Shown here one piece after another: positions 1 through 64,000 of a stretch of DNA of 64,000 bases; the first letter of the stretch is position 1, and every line of letters begins with the position of its first letter. The notes below the pieces were generated by a model that did not search any database, was not told the origin of the DNA, and worked only from the letters and a program-made list of their open reading frames with translations. The stretch covers positions 2,728,001-2,792,000 of the forward strand of contig NZ_CP017713.1 in NCBI RefSeq assembly GCF_002706425.1. Direction: 5' to 3'. Position numbers and translations under genes: made by a program. Source of the stretch: Loigolactobacillus coryniformis subsp. coryniformis KCTC 3167 = DSM 20001 (lineage in GTDB: Bacteria > Bacillota > Bacilli > Lactobacillales > Lactobacillaceae).

Positions 1-903
1 GACAAAATAACGGGCTTCCTGATCCAGTACAACCTCATTTACACTTTCAGTCACTTGGAAATAATGCTCCAACTTTTTCTTCGTATTTTCCAATTGTGTT
101 GTGTACTGCTGATGCCGATTCTGAGCGTTATCCAAGGCACTTTGAGTCGAAGTTAAACGCCGTTCTGCTGCTTGCCGCGCTTTTTCTCGATCCGCTTGCT
201 TAGCATCGATCTCTTTTTGTAGCTTATCTAACTGTTCATCCAAAACATTTTGCTTGGACTTAATGTTGTCGACTTCTTTAGGTAATTCAGCCTGCCGCGT
301 CTGCGCATTGTTCAGCTTAACTTCAACAACTTCGATCTGACGCTTGATGTCGTCTTTTTTCGCGTTCAAAACTTGAACGTGACTCTTTTGTTGTTCAGCC
401 AAAGAGATCATCGTTGCCAAGTCAGTCTCTTGCTTGATCTTCTCGACCATGTCAGCTTCTTCTTGCTCGTAGCCCGCTAATTCTTCCTTAGCACCGTCAG
501 CTTGCTTTTCATATTCGGCAATTGACTTGGCCACGTCTGCCTGCTGCTGCTCTACATTGGTCAACTGTTCCTGTGCCCGCTGTTTTTGCCGCTTAGTGTT
601 GGCAAACTGGACCGTTGTCTCGTCCTCAACATCACCTTGCAAATCAGCAACTGACTGCTGATCCTTCTGCTCGTCTTCCTTGAGCGCTTCGATCTGAGGC
701 ACAATCTTATTGATCTGGTTCAGCAACATTTTCCGCTCGGTAAAGAGTTGGTCGCGTAACTCATCTTTAACAGCTTTGAGTTGACTTTCCAAATCAGCTA
801 ACTGATTTTCAGTGGCTGAACGTGTGTTGACGATATCCGTAAGCGTGACATCGCTGGCCGTGCTTGCTGTATCTGTTGATTTACTCGTTGTCTCCATCTC
901 CAT
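1..903 (-). CDS. Coiled-coil protein, C-terminus beyond the window
   Basis: An uninterrupted reading frame of about 301 codons starts at the ATG ending at 903 and runs off the left edge. After a short Ser/Thr-rich N-terminus the protein is almost entirely Glu/Gln/Lys/Ala/Leu heptad-like helix, typical of a long coiled coil. I see no signal peptide, membrane segment or catalytic motif in the visible part. A second ATG lies two codons downstream, and an AGGTGA element further upstream is a possible ribosome site. I do not recognise the family; a structural, SMC-like or cell-envelope-associated filament are all possible. That it codes is near certain; function is unknown. Confidence 0.8.
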   Translation of the reverse strand, partial: MEMETTSKSTDTASTASDVTLTDIVNTRSATENQLADLESQLKAVKDELRDQLFTERKMLLNQINKIVPQIEALKEDEQKDQQSVADLQGDVEDETTVQFANTKRQKQRAQEQLTNVEQQQADVAKSIAEYEKQADGAKEELAGYEQEEADMVEKIKQETDLATMISLAEQQKSHVQVLNAKKDDIKRQIEVVEVKLNNAQTRQAELPKEVDNIKSKQNVLDEQLDKLQKEIDAKQADREKARQAAERRLTSTQSALDNAQNRHQQYTTQLENTKKKLEHYFQVTESVNEVVLDQEARYFV

Positions 904-1486
904 CTCATGATTATTATTCAAGTCACCTTGAAAAACCCACTTTTGCGAGCGTTCGCCGTTCACATCAATCGCTTACAAAAATAAGCTGTTTAGCCTAATT
1001 CTAATGCATTCGGCCGGTGGCATCAACTCAAGACACCAAATTTTGCTAAATTGTTAAATAAATGACCCGAAAATGAGACAAAAGCGGAGGCCTGCCGCAA
1101 TTATCTCTACTTTTTGACTTAAAAATTGGCCTAACCCGCAAAATCTAGTCATTTGCCGCTAAACAGCATTATATTATTAAAACTAATAAAATTAGTGTAT
1201 TGGTAAATCAAGCAAACAGCTAGCTTGCGGTTACTAGGCAACTAACTGTTTGATCAATTGCGCCGCTTGCCACTTCGTGTATTGTTGTGCTTGCAATTGA
1301 TTAGTCCGTCCAACTAATCTGACCATTAAGTGTCAATATTAGCCAATTTTTGCGCGCACCTGCAACGCTATTTTGAATTGTATACTTATACTTTACTCCA
1401 TATATATTCACGCAAAGTGTTGCCAGTAACACTGTTGTATATAACTGAATGAAAAAAGCAGCGCTAGACTACGCCGCTTACAAAAA
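904..1486. other. Intergenic region without a recognised gene
   Basis: AT-rich stretch between the coiled-coil gene and sdaAA, both reading leftward. I find no convincing ORF with a ribosome site. A short near-palindrome (ACTAAT spaced from ATTAGT) sits near 1179-1195 and could be an operator for the coiled-coil gene. Confidence 0.5.
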
Positions 1487-2383
1487 CTATTCAAAATCAC
1501 GATCTTGCCCAAAAATGCGCATCTTCATTTTGATGCCAGTTGGGGTTGCGGCCAAACCACCGCGGCCCGTTTCCCGCAGTGATTGTGGCATCTCTTCGCC
1601 AATCTTCTTCATCGCACCTACGACTTCGTCAGCCGGAATTTTATTAGTCAAACCTGCCAATGCCATATCTGCGGCTACCAACGCATTGGTCGCGCCGATC
1701 GCATTACGCTTGACGCAGGGCAATTCGACTAAGCCAGCGATTGGGTCGCAGACTAAGCCTAACAAATTACTCAACGCCATCGCTAGAGCTTCCGCTGATT
1801 GTTCCGGTGTGCCGCCAGCAATTTCTACTGCCGCCGCTGCCGCCATTCCTGACGCACTGCCAACTTCTGCTTGACAACCACCCGTCGCACCAGCAATCAT
1901 CGCATTATTGGCAATAATCATACCAAAGGCCCCAGCTGTAAATAAGAAACGAACCATTTGCTCATGAGACATATTTAGACGTTCCTGCAGCATAAACAGT
2001 ACACCCGGCAAAGTCCCCGAGGAGCCGGCAGTTGGTGTGGCGCAGACAACACCCATTGCTGCATTGACTTCGTTGGTGGCGATCGCATTTTGCACCGCAG
2101 CTAACATAACATCCCCAGATAAGCTTTGATGAGTTGCCCGATAATTTTTCAATTTGATTGCTTCGCCGCCCGTTAAACCAGTTTTGGAAAAAGCGCCGGC
2201 ACCGGTACTGCCGCGTTTAACCGCCGCAGCCATCGCGGCTAAGTTATGTTCCATCGCCGCCCAGACTTCGGCGCGGCTATTACCGCTATTGCGCACTTCT
2301 TGGTCGATCATCAATTCTGAAAGTGGTACGCCAGCCGTTGTTGCGGCCGCCACCAGTTCAGCAATCGTTGTATAAAGCTGCAT
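1487..2383 (-). CDS. sdaAA: L-serine dehydratase, iron-sulfur dependent, alpha subunit
   Basis: Deaminates L-serine to pyruvate and ammonia in the cytosol with an oxygen-sensitive [4Fe-4S] cluster. The 298-residue protein has the family's cysteine-containing motifs: CATPTAGSSGTLPG near residue 115, GATGGCQAEVGSASG near 165, and GLVCDPIAGLVELPC near 210. These are the expected cluster and active-site segments, and the length is normal for the alpha subunit of the two-subunit enzyme. The beta subunit gene lies 18 bases upstream on the same strand, so the two form one operon. The ATG start ends at 2383 and is preceded by an AAGGGGAAGG-like ribosome site. Pyruvate produced here could feed the pyruvate oxidase encoded at 9260-11020. 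Confidence 0.95.
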   Translation of the reverse strand: MQLYTTIAELVAAATTAGVPLSELMIDQEVRNSGNSRAEVWAAMEHNLAAMAAAVKRGSTGAGAFSKTGLTGGEAIKLKNYRATHQSLSGDVMLAAVQNAIATNEVNAAMGVVCATPTAGSSGTLPGVLFMLQERLNMSHEQMVRFLFTAGAFGMIIANNAMIAGATGGCQAEVGSASGMAAAAAVEIAGGTPEQSAEALAMALSNLLGLVCDPIAGLVELPCVKRNAIGATNALVAADMALAGLTNKIPADEVVGAMKKIGEEMPQSLRETGRGGLAATPTGIKMKMRIFGQDRDFE

Positions 2384-2401
2384 TTTACCTTCCCCTTTTT
2401 C

Positions 2402-3055
2402 CTATAGATAAACTAAATCAGCAGCACTTTGCTGCAAACTGGCGACTTCATGCTGTTGCAGATTGCGTTCTAAATCAAACTCGATCAGCTGTTTAGCTGC
2501 GTGTGTGTAGCGCTGCTGATGTAGGATTTTCGTCATTTTAGCTAATTTAGTCTGAATGAGCTGATCATTATCAGCCGCACCCCAAACTAGTAAGATCGGC
2601 AGCGGTCCCCGTGGTGTCAGCTCAAAACCATCTACGGTAATGCGCCGGATCTCAATCGTTCCGCCACCGATCGAACAGCCAGCAACTGTGATCGTTTTTT
2701 TAGCATTGCGCAAGGTCAAGATAGCTGTGTTAGGGTGACCGATTGGGCTTTCCCCAGTCATTTCAATGAATTTAACTGTTAGTCCTTGCTGGTGCGCTAA
2801 CGCTAAAGCATTTGGCACCCGCGCGTCAGCTGGCGCTAAGCCTAAAATGCCTGCCACCAACGCATAATCAGTCCCGTGGCCGCGATGTGTTTCCGCAAAG
2901 GATTCATAGTAGCTCACCGTTAAACCAGTCGCTGGTGCCCGAAAAATTTTCCGTGCCGCATGGCCGATCGCCACTGCACCAGCTGTATGCGAGCTGGAAG
3001 GGCCGATCATCACCGGCCCAATAATATCAAAAACACTTTTATAATTTGCGGTCAT
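2402..3055 (-). CDS. sdaAB: L-serine dehydratase, iron-sulfur dependent, beta subunit
   Basis: Partner of the alpha subunit. The N-terminus has the family signature IGPSSSHTAGA followed by a beta-subunit domain, with an ACT-like fold expected toward the C-terminus. An upstream in-frame start would add 14 residues, but the ATG ending at 3055 has a strong GGAAGGTGG ribosome site 6-7 bases away and gives a normal N-terminus, so I place the start there (217 residues). It is first in the sdaAB-sdaAA operon. No regulatory gene for it is visible in the window. Confidence 0.93.
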   Translation of the reverse strand: MTANYKSVFDIIGPVMIGPSSSHTAGAVAIGHAARKIFRAPATGLTVSYYESFAETHRGHGTDYALVAGILGLAPADARVPNALALAHQQGLTVKFIEMTGESPIGHPNTAILTLRNAKKTITVAGCSIGGGTIEIRRITVDGFELTPRGPLPILLVWGAADNDQLIQTKLAKMTKILHQQRYTHAAKQLIEFDLERNLQQHEVASLQQSAADLVYL

Positions 3056-3234
3056 AAGCAGCCACCTTCCAGTCAATAATCTCTTTAGAGTCATCATACC
3101 GAGTATCGATTAAGCGCGCATGAATTTTACTCGTAAAATTCTAAGAATTACAAAAAAATAACCAACGCATTGAGTGGCGTTGGCTAGTTTCATTGAGTTT
3201 AGTTATGGTGTGCAATACCTAACTTGATTGAAAC

Positions 3235-3345
3235 GTGTTTAAAAAGCAGGTCACTGCACCTAACTACGTTTAGCTAATGAGCCACTCTGTGTCTCTTATA
3301 GCTAAACTAGGTTAGGCTCCGTGACCTAAGCGCTTTTTTAAACAC
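3235..3345. repeat. Imperfect palindromic intergenic repeat, copy R0a
   Basis: A roughly 111-bp element bounded by terminal inverted repeats (GTGTTTAAAAAGC at the left, matching the right end). It is closely related to the reverse complement of R0b at 4908-5020. The two share the internal blocks ATAAGAGACAC and GTGGCTC and the terminal TTTTTAAACACG. Its right end supplies the last codons and stop of the ABC-F gene, and it may act as that gene's transcription terminator. Confidence 0.7.
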
Positions 3346-4879
3346 TCTGCAGTTTTTCTATATCAATAACGCGGTCGATCCAGCCGTCGTAGAAGCCGGG
3401 TTCGTGGGTCACTAGTAAAACACTGCCTTCAAAATCGCGAACCGCGTTGGCCAGTGCTTTTTTAGTGCCGTCGTCCAAATGGTTGGTTGGTTCGTCCAGT
3501 ACTAATAAATTAGCTGGGAACAACATTAATAGGCAAAGTTTGACCTTAGTCTGCTCGCCACCACTTAGCATTTTGATCGGTTTTTCCACGTTATCTTTTT
3601 CGATCCCGGCACGTGACAATGCTTGGCGCACTTTGCGTTGGGTCATGCTTGGTGCTGCCGCCTGCACGATTTGTAACGGTGTTTGCTTCGGATCATCCCA
3701 GATCAATTCTTGACGGAAATAACCCACTTTGGTCGTCGCTGAAAAAGCAAAATCGCCGCCTAAAGCTGGAATAATGCCCAACAACGTCTTGATCAGCGTT
3801 GATTTACCAATACCGTTAAACCCAGTCAGTGCCACCTTTTCCGGTTGCGTGATTGAGAAATTAAATGGTGCCAATAACGGTTTTTCGTAACCAACCTTTA
3901 GATCACTAACTTCCAGCAACATCCGCACGGCACTCGGTTGGTACGGAAAGGCAAAATGCGACTCCAATAAATTGCCTGGTGGCGTCAAAATATCCATGTG
4001 CGCCAACTGCTTTTCCCGACTTTTAGCCATAGTTGAGCGGCTGCCGGCTTTATATTTACGGATATACGCCTTAGTTTTCTCAATTTTCTTCTGCTGCGTC
4101 GCATAAGCCTTCAAATAAGCTTCCTTATTATCTTTTTTCTGACGCAGGGCTTGTTGCAGATTGCCACGGTATTTAGTGATCTTACCGAATTCGATATCAC
4201 AAATACAGTTGGAGATCTGACCGAGAAAATCGTAATCATGGGAGATCACAATGTAAGCACTAGGAAAATCGATCAAATAGTCGATCAACCAAGTAATATG
4301 GTTAGTATCCAAATAGTTAGTCGGTTCATCCAGCAACAACACATCGGGCTGTTCTAATAGAAGCTTGGCCAAAATTACTCGCGAACGCTGCCCACCAGAA
4401 AGCTCGTTGGCATTGGTATCCAGGCCAAAAGCATCGATACCTAAACCAGTCGCTACCTGATTGATCGTCGTTTCAATTTCATAGAAGTTACGCGATTCAA
4501 GAATTTCTTGGTTTTTACCGGCTTTTTCCAGTAATGCATCGTCAGGGTTATTAGCATAATCCGCATAGATCTGGGCGTTTTCCGCATCCAATTCATACAG
4601 ATCACTGAAAGCTGTTTTTAAAAATTCAAAAATCGATTGCTGCGCTGTTAAGCTCACATATTGGTCCAAATAACCAATTTTAGTGTGCTTCTTCCAGGTG
4701 ATCTTGCCGTTGTCCGGTAAGATCTGCCCCGTAATAATTTTGATCAGTGTACTCTTACCGACCCCATTTTGGCCGATAATACCCATGTGATCTTCCTGAT
4801 TCAGGGCGAAACCCGTGTCGTCATACAACGTTTTATCCAAAAACTGCTGACGGAGGTCTTCCACTGTCAGTACACTCAT
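3338..4879 (-). CDS. ABC-F family ATPase, YfmM-like
   Basis: A soluble protein with two ABC ATPase domains and no membrane segment, so an ABC-F translation factor or ribosome-protection type protein, not a transporter. Domain 1 has Walker A GQNGVGKST near residue 40, the signature LSGGQRSR near 165 and Walker B with DEPTNYLD. Domain 2 has GFNGIGKST near 350, LSGGEQTK and DEPTNHLD. The Lys/Arg-rich linker lies between them. Length (513) and N-terminus resemble Bacillus subtilis YfmM. I chose the ATG ending at 4879 because an AAGGAAG site precedes it; an upstream GTG would overlap that site. The final residues come from repeat R0a, and R0b lies just upstream, so the gene is bracketed by inverted repeats. 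Confidence 0.9.
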   Translation of the reverse strand: MSVLTVEDLRQQFLDKTLYDDTGFALNQEDHMGIIGQNGVGKSTLIKIITGQILPDNGKITWKKHTKIGYLDQYVSLTAQQSIFEFLKTAFSDLYELDAENAQIYADYANNPDDALLEKAGKNQEILESRNFYEIETTINQVATGLGIDAFGLDTNANELSGGQRSRVILAKLLLEQPDVLLLDEPTNYLDTNHITWLIDYLIDFPSAYIVISHDYDFLGQISNCICDIEFGKITKYRGNLQQALRQKKDNKEAYLKAYATQQKKIEKTKAYIRKYKAGSRSTMAKSREKQLAHMDILTPPGNLLESHFAFPYQPSAVRMLLEVSDLKVGYEKPLLAPFNFSITQPEKVALTGFNGIGKSTLIKTLLGIIPALGGDFAFSATTKVGYFRQELIWDDPKQTPLQIVQAAAPSMTQRKVRQALSRAGIEKDNVEKPIKMLSGGEQTKVKLCLLMLFPANLLVLDEPTNHLDDGTKKALANAVRDFEGSVLLVTHEPGFYDGWIDRVIDIEKLQSV

Positions 4880-4907
4880 GGCGATCAACACTTCCTTAAT
4901 TTAGAGA

Positions 4908-5020
4908 GTGCTTTAAAAGAATGGTCAGCTTTTGAGCATTAGCCTAGCTTGACAATAAGAGACACGCAAGTGGCTCGTTCGGTAAGCGTAACTAAGCCAG
5001 AAAGTTGTCTTTTTAAACAC
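4908..5020. repeat. Imperfect palindromic intergenic repeat, copy R0b
   Basis: Counterpart of R0a in opposite orientation, just upstream of the ABC-F gene. It also shares the block TTTGAGCAT...CTAGC with the longer repeats R1 (20337) and R2 (22542), which ties the short and long forms into one family. Confidence 0.65.
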
Positions 5021-5134
5021 GTTTACGCTAGCTCGGCTGTCATACGCACAGCCGAAAGCTATTTCACAATTAAATAACCTTACCATAGATAAAAAGTACG
5101 GTCAAACTAAGGGTTTCTTGAAAATGGAGCTTAC

Positions 5135-5164
5135 AAAAAATCCCCTGCACAGTTGCAGAGGATT
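5135..5164 (-). terminator. Rho-independent terminator of the small peptide gene
   Basis: Read on the minus strand, the stem AATCCTCTGCA pairs with TGCAGGGGATT and is followed by a T run. It lies 25 bases after the stop codon of the 38-residue peptide gene, supporting a short dedicated transcript. Confidence 0.8.
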
Positions 5165-5188
5165 CGCTGTTTACATGGTCTAGCCAAT

Positions 5189-5305
5189 TTAGTTTGCTTG
5201 CTGATGGTCCTTCTTATCTGTTGTGTGCCGCGGCTGTGTCGGTATTCCTAACAAGCTGATCAGCAGCATGCTACCACCAAATATCAACAAAGTTTCTAAA
5301 AGCAT
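5189..5305 (-). CDS. 38-residue hydrophobic peptide: signalling peptide or holin-like toxin candidate
   Basis: A short gene with every expected signal: an ATG ending at 5305, an AGAGGGTGA ribosome site 4-5 bases upstream, a plausible minus-strand promoter in 5306-5427, and a terminator at 5135-5164. Residues 2-21 are strongly hydrophobic (LLETLLIFGGSMLLISLLGI), so they form a membrane segment or export signal. The C-terminus is polar (TTDKKDHQQAN). The gene lies directly downstream of a TPR-type XRE regulator on the same strand, the layout of RRNPP regulator-peptide pairs such as PlcR-PapR. The helix also resembles small holin-like type I toxins. Coding is likely; which role applies is unresolved. 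Confidence 0.6.
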   Translation of the reverse strand: MLLETLLIFGGSMLLISLLGIPTQPRHTTDKKDHQQAN

Positions 5306-5427
5306 ACGGTCACCCTCTCTGTCACCATTCTTGCACCAAAACTCGGCCGCAAGAAATCGGAACTTTAAAATATGGAACAGAAAAGGAGTTTACACAATCC
5401 ACAATAATAAGGCAAGCAAGTTGTTGT

Positions 5428-6303
5428 TTATTTTTCTGCGACGGTTAAATTAATTTTTTGCTGGTAAGCTTCAATTGCCTTTAGTTCATGAAAATTACGG
5501 TTCAAGCGGGCAAAGGCGCGAGCGTCGTTGAGATAATCGCAGATCTCCGGCAATTCTTTTCCTTGCGCACGTTGGTTACGAGCCAACCGAAAAGCAACCC
5601 GAGCTAAATAATAAGTAACGTGGTTTTCAGCACAGATTTCATAAGCGTAGTTCAGTAGTGCATCGCTAGTCTCATACTCTTTAACGTCCGAATAAAACTT
5701 GCCGCAATTGTAAACGATATTCAGTACACGCCAAACATCCGTTGTTGTGCGAATTTGGTAGTCATAAATCTCTTTGAGTACGCGATTAAAGTAAAAATCA
5801 GCCTTTTCATTTTCTTGCTTACCGGCGTAAATCATTCCGGAACCTGTCAGTGCCAATAAATTGTAGATCACCGCGTAATCTTTAGCGTCGGCAGCCAAGA
5901 TCTGGCTAAACGCGAATAACGCATCCGTGGTCTCGCCTTCCAGTAAGGTGATCAAATAACCTTGCAAATACAGGTAACGCAACCGTTGATCATCGTTATC
6001 AATATTGGCAAAATCGATCTCCTGCAATAATTGCTGGGCCTTGGTGTAATCCATGGTGATCAGTTTAAATTCCGCGTCGGCCATTTTCTGATTAAGCGCA
6101 CTACTAGCTTGTTCCACCTTTGGAAAAAGATCGGCTAAACTGAGGTTAAGTCGATTACACAGTTTGATCAAAATTTTGATTGCCGGAACTTGGCCATTTT
6201 TTTCAAAGCGACTTAGGGTGGCTTGAGTACAGACACCGTCGCACAATTCTTTTTGCGATAAACCCATTTTTTTACGGGTTTCAACAAAATACGCAATGTT
6301 CAT
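5428..6303 (-). CDS. XRE-family regulator with TPR-like sensor domain (RRNPP/PlcR type)
   Basis: Cytoplasmic transcription regulator of 291 residues. Residues 1-62 form a Cro/C1-type helix-turn-helix (GLSQKELCDGVCTQATLSRFEKNG). The rest is helical with TPR-like repeats (for example KADFYFNRVLKEIYDYQ and ETSDALLNYAYEICAEN), the architecture of Rgg/PlcR/PrgX peptide-responsive regulators. The ATG start ends at 6303, with a weak AGGA upstream. The 38-residue peptide gene at 5189-5305 lies downstream on the same strand and is the obvious candidate ligand. The divergently transcribed ribF-like gene lies 205 bases upstream, so their promoters share the intergenic region. Regulator identity is solid; the ligand is inferred. 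Confidence 0.85.
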   Translation of the reverse strand: MNIAYFVETRKKMGLSQKELCDGVCTQATLSRFEKNGQVPAIKILIKLCNRLNLSLADLFPKVEQASSALNQKMADAEFKLITMDYTKAQQLLQEIDFANIDNDDQRLRYLYLQGYLITLLEGETTDALFAFSQILAADAKDYAVIYNLLALTGSGMIYAGKQENEKADFYFNRVLKEIYDYQIRTTTDVWRVLNIVYNCGKFYSDVKEYETSDALLNYAYEICAENHVTYYLARVAFRLARNQRAQGKELPEICDYLNDARAFARLNRNFHELKAIEAYQQKINLTVAEK

Positions 6304-6508
6304 TTTTTATCACGATCCTAATTTTTATAATTATCATAGTATATGCTATTTAGTGAGCATAATTCCACCGTCTGCGCCAAAAATAAACATTTTTGTTAAC
6401 TAATGGCGGGTGCAGCCTTTTATATAATATAGTATAATTACGTTATATTAAATATACAAATATTATAACACAGTTAAATGTAAGCGTATTATTTTGGAGG
6501 CAAATTTA

Positions 6509-7372
6509 ATGCAAATTGTTCATATTCATCATCCCTATATTCCTGAAAAACTCACGACCACCCCGTGTGTACTGACGCTAGGTTTTTTTGATGGCGTTCA
6601 TCGTGGTCATCAAGCTGTGATCAAACGGGGTTACACTGCGGCCAAGCAACAACATTTACCGTTAGCAGTGATGACATTCAACCAACATCCCCGCCTGGTT
6701 TTTCGTAAATTAGCATATCCAGAAACAACTTATCTATCGACCCTTAGCCAAAAAGAACAGCTATTAGAACAATTAGGAGTCGCCATTCTGTACGTGATCG
6801 ACTTTACCAGCGCATTTGCCAGCTTAACGCCAGCAACCTTTGTGGAACAATACATTGTCGGTCTGAACGCACAAACCGTGGTCGCTGGTTTTGACTACAC
6901 TTTTGGCAATCAACCGGCGCACGTTATCGACTTAGCGACTTACGCACACAATCGGTTTCAGACATTGATTGTTTCACGGGAAACAGATGCCGCCTTAAAA
7001 ATCAGTTCCAGTCGGATTCGCACTTTATTCGAACACGGTGATCTACAGCAAGCTAATCAGTTGCTTGGCTACGTTTATACCACAACGGCCACCGTTTTGC
7101 CGGGCAGCCATGTGGCCAGTGAGCTACAAGTCGACCCCGCCAGTCGACTACCCATTGCTGGCCAATATAACGCTCGACTTAAATTTGCCGGGCAGTGGTA
7201 TCGGGCGACGATCACTGTTCCCAGGATACACACCGATCAGCGCATCCAGCTAACCAGTAGTGAGGTACCGCAACCTATTTTTGGCGAAACGGTTATTTTA
7301 GCTTGGTTGAACAATCTTGATCAAGCTGAGCAACTACCAGTGAGTAGTCTGGGAGCTTACCCGACGCGCTAA
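6509..7372 (+). CDS. RibF-like FAD synthetase with a degenerate riboflavin kinase domain
   Basis: Residues 1-170 form the FMN adenylyltransferase domain of bifunctional RibF, with the HIGH-like nucleotide-binding motif GFFDGVHRGHQ near residue 25 and VVAGFDYTFG near 125. The C-terminal third corresponds to the riboflavin kinase domain, but I do not find its GxPTAN-type nucleotide motif, so kinase activity is doubtful. This looks like a second, specialised RibF. The ATG at 6509 follows a GGAGG site; a TTG 15 bases upstream overlaps that site and is rejected. It converges on the PAS/ApbE operon, which suggests supply of FAD, the ApbE substrate. No FMN riboswitch is visible upstream. Confidence 0.85.
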   Translation: MQIVHIHHPYIPEKLTTTPCVLTLGFFDGVHRGHQAVIKRGYTAAKQQHLPLAVMTFNQHPRLVFRKLAYPETTYLSTLSQKEQLLEQLGVAILYVIDFTSAFASLTPATFVEQYIVGLNAQTVVAGFDYTFGNQPAHVIDLATYAHNRFQTLIVSRETDAALKISSSRIRTLFEHGDLQQANQLLGYVYTTTATVLPGSHVASELQVDPASRLPIAGQYNARLKFAGQWYRATITVPRIHTDQRIQLTSSEVPQPIFGETVILAWLNNLDQAEQLPVSSLGAYPTR

Positions 7373-7400
7373 CCTAGGCTTATATTTTTCAGAAATACAA

Positions 7401-7438
7401 AGAAGTCCTGCCGTCAAACTAATGACGGCAGGACTTCT
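7401..7438. terminator. Bidirectional terminator between ribF-like and PAS genes
   Basis: A perfect 16-bp inverted repeat (AGAAGTCCTGCCGTCA and its complement) around a 6-base loop, between two converging genes. Confidence 0.9.
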
Positions 7439-7449
7439 ATTTGCTTAGT

Positions 7450-8226
7450 TTAATCGTTGATCGAGGCACCAGACGTTTCATCAACTGATGGTTGTGCCGC
7501 CGGTTTTTCTTCAACCTTTGGTTCATCATCGATCGAGGCGCCAGAAGTTTCATCGACTTTGTCTTCTGGTTTTGCGTTAACGGATGCACTGGAGGCACCA
7601 TCAACAGTTGGTTTGTCCCGTAAGGAAGCCCCCGACATGGCGTCCGGATCATCGACTAATTTTTGGCCCGTTTTTGCTAAGTACCATTTGATCGTTGGCA
7701 TTAAATCAAGCACAAATTCATTGACCCCAGCATAATCGCCGTTTTCATCGTGCATGGCTTTATAGTAATGCATTAAAAAGACATCGGGGCCAGTAAATGG
7801 TACGCGCATTTTCACAATATCCGTTTTTCCAGTCCGCAACAAGTTGATCACTTCTTTAACATGTTCAACGGCCCGATCAGGATGGACGGCCGACAATGGA
7901 TCACCAGCTTGCTTTGGATAGCGCGGTGCTAACATTTCATCATGCGGTGCCATATTGTTGTAATACAAGAACTGATTATTTTCATCAGCGTAGGTCAATT
8001 CCATTGGCATCGAATTCAAGAAATAGTTTAACTGATTGACCGTCAAAACACCACGATCCAATTTAACGTAATCATCGCCTTCGGCCGCATGCGTTTTAGC
8101 CGCCGCTTGTTCAACCCAATCGTCAGCGTTCATATCAACGCCTTCGATGGTCGCCCTACCTTTACCTGAGGCCGTTAGATCTTCAGCTGCCGCACCCGTT
8201 TGGTTATTTTTTTCCGTTTCACTCAT
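7450..8226 (-). CDS. Cytoplasmic PAS-domain protein with tandem ApbE-type flavinylation motifs
   Basis: 258 residues, no signal peptide and no membrane segment. Residues 62-180 look like a single PAS domain (MELTYADENNQFLYYNN, then MHYYKAMHDENGDYAGVNEF). The tail from 190 is a low-complexity acidic linker carrying repeated short motifs: DAMSGAS (195-201), DGASSAS (209-215), DETSGAS (225-231) and DETSGAS (249-255). Three match the ApbE target consensus Dxx[S/T]GA[S/T] exactly and the second has Ser for Gly. ApbE attaches FMN covalently to the Ser/Thr of such sites. The apbE gene lies 22 bases upstream in the same operon. I infer a multi-FMN redox carrier or flavin-based sensor; PAS assignment is by eye. 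The start follows an AGAAGGGAG site. Confidence 0.8.
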   Translation of the reverse strand: MSETEKNNQTGAAAEDLTASGKGRATIEGVDMNADDWVEQAAAKTHAAEGDDYVKLDRGVLTVNQLNYFLNSMPMELTYADENNQFLYYNNMAPHDEMLAPRYPKQAGDPLSAVHPDRAVEHVKEVINLLRTGKTDIVKMRVPFTGPDVFLMHYYKAMHDENGDYAGVNEFVLDLMPTIKWYLAKTGQKLVDDPDAMSGASLRDKPTVDGASSASVNAKPEDKVDETSGASIDDEPKVEEKPAAQPSVDETSGASIND

Positions 8227-8248
8227 TTTTAAATACTCCCTTCTAAAT

Positions 8249-9169
8249 TTACAATTCGTGTGTCATTGAGGAATAAACTTCCCCCGTTTTAGTGATCACG
8301 ATGCCTTCGATCTCTGGTAATTCAGCTAATTTAGCCATGATCTTTTGCCGTGGTTGGCCGAATAAGCGCGTCGTCCACAGCTCACCAGTCAATGATCTAT
8401 CTGAAATGATCGTCAAACTAGCTAAATCAGTGGCCAACGGATAGCCGGTTTGCGGATCAAGGATATGGTGGTAGGTGTGCTGGCCAACGGTCAAGCTCCG
8501 CTCATAAATACCGGAAGTGACGACCGATTTATTTTGCACACGGACCACTGTCTTGTAGTAGCCCCGGGGCCGCTGCGGATCTTGGATACCGATCCGCCAC
8601 TGGTGATCAGTATGCTGTAACATTGGCCCTAATGTGACCACATTGCCACCTAAATTGACCAGCGCTGAGGTGACGCCTTGCTGCTTCAAATAGGTGATCA
8701 GCAAATCAGCGATATAACCCTTAGCCAGCGCACCGAGATCGAGCGCCATCCCTTTTTCTTGTAAAAACACCGTATGGGCAGCATCATCTAGCAAAATTTT
8801 ATGTGGATCAATTTTAGCTAACGCCTGTTTGATCTCCACCGGGCTAGGTAGTTTGGCGTCGGTAAAGCCGATCCGCCAAGTTTGCACCAAAGGCCCGATC
8901 GCAATATTCAGCTTGCTGTCAGTGGCTACACTATAGTGATAGCCGATTTTGATCAAGTCATATAACTCTGGCGCTACCGCCACTGGCTTGATTCCCGCTT
9001 GATGGGTCACTGCCATCAATTCTGAGGTATCCGCATTAGCGCTAAAACGATGTTCATATAATTTGAGGCGGCGCACCATTTCGTCTAACAACGGCTCCGG
9101 GGTGGCGGCGGTAATTTGTAATCTGATGATCGTGCCCATCAAATGAATTTCTCGTGATGCTTGTTCCAT
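8249..9169 (-). CDS. apbE: ApbE-family FAD:protein FMN transferase, cytoplasmic form
   Basis: Transfers FMN from FAD to Ser/Thr of target proteins. Family motifs are present: ALDLGALAKGYIAD near residue 155, ALVNLGGNVVTLG near 180, HHILDPQTGYPL near 240. The usual catalytic/metal segment near the C-terminus reads DRSLTGELWTTRLF. There is no lipoprotein signal or N-terminal hydrophobic stretch, unlike the exported ApbE of extracellular electron transfer loci, so the enzyme should act in the cytosol. The ATG ending at 9169 follows an AAGGGAG site; an upstream in-frame start lacks one. It is co-transcribed with the PAS protein that has matching target motifs, a convincing enzyme-substrate pair. 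Confidence 0.93.
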   Translation of the reverse strand: MEQASREIHLMGTIIRLQITAATPEPLLDEMVRRLKLYEHRFSANADTSELMAVTHQAGIKPVAVAPELYDLIKIGYHYSVATDSKLNIAIGPLVQTWRIGFTDAKLPSPVEIKQALAKIDPHKILLDDAAHTVFLQEKGMALDLGALAKGYIADLLITYLKQQGVTSALVNLGGNVVTLGPMLQHTDHQWRIGIQDPQRPRGYYKTVVRVQNKSVVTSGIYERSLTVGQHTYHHILDPQTGYPLATDLASLTIISDRSLTGELWTTRLFGQPRQKIMAKLAELPEIEGIVITKTGEVYSSMTHEL

Positions 9170-9204
9170 AATTGTGGCTCCCTTGCTTGACATCCACCCG
9201 AAAA

Positions 9205-9243
9205 CAAAAGGGTTTGGAACCTGATTTGTCCAAACCCTTTTAC
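9205..9243 (-). terminator. Terminator of pyruvate oxidase
   Basis: A strong hairpin (AAAAGGGTTTGGA pairing with TCCAAACCCTTTT) just downstream of the pox stop codon, ending in a T run on the minus strand. It also insulates the apbE operon. Confidence 0.88.
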
Positions 9244-9259
9244 CTTAAATACAGTTAGC

Positions 9260-11020
9260 TTAGAGCTTGCCTGCTTCAGCGTCTTTTAGATAAGCACTAA
9301 ATGGTTTCAAGTCTTCTGCTTGGTATTTCGTGACAAATTCTTTGATCTTGTCCGCATCTTGCCAAGCTGGATCGATGAACATATGTTGCGTTGTCATTGG
9401 CATCTCGTGGGTCAATTTAACGTCGATCAACACTGGGCCATCCGCTGCAACAGCCGCCTTAAAGACTTTGTCGATATCATCAAATGTCCGGATCGTATAT
9501 CCTTTAACGTTCATCCCTTCAGCGACTTTAGCCCAATCATTATCTGGTAAATCAACCCCAGATAATGGTTGATGTGTATCATCGCGCTGTTCAGCTTCAA
9601 TGAAACCTAACGTTTCGTTACTGAACACAATGTTGATCGTCTTCAAATTGTACTTAGCCGCCGTCAATAATTCTTGTGACATCATGGCAAAGCCACCATC
9701 ACCACTTAAACTGAAGACTTGGCGATCAGGGAAAGCCACCTTAGCCCCAACCGCAGCTGGTAAGCCATAACCCATGGTAGCGTACTGGCCTGAAGTCGTC
9801 CATTTTTGGGTGGTCTTTAAGTCGAGCAACCGCATGACGTTAATATTGACGTTCCCAACATCGATACCAAAGACCGCATCATCGTCAGCGTATTTATTGA
9901 TCGCCGCAAAAACAGGTTCTGGCCGTAATGGTTCTGATTTATCATTTTCAAAGCTAGCTTGCCAAGCCCGTTCGTCCTTATGGTTAGCTAAAGCTGCCCG
10001 GTAGAACGGTGTTGGTTCCAATTCATCGCCTTTGGCTACTAAAGCGGCTAAAGCCGTTTTAGCATCGGCCAAAATTGGCAAGTCGATATTGTGCCGTTTA
10101 CCCAATTTTTCATTGTCGGTATCAATTTGAATGACTTTTGCCCGTGGGTTGAATAGGAAGATACTAAATGGTGAATCGTTACCGACCCACAAAATCAAGT
10201 CAGTATTGAACCCTAATTCAGTACCGGATTTACCAGCAGGCCGCCCAGTTGAACCCATATAAGCTGGGTAGGTATCTTCAACGATCCCTTTAGCGATCAC
10301 GGTTGAAACTAATGGTAATTTGAATTTCTCGGAAACCGCTTTTAATTCAGCACCGGCTTTTTTCGCCCCAACACCGAAGTAAACGATCGGCTTTTTAGCT
10401 GCCTTGATCAATTCAACGGCTTTATCGATCGCCACTGGATCTGGTTGTGGGTAAAGTGGGGCCAAATGATTCTTCGCTGTGGAGATGAAGTTGTCTTTGA
10501 TCTCTGTCCAACCTAAATTTTTAGGGATGATCACAACGGAAACCCCATTATACTTGTACGCTTGGCGAATCGCTGTATCAATCAACCGTGGTAAGCCTTC
10601 AGCGGTAGTTGCAGTGCGATTGAAAACCGCTACATCATCAAAAATTGGGCCTTCATCGATTGCTTGGAAGAAGTCAATGTTCATCCGTGCCTGTGGGACT
10701 TGAGCAACCAACGCCAAAACTGGTGTATGGTCATGTTTAGCATCGTATAACCCGTTTAATAAATGCACGGCACCAGGACCAGCGGAACCCATTGTAACCG
10801 CCAATTTACCCGTTAATTTTGATTCAGCAGCGGCAGCCAAGGCCCCTGCTTCTTCATGCCGTACTTGAACAAATTTCATGGTATCCTTGCGATCATAAAG
10901 CGCATTCATTACATCGTCAAATGAACCACCTGGATAACCGAAAATATGGTCAACGCCCCAATCTTCGATTACTTTCAATGCTGCGTCTGCTGCTTTGATC
11001 GTCTTTACTGCTTCAGCCAT
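9260..11020 (-). CDS. pox: Pyruvate oxidase (acetyl-phosphate and H2O2 forming)
   Basis: A thiamine diphosphate- and FAD-dependent enzyme of 586 residues converting pyruvate, phosphate and O2 to acetyl phosphate, CO2 and hydrogen peroxide. Seen: the N-terminal PYR domain with GYPGGSFDDVMNAL and VRHEEAGALAAAAE (catalytic Glu), a middle FAD domain, and the C-terminal PP domain with the ThDP motif starting at GDGGFAMM and ending SNETLGFI. The ATG ending at 11020 follows AGGAGG; an adjacent TTG is less likely. The promoter overlaps a cre-like box, consistent with CcpA repression known for lactobacillus pox genes. It is divergent from ndh, with an FNR-type palindrome in between. Confidence 0.95.
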   Translation of the reverse strand: MAEAVKTIKAADAALKVIEDWGVDHIFGYPGGSFDDVMNALYDRKDTMKFVQVRHEEAGALAAAAESKLTGKLAVTMGSAGPGAVHLLNGLYDAKHDHTPVLALVAQVPQARMNIDFFQAIDEGPIFDDVAVFNRTATTAEGLPRLIDTAIRQAYKYNGVSVVIIPKNLGWTEIKDNFISTAKNHLAPLYPQPDPVAIDKAVELIKAAKKPIVYFGVGAKKAGAELKAVSEKFKLPLVSTVIAKGIVEDTYPAYMGSTGRPAGKSGTELGFNTDLILWVGNDSPFSIFLFNPRAKVIQIDTDNEKLGKRHNIDLPILADAKTALAALVAKGDELEPTPFYRAALANHKDERAWQASFENDKSEPLRPEPVFAAINKYADDDAVFGIDVGNVNINVMRLLDLKTTQKWTTSGQYATMGYGLPAAVGAKVAFPDRQVFSLSGDGGFAMMSQELLTAAKYNLKTINIVFSNETLGFIEAEQRDDTHQPLSGVDLPDNDWAKVAEGMNVKGYTIRTFDDIDKVFKAAVAADGPVLIDVKLTHEMPMTTQHMFIDPAWQDADKIKEFVTKYQAEDLKPFSAYLKDAEAGKL

Positions 11021-11068
11021 CAATATTTCCTCCTAAAACAAATAAGTTATTTTTTAATTTATAAATTA

Positions 11069-11105
11069 AGTATAATAGTTTTTTTTGAATTGTAAACGTT
11101 TTATT
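11069..11105 (-). promoter_or_regulatory. pox promoter with overlapping cre-like box
   Basis: On the minus strand, TTTACA (11096-11091) and TATACT (11074-11069) are separated by 16 bases. The -35 lies inside TTGTAAACGTTTTATT (11090-11105), which matches the CcpA cre consensus with one mismatch. CcpA bound here would block the promoter. Confidence 0.65.
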
Positions 11106-11166
11106 ACTAAAAAATTCAATTAACTTATTTATATCCCGATTTTAAGGGAAGCGGAACCAATTAAAC

Positions 11167-11180
11167 TTGATCACGATCAA
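11167..11180. promoter_or_regulatory. Perfect FNR/Crp-type box
   Basis: TTGATCACGATCAA matches TTGAT-N4-ATCAA exactly and extends to a 9+9 palindrome (11165-11184 region). It lies about 100 bases upstream of ndh, just before a TATAAT (11196-11201), and about 150 bases from pox. No Crp/Fnr gene is in the window. Confidence 0.65.
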
Positions 11181-11278
11181 GTTAGCGTGATTTTATATAA
11201 TCAGTTACTTTACATTTTATCAATATTGTTATAACGTTGTCTTGAATAAAGCGTTCACATTATGGAGGTGGCCAAATT

Positions 11279-12460
11279 TTGACCAATATTTTAATTTTAG
11301 GCGCGGGCTACGCTGGCTTACGAGCAGCTAAAGTACTGGCGCAGAAAAAGCTTGATGCCGCGATCACCTTAGTCGATCGCAATCGTTATCACTACGAAAC
11401 AACATCCCTACCCGAAGTTGCTGCCGGAACCCGGCGTGCACAAAGTATTTTATTACCGCTACCGGAAAATTTACCAGCACAAGTCAATTTTATCCAAGCC
11501 ACCGTTATCAAGATCGATCGGACCAACAAACAAGTCGAATTGGCTGACGGTCAACCGCTGACTTATGATTATTTAGTCGTTGCGCTCGGCCTAGAATCTG
11601 AAGACTACGATATTCCCGGCGCAGCAGAAAACGCACTGCCGATCGTTGATGTTAAAAGCGCCTTAGCTGTTAAAAAACAATTGGAAACTAATTTTCAAAA
11701 TTATCAAACCAGCCAAGATCCAGACGATCTACGCGTGATCGTCTGTGGGGCTTGGTTCTCGTCATTTGAATTTATGGGTGCTTTGGTCAATCGGTTACCC
11801 CGCTTAGCGGAACACTACCGTGTACCATTGGACAAGATCGAGATCCAATGCATTGAAGCCAAAGATATGATCTTACCCATGTTTGATGACGATCTAACCA
11901 ACTATGTTAAAAAATGGCTAGCCGATCACAACGTTATTTTGCGCACTGGCACGCCGATCAAAGAAGTCCAAGTCAACAAAGTCATTACCGCTGACCAAAC
12001 TTATACTGCCAGCACTTTAGTTTGGACGACTGGTGTCCGCGGCAGCCACGTGATCGGTGATTCTGACTTCGAAGCACGGCGCAACCGGGTCATGGTCAGC
12101 GATCAGCTCAGCTTAGACGATGACCCTAATGTCTTCTTACTGGGTGATGTCGCCGCTGTTCGCCAACCCGGCAAACCCTATCCATTTCCGGCTACCGGCC
12201 AAATCGCCTTTCAAATGGCCGATGCAGCCGCAACTAACATCGCAGCTGACCTTAACGGCGAACCACGGCAAGATTTTGTTTTTAATGATCTGGGAACCGT
12301 GCTCGCGCTTGGCAGTAAAGACGGTGTGGCTAAAGTCTTTGGCGACCACAAATTACGCGGTTACGCTGCCGCAGCTATGAAACGGGTCATCGATGATCGT
12401 TCATTACTGAAACAAGCGGGGGTTAAAGCAATGGTCAAATATGGTCGCTTACCGTTATAA
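11279..12460 (+). CDS. ndh: Type II NADH dehydrogenase
   Basis: A single-subunit, non-proton-pumping flavoprotein oxidising NADH and reducing quinone at the inner face of the membrane. Seen: the N-terminal FAD dinucleotide fold ILGAGYAGLRAA, a central NAD-binding region, and the C-terminal FAD contact VFLLGDVAAVRQPGKPYPFPATGQIAFQMA. 393 residues is normal. The start is TTG at 11279, preceded by GGAGGTGG, and fits the first beta strand precisely. With the D-lactate-type oxidase and nitric oxide reductase it can form a short quinone-linked chain. The upstream FNR-type box suggests oxygen or redox control. Confidence 0.93.
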   Translation: MTNILILGAGYAGLRAAKVLAQKKLDAAITLVDRNRYHYETTSLPEVAAGTRRAQSILLPLPENLPAQVNFIQATVIKIDRTNKQVELADGQPLTYDYLVVALGLESEDYDIPGAAENALPIVDVKSALAVKKQLETNFQNYQTSQDPDDLRVIVCGAWFSSFEFMGALVNRLPRLAEHYRVPLDKIEIQCIEAKDMILPMFDDDLTNYVKKWLADHNVILRTGTPIKEVQVNKVITADQTYTASTLVWTTGVRGSHVIGDSDFEARRNRVMVSDQLSLDDDPNVFLLGDVAAVRQPGKPYPFPATGQIAFQMADAAATNIAADLNGEPRQDFVFNDLGTVLALGSKDGVAKVFGDHKLRGYAAAAMKRVIDDRSLLKQAGVKAMVKYGRLPL

Positions 12461-12473
12461 GCAATATACGCAC

Positions 12474-12517
12474 AAAGAGCGTGTAATCACACGTTTTAAC
12501 AATATTGTTCGGAAGTA
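12474..12517. repeat. Short derivative of the intergenic repeat family, copy R3
   Basis: AAAGAGCGTG is joined almost directly to CACACGTTTTAAC followed by CGGAAGTAC. These correspond to the two outer ends of R2 (22542-22755) with the interior missing. It lies just after the ndh stop codon. Confidence 0.5.
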
Positions 12518-12520
12518 CAA

Positions 12521-12559
12521 AAAAGGAGTTAGACAAACTATTTATGTCTAACTCCTTTT
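12521..12559. terminator. Bidirectional terminator between ndh and the FAD oxidase
   Basis: AAAAGGAGTTAGACA pairs perfectly with TGTCTAACTCCTTTT around a 9-base loop, between converging genes. Confidence 0.9.
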
Positions 12560-12567
12560 GTATTTCA

Positions 12568-14004
12568 TTAGTCTAACGTCAGCGGCCGATTTTCTTGTTT
12601 ATTAGCGCCAACGGACGGAAAGATCTTGTGTGGATTCAAAATATGGTTCGGATCAAAGGCATCCTTGACCAATTGTAAAATACGTACCTTATCTTTACCA
12701 TAATAAGCTTCAAAATAAGGCTCACGGGCAAAGCCGATCCCGTGTTCGCCGGACATTTCGCCACCCAGCGCTTTAGCTGTTGCGTATAACTGGCGAATGA
12801 TCCGATCGACCTTAGCGGCAAATTCTTCATCAGAATAATCATCTTTACGCATGTAAATGTGCAGATTACCATCGCCAGCGTGGCCAAAGTTCGGCATGCT
12901 GACTTTTTCTTTTGCTTGTAATTCCGCAACTTTATCCAGCACCTTAGGAATCTGACTGATTGGCACCACAATATCAACTTCATCAATGGCAGTCGTCGTT
13001 TGTTGGATCGCCGTTAATAACTGATTACGTGTTTCCCAAACCGCGACTCGATGGGCTTCATCACCCATTAAAACCGGTGCCAACGCCCCGTTATCGCGAG
13101 CGATCTGCATTGCCCGATCTAGGTCACGTTGGACGACAGTACCATCATGACCGTCAAACGTGATCAGCAAATAGCCGCCACCGGTGTGATCCATAAATGG
13201 CTGATGAGCATAGCTTTCCCAATACTCCACCGTTTCGCGACTGAAAAATTCTAACCCTGTTGGTACCAAGCCAGCACGCAAAATCTTCGGCACTACGCTG
13301 ATCGCTTTTTTGACATCAACAAATGGTACCAACACGTCTAAATTAATCGTCGGCCGCGGAATCAAACGTAAAATCAGTTCAGTAATCACCGCCAAAGTCC
13401 CCTCACTACCGATAATGACGTCCTTTAAATCGTAACCCGAGCTGTTCTTAACCGTTTTGCTACCAAAATGCTGAATCGTGCCATCGACCATTACTGCGGT
13501 AATACCGCGAATATGTTCCCGCGTTGTCCCGTATTTGACCGCGCGCATCCCGCCGGCGTTAGTACTGGCGTTCCCACCGATCGTCGCCCACTTCATTGCC
13601 GGTGCCGGAATATAAGTAAAAGGCTTGTCGGCCAGGAATTCATTGATATCACGAATTCGGAACCCATTTTGCACCGTTAATGTCAAATCATCCGGATCAT
13701 AATCCAACACTTTATTCATTTTGATCATATCAATATCGATCCCATGCTCAATCGGTACGTTAGCTCCCATTAAGCCGGTGGCGTTGCCCCGAACCGTTAC
13801 CGGAATCAAGTGCTCATTCGCATAACGTAAAATCGCTGCAACCTCTTCGTTAGTCTGCGGCTGCACCGCCACATCCGGCAAACTACGGACTTGCTTAAAT
13901 TGGTCATGATCGTAGTGGACTGTAGCCGGGTAGATCACCCGTTCTGCGGTCACTATATCAGTCAGTGCAGCGACATCTTTTTCTGTTACTCGTGAATAGG
14001 TCAT
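12568..14004 (-). CDS. FAD-linked oxidase, GlcD/D-lactate dehydrogenase type
   Basis: 478 residues with the VAO/PCMH FAD-binding domain (VTVRGNATGLMGANVP near residue 65, IGGNASTNAGG near 140, GYDLKDVIIGSEGTL near 185) and the C-terminal oxidase domain with FGHAGDGNLHIYM and the metal/substrate segment MSGEHGIGFAR. The family oxidises D-2-hydroxyacids such as D-lactate or glycolate and passes electrons to quinone or another acceptor. Substrate is not determined here; D-lactate is likely in a lactic acid bacterium. I use the ATG ending at 14004; a TTG 12 codons upstream has no good ribosome site. A perfect cre box lies upstream. Confidence 0.88.
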   Translation of the reverse strand: MTYSRVTEKDVAALTDIVTAERVIYPATVHYDHDQFKQVRSLPDVAVQPQTNEEVAAILRYANEHLIPVTVRGNATGLMGANVPIEHGIDIDMIKMNKVLDYDPDDLTLTVQNGFRIRDINEFLADKPFTYIPAPAMKWATIGGNASTNAGGMRAVKYGTTREHIRGITAVMVDGTIQHFGSKTVKNSSGYDLKDVIIGSEGTLAVITELILRLIPRPTINLDVLVPFVDVKKAISVVPKILRAGLVPTGLEFFSRETVEYWESYAHQPFMDHTGGGYLLITFDGHDGTVVQRDLDRAMQIARDNGALAPVLMGDEAHRVAVWETRNQLLTAIQQTTTAIDEVDIVVPISQIPKVLDKVAELQAKEKVSMPNFGHAGDGNLHIYMRKDDYSDEEFAAKVDRIIRQLYATAKALGGEMSGEHGIGFAREPYFEAYYGKDKVRILQLVKDAFDPNHILNPHKIFPSVGANKQENRPLTLD

Positions 14005-14455
14005 CGTAATCACACTTTCTAAAATATAAACGAACGCCAATACGTCCGGCGCAGTAAAAATTTGCGTCGTTAGTTTACATTTATATAGTCAAATTTAAAT
14101 CGATTTATTGTAATCGTTTACATTAACTACTATATAAAATTTTTTATATTTTGTCCACTACTTTCCTATTATTCAGTTCTTTTTTTATTATAAAAAAAGT
14201 TATTTATAATTTTAATTTTTAACTAATATGCAGGTTAAATCGTTGCCTGTATTTGGTTAGTAATAAACGCTGTAATTCCTGCTAAATAACGATTTTTATC
14301 CTTTTAGTCCAAACGCTACCCGCACTAGTTCATTAACTTTAGTAGCAATTCTACTGATTATCCATTATTTCAGCGAAAATTAAACATATTTTAAATATAT
14401 TATAGTCTAAATATATAAAATATGTTATATTTGCTTCATAAAGGAGCTGATCACT
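14005..14455. promoter_or_regulatory. Divergent promoter region with a cre box
   Basis: An AT-rich region between the FAD oxidase and the nitric oxide reductase, with no gene visible. TTGTAATCGTTTACAT at 14108-14123 matches the CcpA cre consensus at all constrained positions and likely controls the oxidase. Repeated TATA-rich tracts (14380-14430) supply the norB promoter. No FNR-type box like the one before ndh was found here. Confidence 0.65.
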
Positions 14456-16810
14456 ATGGTCAAAAACAACTATACATACAAGCGGCTAACTAAGGTTTTA
14501 GTGGGCACTTTAGTAACCGTTTTCTCAATTCTGATCGCTGGGGGCTTGTTAATCTTCAAAAACGAAGCCCCACGGCCGGCAAAAATCGTGACCACAGCAG
14601 GGGAAACATTGGTCACCCGCAACGAATTACTTAGCGGGCAAGCCGTTTATGAAAAATACGGCTTAGCCGATTACGGTACTTATCTCGGCAATGGATCGTA
14701 TTTAGGCCCTGATTACACCGCACAAAGTTTACACATTTATTTACAAGGGATGGATAATTACTATGCACACAAGTTTTATCAGCATTCATTCAAATCGTTA
14801 AGTACCTACAAACGTGATGCGATCAAGGATAAGGTGCGTCATGAAATCAAGATCAATCGTTATTCAGCAGCTAAAAAAACACTGACGCTGACCGCGGCAC
14901 AAACGGCGGGCTATCAACATCTGACCAAGTACTACCGGCATGAATTCATCAATAATCCGCGCCAAGCCGGCCTGCCTGAAAATATGATCAACACAAAAAA
15001 GACGGACGCCTTTATGTACAAAGGCAACAAGGTCAACCACTTAGCTAGTTTCTTTTTCTGGGGTGCTTGGATGTCTTCGACTAATCGCCCCGGGCAGAAT
15101 TACTCCTATACCAACAATTGGCCCTACGATTTAGATGCGGGCAATACAATGTCATCCGAGTCCCTGATCTGGACGGCAATTAGCGTCGCTTTATTGGTGG
15201 CCGGCGTCGGTGTTATTATCTACTACCAGCGTCGTTACGCCTTTGATATGGAGGCGACCTACGCCAGCGCAGCGGAAATGCCGGCTTTAGACACTGATTT
15301 TGCGATCACGCAAAGTCAACGCAAAATTGCGAAGTTCTTCCTAGTCGTCGTTGGCCTCTTCTTGGTGCAGATCCTACTTGGTGAATTAATGGCCCATTAT
15401 TACGTGGAAAATGAGTTCTTCGGCATTCCGCTACAAAATATTTGGCCATTTAATTTAGCCAAAGCATGGCATTTACAGTTAGTCATCTTCTGGGTGGCGA
15501 CTACTTGGTTGGCGACCGGGATCTATATCGTTCCGCGGGTATTACGCCGCGAGCCCAAGCGTCAAGGCTTATTGGTCGATCTATTATTTTGGGCACTGAT
15601 CATTGTCGTCGTCGGCAGTATGCTCGGTGAATGGGCCTCGACATTAGGACTACTGAACCATAATTGGTGGTTATTTGGTCAGTTTGGTTGGGAATATATT
15701 GAATTAGGAAAATTCTGGCAGATCCTCTTCATTATCGGTATGGCATTGTGGGTCATCATTTTGATGCGCGGCTTTATTCCAGCGATGAAACGACCGGATA
15801 ATTACGATCGCAAACGGCTGATCACCCTACTTTTTTGTGGTGCGATCGCCATTCCTGCGTTCTACTTGGCCTCACTATTTATTCTGCCAAATTCCCATGT
15901 GACCTTCGCCGATTATTGGCGTTGGTGGATCGTTCATTTGTGGGTCGAAGGGATCTTTGAATCTTTTGCCGTGATCTTGATCGGTTATTTGATGGTCGAT
16001 CTCAAATTGACCACTACCCGTTCAACGGTTCGCGCGCTATACTTCCAGCTGACCTTATTGCTTGGTTCCGGTGTCGTCGGCATGGGACACCATTATTTCT
16101 GGGAAGGCGATCATTCGATCTGGTTAGCTCTAGGCGCTTGTTTCTCCGCCTTGGAAGTCGTGCCATTATGTTTATTATTGTGGGAAGCGTACACCCATTA
16201 CCGCGTCTTCAAAGACAGCGCGATTGCCTTTCCGTACAAAGGTACCTTCGTTTTCTTGATGTGGACTGGCGTTTGGAACGCGATCGGTGCTGGTGCACTC
16301 GGCTTTATTATCAATGCACCAGCGATCAATTACTTTGAACACGGTACGCAGTGGACTTCCGCCCACGCCCATGGTTCAATGGCCGGCGTTTATGGCATGT
16401 TCTCAATCGCGATCATGCTTTACGCTCTACGCAATATTTCACAACAAAAAATTTGGACCCCGAAAATGGACAAGTTGGTCAATTGGTCTGCCTGGTTAAT
16501 GAATATTGGTCTAGCCGGTATGGTATTCATCACTTTGTTACCAGCTGGCTACTTACAGCTAAAGGATGCGCTAGAACATGGTTACTGGCACGCACGCTTA
16601 TTATCGTTTTATCAAAGCAGCCCAGTCTTCGAAATTTTGTGGGCACGGATCGTACCTGACCTTGTCTTCACCGCCGGTGTGATCATTTTGATCGTGATCG
16701 TGGTCAAAGTCTTGCGCAACTTAAAACCGGCTGATAACGCAAAGGCCGCCGCGCATTTTGCTGCGGTGACGGCTGAAGAAGTTAAAGCCGACGCCAAACA
16801 AAATAATTAA
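14456..16810 (+). CDS. norB: Quinol-dependent nitric oxide reductase (qNOR)
   Basis: An integral membrane heme-copper-superfamily enzyme reducing 2 NO to N2O with electrons from quinol. The 784 residues match the single-chain qNOR type: an N-terminal membrane anchor (residues 13-33), a soluble cytochrome-c-like domain without heme motif, then about 12 membrane helices. Conserved pieces include HLWVEGIFE (metal His and Glu), GHHYFW, and SAHAHGSMAGVYG near residue 640. The start ATG at 14456 follows AAAGGAG. Electrons could come from NDH-2 and the D-lactate-type oxidase via menaquinone. It implies NO detoxification or anaerobic electron disposal. No NO-sensing regulator is adjacent. Confidence 0.95.
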   Translation: MVKNNYTYKRLTKVLVGTLVTVFSILIAGGLLIFKNEAPRPAKIVTTAGETLVTRNELLSGQAVYEKYGLADYGTYLGNGSYLGPDYTAQSLHIYLQGMDNYYAHKFYQHSFKSLSTYKRDAIKDKVRHEIKINRYSAAKKTLTLTAAQTAGYQHLTKYYRHEFINNPRQAGLPENMINTKKTDAFMYKGNKVNHLASFFFWGAWMSSTNRPGQNYSYTNNWPYDLDAGNTMSSESLIWTAISVALLVAGVGVIIYYQRRYAFDMEATYASAAEMPALDTDFAITQSQRKIAKFFLVVVGLFLVQILLGELMAHYYVENEFFGIPLQNIWPFNLAKAWHLQLVIFWVATTWLATGIYIVPRVLRREPKRQGLLVDLLFWALIIVVVGSMLGEWASTLGLLNHNWWLFGQFGWEYIELGKFWQILFIIGMALWVIILMRGFIPAMKRPDNYDRKRLITLLFCGAIAIPAFYLASLFILPNSHVTFADYWRWWIVHLWVEGIFESFAVILIGYLMVDLKLTTTRSTVRALYFQLTLLLGSGVVGMGHHYFWEGDHSIWLALGACFSALEVVPLCLLLWEAYTHYRVFKDSAIAFPYKGTFVFLMWTGVWNAIGAGALGFIINAPAINYFEHGTQWTSAHAHGSMAGVYGMFSIAIMLYALRNISQQKIWTPKMDKLVNWSAWLMNIGLAGMVFITLLPAGYLQLKDALEHGYWHARLLSFYQSSPVFEILWARIVPDLVFTAGVIILIVIVVKVLRNLKPADNAKAAAHFAAVTAEEVKADAKQNN

Positions 16811-16860
16811 AGCCTAAAAGGGGATGTCGCACAATAAAGTGTGGCATCCCTTTTAGGCTT
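16811..16860. terminator. Bidirectional terminator between norB and the TetR gene
   Basis: A long inverted repeat (AGCCTAAAAGGGATG-type arms with one-base differences) around a short AATAA-like loop, between converging genes. Confidence 0.88.
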
Positions 16861-17453
16861 TATGACCTTAAATAGACTGGTAATAAAATATCATCGATCA
16901 ACTGCGTCAAACGTGCCGTATCAACATCTGCCTGTATCAAAATATTGTAACGAATCCAATCAAAAGGCAATAACTTGAGATCAGTCGTTAAGTCAGTACG
17001 TACTGACTCACCACGTGCATGTGCTCGCTGAATAACTCGCTCAAGCGCATGAATATCGATCTGTGCTCCATAATCGATCATTTTGCGCAAGGAAGCATTT
17101 TCATGGTGGCTGATCTCAGCCAATAAGCTTTGTAAATAATGGCGTCCAAATGTATTCACACTGATCAAAAAACGTTGCAACACCTGCAAGAGGTCTTCAC
17201 GTAAATTAGTACCGGTCAAAACCAATTCATCCGTTCGCCCTTGGTTATCCTGCCGAATTTTATCTTGGATCGCAGCGATCGCCAATTCAAACGGTGTATC
17301 CCACCGACGATAAATCACCGGTTTACTGGTACCGGCAGCTGCCGCTACTTTTTGAAAAGTTACCGCTTCTATACCGTCTTGATCAATGATTTCCCGAACA
17401 GCTTGATAGATGGCTGCTTCTAACACAACACCACGTCGCCGAGTCTTACCCAT
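16860..17453 (-). CDS. TetR-family repressor of the adjacent efflux pump
   Basis: 197 residues. The N-terminal TetR helix-turn-helix is clear (FQKVAAAAGTSKPVIYRRWDT near residue 40); the rest is a variable helical ligand domain. It is divergent from the DHA2 transporter at 17628. Two near-identical palindromic sites in the shared promoter region are the expected operators. Ligand unknown, probably a pump substrate. The ATG ending at 17453 follows a GGAGGG site. Confidence 0.9.
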   Translation of the reverse strand: MGKTRRRGVVLEAAIYQAVREIIDQDGIEAVTFQKVAAAAGTSKPVIYRRWDTPFELAIAAIQDKIRQDNQGRTDELVLTGTNLREDLLQVLQRFLISVNTFGRHYLQSLLAEISHHENASLRKMIDYGAQIDIHALERVIQRAHARGESVRTDLTTDLKLLPFDWIRYNILIQADVDTARLTQLIDDILLPVYLRS

Positions 17454-17526
17454 AGCGATCCCTCCAGTTTAAAAAATTTTATCGACCTAAATATTGTGAC
17501 AACAGTCGTTTCAGCATTTCGTATTT

Positions 17527-17609
17527 AAGATACAAAAAGTTTCTTATTGACTTTTATCGTTCACCGTGTATTATACAGATTATACCAATAAGATACAAAA
17601 AGTATCTTA
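17527..17609. promoter_or_regulatory. Twin TetR operators flanking the efflux promoter
   Basis: AAGATACAAAAAGTATCTTA at 17590-17609 is a 7+7 palindrome with a 5-base spacer. AAGATACAAAAAGTTTCTTA at 17527-17546 is the same with one mismatch. Between them lie TTGACT (17547-17552) and TATTAT (17569-17574), a good promoter for the pump, so a repressor bound at both sites would bracket it. Confidence 0.8.
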
Positions 17610-17627
17610 ATAGAAAGGAGAATGACA

Positions 17628-19112
17628 ATGTCCACCAAAACACCCCAAATACCACGTTCGGTTATGACGATTGCCTGGATTCTTGTTTTCGGAGCAATGG
17701 CGCCGCTACTTGATTCCACTATGATCAATATTGCGATCCATAATTTAGTCCATGATCTAAACAGCTCCGTCACCACCGTACAGTGGACGATCACTGGTTA
17801 CCTGCTGGCTACAGGGATCGCGGTGCCATTTTCTAGCTGGCTACTCAACAAATTTAATGGTAAACATGTTTTCTTAGCCGGTGAAGTCTTGTTTGCACTC
17901 GGCTCTATTTTATCTGCGCTTGCGCCGAATATCCAATGGTTGATCAGTGCGCGAGTGATCCAAGGGTTCGCTGGTGGCCTGATCATGCCATTATTAACAA
18001 CCTTGTTGGTACAAACAGCCGGTGCCGCTGCTATGGGCCAGATGATGGCCACAGTAGGCTTACCTATGATCCTGGGGCCCTTATTTGGCCCTGTACTTGG
18101 CGGCATCATTATTAAATCCCTTTCGTGGCATTGGATTTTTTGGGTCAATGTTCCGGTCGGTATTATTTCAATTAGCCTAATTCTATGGAAAATGCCTGAC
18201 TATCCAGCACAAAATAAGGCCGCTAAAATGGATTTCGGTGGCATCATTCTCTTAGCTGGCGCCACCACAAGTATCATTTATGGGATAGTCAAAGCTTCCA
18301 AATTAGCTAACTTTACTAATCAAACCACACTGACTTTCTTAGGTAGTGGATTATTACTTTTAATTGGTTACCTCATTTGGGCTGCCTTACGCAAGGAAAA
18401 GGCAGTACTACCACTAAATTTGTTTACACATGCGTCTTTTAATGGTGCTGGACTTGGCTTATTACTGGCAGGGACCGTCCTCAACGGCGCAATGTTGTTG
18501 CTACCGCTTTTCTTCCAAGACGTGCGCGGTATGACCGTTATGCAAGCCGGCTTAGCTTTAATTCCGCAAGGCGCAGGTATGTTAGTCGCACGCACTTTGA
18601 CCGGCCGACTGACCGATAGTCTCGGCGCTAAATATGTAGTGTTAGTCAGCCTAGTGATCACCTTTATTGGCACATTACCTTTTTATTGGTTCGATGCCCA
18701 CACCGCTTATTGGCTGATCGCTTGTGTTTTAATCGTCCGCGGTATCGGTGCTGGCGGTATTTTGATGCCCCTTATGGCCGATGCTTACACCGGCATGAAA
18801 CCGCAACAAGTTCCAGCAGCTTCAATTGGCTCACGGATCATCCAAAATATCGGTAGCGCCCTAGGCTCTGCCTTGATTGCAACATTGGTTACCGCCTATA
18901 CCAACACGTATGTTAAATCATTTCAGCAACAGCTGGCAAATGGTCGCTTTCATATTCCAGCAACACAACGAGCAACTTTTGCGCAGCAACATTTAGCGAC
19001 GATCAAATTACACGCCTTTCAATACGGGTTCCTATTCACTGCAATTGCTGCCTTAGCCATTATTCTACCCGCATTATTATTAACCAATAAAATGAACGAC
19101 CACCACGCTTGA
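17628..19112 (+). CDS. DHA2-family multidrug efflux transporter (14 TM MFS)
   Basis: A 494-residue major facilitator protein with about 14 membrane helices. Motif A-like (LNKFNGKHVFLAG near residue 70) and the antiporter motif C (MILGPLFGPVLGG near 145) mark it as a proton-drug antiporter of the EmrB/QacA group. The ATG at 17628 has AAAGGAG at proper distance; the in-frame ATG at 17622 is too close to it. Regulated by the divergent TetR gene. Substrate not predictable from sequence. Confidence 0.92.
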   Translation: MSTKTPQIPRSVMTIAWILVFGAMAPLLDSTMINIAIHNLVHDLNSSVTTVQWTITGYLLATGIAVPFSSWLLNKFNGKHVFLAGEVLFALGSILSALAPNIQWLISARVIQGFAGGLIMPLLTTLLVQTAGAAAMGQMMATVGLPMILGPLFGPVLGGIIIKSLSWHWIFWVNVPVGIISISLILWKMPDYPAQNKAAKMDFGGIILLAGATTSIIYGIVKASKLANFTNQTTLTFLGSGLLLLIGYLIWAALRKEKAVLPLNLFTHASFNGAGLGLLLAGTVLNGAMLLLPLFFQDVRGMTVMQAGLALIPQGAGMLVARTLTGRLTDSLGAKYVVLVSLVITFIGTLPFYWFDAHTAYWLIACVLIVRGIGAGGILMPLMADAYTGMKPQQVPAASIGSRIIQNIGSALGSALIATLVTAYTNTYVKSFQQQLANGRFHIPATQRATFAQQHLATIKLHAFQYGFLFTAIAALAIILPALLLTNKMNDHHA

Positions 19113-19120
19113 ACCCGTCA

Positions 19121-19154
19121 AACGAGCAGTAACTCAAGTTAATGCTCGTTTTTT
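19121..19154 (+). terminator. Terminator of the efflux gene
   Basis: ACGAGCA pairs with TGCTCGT followed by a T run. It overlaps the 3' end of the converging padR gene. Confidence 0.75.
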
Positions 19155-19687
19155 TGTGCCAACGTCCGCGCTAACCAATCCGCATAGCCCTGCTCACGTT
19201 CGATCGCATGTTGTAAAATTAAAAAATGGCCATAATTGGCGATTTGACTGGCTTGATCACTAAATTTACGCGCCATTTGTTGCTTCAAGTGAGCCAACTT
19301 AGCTTGATGTAAATTTAATTGTTCCGTTAACATCGGTGGCAGTAATGGGTCATTGGCATTTTGCACAAAATACAATTTCAGAATAAATTCATCCTTACTA
19401 GCGGTTAATTCGCTGGTCGGTTCATGGAGCCAGTCTTGTAATTGCGCCTGACCCGCAGCGGTCAACGAATAAACTTTTTTCTCCAGCTTTTCGCCGCTGA
19501 CTTGTAATTGATGCGTGATCAAGCCTGCAGTTTCTAAGCGTTTTAATAAGGGATAGATCTGACTGTGATTGGCACTCCAAAACTCGCCGATATCAGCGGT
19601 GAACGCCTTAGCGATATCGTAACCAGTTAAAGCACGTTCACCAAGCAAGCCGAGAATAATGTATTTTAATTTATTTTTTTGCGCCAT
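19139..19687 (-). CDS. padR: PadR, repressor of phenolic acid decarboxylase
   Basis: A 182-residue winged-helix PadR protein: N-terminal DNA-binding domain (LGLLGERALTGYDIAKAF, then HSQIYPLLKRLETAGLI) and a C-terminal helical dimerisation domain. It is divergent from padC with a canonical ATGT-N8-ACAT operator in between. In the known system, phenolic acids such as p-coumarate relieve repression. The start ATG ends at 19687 behind an AAGGAG site. Confidence 0.94.
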   Translation of the reverse strand: MAQKNKLKYIILGLLGERALTGYDIAKAFTADIGEFWSANHSQIYPLLKRLETAGLITHQLQVSGEKLEKKVYSLTAAGQAQLQDWLHEPTSELTASKDEFILKLYFVQNANDPLLPPMLTEQLNLHQAKLAHLKQQMARKFSDQASQIANYGHFLILQHAIEREQGYADWLARTLAQKNEH

Positions 19688-19743
19688 GACGAACTCCTTG
19701 ACATTTATTTAAAGCGAGTATATCATAATCACATACTTCAAAA

Positions 19744-19761
19744 CATGTAAATATATACATG
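19744..19761. promoter_or_regulatory. PadR operator
   Basis: CATGTAAATATATACATG contains ATGT-N8-ACAT, the PadR recognition pattern, placed between padR and padC and 31 bases before padC. Confidence 0.85.
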
Positions 19762-19791
19762 ATTATAATTACTTAATTGGAGGCTATTTTA

Positions 19792-20328
19792 ATGAACAAA
19801 GAATTTAAAACACTCGCTGATTTCTTAGGCACACACTTTATTTACACCTACGATAACGGTTGGGAATACGAATGGTACGCTAAAAACGACCATACCGTTG
19901 ATTACCGCATTCACAGCGGTATGGTCGCTGGCCGCTGGGTCACTGATCAAGAAGCTGACATCAATATGCTAGTACCTGGCGTTTATAAGATTACGTGGAC
20001 GGAACCAACTGGTACTGATGTGGCGCTAGACTTCATGCCCAATGATAAGAAGCTGCACGGCACGATTTTCTTCCCTAAATGGGTCGAAGAACATCCCGAG
20101 ATCACCGTCACTTATCAAAACGAGCACATCGATGTAATGGAAGCAGCCCGTGAAAAGTACGCAACTTATCCGAAATTGGTCGTGCCTGAATTTGCCAACA
20201 TTACTTACATGGGTGCCGCTGGGCAAAATAATAACGACGTGATCAGCGAAGCACCATACGCCGGTATGCCAACGGATATTCGCAACGGTCACTATTTCGA
20301 CGAGAATTACCACCGAAAACATCAGTAA
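19792..20328 (+). CDS. padC: Phenolic acid decarboxylase
   Basis: A cofactor-free cytosolic enzyme decarboxylating p-coumaric, ferulic and caffeic acids to vinyl phenols. The 178-residue protein has the conserved N-terminal segment [21 protein letters not shown], the core HSGMVAGRW and [17 protein letters not shown], and the C-terminal FANITYMG. The ATG at 19792 follows GGAGG; an upstream TTG overlaps it and is rejected. Controlled by PadR. The longer intergenic repeat R1 begins right after the stop codon. Confidence 0.96.
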
Positions 20329-20336
20329 GCTGGCCT

Positions 20337-20540
20337 AAAAGCGTGTGACCTAAGGCACCCAGCTACTACGCCACAGTAGCAAAAATTTTCATCCTGAAAA
20401 TCTTTGCTATTCTGGGCGTTGACCATTCTTGTGGTAAAAGCCTTGCCGCGCTAGGCTTTGAGCATCAACCTAGCGCGGCAAATAATACTTATTTACCGCG
20501 CGTCGCTAAGCGGAAAAAACTGCCTTAGGGCCCACGGTTT
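20337..20540. repeat. Long intergenic repeat, copy R1
   Basis: A roughly 200-bp imperfect palindromic element. It shares AGCTACTACGCCACAGTAGC, TTATTTACCGCGCGTCGCTA and the AAAAAACTGCCTTAG block with R2 (22542-22755). The ends form a loose terminal inverted repeat (GTGTGACCTAAGGCA against the complement of GCCTTAGGGCCCACG). It carries an internal hairpin (CCGCGCTAGG...CCTAGCGCGG). Beyond it, at about 20553-20595, is a terminator-like hairpin. Confidence 0.75.
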
Positions 20541-20663
20541 AACTATTAGAAGTGGCGAAGGAGTCGGACATAACTTACTATGTCACAACTCGTTTATCCA
20601 CTAATGCTAGAAGTACTTTCAGTTTGCTTACTGATTTAAATGCAGTAGAATGAGGCTGAGGTG

Positions 20664-21176
20664 ATGAAAATGACAAAAAAAGTAGCATTATCAACATTAG
20701 TTGCAGCCGGTGCAACTGCTGGATTAGTATCAGGATTAGTTAAGTTAGGTTGGGAAGCCTTACTCCCACCCCGCACACCTGAACGTGACGCTACCAATCC
20801 GCCGCAAACTTTTCTCCAGCAGCACGGTCTGAGTTACGCCCAGACACATAAAACTTATCGCTATAACGGGCATGACGTGCCATGGGTGAGCTTGATGTTG
20901 CATTTTGGCTTTTCGTCTGGTATTGGGGCATTGTACAGTGTTACCGGTCATTACTTACCGTTCACTAAATTAGGCAATGGTGCAGCTTATGGCTTAGCAA
21001 CCTGGGCTGGTGCGCATCTATTAGCCATGCCCGCCTTAGGCATCGTGCCTACTGCCAAGGATCAACCTATGCCTGAACACGTATCAGAGGCTGCGGGGCA
21101 CATGGTTTGGAACTGGGTCAATCAATTAACCATCGATCAATTACTTATTCGCTGGGGCCAGCATGAACAAAAATAA
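20664..21176 (+). CDS. YagU-like membrane protein (DUF1440)
   Basis: About 170 residues, matching the YagU/DUF1440 family: an N-terminal hydrophobic helix (STLVAAGATAGLVSGLVKLGW) followed by LPPRTPERDATNPPQ and three further hydrophobic segments. E. coli YagU is linked to acid resistance; function here is not known. GTG 20661, ATG 20664 and ATG 20670 compete as starts; a GAGG lies upstream of each. It overlaps the GPH transporter gene by 14 bases, so the two are translationally coupled. Confidence 0.82.
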   Translation: MKMTKKVALSTLVAAGATAGLVSGLVKLGWEALLPPRTPERDATNPPQTFLQQHGLSYAQTHKTYRYNGHDVPWVSLMLHFGFSSGIGALYSVTGHYLPFTKLGNGAAYGLATWAGAHLLAMPALGIVPTAKDQPMPEHVSEAAGHMVWNWVNQLTIDQLLIRWGQHEQK

Positions 21177-22506
21177 TCCTAAATGGCAAACTAAATGGCC
21201 CGAACGGCTTAGCTATGGCTTAAGCGATGCGGCCGATAATTTAGTTTTTCAAGTGATGACAACTTATTTATTGTTTTTTTACACCGACATTTTTGGCTTG
21301 CGTCCTGGTGACGCCGCTATTTTATTCTTGATCGCGCGGATCGCGGATGTCATCGAAAGTCCAATTGTTGGTTTGATGATCGATCATACCCAGTCACGCT
21401 TTGGTAAAAGCCGGCCATTTTTCCTATGGTTTGCCTTGCCATACGCAATATTTGCAGTTTTAGTTTTTATTACCCCTGATTTTGGTTACACCGGTAAATT
21501 GATCTGGTCCTACGTCACTTATTTAGGTCTTGGTTTTTTATACTCAACAGTTAACTTGCCGATCACATCCGTACTGCCGACTATGACACAAAATCCCCAG
21601 GAACTTACTTTACTGGGGGTTATTCGGCAATTTTGCGGTAGCGCGGTTCAAATCATCGTGGCCGTATTTACGCTACCATTAGTCGCTTGGCTAGGCCAAG
21701 GCGATCAGCGGCGCGGCTTCCTTTACACCATGATTGGCTTTGCGGTTATTTCATTGGGCTTGATTTTGAATACTTTTTTTCATATTAGGGAACGGTTTTC
21801 GCTTAAGGCGATCGCTCATGCATCCTTACGTAAAACCCTCCAAGCAGCTGGCAAAAATCGACCATGGTTAATTTTATCAGCCATCATCTTTTTATTCTGG
21901 CTCGTAACGGCAATCAAAAATCAAACGACGATCTATTTCTTTAAATATAGTTGGCATAATGAACAATTAGTTGCGCTAGCTAACGGGTTTACCTTTTCTT
22001 CTCTGATCGGTGTCCTCCTGATTCCACGTTTATCTAGTCGTTACGGACATCGACTGACCATGCGTAGTGGGATCATCGTCGCCTTAAGTGGCCAGTTATT
22101 ACTCGCGCTAGGCGTCTATTCCCATGCTCTGTCGGTGATTTTTGCCGCAACATTACTCAATAGTATCGGTCAAGGCTTGATCGTTGGTTTAGTCTCAATT
22201 ATGTTGGCGGACACGATCCGTTACGGTGTCACGTTAGGTGTGCAAGCAGAAGGTTTTCTCGCTTCTAGTAGCGACTTTGGTGTCAATTTAGGGTTGGGCC
22301 TAGGTGGTCTGATCACCGCTGGCCTATTCAGCCTTTCCGGCTACCAAGCCAACGCCTCACAAAATAGCGCCACCCTGCAAATGATCACCTTAAATTACGT
22401 GTGGCTACCGCTAGTGCTCTATATTCTATTACTGATCCTAATCCACTTTTATCCGGAAAAACAACTAACGCAGGCTATTTCATCGCAACCAAATTCTGTA
22501 GGGTGA
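21163..22506 (+). CDS. GPH-family sugar/cation symporter
   Basis: 447 residues, about 12 membrane helices. The N-terminus (LSYGLSDAADNLVFQVMTTY and IFGLRPGDAAILFLIARIAD) and the segment DHTQSRFGKSRPFFLW are hallmarks of the glycoside-pentoside-hexuronide family (MelB, XynB, UidB). The substrate, a glycoside or pentoside, is not evident, and no glycosidase is adjacent. Translationally coupled to the YagU-like gene. Repeat R2 starts just after it. Confidence 0.9.
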   Translation: MNKNNPKWQTKWPERLSYGLSDAADNLVFQVMTTYLLFFYTDIFGLRPGDAAILFLIARIADVIESPIVGLMIDHTQSRFGKSRPFFLWFALPYAIFAVLVFITPDFGYTGKLIWSYVTYLGLGFLYSTVNLPITSVLPTMTQNPQELTLLGVIRQFCGSAVQIIVAVFTLPLVAWLGQGDQRRGFLYTMIGFAVISLGLILNTFFHIRERFSLKAIAHASLRKTLQAAGKNRPWLILSAIIFLFWLVTAIKNQTTIYFFKYSWHNEQLVALANGFTFSSLIGVLLIPRLSSRYGHRLTMRSGIIVALSGQLLLALGVYSHALSVIFAATLLNSIGQGLIVGLVSIMLADTIRYGVTLGVQAEGFLASSSDFGVNLGLGLGGLITAGLFSLSGYQANASQNSATLQMITLNYVWLPLVLYILLLILIHFYPEKQLTQAISSQPNSVG

Positions 22507-22541
22507 TTTAGCCTGCAAAAGTAGTTACGGCGCGTAACAAT

Positions 22542-22755
22542 TTAAAAAGAGCGTGCGACCTGAGGCGCCCACAGCTACTACGCCACAGTAGCAGCTGATT
22601 TTCTGGACGTTGGCCATTCTTTTGTGGCAAAAAAAAACTTGCCGTAAACAACATCGCTTTGAGCATTCGTCTAGCGCGGCCAATAATTCACATAGTGGCT
22701 TATTTACCGCGCGTCGCTAAGCAGAAAAAACTGCCTTAGAGCACACGTTTTTAAC
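22542..22755. repeat. Long intergenic repeat, copy R2
   Basis: Second long copy, same orientation as R1, with the conserved blocks listed for R1. Outer ends AAAGAGCGTG and CACACGTTTTTAAC match the compact copy R3. Its right end overlaps the stop codon of a truncated PTS gene fragment reading from the other strand. Confidence 0.75.
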
Positions 22756-22897
22756 TATCGGAAGTGCAAAAATTTGCAATTGAATTAGTTCCAAATGATA
22801 GCCAGTAATTTGCGATACCTACTAATAACGCTGCTGCAGGTAAAACTGCCACTGGCAGTTGCAACGAACGCCCTAACCTCTGCATATAAGATTTCAT
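22751..22897 (-). pseudogene. N-terminal remnant of a PTS glucose-type EIIC gene
   Basis: Starts at the ATG ending at 22897 behind a strong AAGGAGGG site. It encodes 48 residues beginning MKSYMQRLGRSLQLPVAVLP and AAALLVGIANYW, the unmistakable start of a glucose/N-acetylglucosamine-type PTS permease. After SIANF the sequence enters repeat R2 and stops. A full EIIC would need more than 400 residues, so this is a truncated remnant, possibly by insertion of, or deletion next to, the repeat. Confidence 0.8.
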
Positions 22898-23305
22898 CCT
22901 AATGCCCTCCTTGTATAAGCATTATCACAAGGTTAGCATCTTGATAAAGCGGTTGCATCAAGATGGAAATTGGTCTAAAAATCGCTTTTTATTATTGGTA
23001 TATACCAATAATGGGTCATAATAAGCGCTCCACCTAACTAATTCATTAATCCGTCTACCAGCTATTAATAACTAATAAAAATATTGGTTTTTTTACGCTT
23101 CTAGTTTGCTTAAGTTTTCATAAACGCACCATTTTGCTTTTACCCAAGGTCATTAATGAAACTTTTATCCCAGTCTGATGCTACCCTAGCATTTCAATTT
23201 AGCTACGGTCACTGACTTGGACCAGCGATGACTTTAAATGCTCGCTCAGCTCTTGAATACCCGTAATCGTTTCACAATGCTTTATTGGTCGTCACCACGG
23301 CCGCA
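22898..23305. other. Intergenic region, former PTS promoter and spacer
   Basis: AT-rich, with a short palindrome TTGGTATATACCAA at about 22997-23010. No ORF with ribosome site seen. Probably the orphaned promoter region of the truncated PTS gene. Confidence 0.45.
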
Positions 23306-23335
23306 AAAAAAGGTCTGGCATGCCAGACCTTTTTA
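23306..23335. terminator. Terminator of the Tim44-like protein gene
   Basis: AAAAGGTCTGGCATGCCAGACCTTTT is a perfect palindrome with T/A runs on both sides, overlapping the 3' end of the gene. Confidence 0.88.
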
Positions 23336-23950
23336 GATGGTTAAAAGCGGTTTGATCGCCATGACCCGCAGTTCATTTGCAAAACCAAAATCGATCGTCC
23401 ACTCGTCCTTAAAATAAGTAGCACGATGCCACCTAGTGCGTGCATGCGCATATGCGGTCGTATCCACCACCACGTCGACCATTGTACCACTAATTCGATA
23501 CGTACGAACACGTGCGTTCTGCTGATCACGCTGCACCACCACGCGACGGACCCGAATGTTTTTAATGATCTCACGCTTGCCGCGCGCAGTCAATTTAGCC
23601 AAGCGCGCTTCGTTTTTAGTGTACACTAACGCCGCCATTTCCGGACGTAACGCACCGATATCGCCACTGGCCCAAGCCGCCTGGTACCGCTGAAACAATT
23701 GCGTGATAGCTTGGCGTTCCGCGACCGTTACCCGCTGATAACGGTGAGGCAAGTGCCACGGCGCCTTAAGAATAACTCCAATCAAAATCAAAAGACCAAG
23801 CCAAGCCAACCAATTGGGAGCACCACGGCTATAGCCACTTACCCCACTGGCACCTCCACCATGACCGCCGCCAAAACGTGCCCACACCGGCGTAGTATTA
23901 CTCAATAATAATAGCACCACACTGACACCATACCACTTCACCTTGTGCAT
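23333..23950 (-). CDS. Membrane-anchored Tim44-like domain protein
   Basis: About 205 residues. It has an N-terminal signal/anchor (WYGVSVVLLLLSNTTPVWA), a Gly-rich stretch (RFGGGHGGGASGVSG), a second membrane helix (WLAWLGLLILIGVIL) and then a soluble domain resembling Tim44-like/SnoaL-fold proteins (AITQLFQRYQAAWASGDIG). The ATG ending at 23950 follows GAGGTGG; an ATG 15 bases further upstream lacks spacing. Function unknown; orthologues in lactobacilli are uncharacterised as far as I know. Monocistronic, with its own terminator. Confidence 0.75.
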   Translation of the reverse strand: MHKVKWYGVSVVLLLLSNTTPVWARFGGGHGGGASGVSGYSRGAPNWLAWLGLLILIGVILKAPWHLPHRYQRVTVAERQAITQLFQRYQAAWASGDIGALRPEMAALVYTKNEARLAKLTARGKREIIKNIRVRRVVVQRDQQNARVRTYRISGTMVDVVVDTTAYAHARTRWHRATYFKDEWTIDFGFANELRVMAIKPLLTI

Positions 23951-24145
23951 GCCGCTCCACCTCATTTTTTGTTATTTTGTTTATACCATATTTTGAAGTG
24001 TACGCCAATTATTGGAACCGACTAAGGGTTATCCCTAACAATGTAATCGCTTTATTGATTTTTTACCGCAGCGTGCTATGATGAACTTGTGATATTTTTT
24101 CTCCTTTAGCACCATAGTTTGTAGCAGCATTCAGCCTACTACTCA

Positions 24146-24175
24146 AGTCAGTCACCCATTGTGGCTGACTTTTTT
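24146..24175 (+). terminator. Terminator-like hairpin in the leader of the ParA-like gene
   Basis: AGTCAGTCAC pairs with GTGGCTGACT and is followed by TTTTTT, only 24 bases before the start of the ATPase gene. A putative promoter lies further upstream, so this could be an attenuator. Confidence 0.55.
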
Positions 24176-24198
24176 GATTAAATTCGGAGGCGGATCGA

Positions 24199-24900
24199 AT
24201 GGCAAAAATAATTTACTTCACTTCAAAAGCACGGGGAACCGGCAAAACATTGCTGACCGTGATGACGGCGATCGCAGCATATAAATTTGCACAACAAAAA
24301 ACCTTAGTCGTTGACACAATGGCCGACCAAACGGCGACCAGACTTTTACAAAAGAAAATCCCCGCGCTGGATACAGCAACGGGGATCGACTTATTGACAA
24401 CGACCATCACTACTTTTCAACAACAGGTCACCCAATTACAGGCTAGTTACGATTATATTTTTCTTGACGCAACCACCGCTGATGGCTTGGCCTTAGCTGA
24501 TCAGGTGATTCTGTTAACTGCAGCAGATGCCTTCGCGCTTCGTTCGGCTCAACGATTGCAAGCAAGTATCACCCCGATCAAGTTTAGCGGGATTATTCAA
24601 ACGGCGATTTTTGATCGTATCGATGTGATTCAACCAAGTAAAGACATTGCGCCACAGGACTTATTTAGTTTGCCGTTAGCTAATTTAGGCGGCTTTACTG
24701 ATGAACACCGGCGTAGTGGTATCGATATCGACGACGAGGATGATGAATTTGCCTGGGCCTACTTCGCCGAGGTTTTCAACGAATTAACCGAGCGGAGCGC
24801 CTTTATTACTGCTAACGGTTCGCTGACTGGCTTCACTTATACGCCAAAATACGTTGATGACACGGGGATCACTGCAGCTGGCTATGCGTTAACACTTTGA
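24199..24900 (+). CDS. Orphan ParA/MinD-like P-loop ATPase
   Basis: 233 residues in the ParA/MinD fold: a deviant Walker A (SKARGTGKT, with the first Lys kept but the KGG core altered), KTLVVDTMADQ for strand 2, and YDYIFLDATTADGLALADQVILL for Walker B and the following strand. There is no partner ParB, RHH or MinE gene next to it and no membrane-targeting helix is obvious. An acidic stretch (DIDDEDDEF) occurs near residue 175. Role unknown; protein positioning or regulation is possible. The start ATG at 24199 follows CGGAGG. Unrelated in sequence to the parA fragment at 26356. Confidence 0.7.
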   Translation: MAKIIYFTSKARGTGKTLLTVMTAIAAYKFAQQKTLVVDTMADQTATRLLQKKIPALDTATGIDLLTTTITTFQQQVTQLQASYDYIFLDATTADGLALADQVILLTAADAFALRSAQRLQASITPIKFSGIIQTAIFDRIDVIQPSKDIAPQDLFSLPLANLGGFTDEHRRSGIDIDDEDDEFAWAYFAEVFNELTERSAFITANGSLTGFTYTPKYVDDTGITAAGYALTL

Positions 24901-24945
24901 TTTGCCGCCAAACCGTCCAAAGCCTTGATCACAATCTGTAATTGT

Positions 24946-24972
24946 GCTGCATCGAATTACTGCAGCTTTTTT
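24946..24972 (+). terminator. Terminator of the ParA-like gene
   Basis: GCTGCA pairs with TGCAGC followed by TTTTTT, 45 bases after the stop codon. Confidence 0.7.
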
Positions 24973-25102
24973 GCAATCTAATCATGTTCCAGCGCGCTTA
25001 ATCAGCCAGGGTCAATTCAATACTGCCAGCCCAAGTGACGGCTAGCGGGTCGAATGCTGATAGCAAACGGTTATTTACCATTATAATGAAGCCAAATCAA
25101 AA

Positions 25103-26355
25103 CGCGCGTTTTATAATTAAGTTAGCCACCCAGCCAAAATGGTAAAAAAAAGACACCAAGACGAAAAATTCAGGTATCATTGAAGTTCCTACAACAAACA
25201 ATGAAAGAAGTTTTCGTCTTGATGCAAGAACAGTCTATCACACCACGCCCAAAAGGTCACCATTTATCGGAAATCGAACGCGGTCAAATCGCCGCTTGGC
25301 ACATTGAAGGATGCTCAGCACGGCAAATAGCGATTCGATTAGGCGTCTGCCACCAGACCGTCAATAATGAGCTCAAGCGTGGTCGAGTCACGCAAGTTAA
25401 ACGCGTTAATAATCAGAAACACTACTTTGAAATTTACAGCCCTGAAGCCGCTCAGAATCGCTATGAAATAAAGCGGCAAAACTGTGGACGTCCATTAAAA
25501 TTTAGCCAAGTGACGGCCTTCTTAGCCTACTTTGATGATAAGTTCTGCCATGAGGGCTGGTCGCCGGACGCTGCTGTTGGTTATGCCCGTAAGCACCGGT
25601 TATTTAAGCCGGCCAAAATGGTCTGTACGAAGACTTTGTACAACTATATCGATGCGCAACTATTGGAGATCCATAACCTTGATCTGCTGGAAAAAACAAA
25701 ACGCCGGACGACCCAGCACCACTCGCACCAACATCAGCGCCTACTCGGTCGTAGTATTGAAGAACGGCCAAAGCGAGTAGAAACGCGCCACGAGTTTGGT
25801 CATTTTAAGATCGATACTGTCATTGGCAAACGTGCTGGTAGCGAGAGTGTCCTATTAACGTTTACCGAACGTAAAACGCGCTATGAGATTGTCCGCTTGA
25901 TCGAGGGTAAAGACGCTGAATCTGTGGCTTATGCCATGCAAAATATTACGGCTGAATTCGGTGACGTTATGCGGACAGTTACGGCGGATAACGGAACAGA
26001 GTTCACCACGCTAACGGCTGCGCTTGAGGGTATTGCCGAGACTTATTATGCCCACCCTTATAGCTCGGCCGAACGCGCCACTAATGAGGTCCACAATCGT
26101 ATACTCAGACGTTACTTTCCTAAGGGGCAATCACTCGATCTAGCTACACCCAGTCTGGTCCGTCAAGCTGAATCTCGGCTCAACCATCTCCCGCGCCGCT
26201 TACTTAAGTTCTGTACACCAGCTGAAGTATTTCGAAAGGAATTAGCACGTGCGCGCAAAGGCCGCGCCGCCTGATCCTGATCCACCTGGAACTTCCATGA
26301 GCCCTTTCGTCTGTGTGCTTTATCGGTACTGGCTAACTTACTATTGCAATTTGCG
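25103..26355 (+). mobile_element. IS30-family insertion sequence, divergent copy
   Basis: About 1,253 bp. The left end (CGCGCGTTTTATAATTAAG then GTTAGCC) and right end (GGCTAACTTACTATTGCAAT) match the ends of the two identical IS30 copies elsewhere in the window. It sits exactly at the boundary between chromosome and plasmid-derived DNA: its right end interrupts parA, whose N-terminal half is absent on the left side. No clear target duplication. Confidence 0.85.
25201..26274 (+). CDS. IS30-family transposase
   Basis: 357 residues, intact. It has an N-terminal helix-turn-helix (ARQIAIRLGVCHQTVNNELKRG near residue 45) and a DDE integrase core with FKIDTVIGKR, TADNGTEF and AERATNEVHNRILR, the IS30-type catalytic D, D and E. 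I use the ATG at 25201, the equivalent of the start in the related copies. Similar to but clearly distinct from the 349-residue transposases at 30669 and 59984. Confidence 0.92.
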   Translation: MKEVFVLMQEQSITPRPKGHHLSEIERGQIAAWHIEGCSARQIAIRLGVCHQTVNNELKRGRVTQVKRVNNQKHYFEIYSPEAAQNRYEIKRQNCGRPLKFSQVTAFLAYFDDKFCHEGWSPDAAVGYARKHRLFKPAKMVCTKTLYNYIDAQLLEIHNLDLLEKTKRRTTQHHSHQHQRLLGRSIEERPKRVETRHEFGHFKIDTVIGKRAGSESVLLTFTERKTRYEIVRLIEGKDAESVAYAMQNITAEFGDVMRTVTADNGTEFTTLTAALEGIAETYYAHPYSSAERATNEVHNRILRRYFPKGQSLDLATPSLVRQAESRLNHLPRRLLKFCTPAEVFRKELARARKGRAA

Positions 26356-26795
26356 TAACAAAAATTAGAAATGATTATGATTATATTTTAATAGACGTTC
26401 CGCCAACGCTATCAGCATATACAAATAATGCCGTTTTAGCCTCAGATTACGTAATTATGGTTATGCAGACTCAAGAGCAATCTTACTCAAGTTCTTTAAA
26501 ATTTGTAAGCTATCTTCAAGGGCTTAGAAAAGACTATGACAAATCATTTGATTTGCTTGGCATTATTGCCTATCTGGTTAAAAAAGACGGACCTGTCGAT
26601 CATGAAGTGTTGAAAGCCGCTAATCAAGCCTTTGGAAAAGCCCTATTTCATGGGAACGTATTTCAAAGAGAACGTGTTAAACGTTTCGGAAAAAGTGGAA
26701 TTAAAGATGAGGATATGTGGGACAAAAGGGCTTTATATATGTATCAAGTAGTATTAGATGAAGCTCTATCACGAATTAATCTGTTGGAGGAGTAG
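26356..26795 (+). pseudogene. parA: parA plasmid partition ATPase, 5' half removed by IS30
   Basis: The open frame continues upstream of the ATG at 26457 to the IS30 end. There it encodes NDYDYILIDVPPTLSAYTNN, the Walker B region of a ParA partition ATPase, followed by VLASDYVIMVMQTQEQSYSS and about 100 C-terminal residues. Walker A and the whole N-terminus are missing. The 3' end is joined to a ribbon-helix-helix gene 4 bases downstream, the usual order of a plasmid par operon. This marks DNA to the right as plasmid-derived. An isolated 112-residue protein could still be made from 26457, but it would not be a functional ATPase. Confidence 0.85.
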
Positions 26796-26798
26796 AAT

Positions 26799-27038
26799 AT
26801 GCCGGAAAAGAAAAGTCTTTTAGATCAGATTGATGCAGAGAGTCAATTAAAAGATGGCGACTCTCCTTTTAAACGAAAAGAAAAAACAAAACCATTACGA
26901 GTTAGAGAATCATTTTACAATGATATTCGAAAAATTGCCTTCGAAGAAAATACAAAAATGGTTGAGATTTTAGATGACATAATAAAGCGTGGGCTTCGAA
27001 GCTATAAAAAGAGTCACCCAGTTACAGATTACAAGTAA
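26799..27038 (+). CDS. Ribbon-helix-helix-type plasmid partition partner
   Basis: 79 residues. The N-terminal half is charged and flexible (DQIDAESQLKDGDSPFKRKE). The C-terminal half, KPLRVRESFYNDIRKIAFEE followed by a helix, resembles Arc/MetJ-type ribbon-helix-helix DNA-binding proteins and small lactobacillus plasmid proteins of the DUF5388 kind. It follows the parA remnant by 4 bases with a GGAGG site, so it is the centromere-binding partner by position. The last codons and stop lie inside a 33-bp perfect palindrome that may be its binding site. Confidence 0.75.
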   Translation: MPEKKSLLDQIDAESQLKDGDSPFKRKEKTKPLRVRESFYNDIRKIAFEENTKMVEILDDIIKRGLRSYKKSHPVTDYK

Positions 27039-27053
27039 CTTGTAATCTGTAAC
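27021..27053. repeat. 33-bp perfect palindrome, candidate partition site
   Basis: GTTACAGATTACAAGT, a central A, then its exact reverse complement. It overlaps the stop codon of the ribbon-helix-helix gene. Half-sites (CTTGTA, AGTAACTTG) recur without pairing up to about 27082. It could be a parS-like centromere, an autoregulatory site or a terminator, though no T run follows. Confidence 0.65.
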
Positions 27054-27362
27054 TTGTATCTTGTAATAAGTAACTTGCAATTTTAATTTAACCTGAACAA
27101 AATACGCTTACGACTCAAATGCAGGCTTTGGAATCCAGCGATGCTAACAAAGAAAAAAGTAAATAATTACGCGCTCTCAGACAACACGTTCACCTTTTAG
27201 ATGTATACTTTCGTTTAAATTAAGCAGAATGCGTTTATATCACGTTATAAAATCAAAATTTTATTAGACAATAAAAAAACACCACCCAAATTAATGAGTA
27301 GTGCTTTTTGATATGCAATTGGCATAAAGATCTGAATAAATAGAAAGTTAACTATATTTTAG
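27054..27362. other. Intergenic region between par remnant and IS256 remnant
   Basis: AT-rich. It contains the degenerate half-sites mentioned above and a weak A/T-flanked hairpin near 27277-27312 (ACCAC against GTAGTG) that may be a terminator. No gene recognised. Confidence 0.4.
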
Positions 27363-28210
27363 AGAGCGTAAAATAACTTGTGTAAACGCATAAAAAGATT
27401 TCTAAATTGTATATAACTAGGGAATGAACTTACCACAGAAATTATCGCTACGCTAGTCCAAAAACAAGATTTAGACGAAGTTTTTCGGCACCACCTCGAA
27501 ATTGCGATTAACCAGCTGCTTCAAACCGAACTGGCAGCTTTTTTAGGCTATGAGCGCCACTCGTATGCTGGAATTAACACTAGAAATAACCGCAATGGCA
27601 GTTATGAACGCTCGTTTGATACGAAGTATGGTCAACTCAACTTAACCATTCCGCGGGATCGCAATGGTATTTTCCACAACCACATCTTGCCAGCCTACGG
27701 TCGGCACAGTGACAGCTTGGAAACAACGGTTATTCAGCTATACACCAAGGGAATTACCACCACCGAAATCGCCTAACTCATTGAGAAAATGTACGGTGCT
27801 CATTACTCCAAAGCCACGGTTTCCAACATGACCAAAGTCGTTGATGAACAAGTTCAAGCTTTCCAGCAACGGCGACTGCCTTCGCAATATGCGGCCATCT
27901 TCTTAGATGCCAATTACCTGCCTTTAAAGCGGGACACCGTCCAAAAAGAAGCGGTTCATTGTATTCAACCAACTTGATTGCGAACTTTAACAAGCATCTC
28001 AAACGCAACCCCAACCACAAAGAACAATTTCCAACGGAAGATTCACTGAATCGATTCCTGGTTTCTCAGTTTAACGTCTACAACGAGAAGTCCATGAAGC
28101 GAATCCATCGCAGATTCAACGGACTTCAGGACACCCTGGAATCATCCTTTATTTAAATTAACTACATATTATATGTACGGAGGTATTTCATTTACACAAG
28201 ATTCTTGACG
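27363..28210 (+). mobile_element. IS256-family remnant
   Basis: The ends carry matching inverted repeats (GTAAAATAACTTGTGTAAA at left; the complement of TTTACACAAGATTCTTGAC at right). The transposase between is broken: translation gives NELTTEIIATLVQKQDLDEV and LGYERHSYAGINTRNNRNGS, then an in-frame TAA at about 27775. It continues with MYGAHYSKATVSNMTKVVDE, then an internal deletion near 27955, and ends with the typical C-terminus HLKRNPNHKEQFPTEDS. The usual ATG is also lost. Non-functional. Confidence 0.85.
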
Positions 28211-28257
28211 ATATCCATATTTACTCAATAGATTAATATCAAATGGTGAAAATCAAC

Positions 28258-28287
28258 GAAAAAAGGAGATCTATCAAGCGATCTCCT
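28258..28287 (-). terminator. Terminator of clpL
   Basis: AGGAGATC pairs with GATCTCCT, followed on the minus strand by a T run, 50 bases after the clpL stop. Confidence 0.75.
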
Positions 28288-28337
28288 GCCCAATAAATCT
28301 CCTCTTACATAAAGTTATTTATGAACACTGATTTAAG

Positions 28338-30452
28338 CTAAGCTGCCGATATCACAATCTCACCATCCACTAAATCAGCCTTCAAGTTTTTGACATCTAA
28401 GTGGTCAAGGTAGAAATCCGTTACCTTATCACGAATTTGTTGTTCAATTACTCGCCGTAATGGCCGCGCACCCATTGCTTCATCATAGCCTTGTTCCATC
28501 AGCCAATCTTTGGCCGCTTTAGTTACCTCAAGTTTGATGGATTTTTTGGCTAACGTTTTTTGTACATCCGCCAACATCAAATCGACAATTTGACTTAAGT
28601 CTTGCTTAGTCAGATGTGAAAATTCCACGATTCCATTAAAACGGTTCAGAAATTCTGGGCGGAAAAATGGTGCTAACTTATCCATTAATGACTGATCTCG
28701 TTGCTTGTCACCACTTAATGCTTCATTACCAAAGCCAGCATTAGAAGTAGCAATAATAATCGTATTTTTGAAACTAATGACATTGCCTTGTCCATCCGTT
28801 AAGCGCCCATCATCCATCACTTGTAATAGTAACGTTAATACTTGTGGATCAGCCTTTTCAATTTCATCTAATAATACAATGGAATATGGATTACGCCGAA
28901 CCCGTTCAGTTAGAGTATTAGCATTATCTTCATAGCCTACGTATCCAGCCGAGGTACCAATTAATTTCGACACAGCTGTACGATCAGCATATTCACTCAT
29001 ATCTAGCCGAATAATCGCATTTTTATTTCCAAACATATCTAAGGCTAATTGCTTAGCTAATTCAGTCTTTCCTACGCCAGTTGGGCCCACAAACAGAAAA
29101 CTTCCAATCGGCTGATCACCCTCTGAAAAGCCCGCACGGTTACGCCGAATTGCCTTCGCTACCATTTCAACCGCTTCATCTTGACCGATTACCTTACTTT
29201 TCAGACGCTTATCAAGATTTTTCAAATGCTCAATATCATTAGCGCCCATATCAGAAACTGGTATACCAGTTAAACGTTCAACCGATTGTGCCACATCATC
29301 AATCGTGGCAGTGATTTTTTCTTTTTGATCCGTTTCTTTAATTTTTTGCTTGGTTTCCTCGATCGACTTCTTGATATCAGCGGCTTTTTTAAAGTCCTCC
29401 GATTTAACGGCGGCCTCCTTAGCTGCCTCTAATTTTTTAACGCGTTGATCCAATGTCTCAACATCAGTTTGCGAATTTTTAGCCGCTAAATGAGCCGCAG
29501 TCATGTCGATCAAATCGATAGCTTTATCTGGCAAAGTGCGTTGTGGTATATATTGGATTGAATAATCCACAGCCGCCTTCAAAACATCATCTGGTAATAC
29601 AACATGATGATGCTTTTCGTACAGCTTTTTAACACCTTGTAATATACGTAAAGTGTCAGCGGCCGTCGGTTCATTAATCACAACATCATTGAATCGCCGT
29701 GCCAAAGCCGCATTTTTCAAAATAGTATTGCGATATTCATCTTGAGTCGTAGCCCCGATTACAGTCAGCTCGCCACGTGACAAAGCAGGTTTAATGATAT
29801 CAGCCAATCCTTTGCCACCATCTTCACCACCAGTGGCGCCCGTGCCGATAATCTGATGAATTTCATCGAAGAATAGAATAATATTACCAGCTGCTTTAAC
29901 TTCCTTTACTAGCTGTTTAATATTTTCTTCAAAAGAACCGCGATATTGAGTTCCTGCTTCCAAAGACGATAAATCAATCGAATAGATTTCTTTATCTTGA
30001 ATCGTTTCTGGAACTTTACCAGCCACAATTGCTTGTGCCAGACCTTCGACGACTGCAGTTTTACCTACACCGGCATCACCAACTAAGATTGGATTATTTT
30101 TCGTCCTACGACTCAAAATTTCTGCAGTTTCTTGAATCTCATTCTCACGTCCAATCACTGGATCTAGTAATCCATCACGAGCCTGTTCCGTCAAATTAGT
30201 CCCTAACTTTTCTAAAATCCCCCCTTTTTTAACAGCCTGTTTACCATCTTTAGATACTTCTATTGTTTTATTATTTTGGGGTAGCTTACCAGTTGCTCGG
30301 TATTGAGCAAACTCATCCGGTGTCAGCGATTGTCCATTAACTAAATACCGTGCACGCTCCGAATTTTGATTATCCATGCGCCGAAATAATTGATTGAAAA
30401 CATCATCCATATCATTGTTGAAAAAAGGATCATTTCCGTAGAAATTTGCCAT
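28338..30452 (-). CDS. clpL: ClpL chaperone ATPase
   Basis: A 704-residue HSP100/Clp ATPase. The short N-terminus ([20 protein letters not shown]) is typical of ClpL. AAA+ domain 1 has Walker A GDAGVGKT (125-132) and Walker [14 protein letters not shown] short coiled-coil middle region follows ([20 protein letters not shown]), then AAA+ domain 2 with [13 protein letters not shown] and a C-terminal D2-small domain. ClpL disaggregates proteins and confers heat and stress tolerance in lactobacilli, and is often plasmid-borne, as here. The start follows GGAGG. I could not find a convincing CtsR or CIRCE site upstream. Confidence 0.96.
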
Positions 30453-30568
30453 ATTACAACACCTCCATAAAAATTTATATGTGTAACTTAGTGACCATAA
30501 TATCCTTTAAAACTACAACTGAATCGTATCACGATTTTTATGTATCGTTAAGTAAAGTGCTTATCGGT

Positions 30569-31804
30569 CGCGCGTTTTATAATCAAGTTAGCCAATTAGA
30601 TCCGGCTAATTGAAAAAATAAAAAACACCAAGACAAATCTCTGTTATCATTGATGTTCCAACACAAAAATGAAAGAGGTTATTGTCTTGATGCAAGAACA
30701 GAATACCACAGTCCGAGAAAAAGGTCACCACCTAACTTCATTTGAGCGCGGCAGAATCGCCACGCTACACAGCCAAGGATACTCTAACCGCGCAATTGCT
30801 AGAGTTATCGGCGTTTGTCATCAAACAATCAGTAATGAGCTACGCCGTGGTGAGATCGACCAAGTTAAAAAAGTGAACGGTCAACGGCAATATCACCGCG
30901 AGTACTCGCCAGAAGCGGCACAGGCCAAATACGAAGCTAACCGAATGTCCTGTCATCGACCTTTGAAACTCGCTGGTGTCGCTGACTTTATCCACTACTT
31001 TACGGCCCATTTGCACCAAGACGGTTGGTCGCCTGATGCCGCGGTGGGCCGTGCTAAACTTGAAGGCTTATATCAACCTGAGGAGATGGTTTCGACCAAG
31101 ACGTTATACCACTATATCGATGCGCAACTACTTGAAGTCCGTAATCTTGATCTGCTCGAAAAAAACCGGCGCCGCACCAAACACCACCATTCACCCAAGC
31201 ATAAGCGTCTGGCCGGACGAAGTATCGAAGAGCGACCTAAAAGTATTGATCAGCGCCAAGAGTTCGGTCACTTTGAGTTGGATACCGTAGTCGGTAAACG
31301 TAATGGCCAAGAAAGTGTCATTCTAACGCTGATCGAGCGCCAATCTCGCTGTCAGATCCTGCGTTTGATTGATGGCCGTGACGCCGATTCAGTCAACTAC
31401 GAACTGGCTAAGATCTGCCAAGAATATGGACACATCATGAAGTCCGTTACCGCTGACAACGGGGCAGAATTCGCAGCGGCGGGGACGGTGCTTGACGGGG
31501 TTGCCGACCTTTATTATGCCCACCCTTACCGCTCTTCAGAACGAGGCACAAATGAGGCGCATAATCGAATGATCCGTCGTGATGTGCCTAAGGGCCTGTC
31601 CATGGATACTTTGGGCCCTAGTGATATCCAAGCAGTGGAAGCCAAGCTAAACAACTTACCACGCCGGCAGTCAGGTTACCAAACCCCAAAAGAGCTTTTC
31701 TCCGCTGCCGCTGGCTAAAGATTGAATCTTTAAAATATGAATATCAATGAAAATACTGTCTTACCGGGATTTATTGCGTGGCTAATTTGTTCTTGCAATT
31801 TGGG
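30569..31804 (+). mobile_element. IS30-family element, identical copy A
   Basis: 1,236 bp, from CGCGCGTTTTATAATCAAG to TTCTTGCAATTTGGG. Copy B at 59898-61133 is the same length, with an identical transposase, in opposite orientation. The right flank is the 3' part of a small gene whose 5' part lies beside copy B, so recombination between the copies is indicated. Confidence 0.9.
30669..31718 (+). CDS. IS30-family transposase, copy A
   Basis: 349 residues, intact. Helix-turn-helix SNRAIARVIGVCHQTISNEL near residue 35; DDE core with FELDTVVGKR, TADNGAEF and SERGTNEAHNRMIRR. Same protein as the one at 59984-61033. Start ATG at 30669. Confidence 0.93.
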   Translation: MKEVIVLMQEQNTTVREKGHHLTSFERGRIATLHSQGYSNRAIARVIGVCHQTISNELRRGEIDQVKKVNGQRQYHREYSPEAAQAKYEANRMSCHRPLKLAGVADFIHYFTAHLHQDGWSPDAAVGRAKLEGLYQPEEMVSTKTLYHYIDAQLLEVRNLDLLEKNRRRTKHHHSPKHKRLAGRSIEERPKSIDQRQEFGHFELDTVVGKRNGQESVILTLIERQSRCQILRLIDGRDADSVNYELAKICQEYGHIMKSVTADNGAEFAAAGTVLDGVADLYYAHPYRSSERGTNEAHNRMIRRDVPKGLSMDTLGPSDIQAVEAKLNNLPRRQSGYQTPKELFSAAAG

Positions 31805-31950
31805 TAAAAGAAATTACTGGAAATGGGGCTTATTATCAAGTGGCTTGGCAAAAATTAGCCGATGGCTATGTCGCCCTCTATGGCACGACCCCGATTCAAA
31901 TAAGATCTGTACTAACTCTGAACGACATTTTTGAAGATGAGGAGGGGTAA
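31805..31950 (+). pseudogene. 3' part of a 71-codon plasmid gene split by IS30
   Basis: From the IS30 end the frame reads KEITGNGAYYQVAWQKLADG and continues to TLNDIFEDEEG and a stop at 31948-31950, with no start codon of its own. The 5' part (61134-61216) ends with the same codons KEIT beside the other IS30 copy, sharing the 13-bp sequence TAAAAGAAATTAC. Joining the parts gives a 71-residue protein. It lies 3 bases upstream of the ArdC/LtrC-like gene, with which it was originally co-transcribed. Confidence 0.8.
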
Positions 31951-31953
31951 ACA

Positions 31954-33078
31954 ATGCCAAGTAAAGCAGACGTTAAAGTCTGGAAAGCACAATTAGTTGC
32001 CCAGGCTGAACAACAAATCCTAAAATTAACCGATAGTGACCAATTTAAAAAGTACCTCAATACTCTGGCTAAATTTCATCATTATAGCACCAAAAACATC
32101 GATTTGATTTATGCGCAAAATCCTCAAGCCACTCAAGTCGCCGGTTTTAAGCAATGGCAGAAGGCTTTTAACCGCACCGTCAACCGGGGCGCAAAAGCGA
32201 TTCGGATTGCGGCTCCGATCATTAAGAAGCTAACACCAGCCGAGCAGAAGCATCTTGATACCACCGATGAGCGCGCCATTGTCGGTTATCGCTATCTACC
32301 CGTCTTTGATGTGGCACAAACTAGCGGTGAACCAGTGTTAAGTGCTAAAGACTTTGTCAAAGAAAATTTGGCCGATCATCAGAATGTGACAAGCTTATAT
32401 AACGCGTTCAAAGATTATTTAAACCAGCAAACCGACCTTAAAGTCAGTGAAGTGCCTTTAGCGACGCTAAATGGGGCTAAGGGGTATTTTCAACCCAGCA
32501 CTAATGAAATCGTCATTGGTGGCGATGAGCCCGACAATGCTTTGAAACTAAAGACGTTATACCACGAATATGCGCATAGCCAGCTACACGGCTTAAAATC
32601 AGCCTTTAAAGATCGGCCACGAGCCTATCAGGAAACCCAGGCCGAAGCGGTTGCGTATGTTGCCATGCAAAATATTGGCGTTGATACCAGTAACTATTCA
32701 CTCGGTTATGTGGCTACCTGGGCTAAAGATACAGCTGTGATCCATAGTGCTTTAAGTGAAATCCAGCAAGTTAGCAACAAAGTGATTGAGCTTAGTGACG
32801 GGTTAACCAAACAATTAGGCTTACAAGAAGTACAACAAGAGCCCGACCATGACCAAAAAAAGCTATCAGCCCAGGATCTTAATAAGTCCTATCAAGGCTT
32901 GCAACAACAAATTCAACAGGCAACTAGTCCACAACAGAAAGCGCAATTTAAAAACCAGTTAAACGATGTGCACCAAGAAATTAGTGATCGAACTCAAAAA
33001 CAACTGAAAGCATTTGCTGAACAGAATCCGGAAATCAAACAACCCAAATCCAAACTTGATCAAAGTTTAAAACGTTAG
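31954..33078 (+). CDS. ArdC/LtrC-like protein with zincin-type HExxH motif
   Basis: 374 residues. The N-terminal 100 resemble the ArdC ssDNA-binding/antirestriction domain (YLNTLAKFHHYSTKNIDLIY and GFKQWQKAFNRTVNRGAKAI). It is followed by an ImmA/IrrE-like metallopeptidase domain with YHEYAHSQLHG near residue 210 and ETQAEAVAYVA downstream as third ligand region. The C-terminal 80 residues are a Gln-rich coiled coil. Such LtrC-type proteins are carried by lactic acid bacterial conjugative plasmids and probably protect incoming single strands from restriction. ATG at 31954 behind GAGGAGGGG. Confidence 0.85.
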   Translation: MPSKADVKVWKAQLVAQAEQQILKLTDSDQFKKYLNTLAKFHHYSTKNIDLIYAQNPQATQVAGFKQWQKAFNRTVNRGAKAIRIAAPIIKKLTPAEQKHLDTTDERAIVGYRYLPVFDVAQTSGEPVLSAKDFVKENLADHQNVTSLYNAFKDYLNQQTDLKVSEVPLATLNGAKGYFQPSTNEIVIGGDEPDNALKLKTLYHEYAHSQLHGLKSAFKDRPRAYQETQAEAVAYVAMQNIGVDTSNYSLGYVATWAKDTAVIHSALSEIQQVSNKVIELSDGLTKQLGLQEVQQEPDHDQKKLSAQDLNKSYQGLQQQIQQATSPQQKAQFKNQLNDVHQEISDRTQKQLKAFAEQNPEIKQPKSKLDQSLKR

Positions 33079-33095
33079 CCAGTTTTTAAAGGCCA

Positions 33096-33235
33096 TGCTA
33101 TAATGTAATAGAAAAAGGAAGCCCTGCTGAAGACAGGACTTCCCATGCAAGCCGCTTCAAAGGCGGTGGCGAAGTTAATAAGACAGCATTAAGCTACCCT
33201 GTAACTGGCCAAAGTTACGCAGGGCGGCTTTTTTA
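33096..33235 (+). ncRNA. Candidate small structured RNA
   Basis: An extended -10 (TGCTATAAT, 33096-33104) is followed after about 7 bases by three hairpins: GGAAGCCCTG/CAGGACTTCC (33117-33143), CCGCTT/AAGGCGG (33151-33166) and a terminator stem with CCCTG...CAGGG ending in GGCTTTTTT (33191-33235). There is no ORF with a ribosome site; the only ATG gives 15 residues without one. The size (about 125 nt) and layout suit a plasmid regulatory or antitoxin RNA. I did not find a matching Fst-type toxin nearby. Alternatively it could be a processed leader. Confidence 0.5.
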
Positions 33236-33318
33236 TTTGTTCCTTTTGTCGATGTACGTTAGCAACGCTAAAATAAGGGTCTAGAATTTTTGGTGTTGGA
33301 AAGTATTTCCATTCCAAA

Positions 33319-33370
33319 AGTACTAGGGCCTTTTTGATAACAAAAAAGGCATCTAAGCCTCCCTAGTGCT
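33319..33370. repeat. Large nested hairpin
   Basis: An inner stem GCCTTTTTGATAACAAAAAAGGC and an outer stem AGTACTAGGG/CCCTAGTGCT (one mismatch). It lies upstream of the ISL3-type fragment and may belong to that element's left end or act as a terminator in either direction. Confidence 0.55.
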
Positions 33371-33413
33371 ATGCTTTAAGCGACGAAACTCAAGATAAGC
33401 GGGGTAGGAATAG

Positions 33414-33555
33414 ATGTCTCAACTAGATAATACACTTAAATTACTGGGAATTACAGACACAAACATTCAGGTGTTCGGTACTCGTGAGGAATTTCATGGT
33501 CGGGGCTCGGGTCGCAAAAAGTATTTGGTCATCCAGGCAGAGCTTACATTTTTCC
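33414..33555 (+). pseudogene. ISL3-family transposase, N-terminal fragment
   Basis: Encodes [19 protein letters not shown] then [14 protein letters not shown], the standard N-terminus of ISL3-type transposases. Homology ends near 33555 where unrelated sequence from the opposite strand begins. The DDE domain is absent. Start ATG at 33414. Confidence 0.7.
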
Positions 33556-33658
33556 CGCCATTAAAAAATGAAACGGTAAGACATGTTGATAAGCAGGCAA
33601 ATACCCACATGCCCTTGCTTTTATACATCTTGTAGTGCTGCTTTTCATTAATTTTCAA
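33556..33658 (-). pseudogene. Remnant of a KxYKxGKxW-type exported surface protein
   Basis: On the minus strand a strong AGGAGGG site is followed after 8 bases by a TTG start. It encodes [20 protein letters not shown] and a hydrophobic core [11 protein letters not shown], a slightly altered KxYKxGKxW signal peptide as used by glucansucrases and other large cell-wall proteins. The coding sequence is cut after about 34 codons by the ISL3 fragment. The original mature protein is unknown. Confidence 0.55.
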
Positions 33659-33849
33659 CCTAATTACCCTCCTGTTTTTTAACAGCTCATTCACATGACT
33701 GTTAGTCACCACTATTTGTTCTTCCACCACATTGAGCTACACCAAAAAAATTTGTGAGAACTGAATCTCACCGACTTCTCAGTCCTGCCATAGTTGTACT
33801 TATCACTGATAAATGAAGCACCTGCAATTAAAGTCACCCGTAACAGGAG

Positions 33850-34182
33850 CTATTTGACTTTGGGCGTAATGCCAGTCTGCTGACGAACCTTCTTTTGAAA
33901 ATATTTGATTTTCTTGTCATAGTCGTCAACAACTGCGCGAACATTCTGCTGCCCTTTCCAACCTGAATACCCGAACATCAACATGCCCAGTGCACCCAGG
34001 ACTAGGAGCACAATGCCAACGATGTTTAACCACAAGGTCTTGCCATGGAAGAAGTAGATCAGAACAATGCCAACGCCACTGAGAATGGTGCAAAGTTGAA
34101 ACCAGTAGCCTAGGTTTTTCAACATATGCTTCTGATACGCAACTTCTTTTTCGTATCCCTTAGTCATTTCGTCAATTGTCAT
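33850..34182 (-). CDS. Small two-helix membrane protein in the mannose-class PTS operon
   Basis: 110 residues. It has an N-terminal cytoplasmic helix (DEMTKGYEKEVAYQKHMLKN), two membrane segments (YWFQLCTILSGVGIVLIYFF and LNIVGIVLLVLGALGMLMFG) and a basic cytoplasmic C-terminus. It follows the EIID gene by 33 bases and is last in the operon. Function unknown; it may assist the permease. The ATG ending at 34182 follows GAAGGAAAA; an upstream in-frame start is less well placed. Confidence 0.75.
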   Translation of the reverse strand: MTIDEMTKGYEKEVAYQKHMLKNLGYWFQLCTILSGVGIVLIYFFHGKTLWLNIVGIVLLVLGALGMLMFGYSGWKGQQNVRAVVDDYDKKIKYFQKKVRQQTGITPKVK

Positions 34183-34215
34183 TTTGATTTTCCTTCTTCC
34201 ATACACGTTCGTAGT

Positions 34216-35061
34216 TTAGTAAGACAGGCCAGGGTTGAAGAAACCAACTAGAACACCGACGAGCGAAACAACAACGAGTAGCAGCATGGTCCAGATAGCT
34301 GAAACATGCTTCTTCGTCATCAACCACCAGCAGAATAATGTTACAAGTACTGTCAGCAAGCCCGGATAGATGCTGTTCAGCTTGTCTTGCAGATTCAGGA
34401 AGACTTTGCCATCAGCACCGCGTAATTTGAGTGATGTTGTGACGTTAACCCATGATGCCAGAACACCACCAACAACCATACTGCCGACAATCCCGATAGC
34501 GTGACGAACAGCCGCGCCTTGTTTACCAACTAAGAAACTAACCGCTTGATCACCGAAGCGATAACCACGGAAATAAAGGAAACGTTGGCCAAAGTATGCC
34601 ATCAATACCCAGGCAACAATGTAGAAAATCGCCCCGACTGGTGAGCCGCCAGTCGACATACCAAGGGAAATCCCTAAGAGAATGGGAATCAATGTCCCAT
34701 CAATCAATGAATCACCAATACCAGCGATTGGGCCCATCAGGCCAGCACGCATATCGTTAATGGTCTCGCCGTCAATTTCTTTACCGTTCGCACGCGCCTG
34801 TTCCATGCTGGCCGTAATTCCGACAATCACCGTCCCAAGCATTGGATTGGTGTTGAAGAACGCGGTGTATGCGTGAATGGCTTTGACCTGGTCATCATGT
34901 TTCGGATACAGTTTTCTGAGAATTGGCAGCATTGATGCCATATACCCAAAAGTCTGCATATGTTCTTGTGAGAAGCAGGTCAACGCACCCCAGAACCAAC
35001 GATGAAAAGATTTTGTCAGTGTTTTGTGATCAAGCTTTTTCATGTCATTTGTCGTTTCCAT
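34216..35061 (-). CDS. Mannose-class PTS permease component IID
   Basis: 281 residues. The IID family is recognised by HRWFWGALTCFSQEHMQTFG, NTNPMLGTVIVGITASMEQA, GLMGPIAGIGDSLIDGTLIP and LSKxLY-like C-terminal membrane helices. Works with IIC to form the membrane channel of a mannose/sorbose-type PTS. The ATG ending at 35061 lies 4 bases beyond the IIC stop and is preceded by GAGGAGGAT, so translation is coupled. Substrate unknown. Confidence 0.92.
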   Translation of the reverse strand: METTNDMKKLDHKTLTKSFHRWFWGALTCFSQEHMQTFGYMASMLPILRKLYPKHDDQVKAIHAYTAFFNTNPMLGTVIVGITASMEQARANGKEIDGETINDMRAGLMGPIAGIGDSLIDGTLIPILLGISLGMSTGGSPVGAIFYIVAWVLMAYFGQRFLYFRGYRFGDQAVSFLVGKQGAAVRHAIGIVGSMVVGGVLASWVNVTTSLKLRGADGKVFLNLQDKLNSIYPGLLTVLVTLFCWWLMTKKHVSAIWTMLLLVVVSLVGVLVGFFNPGLSY

Positions 35062-35063
35062 AA

Positions 35064-35927
35064 TCAAATATCCTCCTCATCATCATCGTCACTTGGTCCA
35101 TCTGCTGGTGCTGCACTACCCTTTGAAGGTGTGTTGTTAGAACTAGACATCTCAATTTCATAAATAATAACCGCAAACAGTAACGATACAACTGTGACTG
35201 AGACTAAGTTCAAATGTAGTGAAGCAGCAAGTGTGAACCCAACTAAGAACGGAATGAAATCAGCTGCTTTACCAACAATTTGCCGAAGCAGAATCGCAAT
35301 CCCGACACATGGCAGCATGCCGCCGACCGTGAACAGTGTCTTCATGGCAATGCCGTCCATTGGTAAGGCACTACGCAAAGCTGTAACCGCCGTAGCACCG
35401 TAGTATGTGAGTAACATTGTTGGTAAAAATGAGAACAATGCATGTGAGATCCAAGGCCAGCCAAAGTTAACAGCTGTTAATTTATCAAGCTTGCCATTAT
35501 GAACGTCTTTCCAACCAAAGGACTGCCAAACTAGGTTCATTGTTGCAACAGCGTAGTACAAAACCGTCCCGACAGTTCCGACTAATGTCCCAACTGACTT
35601 AGCCAAGTTAGCAGCACCGCCACCCAGCGGATTCAATCCTTGCGAAGAAATCGCAACCATTGCTAGAGGGATCCCAATATAAGAAATAGCACGAACATCG
35701 GCAGAAACAGTACCACCTGGGGTAACCAATGCGATATAAACCAACTGCATCGCAACCCCGCAGGCAATCCCTAACTGAAGATTACCTAGAATAATGCCAC
35801 AGACAAGACCCCCAACCAATGGACGGCCAATGGTATAATTACCAACCGCTTGACCAGCCATACATGAGTTGGAACATAAGCAAGCGAAAACACCTAAAAT
35901 AGCTGCTTGAAACCAACTAATTGTCAT
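35064..35927 (-). CDS. Mannose-class PTS permease component IIC with acidic tail
   Basis: 287 residues: a polytopic IIC protein (YTIGRPLVGGLVCGIILGNL, GVAMQLVYIALVTPGGTVSA, YIGIPLAM). The C-terminus carries an unusual hydrophilic acidic extension (SSSNNTPSKGSAAPADGPSD then DDDEEDI). Partner of IID downstream. A 1.8-kb IS lies directly upstream and separates it from IIB/IIA, probably disconnecting it from the operon promoter unless the IS provides read-through. Confidence 0.92.
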   Translation of the reverse strand: MTISWFQAAILGVFACLCSNSCMAGQAVGNYTIGRPLVGGLVCGIILGNLQLGIACGVAMQLVYIALVTPGGTVSADVRAISYIGIPLAMVAISSQGLNPLGGGAANLAKSVGTLVGTVGTVLYYAVATMNLVWQSFGWKDVHNGKLDKLTAVNFGWPWISHALFSFLPTMLLTYYGATAVTALRSALPMDGIAMKTLFTVGGMLPCVGIAILLRQIVGKAADFIPFLVGFTLAASLHLNLVSVTVVSLLFAVIIYEIEMSSSNNTPSKGSAAPADGPSDDDDEEDI

Positions 35928-35950
35928 TTTTATTACCTTCCTTTTTTGTG

Positions 35951-37746
35951 GGTACTGTCAAACGTACCCGATTTTGTCTAGTTTTAATTATTGTTTCTAA
36001 TGGTTTTGTATTATCTAAGTGAAATTAAAAAACACCCGGACCAATTCTTCTGTTATCCTTGGTGTGCAACCAACAAGAATTCCAAGAAAGAAGGAGATCC
36101 GAGTGCTTACACCATTATTAACTTATTTAGTCCAAATAATCAAGTTCCAACGTGCATTGATCATCTTTTTGTTGGCCCAGCTGATTGATATTTTTGACCA
36201 TTCGCGCTTGCCCAGCACCGATAAACCAACCTATAAACGCTTTAATCAATTTCAAGTTGACGATAAATTACCAATTTTAGCAGCCGATATTGGTCCAGAA
36301 TCACTTAATTATGAGCAACTGATCATTGACTACATGACCAAAACCGGCAAAGATCTAAAACCAATTCGGCGCCGACAAGGCACCGTGATCACGTTCCAGA
36401 ACCAACGTTGCCCACGCTGTAATGCCCCAAGCGACTATCTATACGCTAATAACGGTAAAGGTAATCAGCTTAAGTGTAAGATCTGCGCTTTTAGCTTCCA
36501 AAATGGTGATGCGCAGAAGAAGAAAGCGGTGGTACTTCGTTGCCCATACTGCCAACATCGATTGGAAGCTCATCACCACCGTAGTAACTTCGATGTGTTA
36601 CGTTGTCCTAATGACCAATGTTCATTTCGTTTAAAACAAATCAAGCAGTTATCCGTAGCTGAAGCCAAACAATTCAAGGAACAGCCATCTAGCTTCAAAG
36701 TACGCTACACTTTCCGTAACTTTAAATTCGATCTCAAAGGCTTAGCGGCTAGTTCGCCAGTTCAAGCCAAGGTCGATTTGAGTAAGATCCAAGCCAGCCC
36801 TGAGGTTTTAGGGCTTGTCCTGACCTATCACATTAACTATGGCCTGTCGGCCCGTCGTACCGCAGCCATCATGTACGACGTTCACGGCGTTAAGATCTCC
36901 CACCAAACCATTCACAACTACGAAGAGGCGGTAGCGACCGTTATTCGACCATTCTGGGCTAACTATCCTTACGAACTTTCCAACCAATTAGTTGGTGATG
37001 AGACTTACGTCAAGGTCAAAGGTAAGTGGAACTATATCTTTTACTTTTACGACGCGGTTAAAAAGCTAATTCTAGCCGACTATATAACGCCCAACCGCAC
37101 AACTGAATCAGCGGTCGTTGCCATCAATCAAGTCCTACAGAAGATGTCCGAACGTCCAGCCGACCTACAGTTCGTAGTCGACGCCAATCCCATTTATCAA
37201 GTAGCACAACTTTATTTTGCTCAACAAGGGATCAATTTTAAAATCAAGCAAGTAGTAGGGTTGACCAACAAAGATCCAATCAGTAAAGAGTATCGTTTCT
37301 TGAAACAAACAATTGAGCGTTTAAACCGTAGTTTTAAGGGCAATTATCGGTCGGCCACTGGTTTTAACTCACCAACCGGTTCAGCCAGTTATACCGCCTT
37401 ATATTCAGCGGCTTATAACTTTTTACGCCCGCACGAAGCGCTAGATTATAAGGTGCCGGTACACCTACCAGAGCTGGACAATAAACCGCGCATGTACGAT
37501 AAATGGTTGGCCTTGATTGATCTAGCACAAAGCCAATTACCAACTGCATAAGCAAGCATTAGTTTAGGACTAGAATCAAACTTGTCTAAGCTGACTTTGT
37601 GTTGCCTCGAAACGGGCGATTGGCCGGATTAATACTGTGCGCGTACAGAACTAACCAACTAGACCACTCAATCCTTAAGTCGATTTCTACAGTTGCATCT
37701 ACACCACCTTCTGAACCACGGTTTTCATAGAACTTTTGACGTTACC
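35951..37746 (+). mobile_element. 1,796-bp IS with DDE/zinc-ribbon transposase, copy 1
   Basis: The ends are inverted repeats (GGTACTGTCAAACGTACC and the complement of GAACTTTTGACGTTACC). Flanked by a perfect 8-bp target duplication TTTTTGTG (35943-35950 and 37747-37754). Copy 2 at 44699-46494 has the same length and an identical protein. Inserted between PTS IIC and IIB genes. Confidence 0.92.
36103..37551 (+). CDS. Transposase of the 1,796-bp IS, copy 1
   Basis: 482 residues from a GTG preceded by AAGGAG. The frame is open further upstream, but without a ribosome site. It has N-terminal zinc-ribbon-like cysteine pairs (CPRCNAP...CKIC; CPYC...CPNDQC), a helix-turn-helix region (LSARRTAAIMYDVHGVKISH), and a DDE core resembling the IS6 group: GDETYVKVKGKWNYIFYFYD, FVVDANPIYQ and KQTIERLNRSFKG. 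IS6 members are about half this size. I cannot assign the IS family with certainty. Confidence 0.88.
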   Translation: MLTPLLTYLVQIIKFQRALIIFLLAQLIDIFDHSRLPSTDKPTYKRFNQFQVDDKLPILAADIGPESLNYEQLIIDYMTKTGKDLKPIRRRQGTVITFQNQRCPRCNAPSDYLYANNGKGNQLKCKICAFSFQNGDAQKKKAVVLRCPYCQHRLEAHHHRSNFDVLRCPNDQCSFRLKQIKQLSVAEAKQFKEQPSSFKVRYTFRNFKFDLKGLAASSPVQAKVDLSKIQASPEVLGLVLTYHINYGLSARRTAAIMYDVHGVKISHQTIHNYEEAVATVIRPFWANYPYELSNQLVGDETYVKVKGKWNYIFYFYDAVKKLILADYITPNRTTESAVVAINQVLQKMSERPADLQFVVDANPIYQVAQLYFAQQGINFKIKQVVGLTNKDPISKEYRFLKQTIERLNRSFKGNYRSATGFNSPTGSASYTALYSAAYNFLRPHEALDYKVPVHLPELDNKPRMYDKWLALIDLAQSQLPTA

Positions 37747-37774
37747 TTTTTGTGAGCGCGTTATTGTTCAACCA

Positions 37775-38269
37775 TTAATACCCAAAGCGTGACTTGAATT
37801 TGTCCCAACTACCAATCCGCTGATCTGGCAACAGCGCAAACTCAACTTTATAACCAGCCTTCTCAATCGCTTCAAAGGCATCGCCTTCCTCTTGGGTAAA
37901 GGACTGATTGTCTCCGAGTTTGACCGCGTTGTCGCGATCATTACCTGGACCGACAACAACTGTTTTAATGTCGCCCGGCTTGAAGTTCATATCGACCAAG
38001 ATCTTTTTCATATCTTGAGGACTCTTGGTGATGAGAAAATACTTGGTTGCTGAGTTCAACACCTTATCCTTAACCTTGTCAAAATGATCTAACGTCCAAA
38101 CGAAGGTCTTCTTGTCAGACGCTGCCATATAGGCTTCCTTCAAAATCGGATTGTTTGCCGCTTTGTCGTTTACCGCAATAATCCCATCCATCGGGTATTC
38201 CTTGCCCCAACGAACCGTGATCAAGCCATGAATCATGCGATCATCAATACGTACAAATGAAATTGCCAT
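37775..38269 (-). CDS. Mannose-class PTS component IIB
   Basis: 164 residues. The phosphorylated His lies in RIDDRMIHGLITVRWGKEY, the IIB signature. The rest is a soluble cytoplasmic domain. The ATG ending at 38269 has AAGGAG at proper spacing; a GTG three codons upstream is too close. It lies 12 bases after IIA. Its natural downstream neighbour, IIC, is separated by the IS. Confidence 0.92.
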   Translation of the reverse strand: MAISFVRIDDRMIHGLITVRWGKEYPMDGIIAVNDKAANNPILKEAYMAASDKKTFVWTLDHFDKVKDKVLNSATKYFLITKSPQDMKKILVDMNFKPGDIKTVVVGPGNDRDNAVKLGDNQSFTQEEGDAFEAIEKAGYKVEFALLPDQRIGSWDKFKSRFGY

Positions 38270-38281
38270 TTTGCTCACTCC

Positions 38282-38719
38282 TTAAATATCGTCATCGTCA
38301 GAAGCTTCTGATGAGGTCGTCTGAAATTCTTTGATGGCCGCGGTTGCTTCTGAAAATGCTTTTTCTTTTAACGCTGAGTTATCTAAACTGTCTTTCGACA
38401 TCAATGTGTTTAACGCCATTGGGAAGTTCATCCCGCCAAGAACAAGCGTATCTTGCAGCTTGCCATGGTCGTTCAAAATGTTGCAAACCGTTGTGAGTGG
38501 ACTACCGCCGACAATATCTGCCAGAACAACAAAGCTTGCATCCTCTGGCAGGGTCTTTAGCAATGCCTCAAACCGTGTTCCAAATGTTGAAGCTGCTTCA
38601 TCGGGTTTTAAACCAACCGCAATGACAGAACCAATCGCATCATCGCCCGCAAACATACCCAAGGTTTGCTTTAAGCCACTGGAGAAATCACCGTGACTGA
38701 CAAGAAGCAAATATTTCAT
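38282..38719 (-). CDS. Mannose-class PTS component IIA
   Basis: 145 residues. The active-site His is in LLVSHGDFSSGLKQTL, with the IIA motif ADIVGGSPLTTV. It ends in an acidic tail (SSEASDDDDI), similar to the tail on IIC. Accepts phosphate from HPr and passes it to IIB. First gene of the operon, divergent from the LevR-like regulator. The start follows AAAGGGATG. Confidence 0.92.
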   Translation of the reverse strand: MKYLLLVSHGDFSSGLKQTLGMFAGDDAIGSVIAVGLKPDEAASTFGTRFEALLKTLPEDASFVVLADIVGGSPLTTVCNILNDHGKLQDTLVLGGMNFPMALNTLMSKDSLDNSALKEKAFSEATAAIKEFQTTSSEASDDDDI

Positions 38720-38903
38720 CTAAATCATCCCTTTATCAAGACTATGAAAATATGGATTTACCGCAAAAGGCGACAATCAACCGAAGTACAACTGAAAGTG
38801 ATCCATTATTGTTCGGACAGTATTGCGGTTGTCCCCGCGAGGAACGCCCTCCCTTCTGCAATCGTTATGTAAGTCGTTTTCTCTCTATATCTGGACGTCA
38901 ACA

Positions 38904-38990
38904 AGATTAACGCTTACAATGATTATGTTAAGCACATTACTAATAAAAGTCACGAAGATGTTGTGCTTAATTTGCGGGAATAGTGCTTAA
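38904..38990. promoter_or_regulatory. Shared control region of the mannose-class PTS and its regulator
   Basis: GATTAACGCTTACAAT (38905-38920) is cre-like. TTAAGCACA (about 38928) and TTGTGCTTAA (about 38961) form an inverted pair, and AGTGCTTAAG at about 38982 is a third half-site: likely regulator binding sites. I found no -24/-12 sigma-54 promoter (GGC-N8-TGC with the usual context) on the PTS side. Confidence 0.45.
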
Positions 38991-39002
38991 GGGGTGGTTT
39001 CT

Positions 39003-41534
39003 TTGAACGCAGTAGAAAAACTTTATGCGACAATTGTGCAACACTTTCCAACTGAACGAATCACAACTAATCAGGCTGCCGATGCAGTGGGGCTAACACG
39101 CGGCGTGACCAGTAGTTATTTATCTAAGCTCGAAAAGCAAGGCAAACTGCTCAAGACCGGCAGTAGACCAGTTTACTGGCAAGTCAAGCGGGACCATTCC
39201 GCTTTTGACGACTTAATCGGTGTCCACGGTAGTTTAAGCACTAACATTCAGCTGGCAATCGAAGCAATCGTCTATCCAACACATGGATTGCCGATCTTCA
39301 TCACTGGTCCAGCCGGTAGTGGCAAGTTGCCATTTGCTCAGGCAATTTATCACGAAGCCATTCGTCGTGAAGTGCTTAAGAAAACAGCTGTGTTTAAAAT
39401 CATTGATTGTGCCAACTATAAGGATCATCCAGGGACACTCAAAAAGAAGTTGCAAAGTGAGAACAATGCAACGACGGCAGATGGCACCGCCGAAAGTGGC
39501 TACTTGTATATTAAAAATGTGCAGATGCTAGGCTCATCAGATCAACACTATCTTTTCACGCACACCAACCAGCAACAAACCACTGCTTTTCGTTACATCT
39601 ATTCAGGAACAACTGAAATTTTCAAAGCAGCGCGCGTCTGGTTCAAAAGTGCAGCGGTTCAGATTAAACTAAGCGCTTTTAGCGATCGACCTTTAAACGA
39701 GCGCATTACGTTTGCGGCGATGTACCTTCAACAACAGGCTGATCAAATCAATAAAGAGATCTTGATCGCACCAAACGAGTTGATCAAACTGGCAAATTTT
39801 GATCACGTCAATAACATCACGGCATTGAATAACCGTGTTCAGTTGCTTTGCGCTGGCGCCTATGCCAAAGCGCCTGACCACACGCAGCTACGGCTTGGTC
39901 AAACCGATACAAGTGCGATTCTGGTAACGCCTAAACAACAGACCTTGCAAGCAAGAATCACATCTTTGATCACCAGCGCGTTGCAGCTTGGCCCAACAAC
40001 TGATGCGCTTTTTAAGAAACTTTCTGACTCGCTAAACAATGGCGAGTCCATCACTGAACAGAATTTTCTTCTGGCGAAAGTGCTCAATCAAGTCGATACC
40101 ATTGCTAGTGAAAAACTTCTATCTGTATTTGCGCAAGCCATTCAAAAAGACGCTAAAACGTATATCACGCATGTATATGGTGTAACGTTTCCAAGCGACA
40201 ATATTTTCTGGCAAAATGTGGCACTTGCCTTCGCATTCGCGGGTCTTTGTCGCGACAACTTGCCAGACACACAATCAGCACTGAAAATTCAGAAAGCAAT
40301 CAAGCACCGTTATCCTCGAAGTTACTACCTTTTCAAGCACTTTTTGACTAAGTTAAAAGCGCAGTATGTTCAAAGCCCTTACTATTATTTGCCATTCTTC
40401 ATGATGATGATTCATTGCGAAAGTAAAATCGAATCAGTGCAATACAATGCCATCCTGCTTGCTCACGGCGAACACACCGCATCGAGCATCCAGCAAGTGG
40501 TGAATTCGCTTTGCGGTAATTACTTTTTTGAGGCATTTGATATGCCCATTGATGTGACACTTGATCAAATCAACGGTTACGTTCAGGAATACCTAACCGA
40601 TCAAAGTCCATCTGCTAAGGGTAATATTGTCTTATTCGATATGGGTTCTTTGCGCCAGATGTTCAGAGAAATTAAAAAGGTATCTGATCAAGAACTGATT
40701 GTGGTCAACAACGTAACTACTGCTATGGCGCTCGATATTGGCCTGCGCGTTCAGCGTAATGATGCCTTCCAGTCCATCGCTGAAGCCAGCGAGCAATATG
40801 GTGCAACAACTGAAGCCCAATATTACGAAGGCTTATCAAACAAGAAGAACATTATCGTCTCTTGCATGTCTGGCGTCGGTCTGTCTGAAGAAGTCAAAAA
40901 GCTAATTGATGCGACCCTTTCGCCAGCACTTGAAGTCATTGCTGTTGACTACAAAGAACTCCATACCCTGCTCACCAATCATGATCGAAAATTTTTCTCC
41001 AATACCCAGTTAATCTTAACCACCACCGATGTTGCTGGCGATATCGGAGCCGATATCGGCATCGATATCGTGAATGTCTATAATGTTTTCGATAAGGCTT
41101 CCTCACAAAAAATGCAAACTGTCCTACGCAATTGTGGTGAAAGCCCCCAGTCCATTAATGAACTCATTGATCGATTGGTTCGCTTCTTGTCGATAGAAGG
41201 TATCCGCGGCCGCCTGCAGATCCTGAATCCCGATATTGTCATTCAAGAAAGTCAACGCATTGTCTCCCACTACGAAGATTTCTACAACGTCAAATTCGGA
41301 TCCAGACTAAAGCTCAATCTCTTCATGCACTTGTCCTTAATGATTGAACGCATGATGACCAGCAAACGCAGCACTACTTCAATTGATCGCGCAACCTTAA
41401 CCCCCCCTGAGCAAGAATTCTTCTCCCTTTCCAGCGGCATTTTTCAGCCAGTTGAGCAAAAATTCAATATCAAGGTGCAGGACTACGAAATTGCTTTGCT
41501 TTATCAACTGCTCAAGGACTTTATTTTTGGATAA
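39003..41534 (+). CDS. LevR/ManR-like PTS regulator with degenerate AAA+ domain
   Basis: About 843 residues: N-terminal winged helix (TTNQAADAVGLTRGVTSSYL), an AAA+-like region (Walker A reads GPAGSGKLPFA, lacking the Ser/Thr after Lys; no GAFTGA motif), a PRD-like region (330-440), EIIA-Man-like domain (ILLAHGEHTASSIQQV), EIIB-like domain (IIVSCMSGVGLSEEV) and a final PRD (LNLFMHLSLMIERMM). Classical LevR drives sigma-54; the loss of the ATPase and sigma-54 motifs suggests this one works differently. It should sense PTS phosphorylation and control the divergent operon. The start is taken as TTG 39003 behind GGGGTGG; GTG 38994 is possible. Confidence 0.85.
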   Translation: MNAVEKLYATIVQHFPTERITTNQAADAVGLTRGVTSSYLSKLEKQGKLLKTGSRPVYWQVKRDHSAFDDLIGVHGSLSTNIQLAIEAIVYPTHGLPIFITGPAGSGKLPFAQAIYHEAIRREVLKKTAVFKIIDCANYKDHPGTLKKKLQSENNATTADGTAESGYLYIKNVQMLGSSDQHYLFTHTNQQQTTAFRYIYSGTTEIFKAARVWFKSAAVQIKLSAFSDRPLNERITFAAMYLQQQADQINKEILIAPNELIKLANFDHVNNITALNNRVQLLCAGAYAKAPDHTQLRLGQTDTSAILVTPKQQTLQARITSLITSALQLGPTTDALFKKLSDSLNNGESITEQNFLLAKVLNQVDTIASEKLLSVFAQAIQKDAKTYITHVYGVTFPSDNIFWQNVALAFAFAGLCRDNLPDTQSALKIQKAIKHRYPRSYYLFKHFLTKLKAQYVQSPYYYLPFFMMMIHCESKIESVQYNAILLAHGEHTASSIQQVVNSLCGNYFFEAFDMPIDVTLDQINGYVQEYLTDQSPSAKGNIVLFDMGSLRQMFREIKKVSDQELIVVNNVTTAMALDIGLRVQRNDAFQSIAEASEQYGATTEAQYYEGLSNKKNIIVSCMSGVGLSEEVKKLIDATLSPALEVIAVDYKELHTLLTNHDRKFFSNTQLILTTTDVAGDIGADIGIDIVNVYNVFDKASSQKMQTVLRNCGESPQSINELIDRLVRFLSIEGIRGRLQILNPDIVIQESQRIVSHYEDFYNVKFGSRLKLNLFMHLSLMIERMMTSKRSTTSIDRATLTPPEQEFFSLSSGIFQPVEQKFNIKVQDYEIALLYQLLKDFIFG

Positions 41535-42111
41535 CAATGTGTTGAGTCAACTTAGCCAGTTTTACAGAGATCTAAGTAAGGTTGACACCAATGGTTCAGC
41601 ATATTGGTCCAACCTATATGCTGATATAGTAAATAGTTTGGAAAATAAGCGTGATAAAGGGGGGCTTTTAAATTCATATAAAAAGTTCAATAAGTTTTCG
41701 TCAACTAAACGACTGTATCATGAAATAAGGAAAGATATTGGAGACTTTGAGGATCTAATAAATCCTCTAGAATTATTTGTACCCAAGATAGTTACCCCAA
41801 GAATTATTGATCAACGTATTAAGAATCAACAGGGGTTATTTATGTTTGTCCCTTTTGTTGATAATTATGGTGTTAGCGAAAATGGACAATCGACATTTAT
41901 TGGCTCTGATGATGTTAAAGAGCGTACTCAAACCAGAATAAATATTCTAAGGCTTCTTTCTAGTCCTGAAAATCAACAACCAGTGACGTTTGTGATCCCA
42001 CATGAAAAAAAAGAGTCAATAAGAACAGAGCTAGAAAGTATGGGGATTACAGAAAGCTTCATTTATCCAGATCCATCACATATTGCACATGAAATTTCAA
42101 AGTATTATTAA
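41535..42111 (+). pseudogene. FRG-domain protein, C-terminal fragment
   Basis: Frame fused to the end of the regulator locus without a convincing start. It encodes LFVPKIVTPRIIDQRIKNQQ, GLFMFVPFVDNYGVSENGQS and FVIPHEKKESIRTELESMGI, then ITESFIYPDPSHIAHEIS: the C-terminal half of an FRG domain, found in phage-defence-associated proteins. The N-terminal part with the FRG motif itself is missing. Low GC compared with the regulator before it, so acquired separately. Followed by a strong terminator. Confidence 0.7.
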
Positions 42112-42153
42112 ATCTAAATTGCTACAGCAAGATTCATTAGATGGATTAAGCTT

Positions 42154-42187
42154 ACGGCCACTAGGGTATACCCTAGTGGCCGTTTTT
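42154..42187 (+). terminator. Terminator after the FRG fragment
   Basis: ACGGCCACTAGGG and CCCTAGTGGCCGT form a perfect stem around TATA, followed by TTTTT. Confidence 0.9.
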
Positions 42188-42249
42188 GATTCTGTGCTAT
42201 ACTAGGAATTACAAATGTTCATTAGAACTGTCCAAAAGGAGAACTGGAA

Positions 42250-42885
42250 ATGGCTAAAATCGGTTATGCGCGTGTGAGTTCCAAGGAGCAACATTTAGAT
42301 CGACAGTTAGCGGCTTTAAAAGACGTTGATAAATTATTTACGGATAAATTAAGTGGGGCTAACACTAATCGGCCAGAACTGCAAAAAATGCTGACCTATA
42401 TTCGTGAGGGTGATATTGTAATGGTCACTGAATTAGATCGCTTAGGCAGAAACAACCATGATTTGACTAAGATCATGAACTCCATTCAAAATAAGGGTGC
42501 CACCCTAGATGTGTTGAATTTACCGTCCATGACAGGGATTGCTGACCCAAATTTACGTCAACTGATGACCAACTTGATTATTGAACTCTATAAGTATCAG
42601 GCCGAAAGTGAACGTAAGCGAATCATTGAGCGCCAGCAGCAAGGGATTGCCTTAGCTAAGCAGCAGGGTAAATATCATGGGCGCAAACCCCAATACACCC
42701 AAGACGATCCCCGCTTGCAACATGCTTTTAAACTTTATCAGGCAGGCATGAGTGATGTCGATGTTGCCCGTAATACAGGAATTAAACGGACAACCTTTAT
42801 AAGGTATCGAAAGAAATTTAATGTTAAGGTAGATTGTAAAATTAATCCGAACGCTGTTCGGACAAAAAAGATCAGCTTCCTTTAA
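42250..42885 (+). CDS. Serine recombinase (resolvase/invertase)
   Basis: 211 residues. The catalytic Ser lies in IGYARVSSKEQHLDRQL; TELDRLGRNNHDL and the E-helix (LIIELYKYQAESERKRI) follow. The C-terminal helix-turn-helix is AGMSDVDVARNTGIKRTTFI. The last 16 or so residues (DCKINPNAVRTKKISFL) are read from the end of an IS30 remnant, so the native C-terminus was replaced; the DNA-binding domain is complete. Plasmid-type multimer resolution or inversion role. ATG at 42250 behind AAAGGAG; promoter with extended -10 TGCTATACT upstream. Confidence 0.88.
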   Translation: MAKIGYARVSSKEQHLDRQLAALKDVDKLFTDKLSGANTNRPELQKMLTYIREGDIVMVTELDRLGRNNHDLTKIMNSIQNKGATLDVLNLPSMTGIADPNLRQLMTNLIIELYKYQAESERKRIIERQQQGIALAKQQGKYHGRKPQYTQDDPRLQHAFKLYQAGMSDVDVARNTGIKRTTFIRYRKKFNVKVDCKINPNAVRTKKISFL

Positions 42886-42936
42886 AATGGTGTTTACCAC
42901 AAACCCATCTTTTAGGAGCTGATCTTTTGTCTAGTA
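42836..42936 (+). mobile_element. IS30-type element, left-end remnant
   Basis: About 100 bases identical to the left end and leader of the IS30 element at 53628 (from GATTGTAAAATTAATCCG through TTTAGGAGCTGATCTTTTG). It is cut by the following insertion sequence. No transposase left. Confidence 0.85.
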
Positions 42937-44488
42937 TAGTGGCCGTTTAAAAACTATAACGTTCAAGCATTTCAACCCATAAGCTCATTATTGCGTTATA
43001 ATAAATCCATAGAAAATTACCGATTTCGCACATTTCTCGTGCATTTTTCCAGAATATCCTTGGAGGTTATTTCATGGCATATCGTCACAGCCCGCTTCAA
43101 CTATCATTTGAATCTTTTGGCGCTGGTCTAAGCACACCTCTTAGCCCAGATAACGAATGGGTTCAATTGGCGGAGGTTATGCCATGGAAGGCGCTCGATG
43201 ACGCATACCAATTGGAGTTTACCAAGAATCTTGGCCGCGCTGCGAAGCCTTTTCGCATGCTTTATGGTGCTGGTTTGATTCAACAACGAATGGGGCTAAC
43301 AGATCGTGGTGTAGTTGCGGCGATTCGGGATACACCGGCGCTTCAATACTTCATTGGTTTGTCTGAGTACAAAGCAGTGGCGCCATTCAGCTACTCCAGC
43401 TTGGCTCACTTTCGCAAGCGGATTGCCGACATTTCTGAGCTGATTACCAATATCATCAACGACACTGTCCGGGCTAAGATTGAAGCGTTGGTCCCGTTCA
43501 AGGTAGACACAGTCATCACTGATGCAACAGCGGTACCCGTTAAAATCAAGTATCCGCAAGATACTGTGTTGCTCAATCTTGAAGCGATGGCAATCGATAT
43601 GGCACACCAATTGGGTGTGCCGAACCCACGCATGTATAAACGTGAAGCCAAACACTGTTGGACGGCGTTTTCGCGCCATCCAAAGCAACAACGCGGCGGC
43701 TTTCATAAGCAGGTCAAAGCACAATTGCAATACGTTCGTCGCGATCTGCGCTACATCAACGAGTTCTTAGACCTTGGGGCAACTTTGCCAGAAAAGCAGG
43801 CAATCCGCCTGGGAGTTATTCGGATCTTGTTTGACCAACAGTGGTACATGTATACCCATAAGACGCATCGCGTCGAAAATCGTATTGTCAGTCTCCAACA
43901 GCCATACATCCGCCCGATTCAGCGTGGCAAAGCAAATGCCAAAGTAGAATTCGGCGCGAAGATTGATTGTTCTCTAAGCGAAGGCGTAATCGATATCGAA
44001 CGCTTAGACTTTAATGCCTTCTCTGAAGGCAAAGACTTTAAGGAGACCTTGGACCACTACTTTGACTTGCACGGACATTATCCTGATGAAGTACTAGCGG
44101 ACACATTATATCGTAATCGAGAGAACCTGAAGCTATGCAAAGACTTAGGTATCCGCATCTGTGGTCCCAAATTGGGGCGTCATCCGAAACACGTTAACAC
44201 TGAACAACGCCGAAAAGATACTGACGCCGAGAATCGACGAGGTGCCATAGAGCGCCGGTTTGCCTTTATGAAGGGTTCACTGGGGCTTGATTTGGTGAAC
44301 ACTCGAACCGCTGAATCGTTGGCCGTAAAGATCGATGAGGCAATCGTCCTGAGCAATGTGTTGGCCCTGATGCGGGTTTTTGCTATACCAATTTTTGTTT
44401 TGGCAGAATCAGAAGGAGTAACCTATCAAATTCGCTATAAATTTACTACGAAGGTTGAAGATATGGTGGCCTAATTAAACAGCCACTA
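42937..44488 (+). mobile_element. IS5/IS1182-like insertion sequence
   Basis: The ends TAGTGGCCGTTTAA and the complement of TTAAACAGCCACTA are inverted repeats. About 1,552 bp with a single intact transposase. Inserted into an IS30 remnant on the left and cutting a small membrane-protein gene on the right. Family assignment between IS5 and IS1182 groups is uncertain. Confidence 0.8.
43074..44474 (+). CDS. IS5/IS1182-like transposase
   Basis: 466 residues, intact. N-terminal DUF772-like domain (FRMLYGAGLIQQRMGLTDRG, SSLAHFRKRI). The DDE core has VDTVITDATAVPV (first Asp), EVLADTLYRNRENL (second) and RRGAIERRFAFMKGSLGLDL (Glu with the Y/F-(2)-R-(3)-E-like context). Start ATG at 43074 behind TTGGAGG. 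Confidence 0.88.
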   Translation: MAYRHSPLQLSFESFGAGLSTPLSPDNEWVQLAEVMPWKALDDAYQLEFTKNLGRAAKPFRMLYGAGLIQQRMGLTDRGVVAAIRDTPALQYFIGLSEYKAVAPFSYSSLAHFRKRIADISELITNIINDTVRAKIEALVPFKVDTVITDATAVPVKIKYPQDTVLLNLEAMAIDMAHQLGVPNPRMYKREAKHCWTAFSRHPKQQRGGFHKQVKAQLQYVRRDLRYINEFLDLGATLPEKQAIRLGVIRILFDQQWYMYTHKTHRVENRIVSLQQPYIRPIQRGKANAKVEFGAKIDCSLSEGVIDIERLDFNAFSEGKDFKETLDHYFDLHGHYPDEVLADTLYRNRENLKLCKDLGIRICGPKLGRHPKHVNTEQRRKDTDAENRRGAIERRFAFMKGSLGLDLVNTRTAESLAVKIDEAIVLSNVLALMRVFAIPIFVLAESEGVTYQIRYKFTTKVEDMVA

Positions 44489-44697
44489 AAGTAATTGCAA
44501 TTCTTTTGGATAGTAATGATGAACTTGATGATGATACGTACGGAGAAGTCCAAAAATCTGTTGAACAAGTTGCTGCTTCGGCTGTAGGTGGAGTATCCGG
44601 TGCTGCTCTAGTTTCTGTGTTTGCAGCGTTAGTTCCTCTTGCTGGTACTATTTTAGGTGCTATGTCGGCGCTTAACTGGAAAAAATTATTGAAATAA
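44489..44697 (+). pseudogene. C-terminal fragment of a glycine-zipper membrane protein
   Basis: The open frame from the IS end reads KVIAILLDSNDELDDDTYGE, then AASAVGGVSGAALVSVFAAL and VPLAGTILGAMSALNWKKLL, stop at 44695-44697. It has no convincing start (a TTG at 44506 lacks a ribosome site), so it is probably cut by the upstream IS. The Gly/Ala-rich hydrophobic stretch resembles the one in the 111-residue protein at 46989, which was adjacent before the IS at 44699 inserted. Confidence 0.55.
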
Positions 44698-44698
44698 T

Positions 44699-46494
44699 GG
44701 TAACGTCAAAAGTTCTATGAAAACCGTGGTTCAGAAGGTGGTGTAGATGCAACTGTAGAAATCGACTTAAGGATTGAGTGGTCTAGTTGGTTAGTTCTGT
44801 ACGCGCACAGTATTAATCCGGCCAATCGCCCGTTTCGAGGCAACACAAAGTCAGCTTAGACAAGTTTGATTCTAGTCCTAAACTAATGCTTGCTTATGCA
44901 GTTGGTAATTGGCTTTGTGCTAGATCAATCAAGGCCAACCATTTATCGTACATGCGCGGTTTATTGTCCAGCTCTGGTAGGTGTACCGGCACCTTATAAT
45001 CTAGCGCTTCGTGCGGGCGTAAAAAGTTATAAGCCGCTGAATATAAGGCGGTATAACTGGCTGAACCGGTTGGTGAGTTAAAACCAGTGGCCGACCGATA
45101 ATTGCCCTTAAAACTACGGTTTAAACGCTCAATTGTTTGTTTCAAGAAACGATACTCTTTACTGATTGGATCTTTGTTGGTCAACCCTACTACTTGCTTG
45201 ATTTTAAAATTGATCCCTTGTTGAGCAAAATAAAGTTGTGCTACTTGATAAATGGGATTGGCGTCGACTACGAACTGTAGGTCGGCTGGACGTTCGGACA
45301 TCTTCTGTAGGACTTGATTGATGGCAACGACCGCTGATTCAGTTGTGCGGTTGGGCGTTATATAGTCGGCTAGAATTAGCTTTTTAACCGCGTCGTAAAA
45401 GTAAAAGATATAGTTCCACTTACCTTTGACCTTGACGTAAGTCTCATCACCAACTAATTGGTTGGAAAGTTCGTAAGGATAGTTAGCCCAGAATGGTCGA
45501 ATAACGGTCGCTACCGCCTCTTCGTAGTTGTGAATGGTTTGGTGGGAGATCTTAACGCCGTGAACGTCGTACATGATGGCTGCGGTACGACGGGCCGACA
45601 GGCCATAGTTAATGTGATAGGTCAGGACAAGCCCTAAAACCTCAGGGCTGGCTTGGATCTTACTCAAATCGACCTTGGCTTGAACTGGCGAACTAGCCGC
45701 TAAGCCTTTGAGATCGAATTTAAAGTTACGGAAAGTGTAGCGTACTTTGAAGCTAGATGGCTGTTCCTTGAATTGTTTGGCTTCAGCTACGGATAACTGC
45801 TTGATTTGTTTTAAACGAAATGAACATTGGTCATTAGGACAACGTAACACATCGAAGTTACTACGGTGGTGATGAGCTTCCAATCGATGTTGGCAGTATG
45901 GGCAACGAAGTACCACCGCTTTCTTCTTCTGCGCATCACCATTTTGGAAGCTAAAAGCGCAGATCTTACACTTAAGCTGATTACCTTTACCGTTATTAGC
46001 GTATAGATAGTCGCTTGGGGCATTACAGCGTGGGCAACGTTGGTTCTGGAACGTGATCACGGTGCCTTGTCGGCGCCGAATTGGTTTTAGATCTTTGCCG
46101 GTTTTGGTCATGTAGTCAATGATCAGTTGCTCATAATTAAGTGATTCTGGACCAATATCGGCTGCTAAAATTGGTAATTTATCGTCAACTTGAAATTGAT
46201 TAAAGCGTTTATAGGTTGGTTTATCGGTGCTGGGCAAGCGCGAATGGTCAAAAATATCAATCAGCTGGGCCAACAAAAAGATGATCAATGCACGTTGGAA
46301 CTTGATTATTTGGACTAAATAAGTTAATAATGGTGTAAGCACTCGGATCTCCTTCTTTCTTGGAATTCTTGTTGGTTGCACACCAAGGATAACAGAAGAA
46401 TTGGTCCGGGTGTTTTTTAATTTCACTTAGATAATACAAAACCATTAGAAACAATAATTAAAACTAGACAAAATCGGGTACGTTTGACAGTACC
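44699..46494 (-). mobile_element. 1,796-bp IS with DDE/zinc-ribbon transposase, copy 2
   Basis: Same length and ends as copy 1, opposite orientation. Perfect 8-bp target duplication GAAATAAT at 44691-44698 and 46495-46502. Confidence 0.92.
44894..46342 (-). CDS. Transposase of the 1,796-bp IS, copy 2
   Basis: Identical in sequence to the protein at 36103-37551; 482 residues from the GTG behind AAGGAG. The lack of divergence between copies indicates recent transposition. Confidence 0.88.
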   Translation of the reverse strand: MLTPLLTYLVQIIKFQRALIIFLLAQLIDIFDHSRLPSTDKPTYKRFNQFQVDDKLPILAADIGPESLNYEQLIIDYMTKTGKDLKPIRRRQGTVITFQNQRCPRCNAPSDYLYANNGKGNQLKCKICAFSFQNGDAQKKKAVVLRCPYCQHRLEAHHHRSNFDVLRCPNDQCSFRLKQIKQLSVAEAKQFKEQPSSFKVRYTFRNFKFDLKGLAASSPVQAKVDLSKIQASPEVLGLVLTYHINYGLSARRTAAIMYDVHGVKISHQTIHNYEEAVATVIRPFWANYPYELSNQLVGDETYVKVKGKWNYIFYFYDAVKKLILADYITPNRTTESAVVAINQVLQKMSERPADLQFVVDANPIYQVAQLYFAQQGINFKIKQVVGLTNKDPISKEYRFLKQTIERLNRSFKGNYRSATGFNSPTGSASYTALYSAAYNFLRPHEALDYKVPVHLPELDNKPRMYDKWLALIDLAQSQLPTA

Positions 46495-46517
46495 GAAATA
46501 ATTTGGAGGTAAAGATT

Positions 46518-46985
46518 ATGGGAGCACCAGAGGGACATCCTTTCTTTGGAAATCAGTATACAAATGGTGGGTATCAACAAGGAAGTTATTCTTACGATGT
46601 TGAACCAGTTGTCGAAAAAATTCATAAAACTTTGTCTGAAACTTCAGCTAAATCATCGTATAATGGTTCAAACAATATGACAAGATCAGCCTCAAGTTCT
46701 GCCAAAGGTATTAGTGGTAAGGAAGCTATTATCATAGGTAGTGTAGTCCTAGCTCTGACGACAGTTGGCGGAGTTATTGCTTACAAATGGAAAAATAGAA
46801 AGAAAAAAGAAACAGTTAAAATCGATAATGTTGGTGTTTGTAGCAATTGTGGGAAGCCTTTGTTGGGAGCAACGTTCCACCCTAAGGACGATGAGAATGG
46901 AATTGAATCATACATCCAGTGTAAATATTGCGGAACCAAGAATTATGCTCACTATAACGATGAGCAGGAATCAATGGAGGAATAG
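46518..46985 (+). CDS. Membrane protein with GHPFFGNQYT motif and zinc ribbon
   Basis: 155 residues. The N-terminus GAPEGHPFFGNQYTNGG carries a short motif that recurs, in my recollection, at the start of unrelated phage and plasmid proteins. A Ser/Asn-rich linker follows, then one membrane helix (AIIIGSVVLALTTVGGVIAY), a basic stop (KWKNRKKKE) and a C-terminal zinc ribbon (CSNCGKP...CKYCGTKN). The ATG at 46518 follows TTGGAGG. It is 3 bases from the next gene, so the two are an operon. No function known to me; topology suggests ribbon inside. Confidence 0.65.
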   Translation: MGAPEGHPFFGNQYTNGGYQQGSYSYDVEPVVEKIHKTLSETSAKSSYNGSNNMTRSASSSAKGISGKEAIIIGSVVLALTTVGGVIAYKWKNRKKKETVKIDNVGVCSNCGKPLLGATFHPKDDENGIESYIQCKYCGTKNYAHYNDEQESMEE

Positions 46986-46988
46986 TCG

Positions 46989-47324
46989 ATGGATGAACTG
47001 GTAAAAAAACTTGCAGGCTTTGGTATACCTGCCATAATTCTACTTGTGGCAATGAGTGCTACAGGACTTGCTGGAGCCGCCGCATTTACAGCTGCATTGG
47101 CTGCTTTAGGGCCTTTTGGTATGCTTGGTGGTGCTGGATTGTTGCTTTTGATTGGACTTTCTGCTGATAAGATTACAGAGTTCGGCTATGAAAAAATTAC
47201 TACAATGGTTATCAAGGAACAACTCAAAACAAATACAAAGGAAGATATGATTGAAAAGGTAAAAAAATATCCGATTACCAAAGGTATGAAATTGAAAGTA
47301 ATCGACTTTATTCAAAAAGCCTAA
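46989..47324 (+). CDS. Small glycine/alanine-rich membrane protein
   Basis: 111 residues. It has hydrophobic N-terminal hairpin segments (FGIPAIILLVAMSATGLAGA and AAFTAALAALGPFGMLGGAG plus LLLLIGLSADKI), then an amphipathic basic C-terminus (MIEKVKKYPITKGMKLKVID). It follows the zinc-ribbon protein gene by 3 bases with a GGAGG site. A stem formed by AAAGCATTTAGC and GCTAAGTGCTTT was its terminator before the IS3 element at 47352 inserted into it. Function unknown; pore-like, immunity-like or phage-exclusion roles are all speculation. Confidence 0.65.
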   Translation: MDELVKKLAGFGIPAIILLVAMSATGLAGAAAFTAALAALGPFGMLGGAGLLLLIGLSADKITEFGYEKITTMVIKEQLKTNTKEDMIEKVKKYPITKGMKLKVIDFIQKA

Positions 47325-47407
47325 AAAAGAAATCAACGATGTTAAAGCATTTGAAGTGCTTCATAATTGTTAGACAAACAGTCTAATGATTGTGAGGCAC
47401 TTTTTGT

Positions 47408-47941
47408 ATGGTCAAATATAATCCCGAGTTAAAAGCACAAGTCGTTGGTCAATTTCTTAATGACAAGATGAGCGTTGTTGAACTTGCTCAGAAGTACCGT
47501 GTATCTAAACGTCAGATTTGGTATTGGATTCAGCGGTATCGCTTAGGCGGCATCGAAACGCTAAAGCGAAAGGCCAATAAGCGAAAGTTTTCTACTGATT
47601 TCAAACTAAGTGTGATAGACTACTACCAAACTCATGATGAGTCTTTAGCTGCTGTCGCCACAAAGTATGATATTTTAGCCTGCCAAATTAGTGTTTGGCG
47701 AACTGGATTTAATCGTGATGGCATTGAAGCTTTACGGTCTCATCAAAAAGGTAGGCCTGCCAAAATGAAACGGAAGAAGAAGCTAACATCATCTCCAGAA
47801 AAACAAAGCGAAGTTGAACGACTGCGTGCAGAGCTCATGCAAAAAAATAAAGCGTTATACGAAACAAGGTTAGAGAATGATATTCTAAAAAAATCAATGG
47901 CTCTGTTCGGACCTTCAAAGGACGACGTAAAACACAAATAG
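47408..47941 (+). CDS. IS3-family OrfA
   Basis: 177 residues with two helix-turn-helix units (SVVELAQKYRVSKRQIWYWI near residue 22 and SLAAVATKYDILACQISVWR near 78), a basic linker and a leucine-zipper-like C-terminus (VERLRAELMQKNKALYETRL). An A7 run near its end (47886-47894) is a likely -1 frameshift site to make the OrfAB transposase. Intact. Confidence 0.88.
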   Translation: MVKYNPELKAQVVGQFLNDKMSVVELAQKYRVSKRQIWYWIQRYRLGGIETLKRKANKRKFSTDFKLSVIDYYQTHDESLAAVATKYDILACQISVWRTGFNRDGIEALRSHQKGRPAKMKRKKKLTSSPEKQSEVERLRAELMQKNKALYETRLENDILKKSMALFGPSKDDVKHK

Positions 47942-48511
47942 TTGATCAGATCAGAGCTGACCAAGCTAAGCTTCCGAAGCCTGAACGTTATAAAATCGGA
48001 GATATCCTTAAGGCCATTGGCCTTAAGAAAGCGACTTATCATGATGAGCGTAAACGAATTAGTAATCGTAACGACAAATATGCGCGTGTGAAAGAGAAAA
48101 TTATTGAAATCACAAATAATGGGAAATATCGGGGACGTTTAACTTATGGCTATCGCCGGGTTCAGACCGAACTGATCAAATTAAACATCCATTTAGCAGA
48201 TACCGTTGTTCGCCATTTAATGAGTGAATTAAACGTTCAAGTGCGCCTATATAACCGACATAAGAACGGAAAATATTCATCCTACAAAGGGACTGTTGGC
48301 AAAATTGCAGCTAATATTTTAAACCAGGATTTCAGTAAAACTAAACCCTATGAGGCGCTTCATACCGACGTGACTCAAGTTCGTTTAGGAAATAATAAAT
48401 GGGCTTACATCTCGGTTATCACCGATGAAGCAAGTAAAGAAGTTCTCGCATTTCAAATTAACGATAGTCCAAATCGGCAATTAATTATGAGTACCCTTAA
48501 TGAACTAATCA

Positions 48512-49995
48512 CAGCACTTTACAGCTTTTCACTGACCCCCGACCAACAAGAAGCCAACCACTGAATCACCACTTTGGCCGGTGTTGTTTTTAACCGCCTT
48601 TGCACTTGCCGCGCTAAACTAGCCAAAAACAGCGCCGCTTGAATTTGCCGACTTAACCAGAGTTTGCGTTCGCGCAAACTTTTGGTTGCCAAAAAAGCTA
48701 GTCTAGGCTGGGTCAATGGTAAAACGATCATCAAGGTGTACGCCGTATTCAATAAATGATGATCGGCTTCGATCTTGGCTACTGAACGCACGGCGTAATC
48801 ACCGAAGTGCCAGAATGTTTTCATTTCATAAAAATAGGTCTCGATCGCCCAACGTTTTTGATAGTAGGCCAACGCTCGTAGCGCTGGCGCAGGGGCGCTG
48901 GTCTCCGGCGTCCGATAGGTGAGCTGGGTCGGATCAACGGCTAGGGTTTCGGTTGTGATCGCCGCTAATTCTTCGGGCGCGCTCGTCGCCATGAACAGAC
49001 GACAAGTCGTCTTGCGTTGTACGCGGATCATGTAAACTGGCTGGGGCATCAAGCGTGTCAGACACCGCACTATACCGATCTGATCTCCGGCCGAACAAAG
49101 ATTTAATGCAATATTTCCCAAATGGATCTGGTCACCATATTTCCGCGGCCGACCGCGCTTACCGGTGCGTTTGGGTAAGCCAAACATGGCGGTATCTTTA
49201 CGCACATTGGCGATCATAGCTAGATTAGGTTGCGTCATGACCAGTTGGTTGATCTCAGCTTTGGGATACCAACTGTCACACAGTAGGAACACTTGTTGGT
49301 CGCTGGCGATCGATTTCAAAGTCGTCTTGATCATTTGCGCCGCTTGCTGGTATTTGGTCGCCTGTTCCGCCTGATAAAGGTGCGTGGCTAACGGCAAGAA
49401 CGTATAAACTGGCTGGTCATCTTGGTCCCGCTGTGTTGGGATCATCAGACCTAAAGTAACGAAATCATGGGCATTGACGAGCCGCTTACCCGTATGTGCG
49501 GCGTGATCGAATAGATATTTGACGCCGGTAAATTTGTGGCCGAACTTGGGTTGGACCGTGTCATCCAGAACCAATAATAAGGGCAAGTCCTGACAAGTAG
49601 TGGGAATCAAGGTCAGTAAATACGTCAAGTTGCGCACTTCTAACTGTGGCAAGTGGTCACCGATCACTGCCAAAGCCCGATAAAACGTGTTCAAAGAATG
49701 CTTCGTCACCCGGCCCAGAAATTGTTCAAATAAGTGGCGGATCGAGTGGCGGTCACCGATCACTAACAACGCTAGACACAACCAAAAATAGTTAAGGCCC
49801 ATTGGCTTAGACAAGCCAGCCGCTTTTAAATCAAAAAAATAGGCGTGGAGGGTGGTTAAAAGTGATGATTTTTGATAAAATGAGTTCAACACGAATCCTT
49901 CTTTCTGAGTGGTTTTTAGACGAACTCATTTTAGCAAAGAATAGGCATTCGTGCCTTTTTATATCCAAATTTTTTTAAAAAGCTGTAAAGTGCTG
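48512..49995 (-). mobile_element. IS4-family element nested in IS3
   Basis: 1,484 bp with perfect 18-bp inverted repeats (CAGCACTTTACAGCTTTT) and a 9-bp target duplication AACTAATCA (48503-48511 and 49996-50004). Confidence 0.93.
48519..49892 (-). CDS. IS4-family transposase
   Basis: 457 residues, intact. DDE features: LLLVLDDTVQPKFGHKF (first Asp), QVFLLCDSWYPKAEI (second) and the YREK-like segment YYQKRWAIETYFYEMKTFWH with the catalytic Glu. Start ATG ends at 49892. Confidence 0.9.
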   Translation of the reverse strand: MLNSFYQKSSLLTTLHAYFFDLKAAGLSKPMGLNYFWLCLALLVIGDRHSIRHLFEQFLGRVTKHSLNTFYRALAVIGDHLPQLEVRNLTYLLTLIPTTCQDLPLLLVLDDTVQPKFGHKFTGVKYLFDHAAHTGKRLVNAHDFVTLGLMIPTQRDQDDQPVYTFLPLATHLYQAEQATKYQQAAQMIKTTLKSIASDQQVFLLCDSWYPKAEINQLVMTQPNLAMIANVRKDTAMFGLPKRTGKRGRPRKYGDQIHLGNIALNLCSAGDQIGIVRCLTRLMPQPVYMIRVQRKTTCRLFMATSAPEELAAITTETLAVDPTQLTYRTPETSAPAPALRALAYYQKRWAIETYFYEMKTFWHFGDYAVRSVAKIEADHHLLNTAYTLMIVLPLTQPRLAFLATKSLRERKLWLSRQIQAALFLASLARQVQRRLKTTPAKVVIQWLASCWSGVSEKL

Positions 49996-50428
49996 AACTA
50001 ATCATTAAACTCCCTAAAAATGTTAAACCAATTGTTCATTCGGACCAAGGTTGGCAATATCAGCTCAATTATTATACGCAAAGGCTTTCAGATAATGACT
50101 TTATTCAAAGTATGTCTAGGAAGGGCAATTGTCATGACAATGCGCCCGTTGAAAGCTTCTTCCACATTTACAAGACAGAATGTTTGAGTGGACTTCCACC
50201 ATGCCAAGATCTTGAGGAACTAAGTCATATTTCAAAAGACTATATTGATTGGTTTAATCATCATCGAATTTCTACGAAAACAAAAGGTATGTCCCCTTGT
50301 GAATACCGAGAACATACCTTAGCTGCGTAAAACTATTTATTTTTGTCTAACTTTTATGTTGCACTTCACATTTAGCAAAACACGCTAAGTGCTTTTTTCA
50401 TACACAAAATTTGAAAGGTGGTGATTAA

Positions 50429-50512
50429 ATGGCAGACAATTTTGGTTTAAAGATTGGTGTTGAGGGTGAAAAGGAGTTCAAGAACTCACTCCGAGAAATG
50501 GATGTAAGCTGA
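50429..50512 (+). pseudogene. Phage tape-measure protein, N-terminal fragment
   Basis: ATG behind AAAGGTGGTG encodes ADNFGLKIGVEGEKEFKNSL and REMDVS, then stops where an IS3 element begins. The first 25 residues are the characteristic N-terminus of Siphoviridae-type tail tape-measure proteins. The remaining hundreds of residues are missing. Shows that some island DNA came from a prophage. Confidence 0.65.
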
Positions 50513-50579
50513 TTCCTGAGACAACTTTTAAGAGAGGGTATAATGAATAAATCGTCTTTCGAAAGGAAGGAATTTTTAC

Positions 50580-50823
50580 ATGCCAACTCGTTACGACAAA
50601 GAATTCAAACAAAAACCTATATAAGCAAGGCGAATCAGCTGCCCAACTGGCCAGAGAATATGGCATTGGCTATTCAACAGTTCATAAGTGGATCCAGGGC
50701 CAGGCCAAAACTCAATCCGGTAAATCGCCAGACGAAATCAAAGCGATGGAAAAGCGACTGGCTTCGCTGTCTGAGGAGAACGAAATCCTAAAAAAAGCCC
50801 TGGGCTTCCTTGCGCAGAAGTAA
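50580..50823 (+). pseudogene. IS3-family OrfA with a frameshift
   Basis: It starts PTRYDKEFKQ and then shifts frame in an A5 run at about 50611 (one extra base). After correction it continues YKQGESAAQLAREYGIGYST and EENEILKKALGFLAQK. Without correction it stops after 14 codons. Confidence 0.8.
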
Positions 50824-50876
50824 CCAATATCTTTGATTACATTCACCAAGAAAGCCATCACCACCAGGTAACCAAG

Positions 50877-51719
50877 ATGTGCCGAATCCTCGGTGTTTCC
50901 AGAGCTCAGTATTATCGTTATCGATCCCCCAAACCTTCAAAACGCCGGGCCGAAGATGCGGGCTTGAAACAACGGATTCTGCGGATCTTTGCGGAATTTA
51001 AGCAGCGATACGGTGTTATGAAGATCCACCATGAATTGAATCTGGAACTTCAACCACTGCAGCTTCGGTGCAGTCCACGACGGATTTCCCGGCTCATGAA
51101 GGAACTGGATATCCACTCCGTTACCGTCAATAAGTGGAAAGCGGCTTCGGCTTCCAAAACCAAGGTTGAACAGCGTCCCAACTTGCTTAAGCAGGATTTC
51201 TCGACCACTGGTTTAAATCAAAAATGGACCGCTGATATGACCTATATTCAAACGAAGCGTAATGGCTGGTGTTACTTATCAACCATCATGGACCTGCACT
51301 CACGACGGATTATCGGCTATTCGTTCTCAAAAAAGATGGCTACTGATTTAGTCTTAAAGACCCTTGAAAGCGCGGTTAAAAATCGAACCATTACTGGGGA
51401 CCTGATTATCCATACGGATTTAGGATCACAGTATACCAGCGATGATTACAATCAACGTTTAACTGAGCTACATATCCGCCACTCATACAGCCGTAAGGGT
51501 TGTCCGTATGATAATGCGCCAATGGAATCCTTTCACGCTTCCCTCAAAAAGGAATGTGTTTATCCAGTGCCGGTCTTTGAAGATTATGAAACTGCCGCTG
51601 CCGTCCTTTTTGAATAGGTGCATGCTTTCTACAATAGGAAGAGCATTCATAGTTCACTGGGCTACCAGACCCCCTTACAAGTTGAAATTGTAACACTTAC
51701 GAGCCAAATGGCCGCCTGA
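50877..51719 (+). pseudogene. IS3-family OrfB with an internal amber codon
   Basis: CRILGVSRAQYYRYRSPKPS, QKWTADMTYIQTKRNGWCYL, IIHTDLGSQYTSDDYNQRL and NAPMESFHASLKKECVYP are IS3 OrfB motifs with the DDE residues. A TAG at 51615-51617 interrupts the frame; translation beyond it gives HAFYNRKSIHSSLGYQTPLQ, the normal C-terminus. Confidence 0.85.
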
Positions 51720-51857
51720 TTTAATGCTTTCCAGGGTTCAAATAAGTTATTAATCGCGATTAATGATTTATTTGAGCTGTGGAAGGTAAACGCGGTTCTG
51801 AATGTCTCTTAAAATCTGTCTCAAATATTGACTTCAATCCAGATACGCATCAAAAAA

Positions 51858-51913
51858 AGCGTATCATTGAAAGCGTATCATTGAAAGCGTATCATTGAAA
51901 GCGTAATGATTAA
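51858..51913. repeat. 14-bp tandem repeat upstream of dld
   Basis: AGCGTATCATTGAA occurs three times in perfect tandem (51858-51899), followed by a degenerate fourth unit (AGCGTAATGATTAA). It lies 38 bases before the dld start, in the region where its promoter or operator is expected. Confidence 0.85.
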
Positions 51914-51951
51914 AACGTTTTTTACAAATGTTATAGAGGGGAGAAGTTAAT

Positions 51952-53631
51952 ATGGACTTAGTCGAAGAACTAGTCAATGTTGTTGGTAAAAAAAATGTTA
52001 TTACTAACAAAGCAAAATCTTTACGTTTTAGGAAAGGGTACCGCTCAGGTAAGGGCGATGCAGTTGCAGTCGTATTTCCAACCACTTTAATGGCAATGTG
52101 GCGTGTGCTTAATGTTTTGCATGATAACAATATTATCATTATTATGCAAGCAGCCAACACTAGTTTGACTGAGGGATCCGTACCAGCCCCAGGTTATGAC
52201 CGTTCTGCAGTTGTTGTGAACGGCATGAAAATTAAAGATTTACAGTTAATCAATAATGGGGAACAAGTACTAGCATTCCCCGGTACGACACTGTTTCACT
52301 TAGAAAATGAATTGCGACCACTTAAACGTGAACCACATTCAGTCATTGGCTCATCTAATTTGGGTGCATCGGTCATTGGTGGTATTAACAACAATTCTGG
52401 TGGTGCTTTGATCAGAAGAGGTCCAGCTTATACAGAGCTATCATTGTATGTTTGGATTGATGAACATGACGAAATGCACTTAGTTAACCATTTAGGCATT
52501 GATTTGGGCAAAACGCCCGAAGAGATTATTACTAATTTGCAGAACCGCAATTTTGATTTGAATCAAGTACCAGCTACTGAACATCATGGTTCAATGTTCC
52601 ATCATGAACAGGTTGTGCGTGACGTTGAATCTGATAAGCCTATTCGATACAATGCAAATCCTAAAGAATTGTATGAAGTATCTGGATCGTCCGGTCACGT
52701 TGCGGCATTGGCTGTCCGCTTAGATACATTCCCAATGGATAAAAAAACACAAATGTTTTACATTGGAACGAATAATCCCGATGAGTTGGAAGATATTCGT
52801 CGCCATATTATGACGACATTCAAAGAATTGCCTGTTTCTGGTGAATATATGCATAAAAATGCTTATAAATTGGCCAAGAAATATGGTAAAGACTCACTAA
52901 TTGTGATTGAAAAAATTGGTACGGGTCATTTGCCCCAAATGTTTGCGCTAAAAGCATGGGGCGAACGCTTTTTGAAGCACATTCCGTTTTTCAAACCTTA
53001 TTTCCCAGATCGTTTGCTTCAAACATTAAGTAATTTATTTCCTAATCAAATGCCAAAGCGGTTAGATGATTATTACGAAAAGTACGACCATTACCTACAA
53101 TTGAAAATGGCTGGTAATGGTATTGAAGAAGCGCGAGAGTATCTCAAATCTTATTTTGACAAAGCCAGTGGCGACTACTTTGAAGCCGATGCCAATGAGA
53201 CCAGTAAAGCGGCAACTCACCGCTATGTAACAGCTGGGGTTGCGATTCGATATCAAGAATTAAAACAGGATAGTATTGACATTTTGCCACTAGATATCGC
53301 GTTGGCAAGTAATGATTATAAGTGGTTCGAGCATTTGCCTAAAGAGATTGAAGACAAAATAGAACACAAAATTTATTATGGTCACTTACTTGATCACGTT
53401 ATGCACCAGGATTATATTCTAAAACCTGGCGTCGATGCGCATGAACTTAAAAAAGAAATGCTTAAAATTTTGGATGAGCGTCACGCTGTTTATCCAGCCG
53501 AACACAATGTTGGGCATCTATATTTGGCAGCACCGGCCTTAATCAAGCACTATAAGAAAAATGATCCAACTAATAGTTTCAACCCTGGCGTTGGTAAACA
53601 AACAATGTCTAAATATTGGGGCGAATGGTAG
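51952..53631 (+). CDS. dld: Quinone-dependent D-lactate dehydrogenase
   Basis: 559 residues, intact, similar in layout to E. coli Dld: FAD-binding PCMH domain (TNKAKSLRFRKGYRSGKGDA, AANTSLTEGSVPAPGYDRSA, IGSSNLGASVIGGINNNSGG), then a membrane-binding and cap domain rich in basic residues (AWGERFLKHIPFFKPYFPDR) and the C-terminal EHNVGHLYLA. Oxidises D-lactate to pyruvate and reduces menaquinone on the membrane's inner face. The ATG at 51952 follows GAGGGGAGAAG. The gene ends exactly at the IS30 border. It could feed electrons to the nitric oxide reductase encoded on the chromosome. Confidence 0.93.
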   Translation: MDLVEELVNVVGKKNVITNKAKSLRFRKGYRSGKGDAVAVVFPTTLMAMWRVLNVLHDNNIIIIMQAANTSLTEGSVPAPGYDRSAVVVNGMKIKDLQLINNGEQVLAFPGTTLFHLENELRPLKREPHSVIGSSNLGASVIGGINNNSGGALIRRGPAYTELSLYVWIDEHDEMHLVNHLGIDLGKTPEEIITNLQNRNFDLNQVPATEHHGSMFHHEQVVRDVESDKPIRYNANPKELYEVSGSSGHVAALAVRLDTFPMDKKTQMFYIGTNNPDELEDIRRHIMTTFKELPVSGEYMHKNAYKLAKKYGKDSLIVIEKIGTGHLPQMFALKAWGERFLKHIPFFKPYFPDRLLQTLSNLFPNQMPKRLDDYYEKYDHYLQLKMAGNGIEEAREYLKSYFDKASGDYFEADANETSKAATHRYVTAGVAIRYQELKQDSIDILPLDIALASNDYKWFEHLPKEIEDKIEHKIYYGHLLDHVMHQDYILKPGVDAHELKKEMLKILDERHAVYPAEHNVGHLYLAAPALIKHYKKNDPTNSFNPGVGKQTMSKYWGEW

Positions 53632-54668
53632 ATTGTAAAATTAATCCGAACGCTGTTCGGACAAAAAAGATCAGCTTCCTTTAAAATGGTGTTTACCACA
53701 AACCCATCTTTTAGGAGCTGATCTTTTGTCTAGTATAACCTATTCCGAACGAATTAAAATCGAAACCTTTTGTGAACTAGGGCTGTCCAATATCCAAATG
53801 GGCGTTCGGCTGAACCGATCACCGTCAACAATTTCTTATGAATTATCTCGATGTCAACCTTATCAGGCTGAATTAGCACAAACAGATGCCGAATACAAGC
53901 GATCACGATGTGGTCGGAAAACTAAGCTAAGCGATGAGTTAAAGCAAAAAATTCTCAACCATTTACGTCTAAGCTGGTCACCAGGAATGATTGCTCACGA
54001 ATTTAAACTAGCTACTAAATCTATTTATAATTGGCTAAATCAGGGGAGAATTGGTTTCTCCTTGAATGATCTACCCGAACATGGCGTACGCCAACGGCGT
54101 AACGTTGACCAACGATCCAAATATAACCAATCTTTGGGGCGATCAATTGAATAGCGTCCCATGATGATTAATCAACGTAATCGCATCGGCGATTTTGAAC
54201 TAGATACAGTCGTTGGTCCTCGTGGGCATAGTAAGGCAGTTTTATTAACTTTAATCGATCGCAAATCACGGTTCCTTTGGGCATACCGGTTAAAAGATCG
54301 GACGACAGCGACTGTTAATGAAGCACTAACTAAGTTCCTAACCACTTTTAATGGTCCGGTGCACAGCTTTACTGTGGACCGTGGCACTGAGTTTAGTGGG
54401 CTAGTATCACTTGAATCACAATATGGTATTAAGACCTATTACTGCCATGCTTATACGCCAGCTGAACGTGGTAGTAATGAACGCTTTAATCGGAATTTAC
54501 GTTATTTTTATCCTAAAGGGACTCGTTTTGAGCACATTAGTGCTCAAGATTTAACGACGACGTTACTCCAAATTAACCAGCGACCGCTTAAAATACTCGA
54601 CTGGCAAACACCGTATCAGGTTATGCTGACAAATTTGTCCAAAAATTCGGATTAAATTTGCAATCTAC
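53628..54668 (+). mobile_element. IS30-family element with a nonsense mutation
   Basis: Imperfect inverted repeats (GTAGATTGTAAAATTAATCC at left; complement of GGATTAAATTTGCAATCTAC at right). Its left 100 bases are duplicated at 42836-42936. The dld stop codon overlaps the left end. Confidence 0.85.
53726..54655 (+). pseudogene. IS30-family transposase with an internal stop
   Basis: One frame from 53726 to 54655: helix-turn-helix LSNIQMGVRLNRSPSTISYE, then GRSIE, a TAG at 54152-54154 where related transposases have Glu (SIEERP), then FELDTVVGPRGHSKAVLLTL, SFTVDRGTEFSGL and AERGSNERFNRNLRYF. A single base change explains the loss; everything else is intact. Confidence 0.88.
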
Positions 54669-54669
54669 C

Positions 54670-54846
54670 AATTTATCAATCCAATTGTCAAAATCCATTA
54701 ACGAGCCGATAGTTGTTATTTTCCCCGTATCAGCTTCTTTTTTAGCTTTTGATGCCCCGGGAGAATCCAGAAAGTTAACCAACACTTCATTATTGGCAGT
54801 TTTAACCGGTGCAATCGTTTTATCTTTTCTAATACTCGGTACTCAT
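54670..54846 (-). pseudogene. Unrecognised gene fragment, frameshifted and cut by IS30
   Basis: On the minus strand an ATG ending at 54846 has a perfect GGAGG site but stops after five codons. One base shift opens a frame encoding SIRKDKTIAPVKTANNEVLV and NFLDSPGASKAKKEADTGKI, continuing to the IS30 end. It looks like a damaged plasmid gene of unknown family. The opposite-strand ORF covering the same bases shows no coding signals. Confidence 0.35.
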
Positions 54847-54922
54847 TTAATTCGCCTCCAGATGTTTACCGTGTTTGTGCGACTGCAATTAACCTAATCC
54901 GTTATTGTAGGTGGACGGAAGC

Positions 54923-54972
54923 AAAAAAGCACGATTTACCGGCATAAAAATGCCACTAAATCGTGCTTTTTT
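54923..54972 (-). terminator. Terminator of the bgl operon
   Basis: AAAAAAGCACGATTTA pairs with TAAATCGTGCTTTTTT; between them CCGGCATAAAAATGCC forms an inner loop. It lies downstream of the 6-phospho-beta-glucosidase gene. Confidence 0.85.
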
Positions 54973-55004
54973 AAGTTAGGGGCTCCCCTGCTAATTGAAA
55001 CGCC

Positions 55005-58379
<3,375 letters not shown>

Positions 58380-58393
<14 letters not shown>

Positions 58394-59243
58394 GTTGCCT
58401 CCCCGTATTTTCGGTGATCCGTGCAATGTGAATCGTCATGTAGAGTAGGTCCTCATTGCTAAGATCATAATTATAAGTTTGGTGAATAAACGTTTTAATC
58501 TTTAACGCGCATTCGTACGCGGCGACCTTTTTACCTTTAATAATTGCAAGCATGTCGTTACTGAGGTCACCAATGGATTGTTTTTCATTGTTGTACATCA
58601 TGTATTGCCAGAAAAATTTTAAGTGCGTGACAAACCGGTTATAATCGAGTGATTCCCGATCAATATCTATTGCCAGTTGGTACGTGACGATGCTGGTGAG
58701 TTTCTTAATAAAGTTGACGACAGCTTGAAAGTCATCTAACCGGTTCCCGAGTTCCCCGCTAATAATATGAATTGCCATGAACCCCGCCTCGTCTTCTGGT
58801 AGTGGTACCCCGCACTGTTGTTCGATCAGCTGTAATGCCCAGAGACCAATCGAAAATTCTTTGGGATAAAAGCTGCGAATCTCCCAAATAAATTGGTTGG
58901 TTAAAAATAAGTGTTCCTTGGCTCGGTCGACAGCGGACGCAATGTGGTCCGTTAAGGCGATGTAGACGCTGTCGGTCAGGTCGATCTGATCATCTGCTTG
59001 GGCCTTATCAACGATGCGTTTGGCAATTTGGAAAAACTGGATTGGGATATCGTTGATCATATCTAAAATTAGTTTTCGGTCCCCACGGCTAACCGGAGCA
59101 AACGTTTTATAAATCTTACTTTCATCAACCTCCTCATTGACGTGTTTACCGTAAGCCACGGCCTTGCCAATAACGATAAGTTCTTGGTGATCATCAGTGT
59201 GCGTGATAAATGCATTATTGTTCAGGATCTTTTTGATTTTCAT
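58380..59243 (-). CDS. BglG/LicT-family transcriptional antiterminator
   Basis: 287 residues: N-terminal CAT RNA-binding domain (KIKKILNNNAFITHTDDHQE, VIGKAVAYGK), then PRD1 (LTDHIASAVDRAKEH) and PRD2 (FWQYMMYNNE...LYMTIHIARI) with the regulatory histidines. It prevents termination at the hairpin just upstream when the beta-glucoside PTS is active. I place the start at the ATG ending at 59243 behind GGGGGAG; the longer upstream frame crosses the terminator. First gene of the three-gene operon. Confidence 0.93.
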
Positions 59244-59275
59244 CACATCACTCCCCCTTAAATGACGTTTTTTTA

Positions 59276-59312
59276 ATAAAAAAAGCCCACTTAGCCCCTC
59301 GACTAAGTGGGT
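59276..59312 (-). terminator. Leader terminator controlled by the antiterminator
   Basis: ACCCACTTAGTCGAG pairs with GGCTAAGTGGGC and is followed by a T run on the minus strand. It sits between the promoter and the antiterminator gene and overlaps the RAT element, so the two structures are mutually exclusive. Confidence 0.88.
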
Positions 59313-59347
59313 TTTGTGTAGCACTGAAACTTTGCTATAACAATCCC
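59309..59347 (-). promoter_or_regulatory. RAT (ribonucleic antiterminator) element
   Basis: GGGATTGTTATAGCA, a loop, then TGCTACACAAAACC closely resembles LicT/SacY-type RAT sequences and overlaps the first arm of the terminator. Binding of the antiterminator here would let transcription proceed. Confidence 0.8.
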
Positions 59348-59378
59348 AATGAATTATTCGTCATTAATTTATGTGTTA

Positions 59379-59394
59379 ATGTTAGCGCTTTTAT
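59379..59394 (-). promoter_or_regulatory. cre-like site of the bgl operon
   Basis: ATAAAAGCGCTAACAT on the minus strand fits the CcpA cre pattern except for one base in the conserved TG. It lies just upstream of the leader promoter. Confidence 0.6.
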
Positions 59395-59470
59395 TTACGG
59401 GTGTCAATCACCTTTTAAGCCTATTCAATGATAGCAATGGTCGACTTCCCTGGTTTAACGGGCCTGATCG

Positions 59471-59710
59471 TTAGTCAGAAGTTTCTAAGTCGGTACTGTC
59501 ACCTAGTATCTGTGAAACATTGATAGTTGGTAAAATTAATGCTGGATATTCATTAGACGCATTAGTTATCCCTGATACTAAGGCCCGAACATAGGGATAA
59601 AGGATTGCAACGGCGTTTTTATTGATCAAGGTGTCAATGCCTACTTGTGCTTGGTCGCGGTTTGCTTTGATTAAAGCAACGACCGCTTTGGTCTCTTCCT
59701 CTTGGGACAT
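59471..59710 (-). CDS. SecB-like chaperone fragment
   Basis: 79 residues. The C-terminal half (NAVAILYPYVRALVSGITNA, YPALILPTINVSQIL) matches the end of SecB-type export chaperones, whose usual length is 140-160 residues. The N-terminal half of the SecB fold is missing and I see no good ribosome site for the ATG ending at 59710, so this is probably a truncated gene. Stand-alone SecB-like proteins in Gram-positives often come from phages or toxin-antitoxin-chaperone systems; no such partner is present. Confidence 0.5.
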   Translation of the reverse strand: MSQEEETKAVVALIKANRDQAQVGIDTLINKNAVAILYPYVRALVSGITNASNEYPALILPTINVSQILGDSTDLETSD

Positions 59711-59809
59711 CAAACCAACTCACAATCGAATGTTTTTCACTGCGATAATTTGTTACCTACAGGAAACAAATTACCTAATGATTAGGAATTAACTAAAATT
59801 TTCAGTATA

Positions 59810-59861
59810 AAATATCCGGTGGCGGTCATCAAAATTCATTGACTCTTGGCACCGGATATTT
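59810..59861. terminator. Hairpin with A/T-rich arms next to IS30 copy B
   Basis: AATATCCGGTG pairs with CACCGGATATT across a 29-base loop. Could terminate transcription in either direction. Its original gene context was on the other side of the inverted segment. Confidence 0.5.
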
Positions 59862-59897
59862 ATAAAAATTATGATTAATATCGTGCTTTCTTTAAAC

Positions 59898-61133
59898 CCC
59901 AAATTGCAAGAACAAATTAGCCACGCAATAAATCCCGGTAAGACAGTATTTTCATTGATATTCATATTTTAAAGATTCAATCTTTAGCCAGCGGCAGCGG
60001 AGAAAAGCTCTTTTGGGGTTTGGTAACCTGACTGCCGGCGTGGTAAGTTGTTTAGCTTGGCTTCCACTGCTTGGATATCACTAGGGCCCAAAGTATCCAT
60101 GGACAGGCCCTTAGGCACATCACGACGGATCATTCGATTATGCGCCTCATTTGTGCCTCGTTCTGAAGAGCGGTAAGGGTGGGCATAATAAAGGTCGGCA
60201 ACCCCGTCAAGCACCGTCCCCGCCGCTGCGAATTCTGCCCCGTTGTCAGCGGTAACGGACTTCATGATGTGTCCATATTCTTGGCAGATCTTAGCCAGTT
60301 CGTAGTTGACTGAATCGGCGTCACGGCCATCAATCAAACGCAGGATCTGACAGCGAGATTGGCGCTCGATCAGCGTTAGAATGACACTTTCTTGGCCATT
60401 ACGTTTACCGACTACGGTATCCAACTCAAAGTGACCGAACTCTTGGCGCTGATCAATACTTTTAGGTCGCTCTTCGATACTTCGTCCGGCCAGACGCTTA
60501 TGCTTGGGTGAATGGTGGTGTTTGGTGCGGCGCCGGTTTTTTTCGAGCAGATCAAGATTACGGACTTCAAGTAGTTGCGCATCGATATAGTGGTATAACG
60601 TCTTGGTCGAAACCATCTCCTCAGGTTGATATAAGCCTTCAAGTTTAGCACGGCCCACCGCGGCATCAGGCGACCAACCGTCTTGGTGCAAATGGGCCGT
60701 AAAGTAGTGGATAAAGTCAGCGACACCAGCGAGTTTCAAAGGTCGATGACAGGACATTCGGTTAGCTTCGTATTTGGCCTGTGCCGCTTCTGGCGAGTAC
60801 TCGCGGTGATATTGCCGTTGACCGTTCACTTTTTTAACTTGGTCGATCTCACCACGGCGTAGCTCATTACTGATTGTTTGATGACAAACGCCGATAACTC
60901 TAGCAATTGCGCGGTTAGAGTATCCTTGGCTGTGTAGCGTGGCGATTCTGCCGCGCTCAAATGAAGTTAGGTGGTGACCTTTTTCTCGGACTGTGGTATT
61001 CTGTTCTTGCATCAAGACAATAACCTCTTTCATTTTTGTGTTGGAACATCAATGATAACAGAGATTTGTCTTGGTGTTTTTTATTTTTTCAATTAGCCGG
61101 ATCTAATTGGCTAACTTGATTATAAAACGCGCG
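59898..61133 (-). mobile_element. IS30-family element, identical copy B
   Basis: 1,236 bp, inverted relative to copy A. Read in the direction of its transposase, the left flank is the 5' part of the split 71-codon gene, and the right flank is unrelated to copy A's left flank. Confidence 0.9.
59984..61033 (-). CDS. IS30-family transposase, copy B
   Basis: 349 residues, identical to the product at 30669-31718, with the same helix-turn-helix and DDE motifs. Intact, so either copy could supply transposase. Confidence 0.93.
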   Translation of the reverse strand: MKEVIVLMQEQNTTVREKGHHLTSFERGRIATLHSQGYSNRAIARVIGVCHQTISNELRRGEIDQVKKVNGQRQYHREYSPEAAQAKYEANRMSCHRPLKLAGVADFIHYFTAHLHQDGWSPDAAVGRAKLEGLYQPEEMVSTKTLYHYIDAQLLEVRNLDLLEKNRRRTKHHHSPKHKRLAGRSIEERPKSIDQRQEFGHFELDTVVGKRNGQESVILTLIERQSRCQILRLIDGRDADSVNYELAKICQEYGHIMKSVTADNGAEFAAAGTVLDGVADLYYAHPYRSSERGTNEAHNRMIRRDVPKGLSMDTLGPSDIQAVEAKLNNLPRRQSGYQTPKELFSAAAG

Positions 61134-61216
61134 GTAATTTCTTTTAAATATTTGTAGGTTCCTTTAGTCTGCAAAACGGGTAATTCACTGGCTAAAACTG
61201 CTAATTCGTTGTTCAT
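61134..61216 (-). pseudogene. 5' part of a 71-codon plasmid gene split by IS30
   Basis: ATG ending at 61216 behind AAAGGAG encodes NNELAVLASELPVLQTKGTY and KYLKEIT up to the IS30 end. The last 13 bases (TAAAAGAAATTAC) also begin the right flank of copy A, where the frame continues. It lies 121 bases downstream of the topoisomerase fragment, the order expected in a lactobacillus conjugation cluster. Confidence 0.8.
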
Positions 61217-61245
61217 TTTATGATCTCCTTTGCTTTGTTAATCTC

Positions 61246-61299
61246 ACCCGTTGTTCAGGTTTACTTTTAGGATTGTAAAAGTGAACCTAAATGACGGGT
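61246..61299. repeat. Imperfect inverted repeat between topoisomerase and split gene
   Basis: ACCCGT (61246) and ACGGGT (61294-61299) enclose AGGTTTACTTTT pairing with AAAAGTGAACCT. A stable hairpin on either strand; it may be a terminator/attenuator or a protein site. Confidence 0.6.
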
Positions 61300-61337
61300 T
61301 AACCAACCGGAACGTAGTGTAGGGCGGTAGGCAGGTT

Positions 61338-62337
61338 CTAATCAAAATCAAAACTTAATTTATGGCCGTCAAGCTTTAACTTGGCAGCAAACGACTTTCC
61401 TTTTTTGCTCTTGAAACCCTTTAATTTGCTGGTTTCCCCCTTGGTGACCAGCGCTTTAATTGCGGTCTTACCAAGCGTCTTACTGCTCCATTTCTTGGGC
61501 AGGGTAAAGTCTTCGCCTTGCTTAGGCTTTACAATGTAAAACTTCTGTTTATTTAAAACGGTCGCTTGCGGTGTTTCTAAGAATACTTCGGCGGCTTTTT
61601 GCGCTTGCTGTTGGTGATCGATTTGTTGCTTAATGGCTGCACTGCCAGTCAATTGCGTGGGAACATCAGCAATCAATTTTTCCACGAACTTTTTGATTTG
61701 GTTCAAAAAGTTATCCGGGGTGCGTTCTTCGGTACTGATTTGCTGTAATGCTTGCTCCCATTTAGCCGTCATTTCTGGGCTAGTGAGCAAGGGTTCGAGT
61801 TCAACCGCTTTACATAAAGTAATTCCGGCTTCACTGACGTGGAGATTGTTCTTTTCAGTAACTAAATAGCCACGTTTCTTTAACACTTCTAGCACATTGG
61901 CCCGGGTCGCACTTGTCCCAATGCCTTGCACGTCTTTAAGAATCGCCTGGGCTTCCTCATCATCAAGCGTTTTGCCGGCGGTCTTCATTGCCGTAATTAG
62001 GGTACCTTCGGTAAAGGGTACCGGTGGTGTCGTTTCTTTTTGCGGTGTTTGCAGATTTGCTTGGACTTGATCACCTTGGTGAACGAGCGGTAAAGTTGCT
62101 GCTTCTTGCTGTTCGGCTTTGTGATCATCAAATAAAGCTTGCCAACCTTGCTTAGTTGGGACCTTACCGGTTGCTTTAAAATTGGCGTCACCAACTTGGG
62201 TAATAATGGTGGTTTCCTCGTACTCGTACGGATCAGCAAACATCGCTAACGTCGTTCTTAAAACCAGGTCGTAGACTTGTTGCTGTAATTTAGGCAAGCT
62301 GGCTAGTTTCTCTTTCGTCGGCACGTAACAAGAATAC
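61338..62337 (-). pseudogene. Type IA topoisomerase (TopB/TraE-like), C-terminal part
   Basis: About 330 residues of the C-terminal half of a plasmid topoisomerase III: LQQQVYDLVLRTTLAMFADP, IGTSATRANVLEVLKKRGYL (the winged-helix domain IV motif), SPEMTAKWEQALQQI and repeated C-terminal modules (YIVKPKQGEDFTLPKKWSSK, KGKSFAAKLKLDGH). The N-terminal toprim domain and active-site Tyr are missing: upstream of about 62337 the homology stops and a frame stop appears. Such genes sit next to LtrC-type genes on lactobacillus conjugative plasmids. The breakpoint is the right border of the plasmid-derived region. Confidence 0.85.
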
Positions 62338-62875
62338 TGTTAAATCATCTATTAAAAACACTTATGCATAAAGAATCACAGAAAATAAATTAACAAGTTC
62401 ATACATTCATTAACACCGCTAAATATCTGATAACAATTAAATTGCGCACAATTTTCATGATAACGTTGTGACCACGAAATTAAACTGCGTCTCCAAGAAC
62501 ATTGCAAGCAAATGTTGTCCGTCATATTTCTGTTAAATTCAGTCAAAAATCAGGTCATTTTTCGATTTTATGTTAAGACTTGTGCAATTTTAAGCAAATA
62601 TCTAAAAATAATTCAAAAAAAATTCGCTTTTTATGTGACATTTACACATATTTAAACAAGTTCTAAGACCAAAGGCTTAGGCTTTCATGATTTTTCAATT
62701 ACGTTATGTTACAAACATGTAACGATATTTCAATTTCGGCCAGTTTTGTAATATCGTTGGTATTGGTTTGTTACAGTACACCACTATAATTATCACTGTT
62801 GAATCGATAGTAACTAAGCAACGTCAGTCGATAGTCAGAAATTTATATAGAAATTAAAGCATAAATCCTTTAGGA
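62338..62875. promoter_or_regulatory. Long promoter region of the LysM protein with WalR-type box
   Basis: AT-rich and gene-free. TGTTACAAACATGTAAC at 62707-62723 is an exact TGTWAH-N5-TGTWAH repeat, the WalR recognition pattern for cell-wall hydrolase genes. AACGATATT and AATATCGTT (62722-62756) form an inverted pair spaced about 20 bases. Long untranslated leaders are common for such genes. Confidence 0.6.
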
Positions 62876-63523
62876 GTGATTATTATTTTATTAAGCAAAC
62901 GCGTTAAAATGTTAATGTTCACCACAGCCGGTGCCGCAGGTTTATTCCTAGTCGGTGCACAACAAGCACAGGCCGCAACTGTAACAGCACAATCTGGTGA
63001 TACAGTTTCCGAGCTTGCTGATAAATACGGTGTTTCTATTGATAGCATTGAAAAAGCTAACGATATTGACGCTACTACTCATTTGATCTTTGCTGGTCAG
63101 AATTACGAAATTCCTGACGGCACAGATACAACAACTACACAGGCTGCGACTACACAACAAACTGCAGCACAATCTGCTCAAGCTACACAAGCAGCTCAAG
63201 CACAACAACAAGCTAGTGCAGCTCAAGCACAACAAGCCGCACAAACACAACAAGCTGCTTCAGCTACAACTAGTACAACTTCAACTTCTACTGGTTCAAG
63301 TTCAGAAGAAGCTGCTAAGGCTTGGATCGCTAACAAAGAATCTGGCGGTTCATATACAGCAACAAATGGCCAATACTATGGTAAGTATCAATTAAGTTCT
63401 TCATACTTAAATGGTGATTACTCAGCTGCCAACCAGGAAGCAGTTGCTAACAACTACGTAACTTCACGTTACGGTTCATGGGTTAATGCTCAATCTTTCT
63501 GGCAATCAAACGGTTGGTACTAA
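62876..63523 (+). CDS. Secreted LysM protein with transglycosylase-like C-terminus
   Basis: About 205-215 residues. Signal peptide (MLMFTTAGAAGLFLVGAQQA, cleavage after AQA), one LysM domain (VTAQSGDTVSELADKYGVSI), a Gln/Ala/Thr-rich linker of about 70 residues, and a C-terminal domain AKAWIANKESGGSYTATNGQ ending in WVNAQSFWQSNGWY, as in lytic-transglycosylase/resuscitation-factor-like proteins; the Glu in NKESGG is the likely catalytic residue. The start is uncertain: the GTG at 62876 is only one base from an AGGAG, so a downstream or non-standard start is possible. A WalR-type box upstream suggests control by the WalRK system. Confidence 0.85.
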   Translation: MIIILLSKRVKMLMFTTAGAAGLFLVGAQQAQAATVTAQSGDTVSELADKYGVSIDSIEKANDIDATTHLIFAGQNYEIPDGTDTTTTQAATTQQTAAQSAQATQAAQAQQQASAAQAQQAAQTQQAASATTSTTSTSTGSSSEEAAKAWIANKESGGSYTATNGQYYGKYQLSSSYLNGDYSAANQEAVANNYVTSRYGSWVNAQSFWQSNGWY

Positions 63524-63549
63524 GCCAACACATAAATTCGAAATTTCAA

Positions 63550-63577
63550 AACGTCCGCATTTGCGGGCGTTTTTTTT
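63550..63577 (+). terminator. Terminator of the LysM gene
   Basis: ACGTCCGC pairs with GCGGGCGT followed by eight T. Confidence 0.88.
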
Positions 63578-63737
63578 ATGCACTTTTTAGGCTGAACGAA
63601 CAGCAGGACTGCCTTTCCCGTCGGTTATATGCTATGATTAAAGCGATAACATCTGCGTTAAGCGCGAACAGTAAGCCCCAGATGGCGCTGTTCGGTTTGA
63701 CGGCTTTTAGCTAATTATGTATATAGGAGGTTTTTAT

Positions 63738-64000
63738 ATGTCAACGAAAACATTACCTACGCGTGAGCAGGTGCCCACAGAACTAACTTGGGATCTGACC
63801 ACGGTTTACCCCAGTGATACAGATTGGGAGAACGCTTTTAAAGAAATCACAACGCTGGGGCAGGATGCCGCTAAACTTAAAGGTACCCTTGGCGATAGCG
63901 CACGCGATCTAAGCGACGGTTTGGATCAGATTTTTGATCTTTATCGTAAACTAGAAAAATTATACGTTTATGCTAGTTTGAAACATAACCAAGATAACGA
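63738..64000 (+). CDS. pepF: Oligoendopeptidase F, 5' part
   Basis: ATG at 63738 behind TAGGAGG. The visible 87 codons (PTREQVPTELTWDLTTVYPS, YRKLEKLYVYASLKHNQDN) are the typical start of PepF-type M3 zinc oligopeptidases of about 600 residues, cytosolic enzymes degrading 7-17-residue peptides. The HExxH motif lies beyond the right edge. Confidence 0.9.
   Translation, partial: MSTKTLPTREQVPTELTWDLTTVYPSDTDWENAFKEITTLGQDAAKLKGTLGDSARDLSDGLDQIFDLYRKLEKLYVYASLKHNQDN

Follow-up and report, generated by a model that had tools for sequence, protein, structure and literature searches.

Flavinylation by ApbE has been studied mostly outside the cytoplasm. FMN_red proteins with unstructured C-terminal tails carrying one or two motifs are flavinylated by their cognate ApbE, as described by Huang et al. 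(2024, PMC11334425). Co-expression and alanine changes demonstrated in that work that the tail flavinylation needs the Ser/Thr residue, and a model placed the tail sites near the flavin-binding site; the flavinylated examples include Lactococcus lactis WP_021723379.1 and L. taiwanensis WP_205872264.1. The same source describes multi-flavinylated FMN-bind proteins with up to 13 sites, which are generally predicted to be extracytosolic. A cytosolic ApbE is known together with a soluble fumarate reductase in Klebsiella pneumoniae, a 7-residue tag at a terminus is enough for flavinylation, and a Gly-to-Ala change in the motif lowered flavinylation in a Klebsiella test (all from PMC12052999). Each ingredient is known: ApbE in the cytosol, flavinylation of FMN_red tails, and proteins with several flavins.

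The locus described here lies in a window of 64,000 nucleotides from Loigolactobacillus coryniformis subsp. coryniformis KCTC 3167 = DSM 20001 (contig NZ_CP017713.1, positions 2,728,001 to 2,792,000) and encodes a 258-aa PAS protein next to an ApbE. Like the FMN_red proteins of Huang et al., as described, the PAS protein has an unstructured, motif-bearing C-terminal tail and a cognate apbE; unlike them, it lacks FMN_red and has a PAS_10 domain and four sites, where theirs number one or two. WP_021723379.1 and WP_205872264.1 are described there as FMN_red plus an extension. The presence of several predicted FMN sites in one protein is shared with the multi-flavinylated FMN-bind proteins of that source, from which the PAS protein differs in having neither an FMN_bind match nor an export signal. 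As in the Klebsiella pair outlined in PMC12052999, the ApbE is signal-less and its target cytosolic, whereas the Klebsiella target is a fumarate reductase; the host genome contains a pair similar to the latter elsewhere. DUF438-Hemerythrin-PAS_10 proteins share the PAS_10 domain, but identity as a DUF438 protein was rejected, Pfam giving no DUF438 or Hemerythrin match in the 258-aa protein. The earlier note knew of no description of a PAS domain combined with such a motif tail and its own ApbE. In the literature covered, mostly titles and abstract openings with few subscription papers, no description of either the FMN_red:PAS_10:multi-motif tail or the reductase-less PAS:tail form was recognised; flavinylated FMN_red tails as such were already published (PMC11334425).

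On balance, the reductase-less cytosolic PAS:tail protein is probably a multi-FMN substrate of ApbE that serves as a soluble relay or redox partner and originated through loss of FMN_red. This reading builds on the observed anatomy, family, absence of reductase parts, selection and ApbE co-occurrence, each presented below. The family suggests cytoplasmic flavinylation in many Lactobacillales, with several FMNs on one disordered tail, and the short form, which keeps ApbE and the flavin tail without a reductase, offers a direct way to ask what the tail does alone.

The apbE-PAS locus and its products

The features of the locus, followed by two from elsewhere in the host genome, are as follows (evidence in brackets).

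7450..8226, minus strand: 258-aa PAS_10 protein whose C-terminal tail holds several motifs, predicted to be flavinylated by ApbE (ORF, Pfam, orthologues)
7702..8031, minus strand: PAS_10 domain, residues 66-175 (Pfam, AlphaFold, Foldseek)
7450..7647, minus strand: disordered tail, residues 194-258 plus stop, four 7-residue motifs (sequence, pLDDT, shuffles)
8249..9169, minus strand: apbE, encoding a 306-aa FAD:protein FMN transferase of the cytosol (PF02424, FmnB match, triad columns)
7401..7438, minus strand: terminator-like hairpin 3' of the PAS gene, seen on both strands (16-bp stem, fold test)
9196..9262, minus strand: hairpin-holding stretch between pyruvate oxidase and apbE (fold test)
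6494..7372, plus strand: second FAD synthetase of the genome, matching FAD_syn alone, convergent neighbour of apbE-PAS (Pfam)
Locus L106, 5581-8046 and 4645-5577, minus strand: fumarate-reductase-like FMN_red:FAD_binding_2:FMN_bind protein, 821 aa, with DAVSGAS, and a signal-less ApbE
Locus L107, 8112-9206 (genome position ~1.446 Mb), plus strand: lipoprotein-like third ApbE of the host genome

The gap of 22 bases between apbE and the downstream PAS gene (8227-8248), reported in the earlier note, was confirmed. A ribosome-binding site recognised by eye, AGAAGGGAG, lies 9 nt 5' of the PAS-gene ATG at 8226. Although the longest apbE ORF begins at 9193, the start given in the earlier note, the ATG at 9169, was preferred on account of its superior ribosome-binding site (AAGGGAG, 8 nt upstream; also by eye).

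The tail motifs of the PAS protein are, in order, DAMSGAS, DGASSAS, DETSGAS and DETSGAS. Three of the four follow the strict pattern Dxx[ST]GA[ST], at 7625-7644, 7535-7554 and 7463-7482 on the DNA, whereas DGASSAS deviates by having Ser for Gly at position 5; the three exact motifs claimed earlier are therefore present, along with one near-match. A chance cluster was rejected on the basis of tail shuffles and a genome-wide DNA motif scan. When the 73-aa tail was shuffled 500,000 times, three strict motifs never arose and two arose once. The degenerate DNA motif was found 29 times in the 2.95-Mb genome, compared with 26 matches for a reversed-pattern control, and among these 29 the apbE-PAS locus is the sole place with three matches within 200 bases.

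PAS_10 (PF13596) was detected in the 258-aa protein with an E value of 2.5e-25 and 89.6 bits, against a cut-off of 22.1, and was the only domain that Pfam detected in it; FMN_red (PF03358) and FMN_bind were not found. AlphaFold predicted a confident PAS fold, residues 21-190 falling in blocks of 82-94, and assigned residues 194-258 a pLDDT below 50, indicative of an unstructured extension that carries the motifs. The closest Foldseek match of the PAS domain was 2qkp (E 5e-14, TM 0.88 by target length); the best solved PAS_10 relatives, 2qkp and 3cax, are titled as uncharacterized or domain-only entries. A hydropathy scan revealed no signal peptide in either the PAS protein or the neighbouring ApbE. 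The lack of an export signal asserted for both proteins was thereby upheld, and an exported redox protein was rejected.

Relatives with and without a reductase domain

Orthologues were searched for in 251 genomes of the family, of which 117 matched at E 0.001 or better. From these, 83 strong-orthologue genomes (E 1.2e-49 or better) were picked by hand, and the weaker matches were dropped because tail-less PAS_10 proteins occur among them. The 80 named loci discussed below, the top-ranking ones among 427 confirmed, lean to close relatives, the nearest being that of Loigolactobacillus jiayinensis, with 85% identity in the PAS gene.

In 71 of these 80 named loci (best 80 of 427) the PAS:tail part is fused to FMN_red, in eight it is short, and one is cut by a contig end. 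The fused partner is an NADPH-dependent FMN reductase domain, and in the long relatives the PAS domain lies between reductase and tail. A stand-alone FMN_red gene is located beside or before the fusion in 70 of the 71 fused loci of this set. Pfam confirmed both FMN_red and PAS_10 in all three fused proteins tested (L055, L108 and L110), and the fused protein found matches at E 1e-10 or better in 207 of 295 genomes order-wide, a count that includes single-domain matches. The predicted structure of one long form (L122) was weak, with a mean pLDDT of 64.6. The earlier proposal of a soluble protein that has several ApbE sites and lies next to a cytosolic ApbE of its own is well supported by comparison. 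The relatives add that this protein matches the C-terminal portion of FMN_red:PAS_10:tail, a widespread flavoenzyme, without the reductase.

Of the eight Loigolactobacillus genomes searched, six have the short form as an intact ORF, four of these with apbE next to it, and two have the full form. In L. bifermentans (L127), of the same genus, the order is apbE, FMN_red, FMN_red:PAS:tail, and the layout of apbE followed by PAS:tail equals this full cluster minus both reductase pieces. We infer that the short form resulted from loss of the FMN_red domain and the companion FMN_red gene, and not from gain. Other arrangements of the same parts were also observed: FMN_red and PAS:tail as two overlapping ORFs in one genome (G234, L083), an FMN_red with four tail motifs adjoining a separate PAS_10 gene in another family of the order (G923, L274), and FMN_red:tail ORFs without a PAS match adjoining apbE at L272 (checked with Pfam), L273, L275 and further loci. 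A tree of PAS segments alone, with 97 rows from 99 chosen loci and identical segments entered once, requires at least seven changes between the long and short labels. One of these stems from the contig-cut row (L163, which was not counted as a short form but was labelled short in the tree), and three are forced by well-supported branches. The reductase-less form has therefore arisen repeatedly or moved between species.

In Atopostipes suicloacalis (L167, 535 onward) a complete cluster of apbE, FMN_red and FMN_red:PAS:tail is preceded by a separate PAS:tail protein of 230 aa with two motifs. PAS_10 proteins that are more distant, likewise short, and have a tail holding one or two strict motifs were also seen (L101 2772-3308, L104 6081-6617, L073 208-867 and L109 6548-7264) and represent additional PAS:tail branches of the family.

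The only FMN_red of the matching family in the host genome is that of the 821-aa fumarate-reductase-like fusion; Pfam found one more distant FMN_red and another below the cut-off. Separate FMN_red homologues of 187-221 aa do occur elsewhere in G170 and G033, genomes of the same genus that also carry the short form. Given the absence of FMN_red from the short protein and this sole fusion of the family in the genome, electrons must come in trans. In the proposed mechanism, an ancestral FMN_red:PAS_10:tail flavoenzyme would have lost its FMN_red domain and the companion FMN_red gene. ApbE would take FAD and load one FMN on each of three or four Dxx[ST][GS]AS motifs, as a phospho-ester on the last Ser of the motif, and the flavins so tethered would take up and give off electrons in trans, with PAS_10 as the docking, dimerising or sensing part. 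Covalent flavinylation of the tail is likely and the relay role tentative; the sensory or electron-relay PAS head envisaged earlier is a guess. Possible, if doubtful, is the fuller picture in which a reductase-free protein, with three to four covalent FMNs on a swinging, disordered tail attached to PAS, serves as a flavin wire in solution or as a PAS sensor loaded with flavin, and evolved repeatedly from a reductase by discarding its catalytic domain and retaining the tethered cofactors.

We judge a soluble relay or redox partner to be the most likely role and a flavin-loaded PAS sensor the next. In such a self-loaded sensor, one tethered FMN would fold back and occupy the PAS_10 pocket, or dock on a partner, and the protein would report redox or flavin status, while the remaining sites raise the local flavin concentration. 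The confirmed PAS fold, its many invariant residues, the location of the first motif directly after the last PAS helix, and the occurrence of an FAD-PAS (NifL 2gj3) and LOV domains among the weak Foldseek matches are consistent with this role. These matches are generic, however, with FMN/FAD PAS domains scoring no better than heme or other PAS domains; Pfam found no output domain in the 258-aa protein, and the FMN_red of the long form offers an obvious flavin site instead. The sensor is accordingly considered unlikely.

Conservation of the tail and the partner ApbE

The occurrence of motif repeats in orthologues, on which the earlier note had made its claim depend, was borne out. Among 97 relatives, at least two strict motifs were found in 69, at least one in 82 and none in 15, and all 97 have at least one relaxed motif. 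The relaxed repeats number one to six, with a median period of 17 residues, and in 96 of the 97 only 1-5 residues separate the final motif from the C-terminus. Six relatives (L075, L085, L091, L093, L135 and L187) have relaxed-only tails, such as DxxASAS, DTGASAS and DxxSSAS, and four of the six adjoin ApbEs at least 54% identical to the 306-aa ApbE. One 227-aa PAS orthologue (G124; L101 11334-12017, minus strand) lacks the motif tail, unlike its close relatives. In a phylum-wide PAS_10 search, 113 of 398 genomes matched; the best 30 loci were fetched, two of which were family members, and the tail motif was absent from the 28 tail-less PAS_10 loci among these 30. Four tail-less controls all contained PAS_10; DUF438 and Hemerythrin exceeded the cut-off in three, and the fourth gave only a weak Hemerythrin match.

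The short form is under purifying selection: comparison with L. jiayinensis gives a dN/dS of 0.049 and comparison with L. binensis one of 0.052, both rough because synonymous sites are near saturation (pS ~0.67-0.70). In the alignment with these two species the motifs are retained while the linkers drift and change length, and the PAS domain contains many invariant residues. ApbE is present in all 83 strong-orthologue genomes, compared with 68 of the 168 others (Fisher p 1.8e-24, uncorrected for kinship). In flanks reaching at most 5 kb, a few of them truncated at contig ends, apbE was found in 37 of the 80 named loci (best 80 of 427).

The 306-aa ApbE matches PF02424 with an E value of 1.2e-76 and 258.2 bits, and its closest solved structure is 7esa (E 2.6e-62). 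This entry was taken to be Listeria FmnB, since its sequence is also that of 7F39, the structure that a review lists for FmnB; the review reports the triad of FmnB as Asp301-Ser257-His273, plus Arg262 (PMC12052999). By residue count on the 7esa alignment, the 306-aa ApbE keeps the triad Ser and His and the Arg, whereas Glu replaces the triad Asp. Across 68 aligned ApbEs this column holds Glu in 65, Asp in two and Lys in one; the alignment left out L192, a duplicate of the window, and ApbEs shorter than 260 aa, and from the loci numbered below 112 it kept the ApbEs of nine. Both Asp-type proteins are the two other ApbEs of the host genome. One of them adjoins the FMN_red:FAD_binding_2:FMN_bind protein with its DAVSGAS site. 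In the lipoprotein-like ApbE, the Ser, Arg and His columns are occupied by Ala, Lys and Tyr, and by these replacements it is possibly not a transferase.

Position 5 of the motif may vary with the type of ApbE nearby: Gly occupies it in 35 of 84 repeats by nearer ApbEs and 31 of 39 by farther ones (window included), and in 168 of 196 repeats with no ApbE in view, these counts being raw and corresponding to only three independent pairs on the tree. The natural SAS-for-GAS motifs and the Glu-for-Asp ApbE are useful for understanding and engineering flavin tags. The Glu in place of the triad Asp, the deviating DGASSAS, the 15 of 97 relatives without a strict motif and the orthologue at L101 without a motif tail count against an ApbE-substrate relay. 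The strongly relaxed motifs of some relatives also agree with a second alternative, in which the resemblance to the motif is not accompanied by flavinylation and the acidic, disordered tail has a different nature, such as that of a phosphorylation tail. We hold this to be improbable in view of the linkage to apbE, the placement of motifs at the terminus, and the flavinylation of FMN_red tails published in PMC11334425.

Gene neighbourhood and remaining readings

The FAD synthetase gene convergent to the apbE-PAS pair is the second in the genome. No flavokinase domain was detected in its product among Pfam matches up to E 10, while the other RibF-like copy of the host genome, beside a truB-like gene at ~1.42 Mb, is bifunctional, with a flavokinase. 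The second synthetase might supply FAD to ApbE, which is only suggestive. With its FAD_syn-only paralogue convergent to the pair and several sites on a small protein, the locus can also be read as a flavin-homeostasis unit of ApbE and FAD synthetase, the tail storing FMN as a reservoir. A RibF relative lies beside the cluster in L. jiayinensis and L. binensis as well, but these are merely two of the 80 named loci (best 80 of 427). We know of no enzyme that releases phospho-ester FMN. A reservoir therefore appears slightly less probable still than a non-flavinylated tail. Least probable is a decaying, functionless remnant of the FMN_red:PAS:tail enzyme, for which the missing reductase, the scattering of short forms on the tree (at least seven changes, three forced) and the orthologue at L101 without a motif tail could be cited, but against which stand the ORF intact in six of eight Loigolactobacillus genomes, dN/dS of ~0.05, motifs kept amid drifting linkers and apbE adjacent in four of six short-form genomes.

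Together, apbE and the PAS gene probably form a transcription unit of their own. The hairpin at 7401..7438 has a fold z of -10.8, and none of 200 shuffles was equally good. The stretch at 9196..9262 has a fold z of -2.64, with four of 200 shuffles equally good, and the terminator scan made no call there. A promoter and terminator scan of the region gave no excess over shuffles (four against 3.4 expected, and two against 2.6). A conserved operon with pyruvate oxidase was rejected on account of the hairpin between that gene and apbE and the rarity of a pyruvate oxidase relative near the cluster, which was seen in four of the 80 named loci (best 80 of 427), those of L. jiayinensis, L. binensis, L. 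rennini and Pediococcus stilesii.

Near the pyruvate oxidase gene and an NADH-dehydrogenase-like gene, the window also encodes a 784-aa membrane protein (14456-16810, plus strand) that, by eye, looks like a quinol-type nitric oxide reductase. Transposase-like ORFs, likewise recognised by eye, are numerous between 25000 and 61000 of the window. They include two apparently identical copies of 510 aa, at 36019-37551 (plus strand) and 44894-46426 (minus strand), and two apparently identical copies of 349 aa, at 30669-31718 (plus strand) and 59984-61033 (minus strand).
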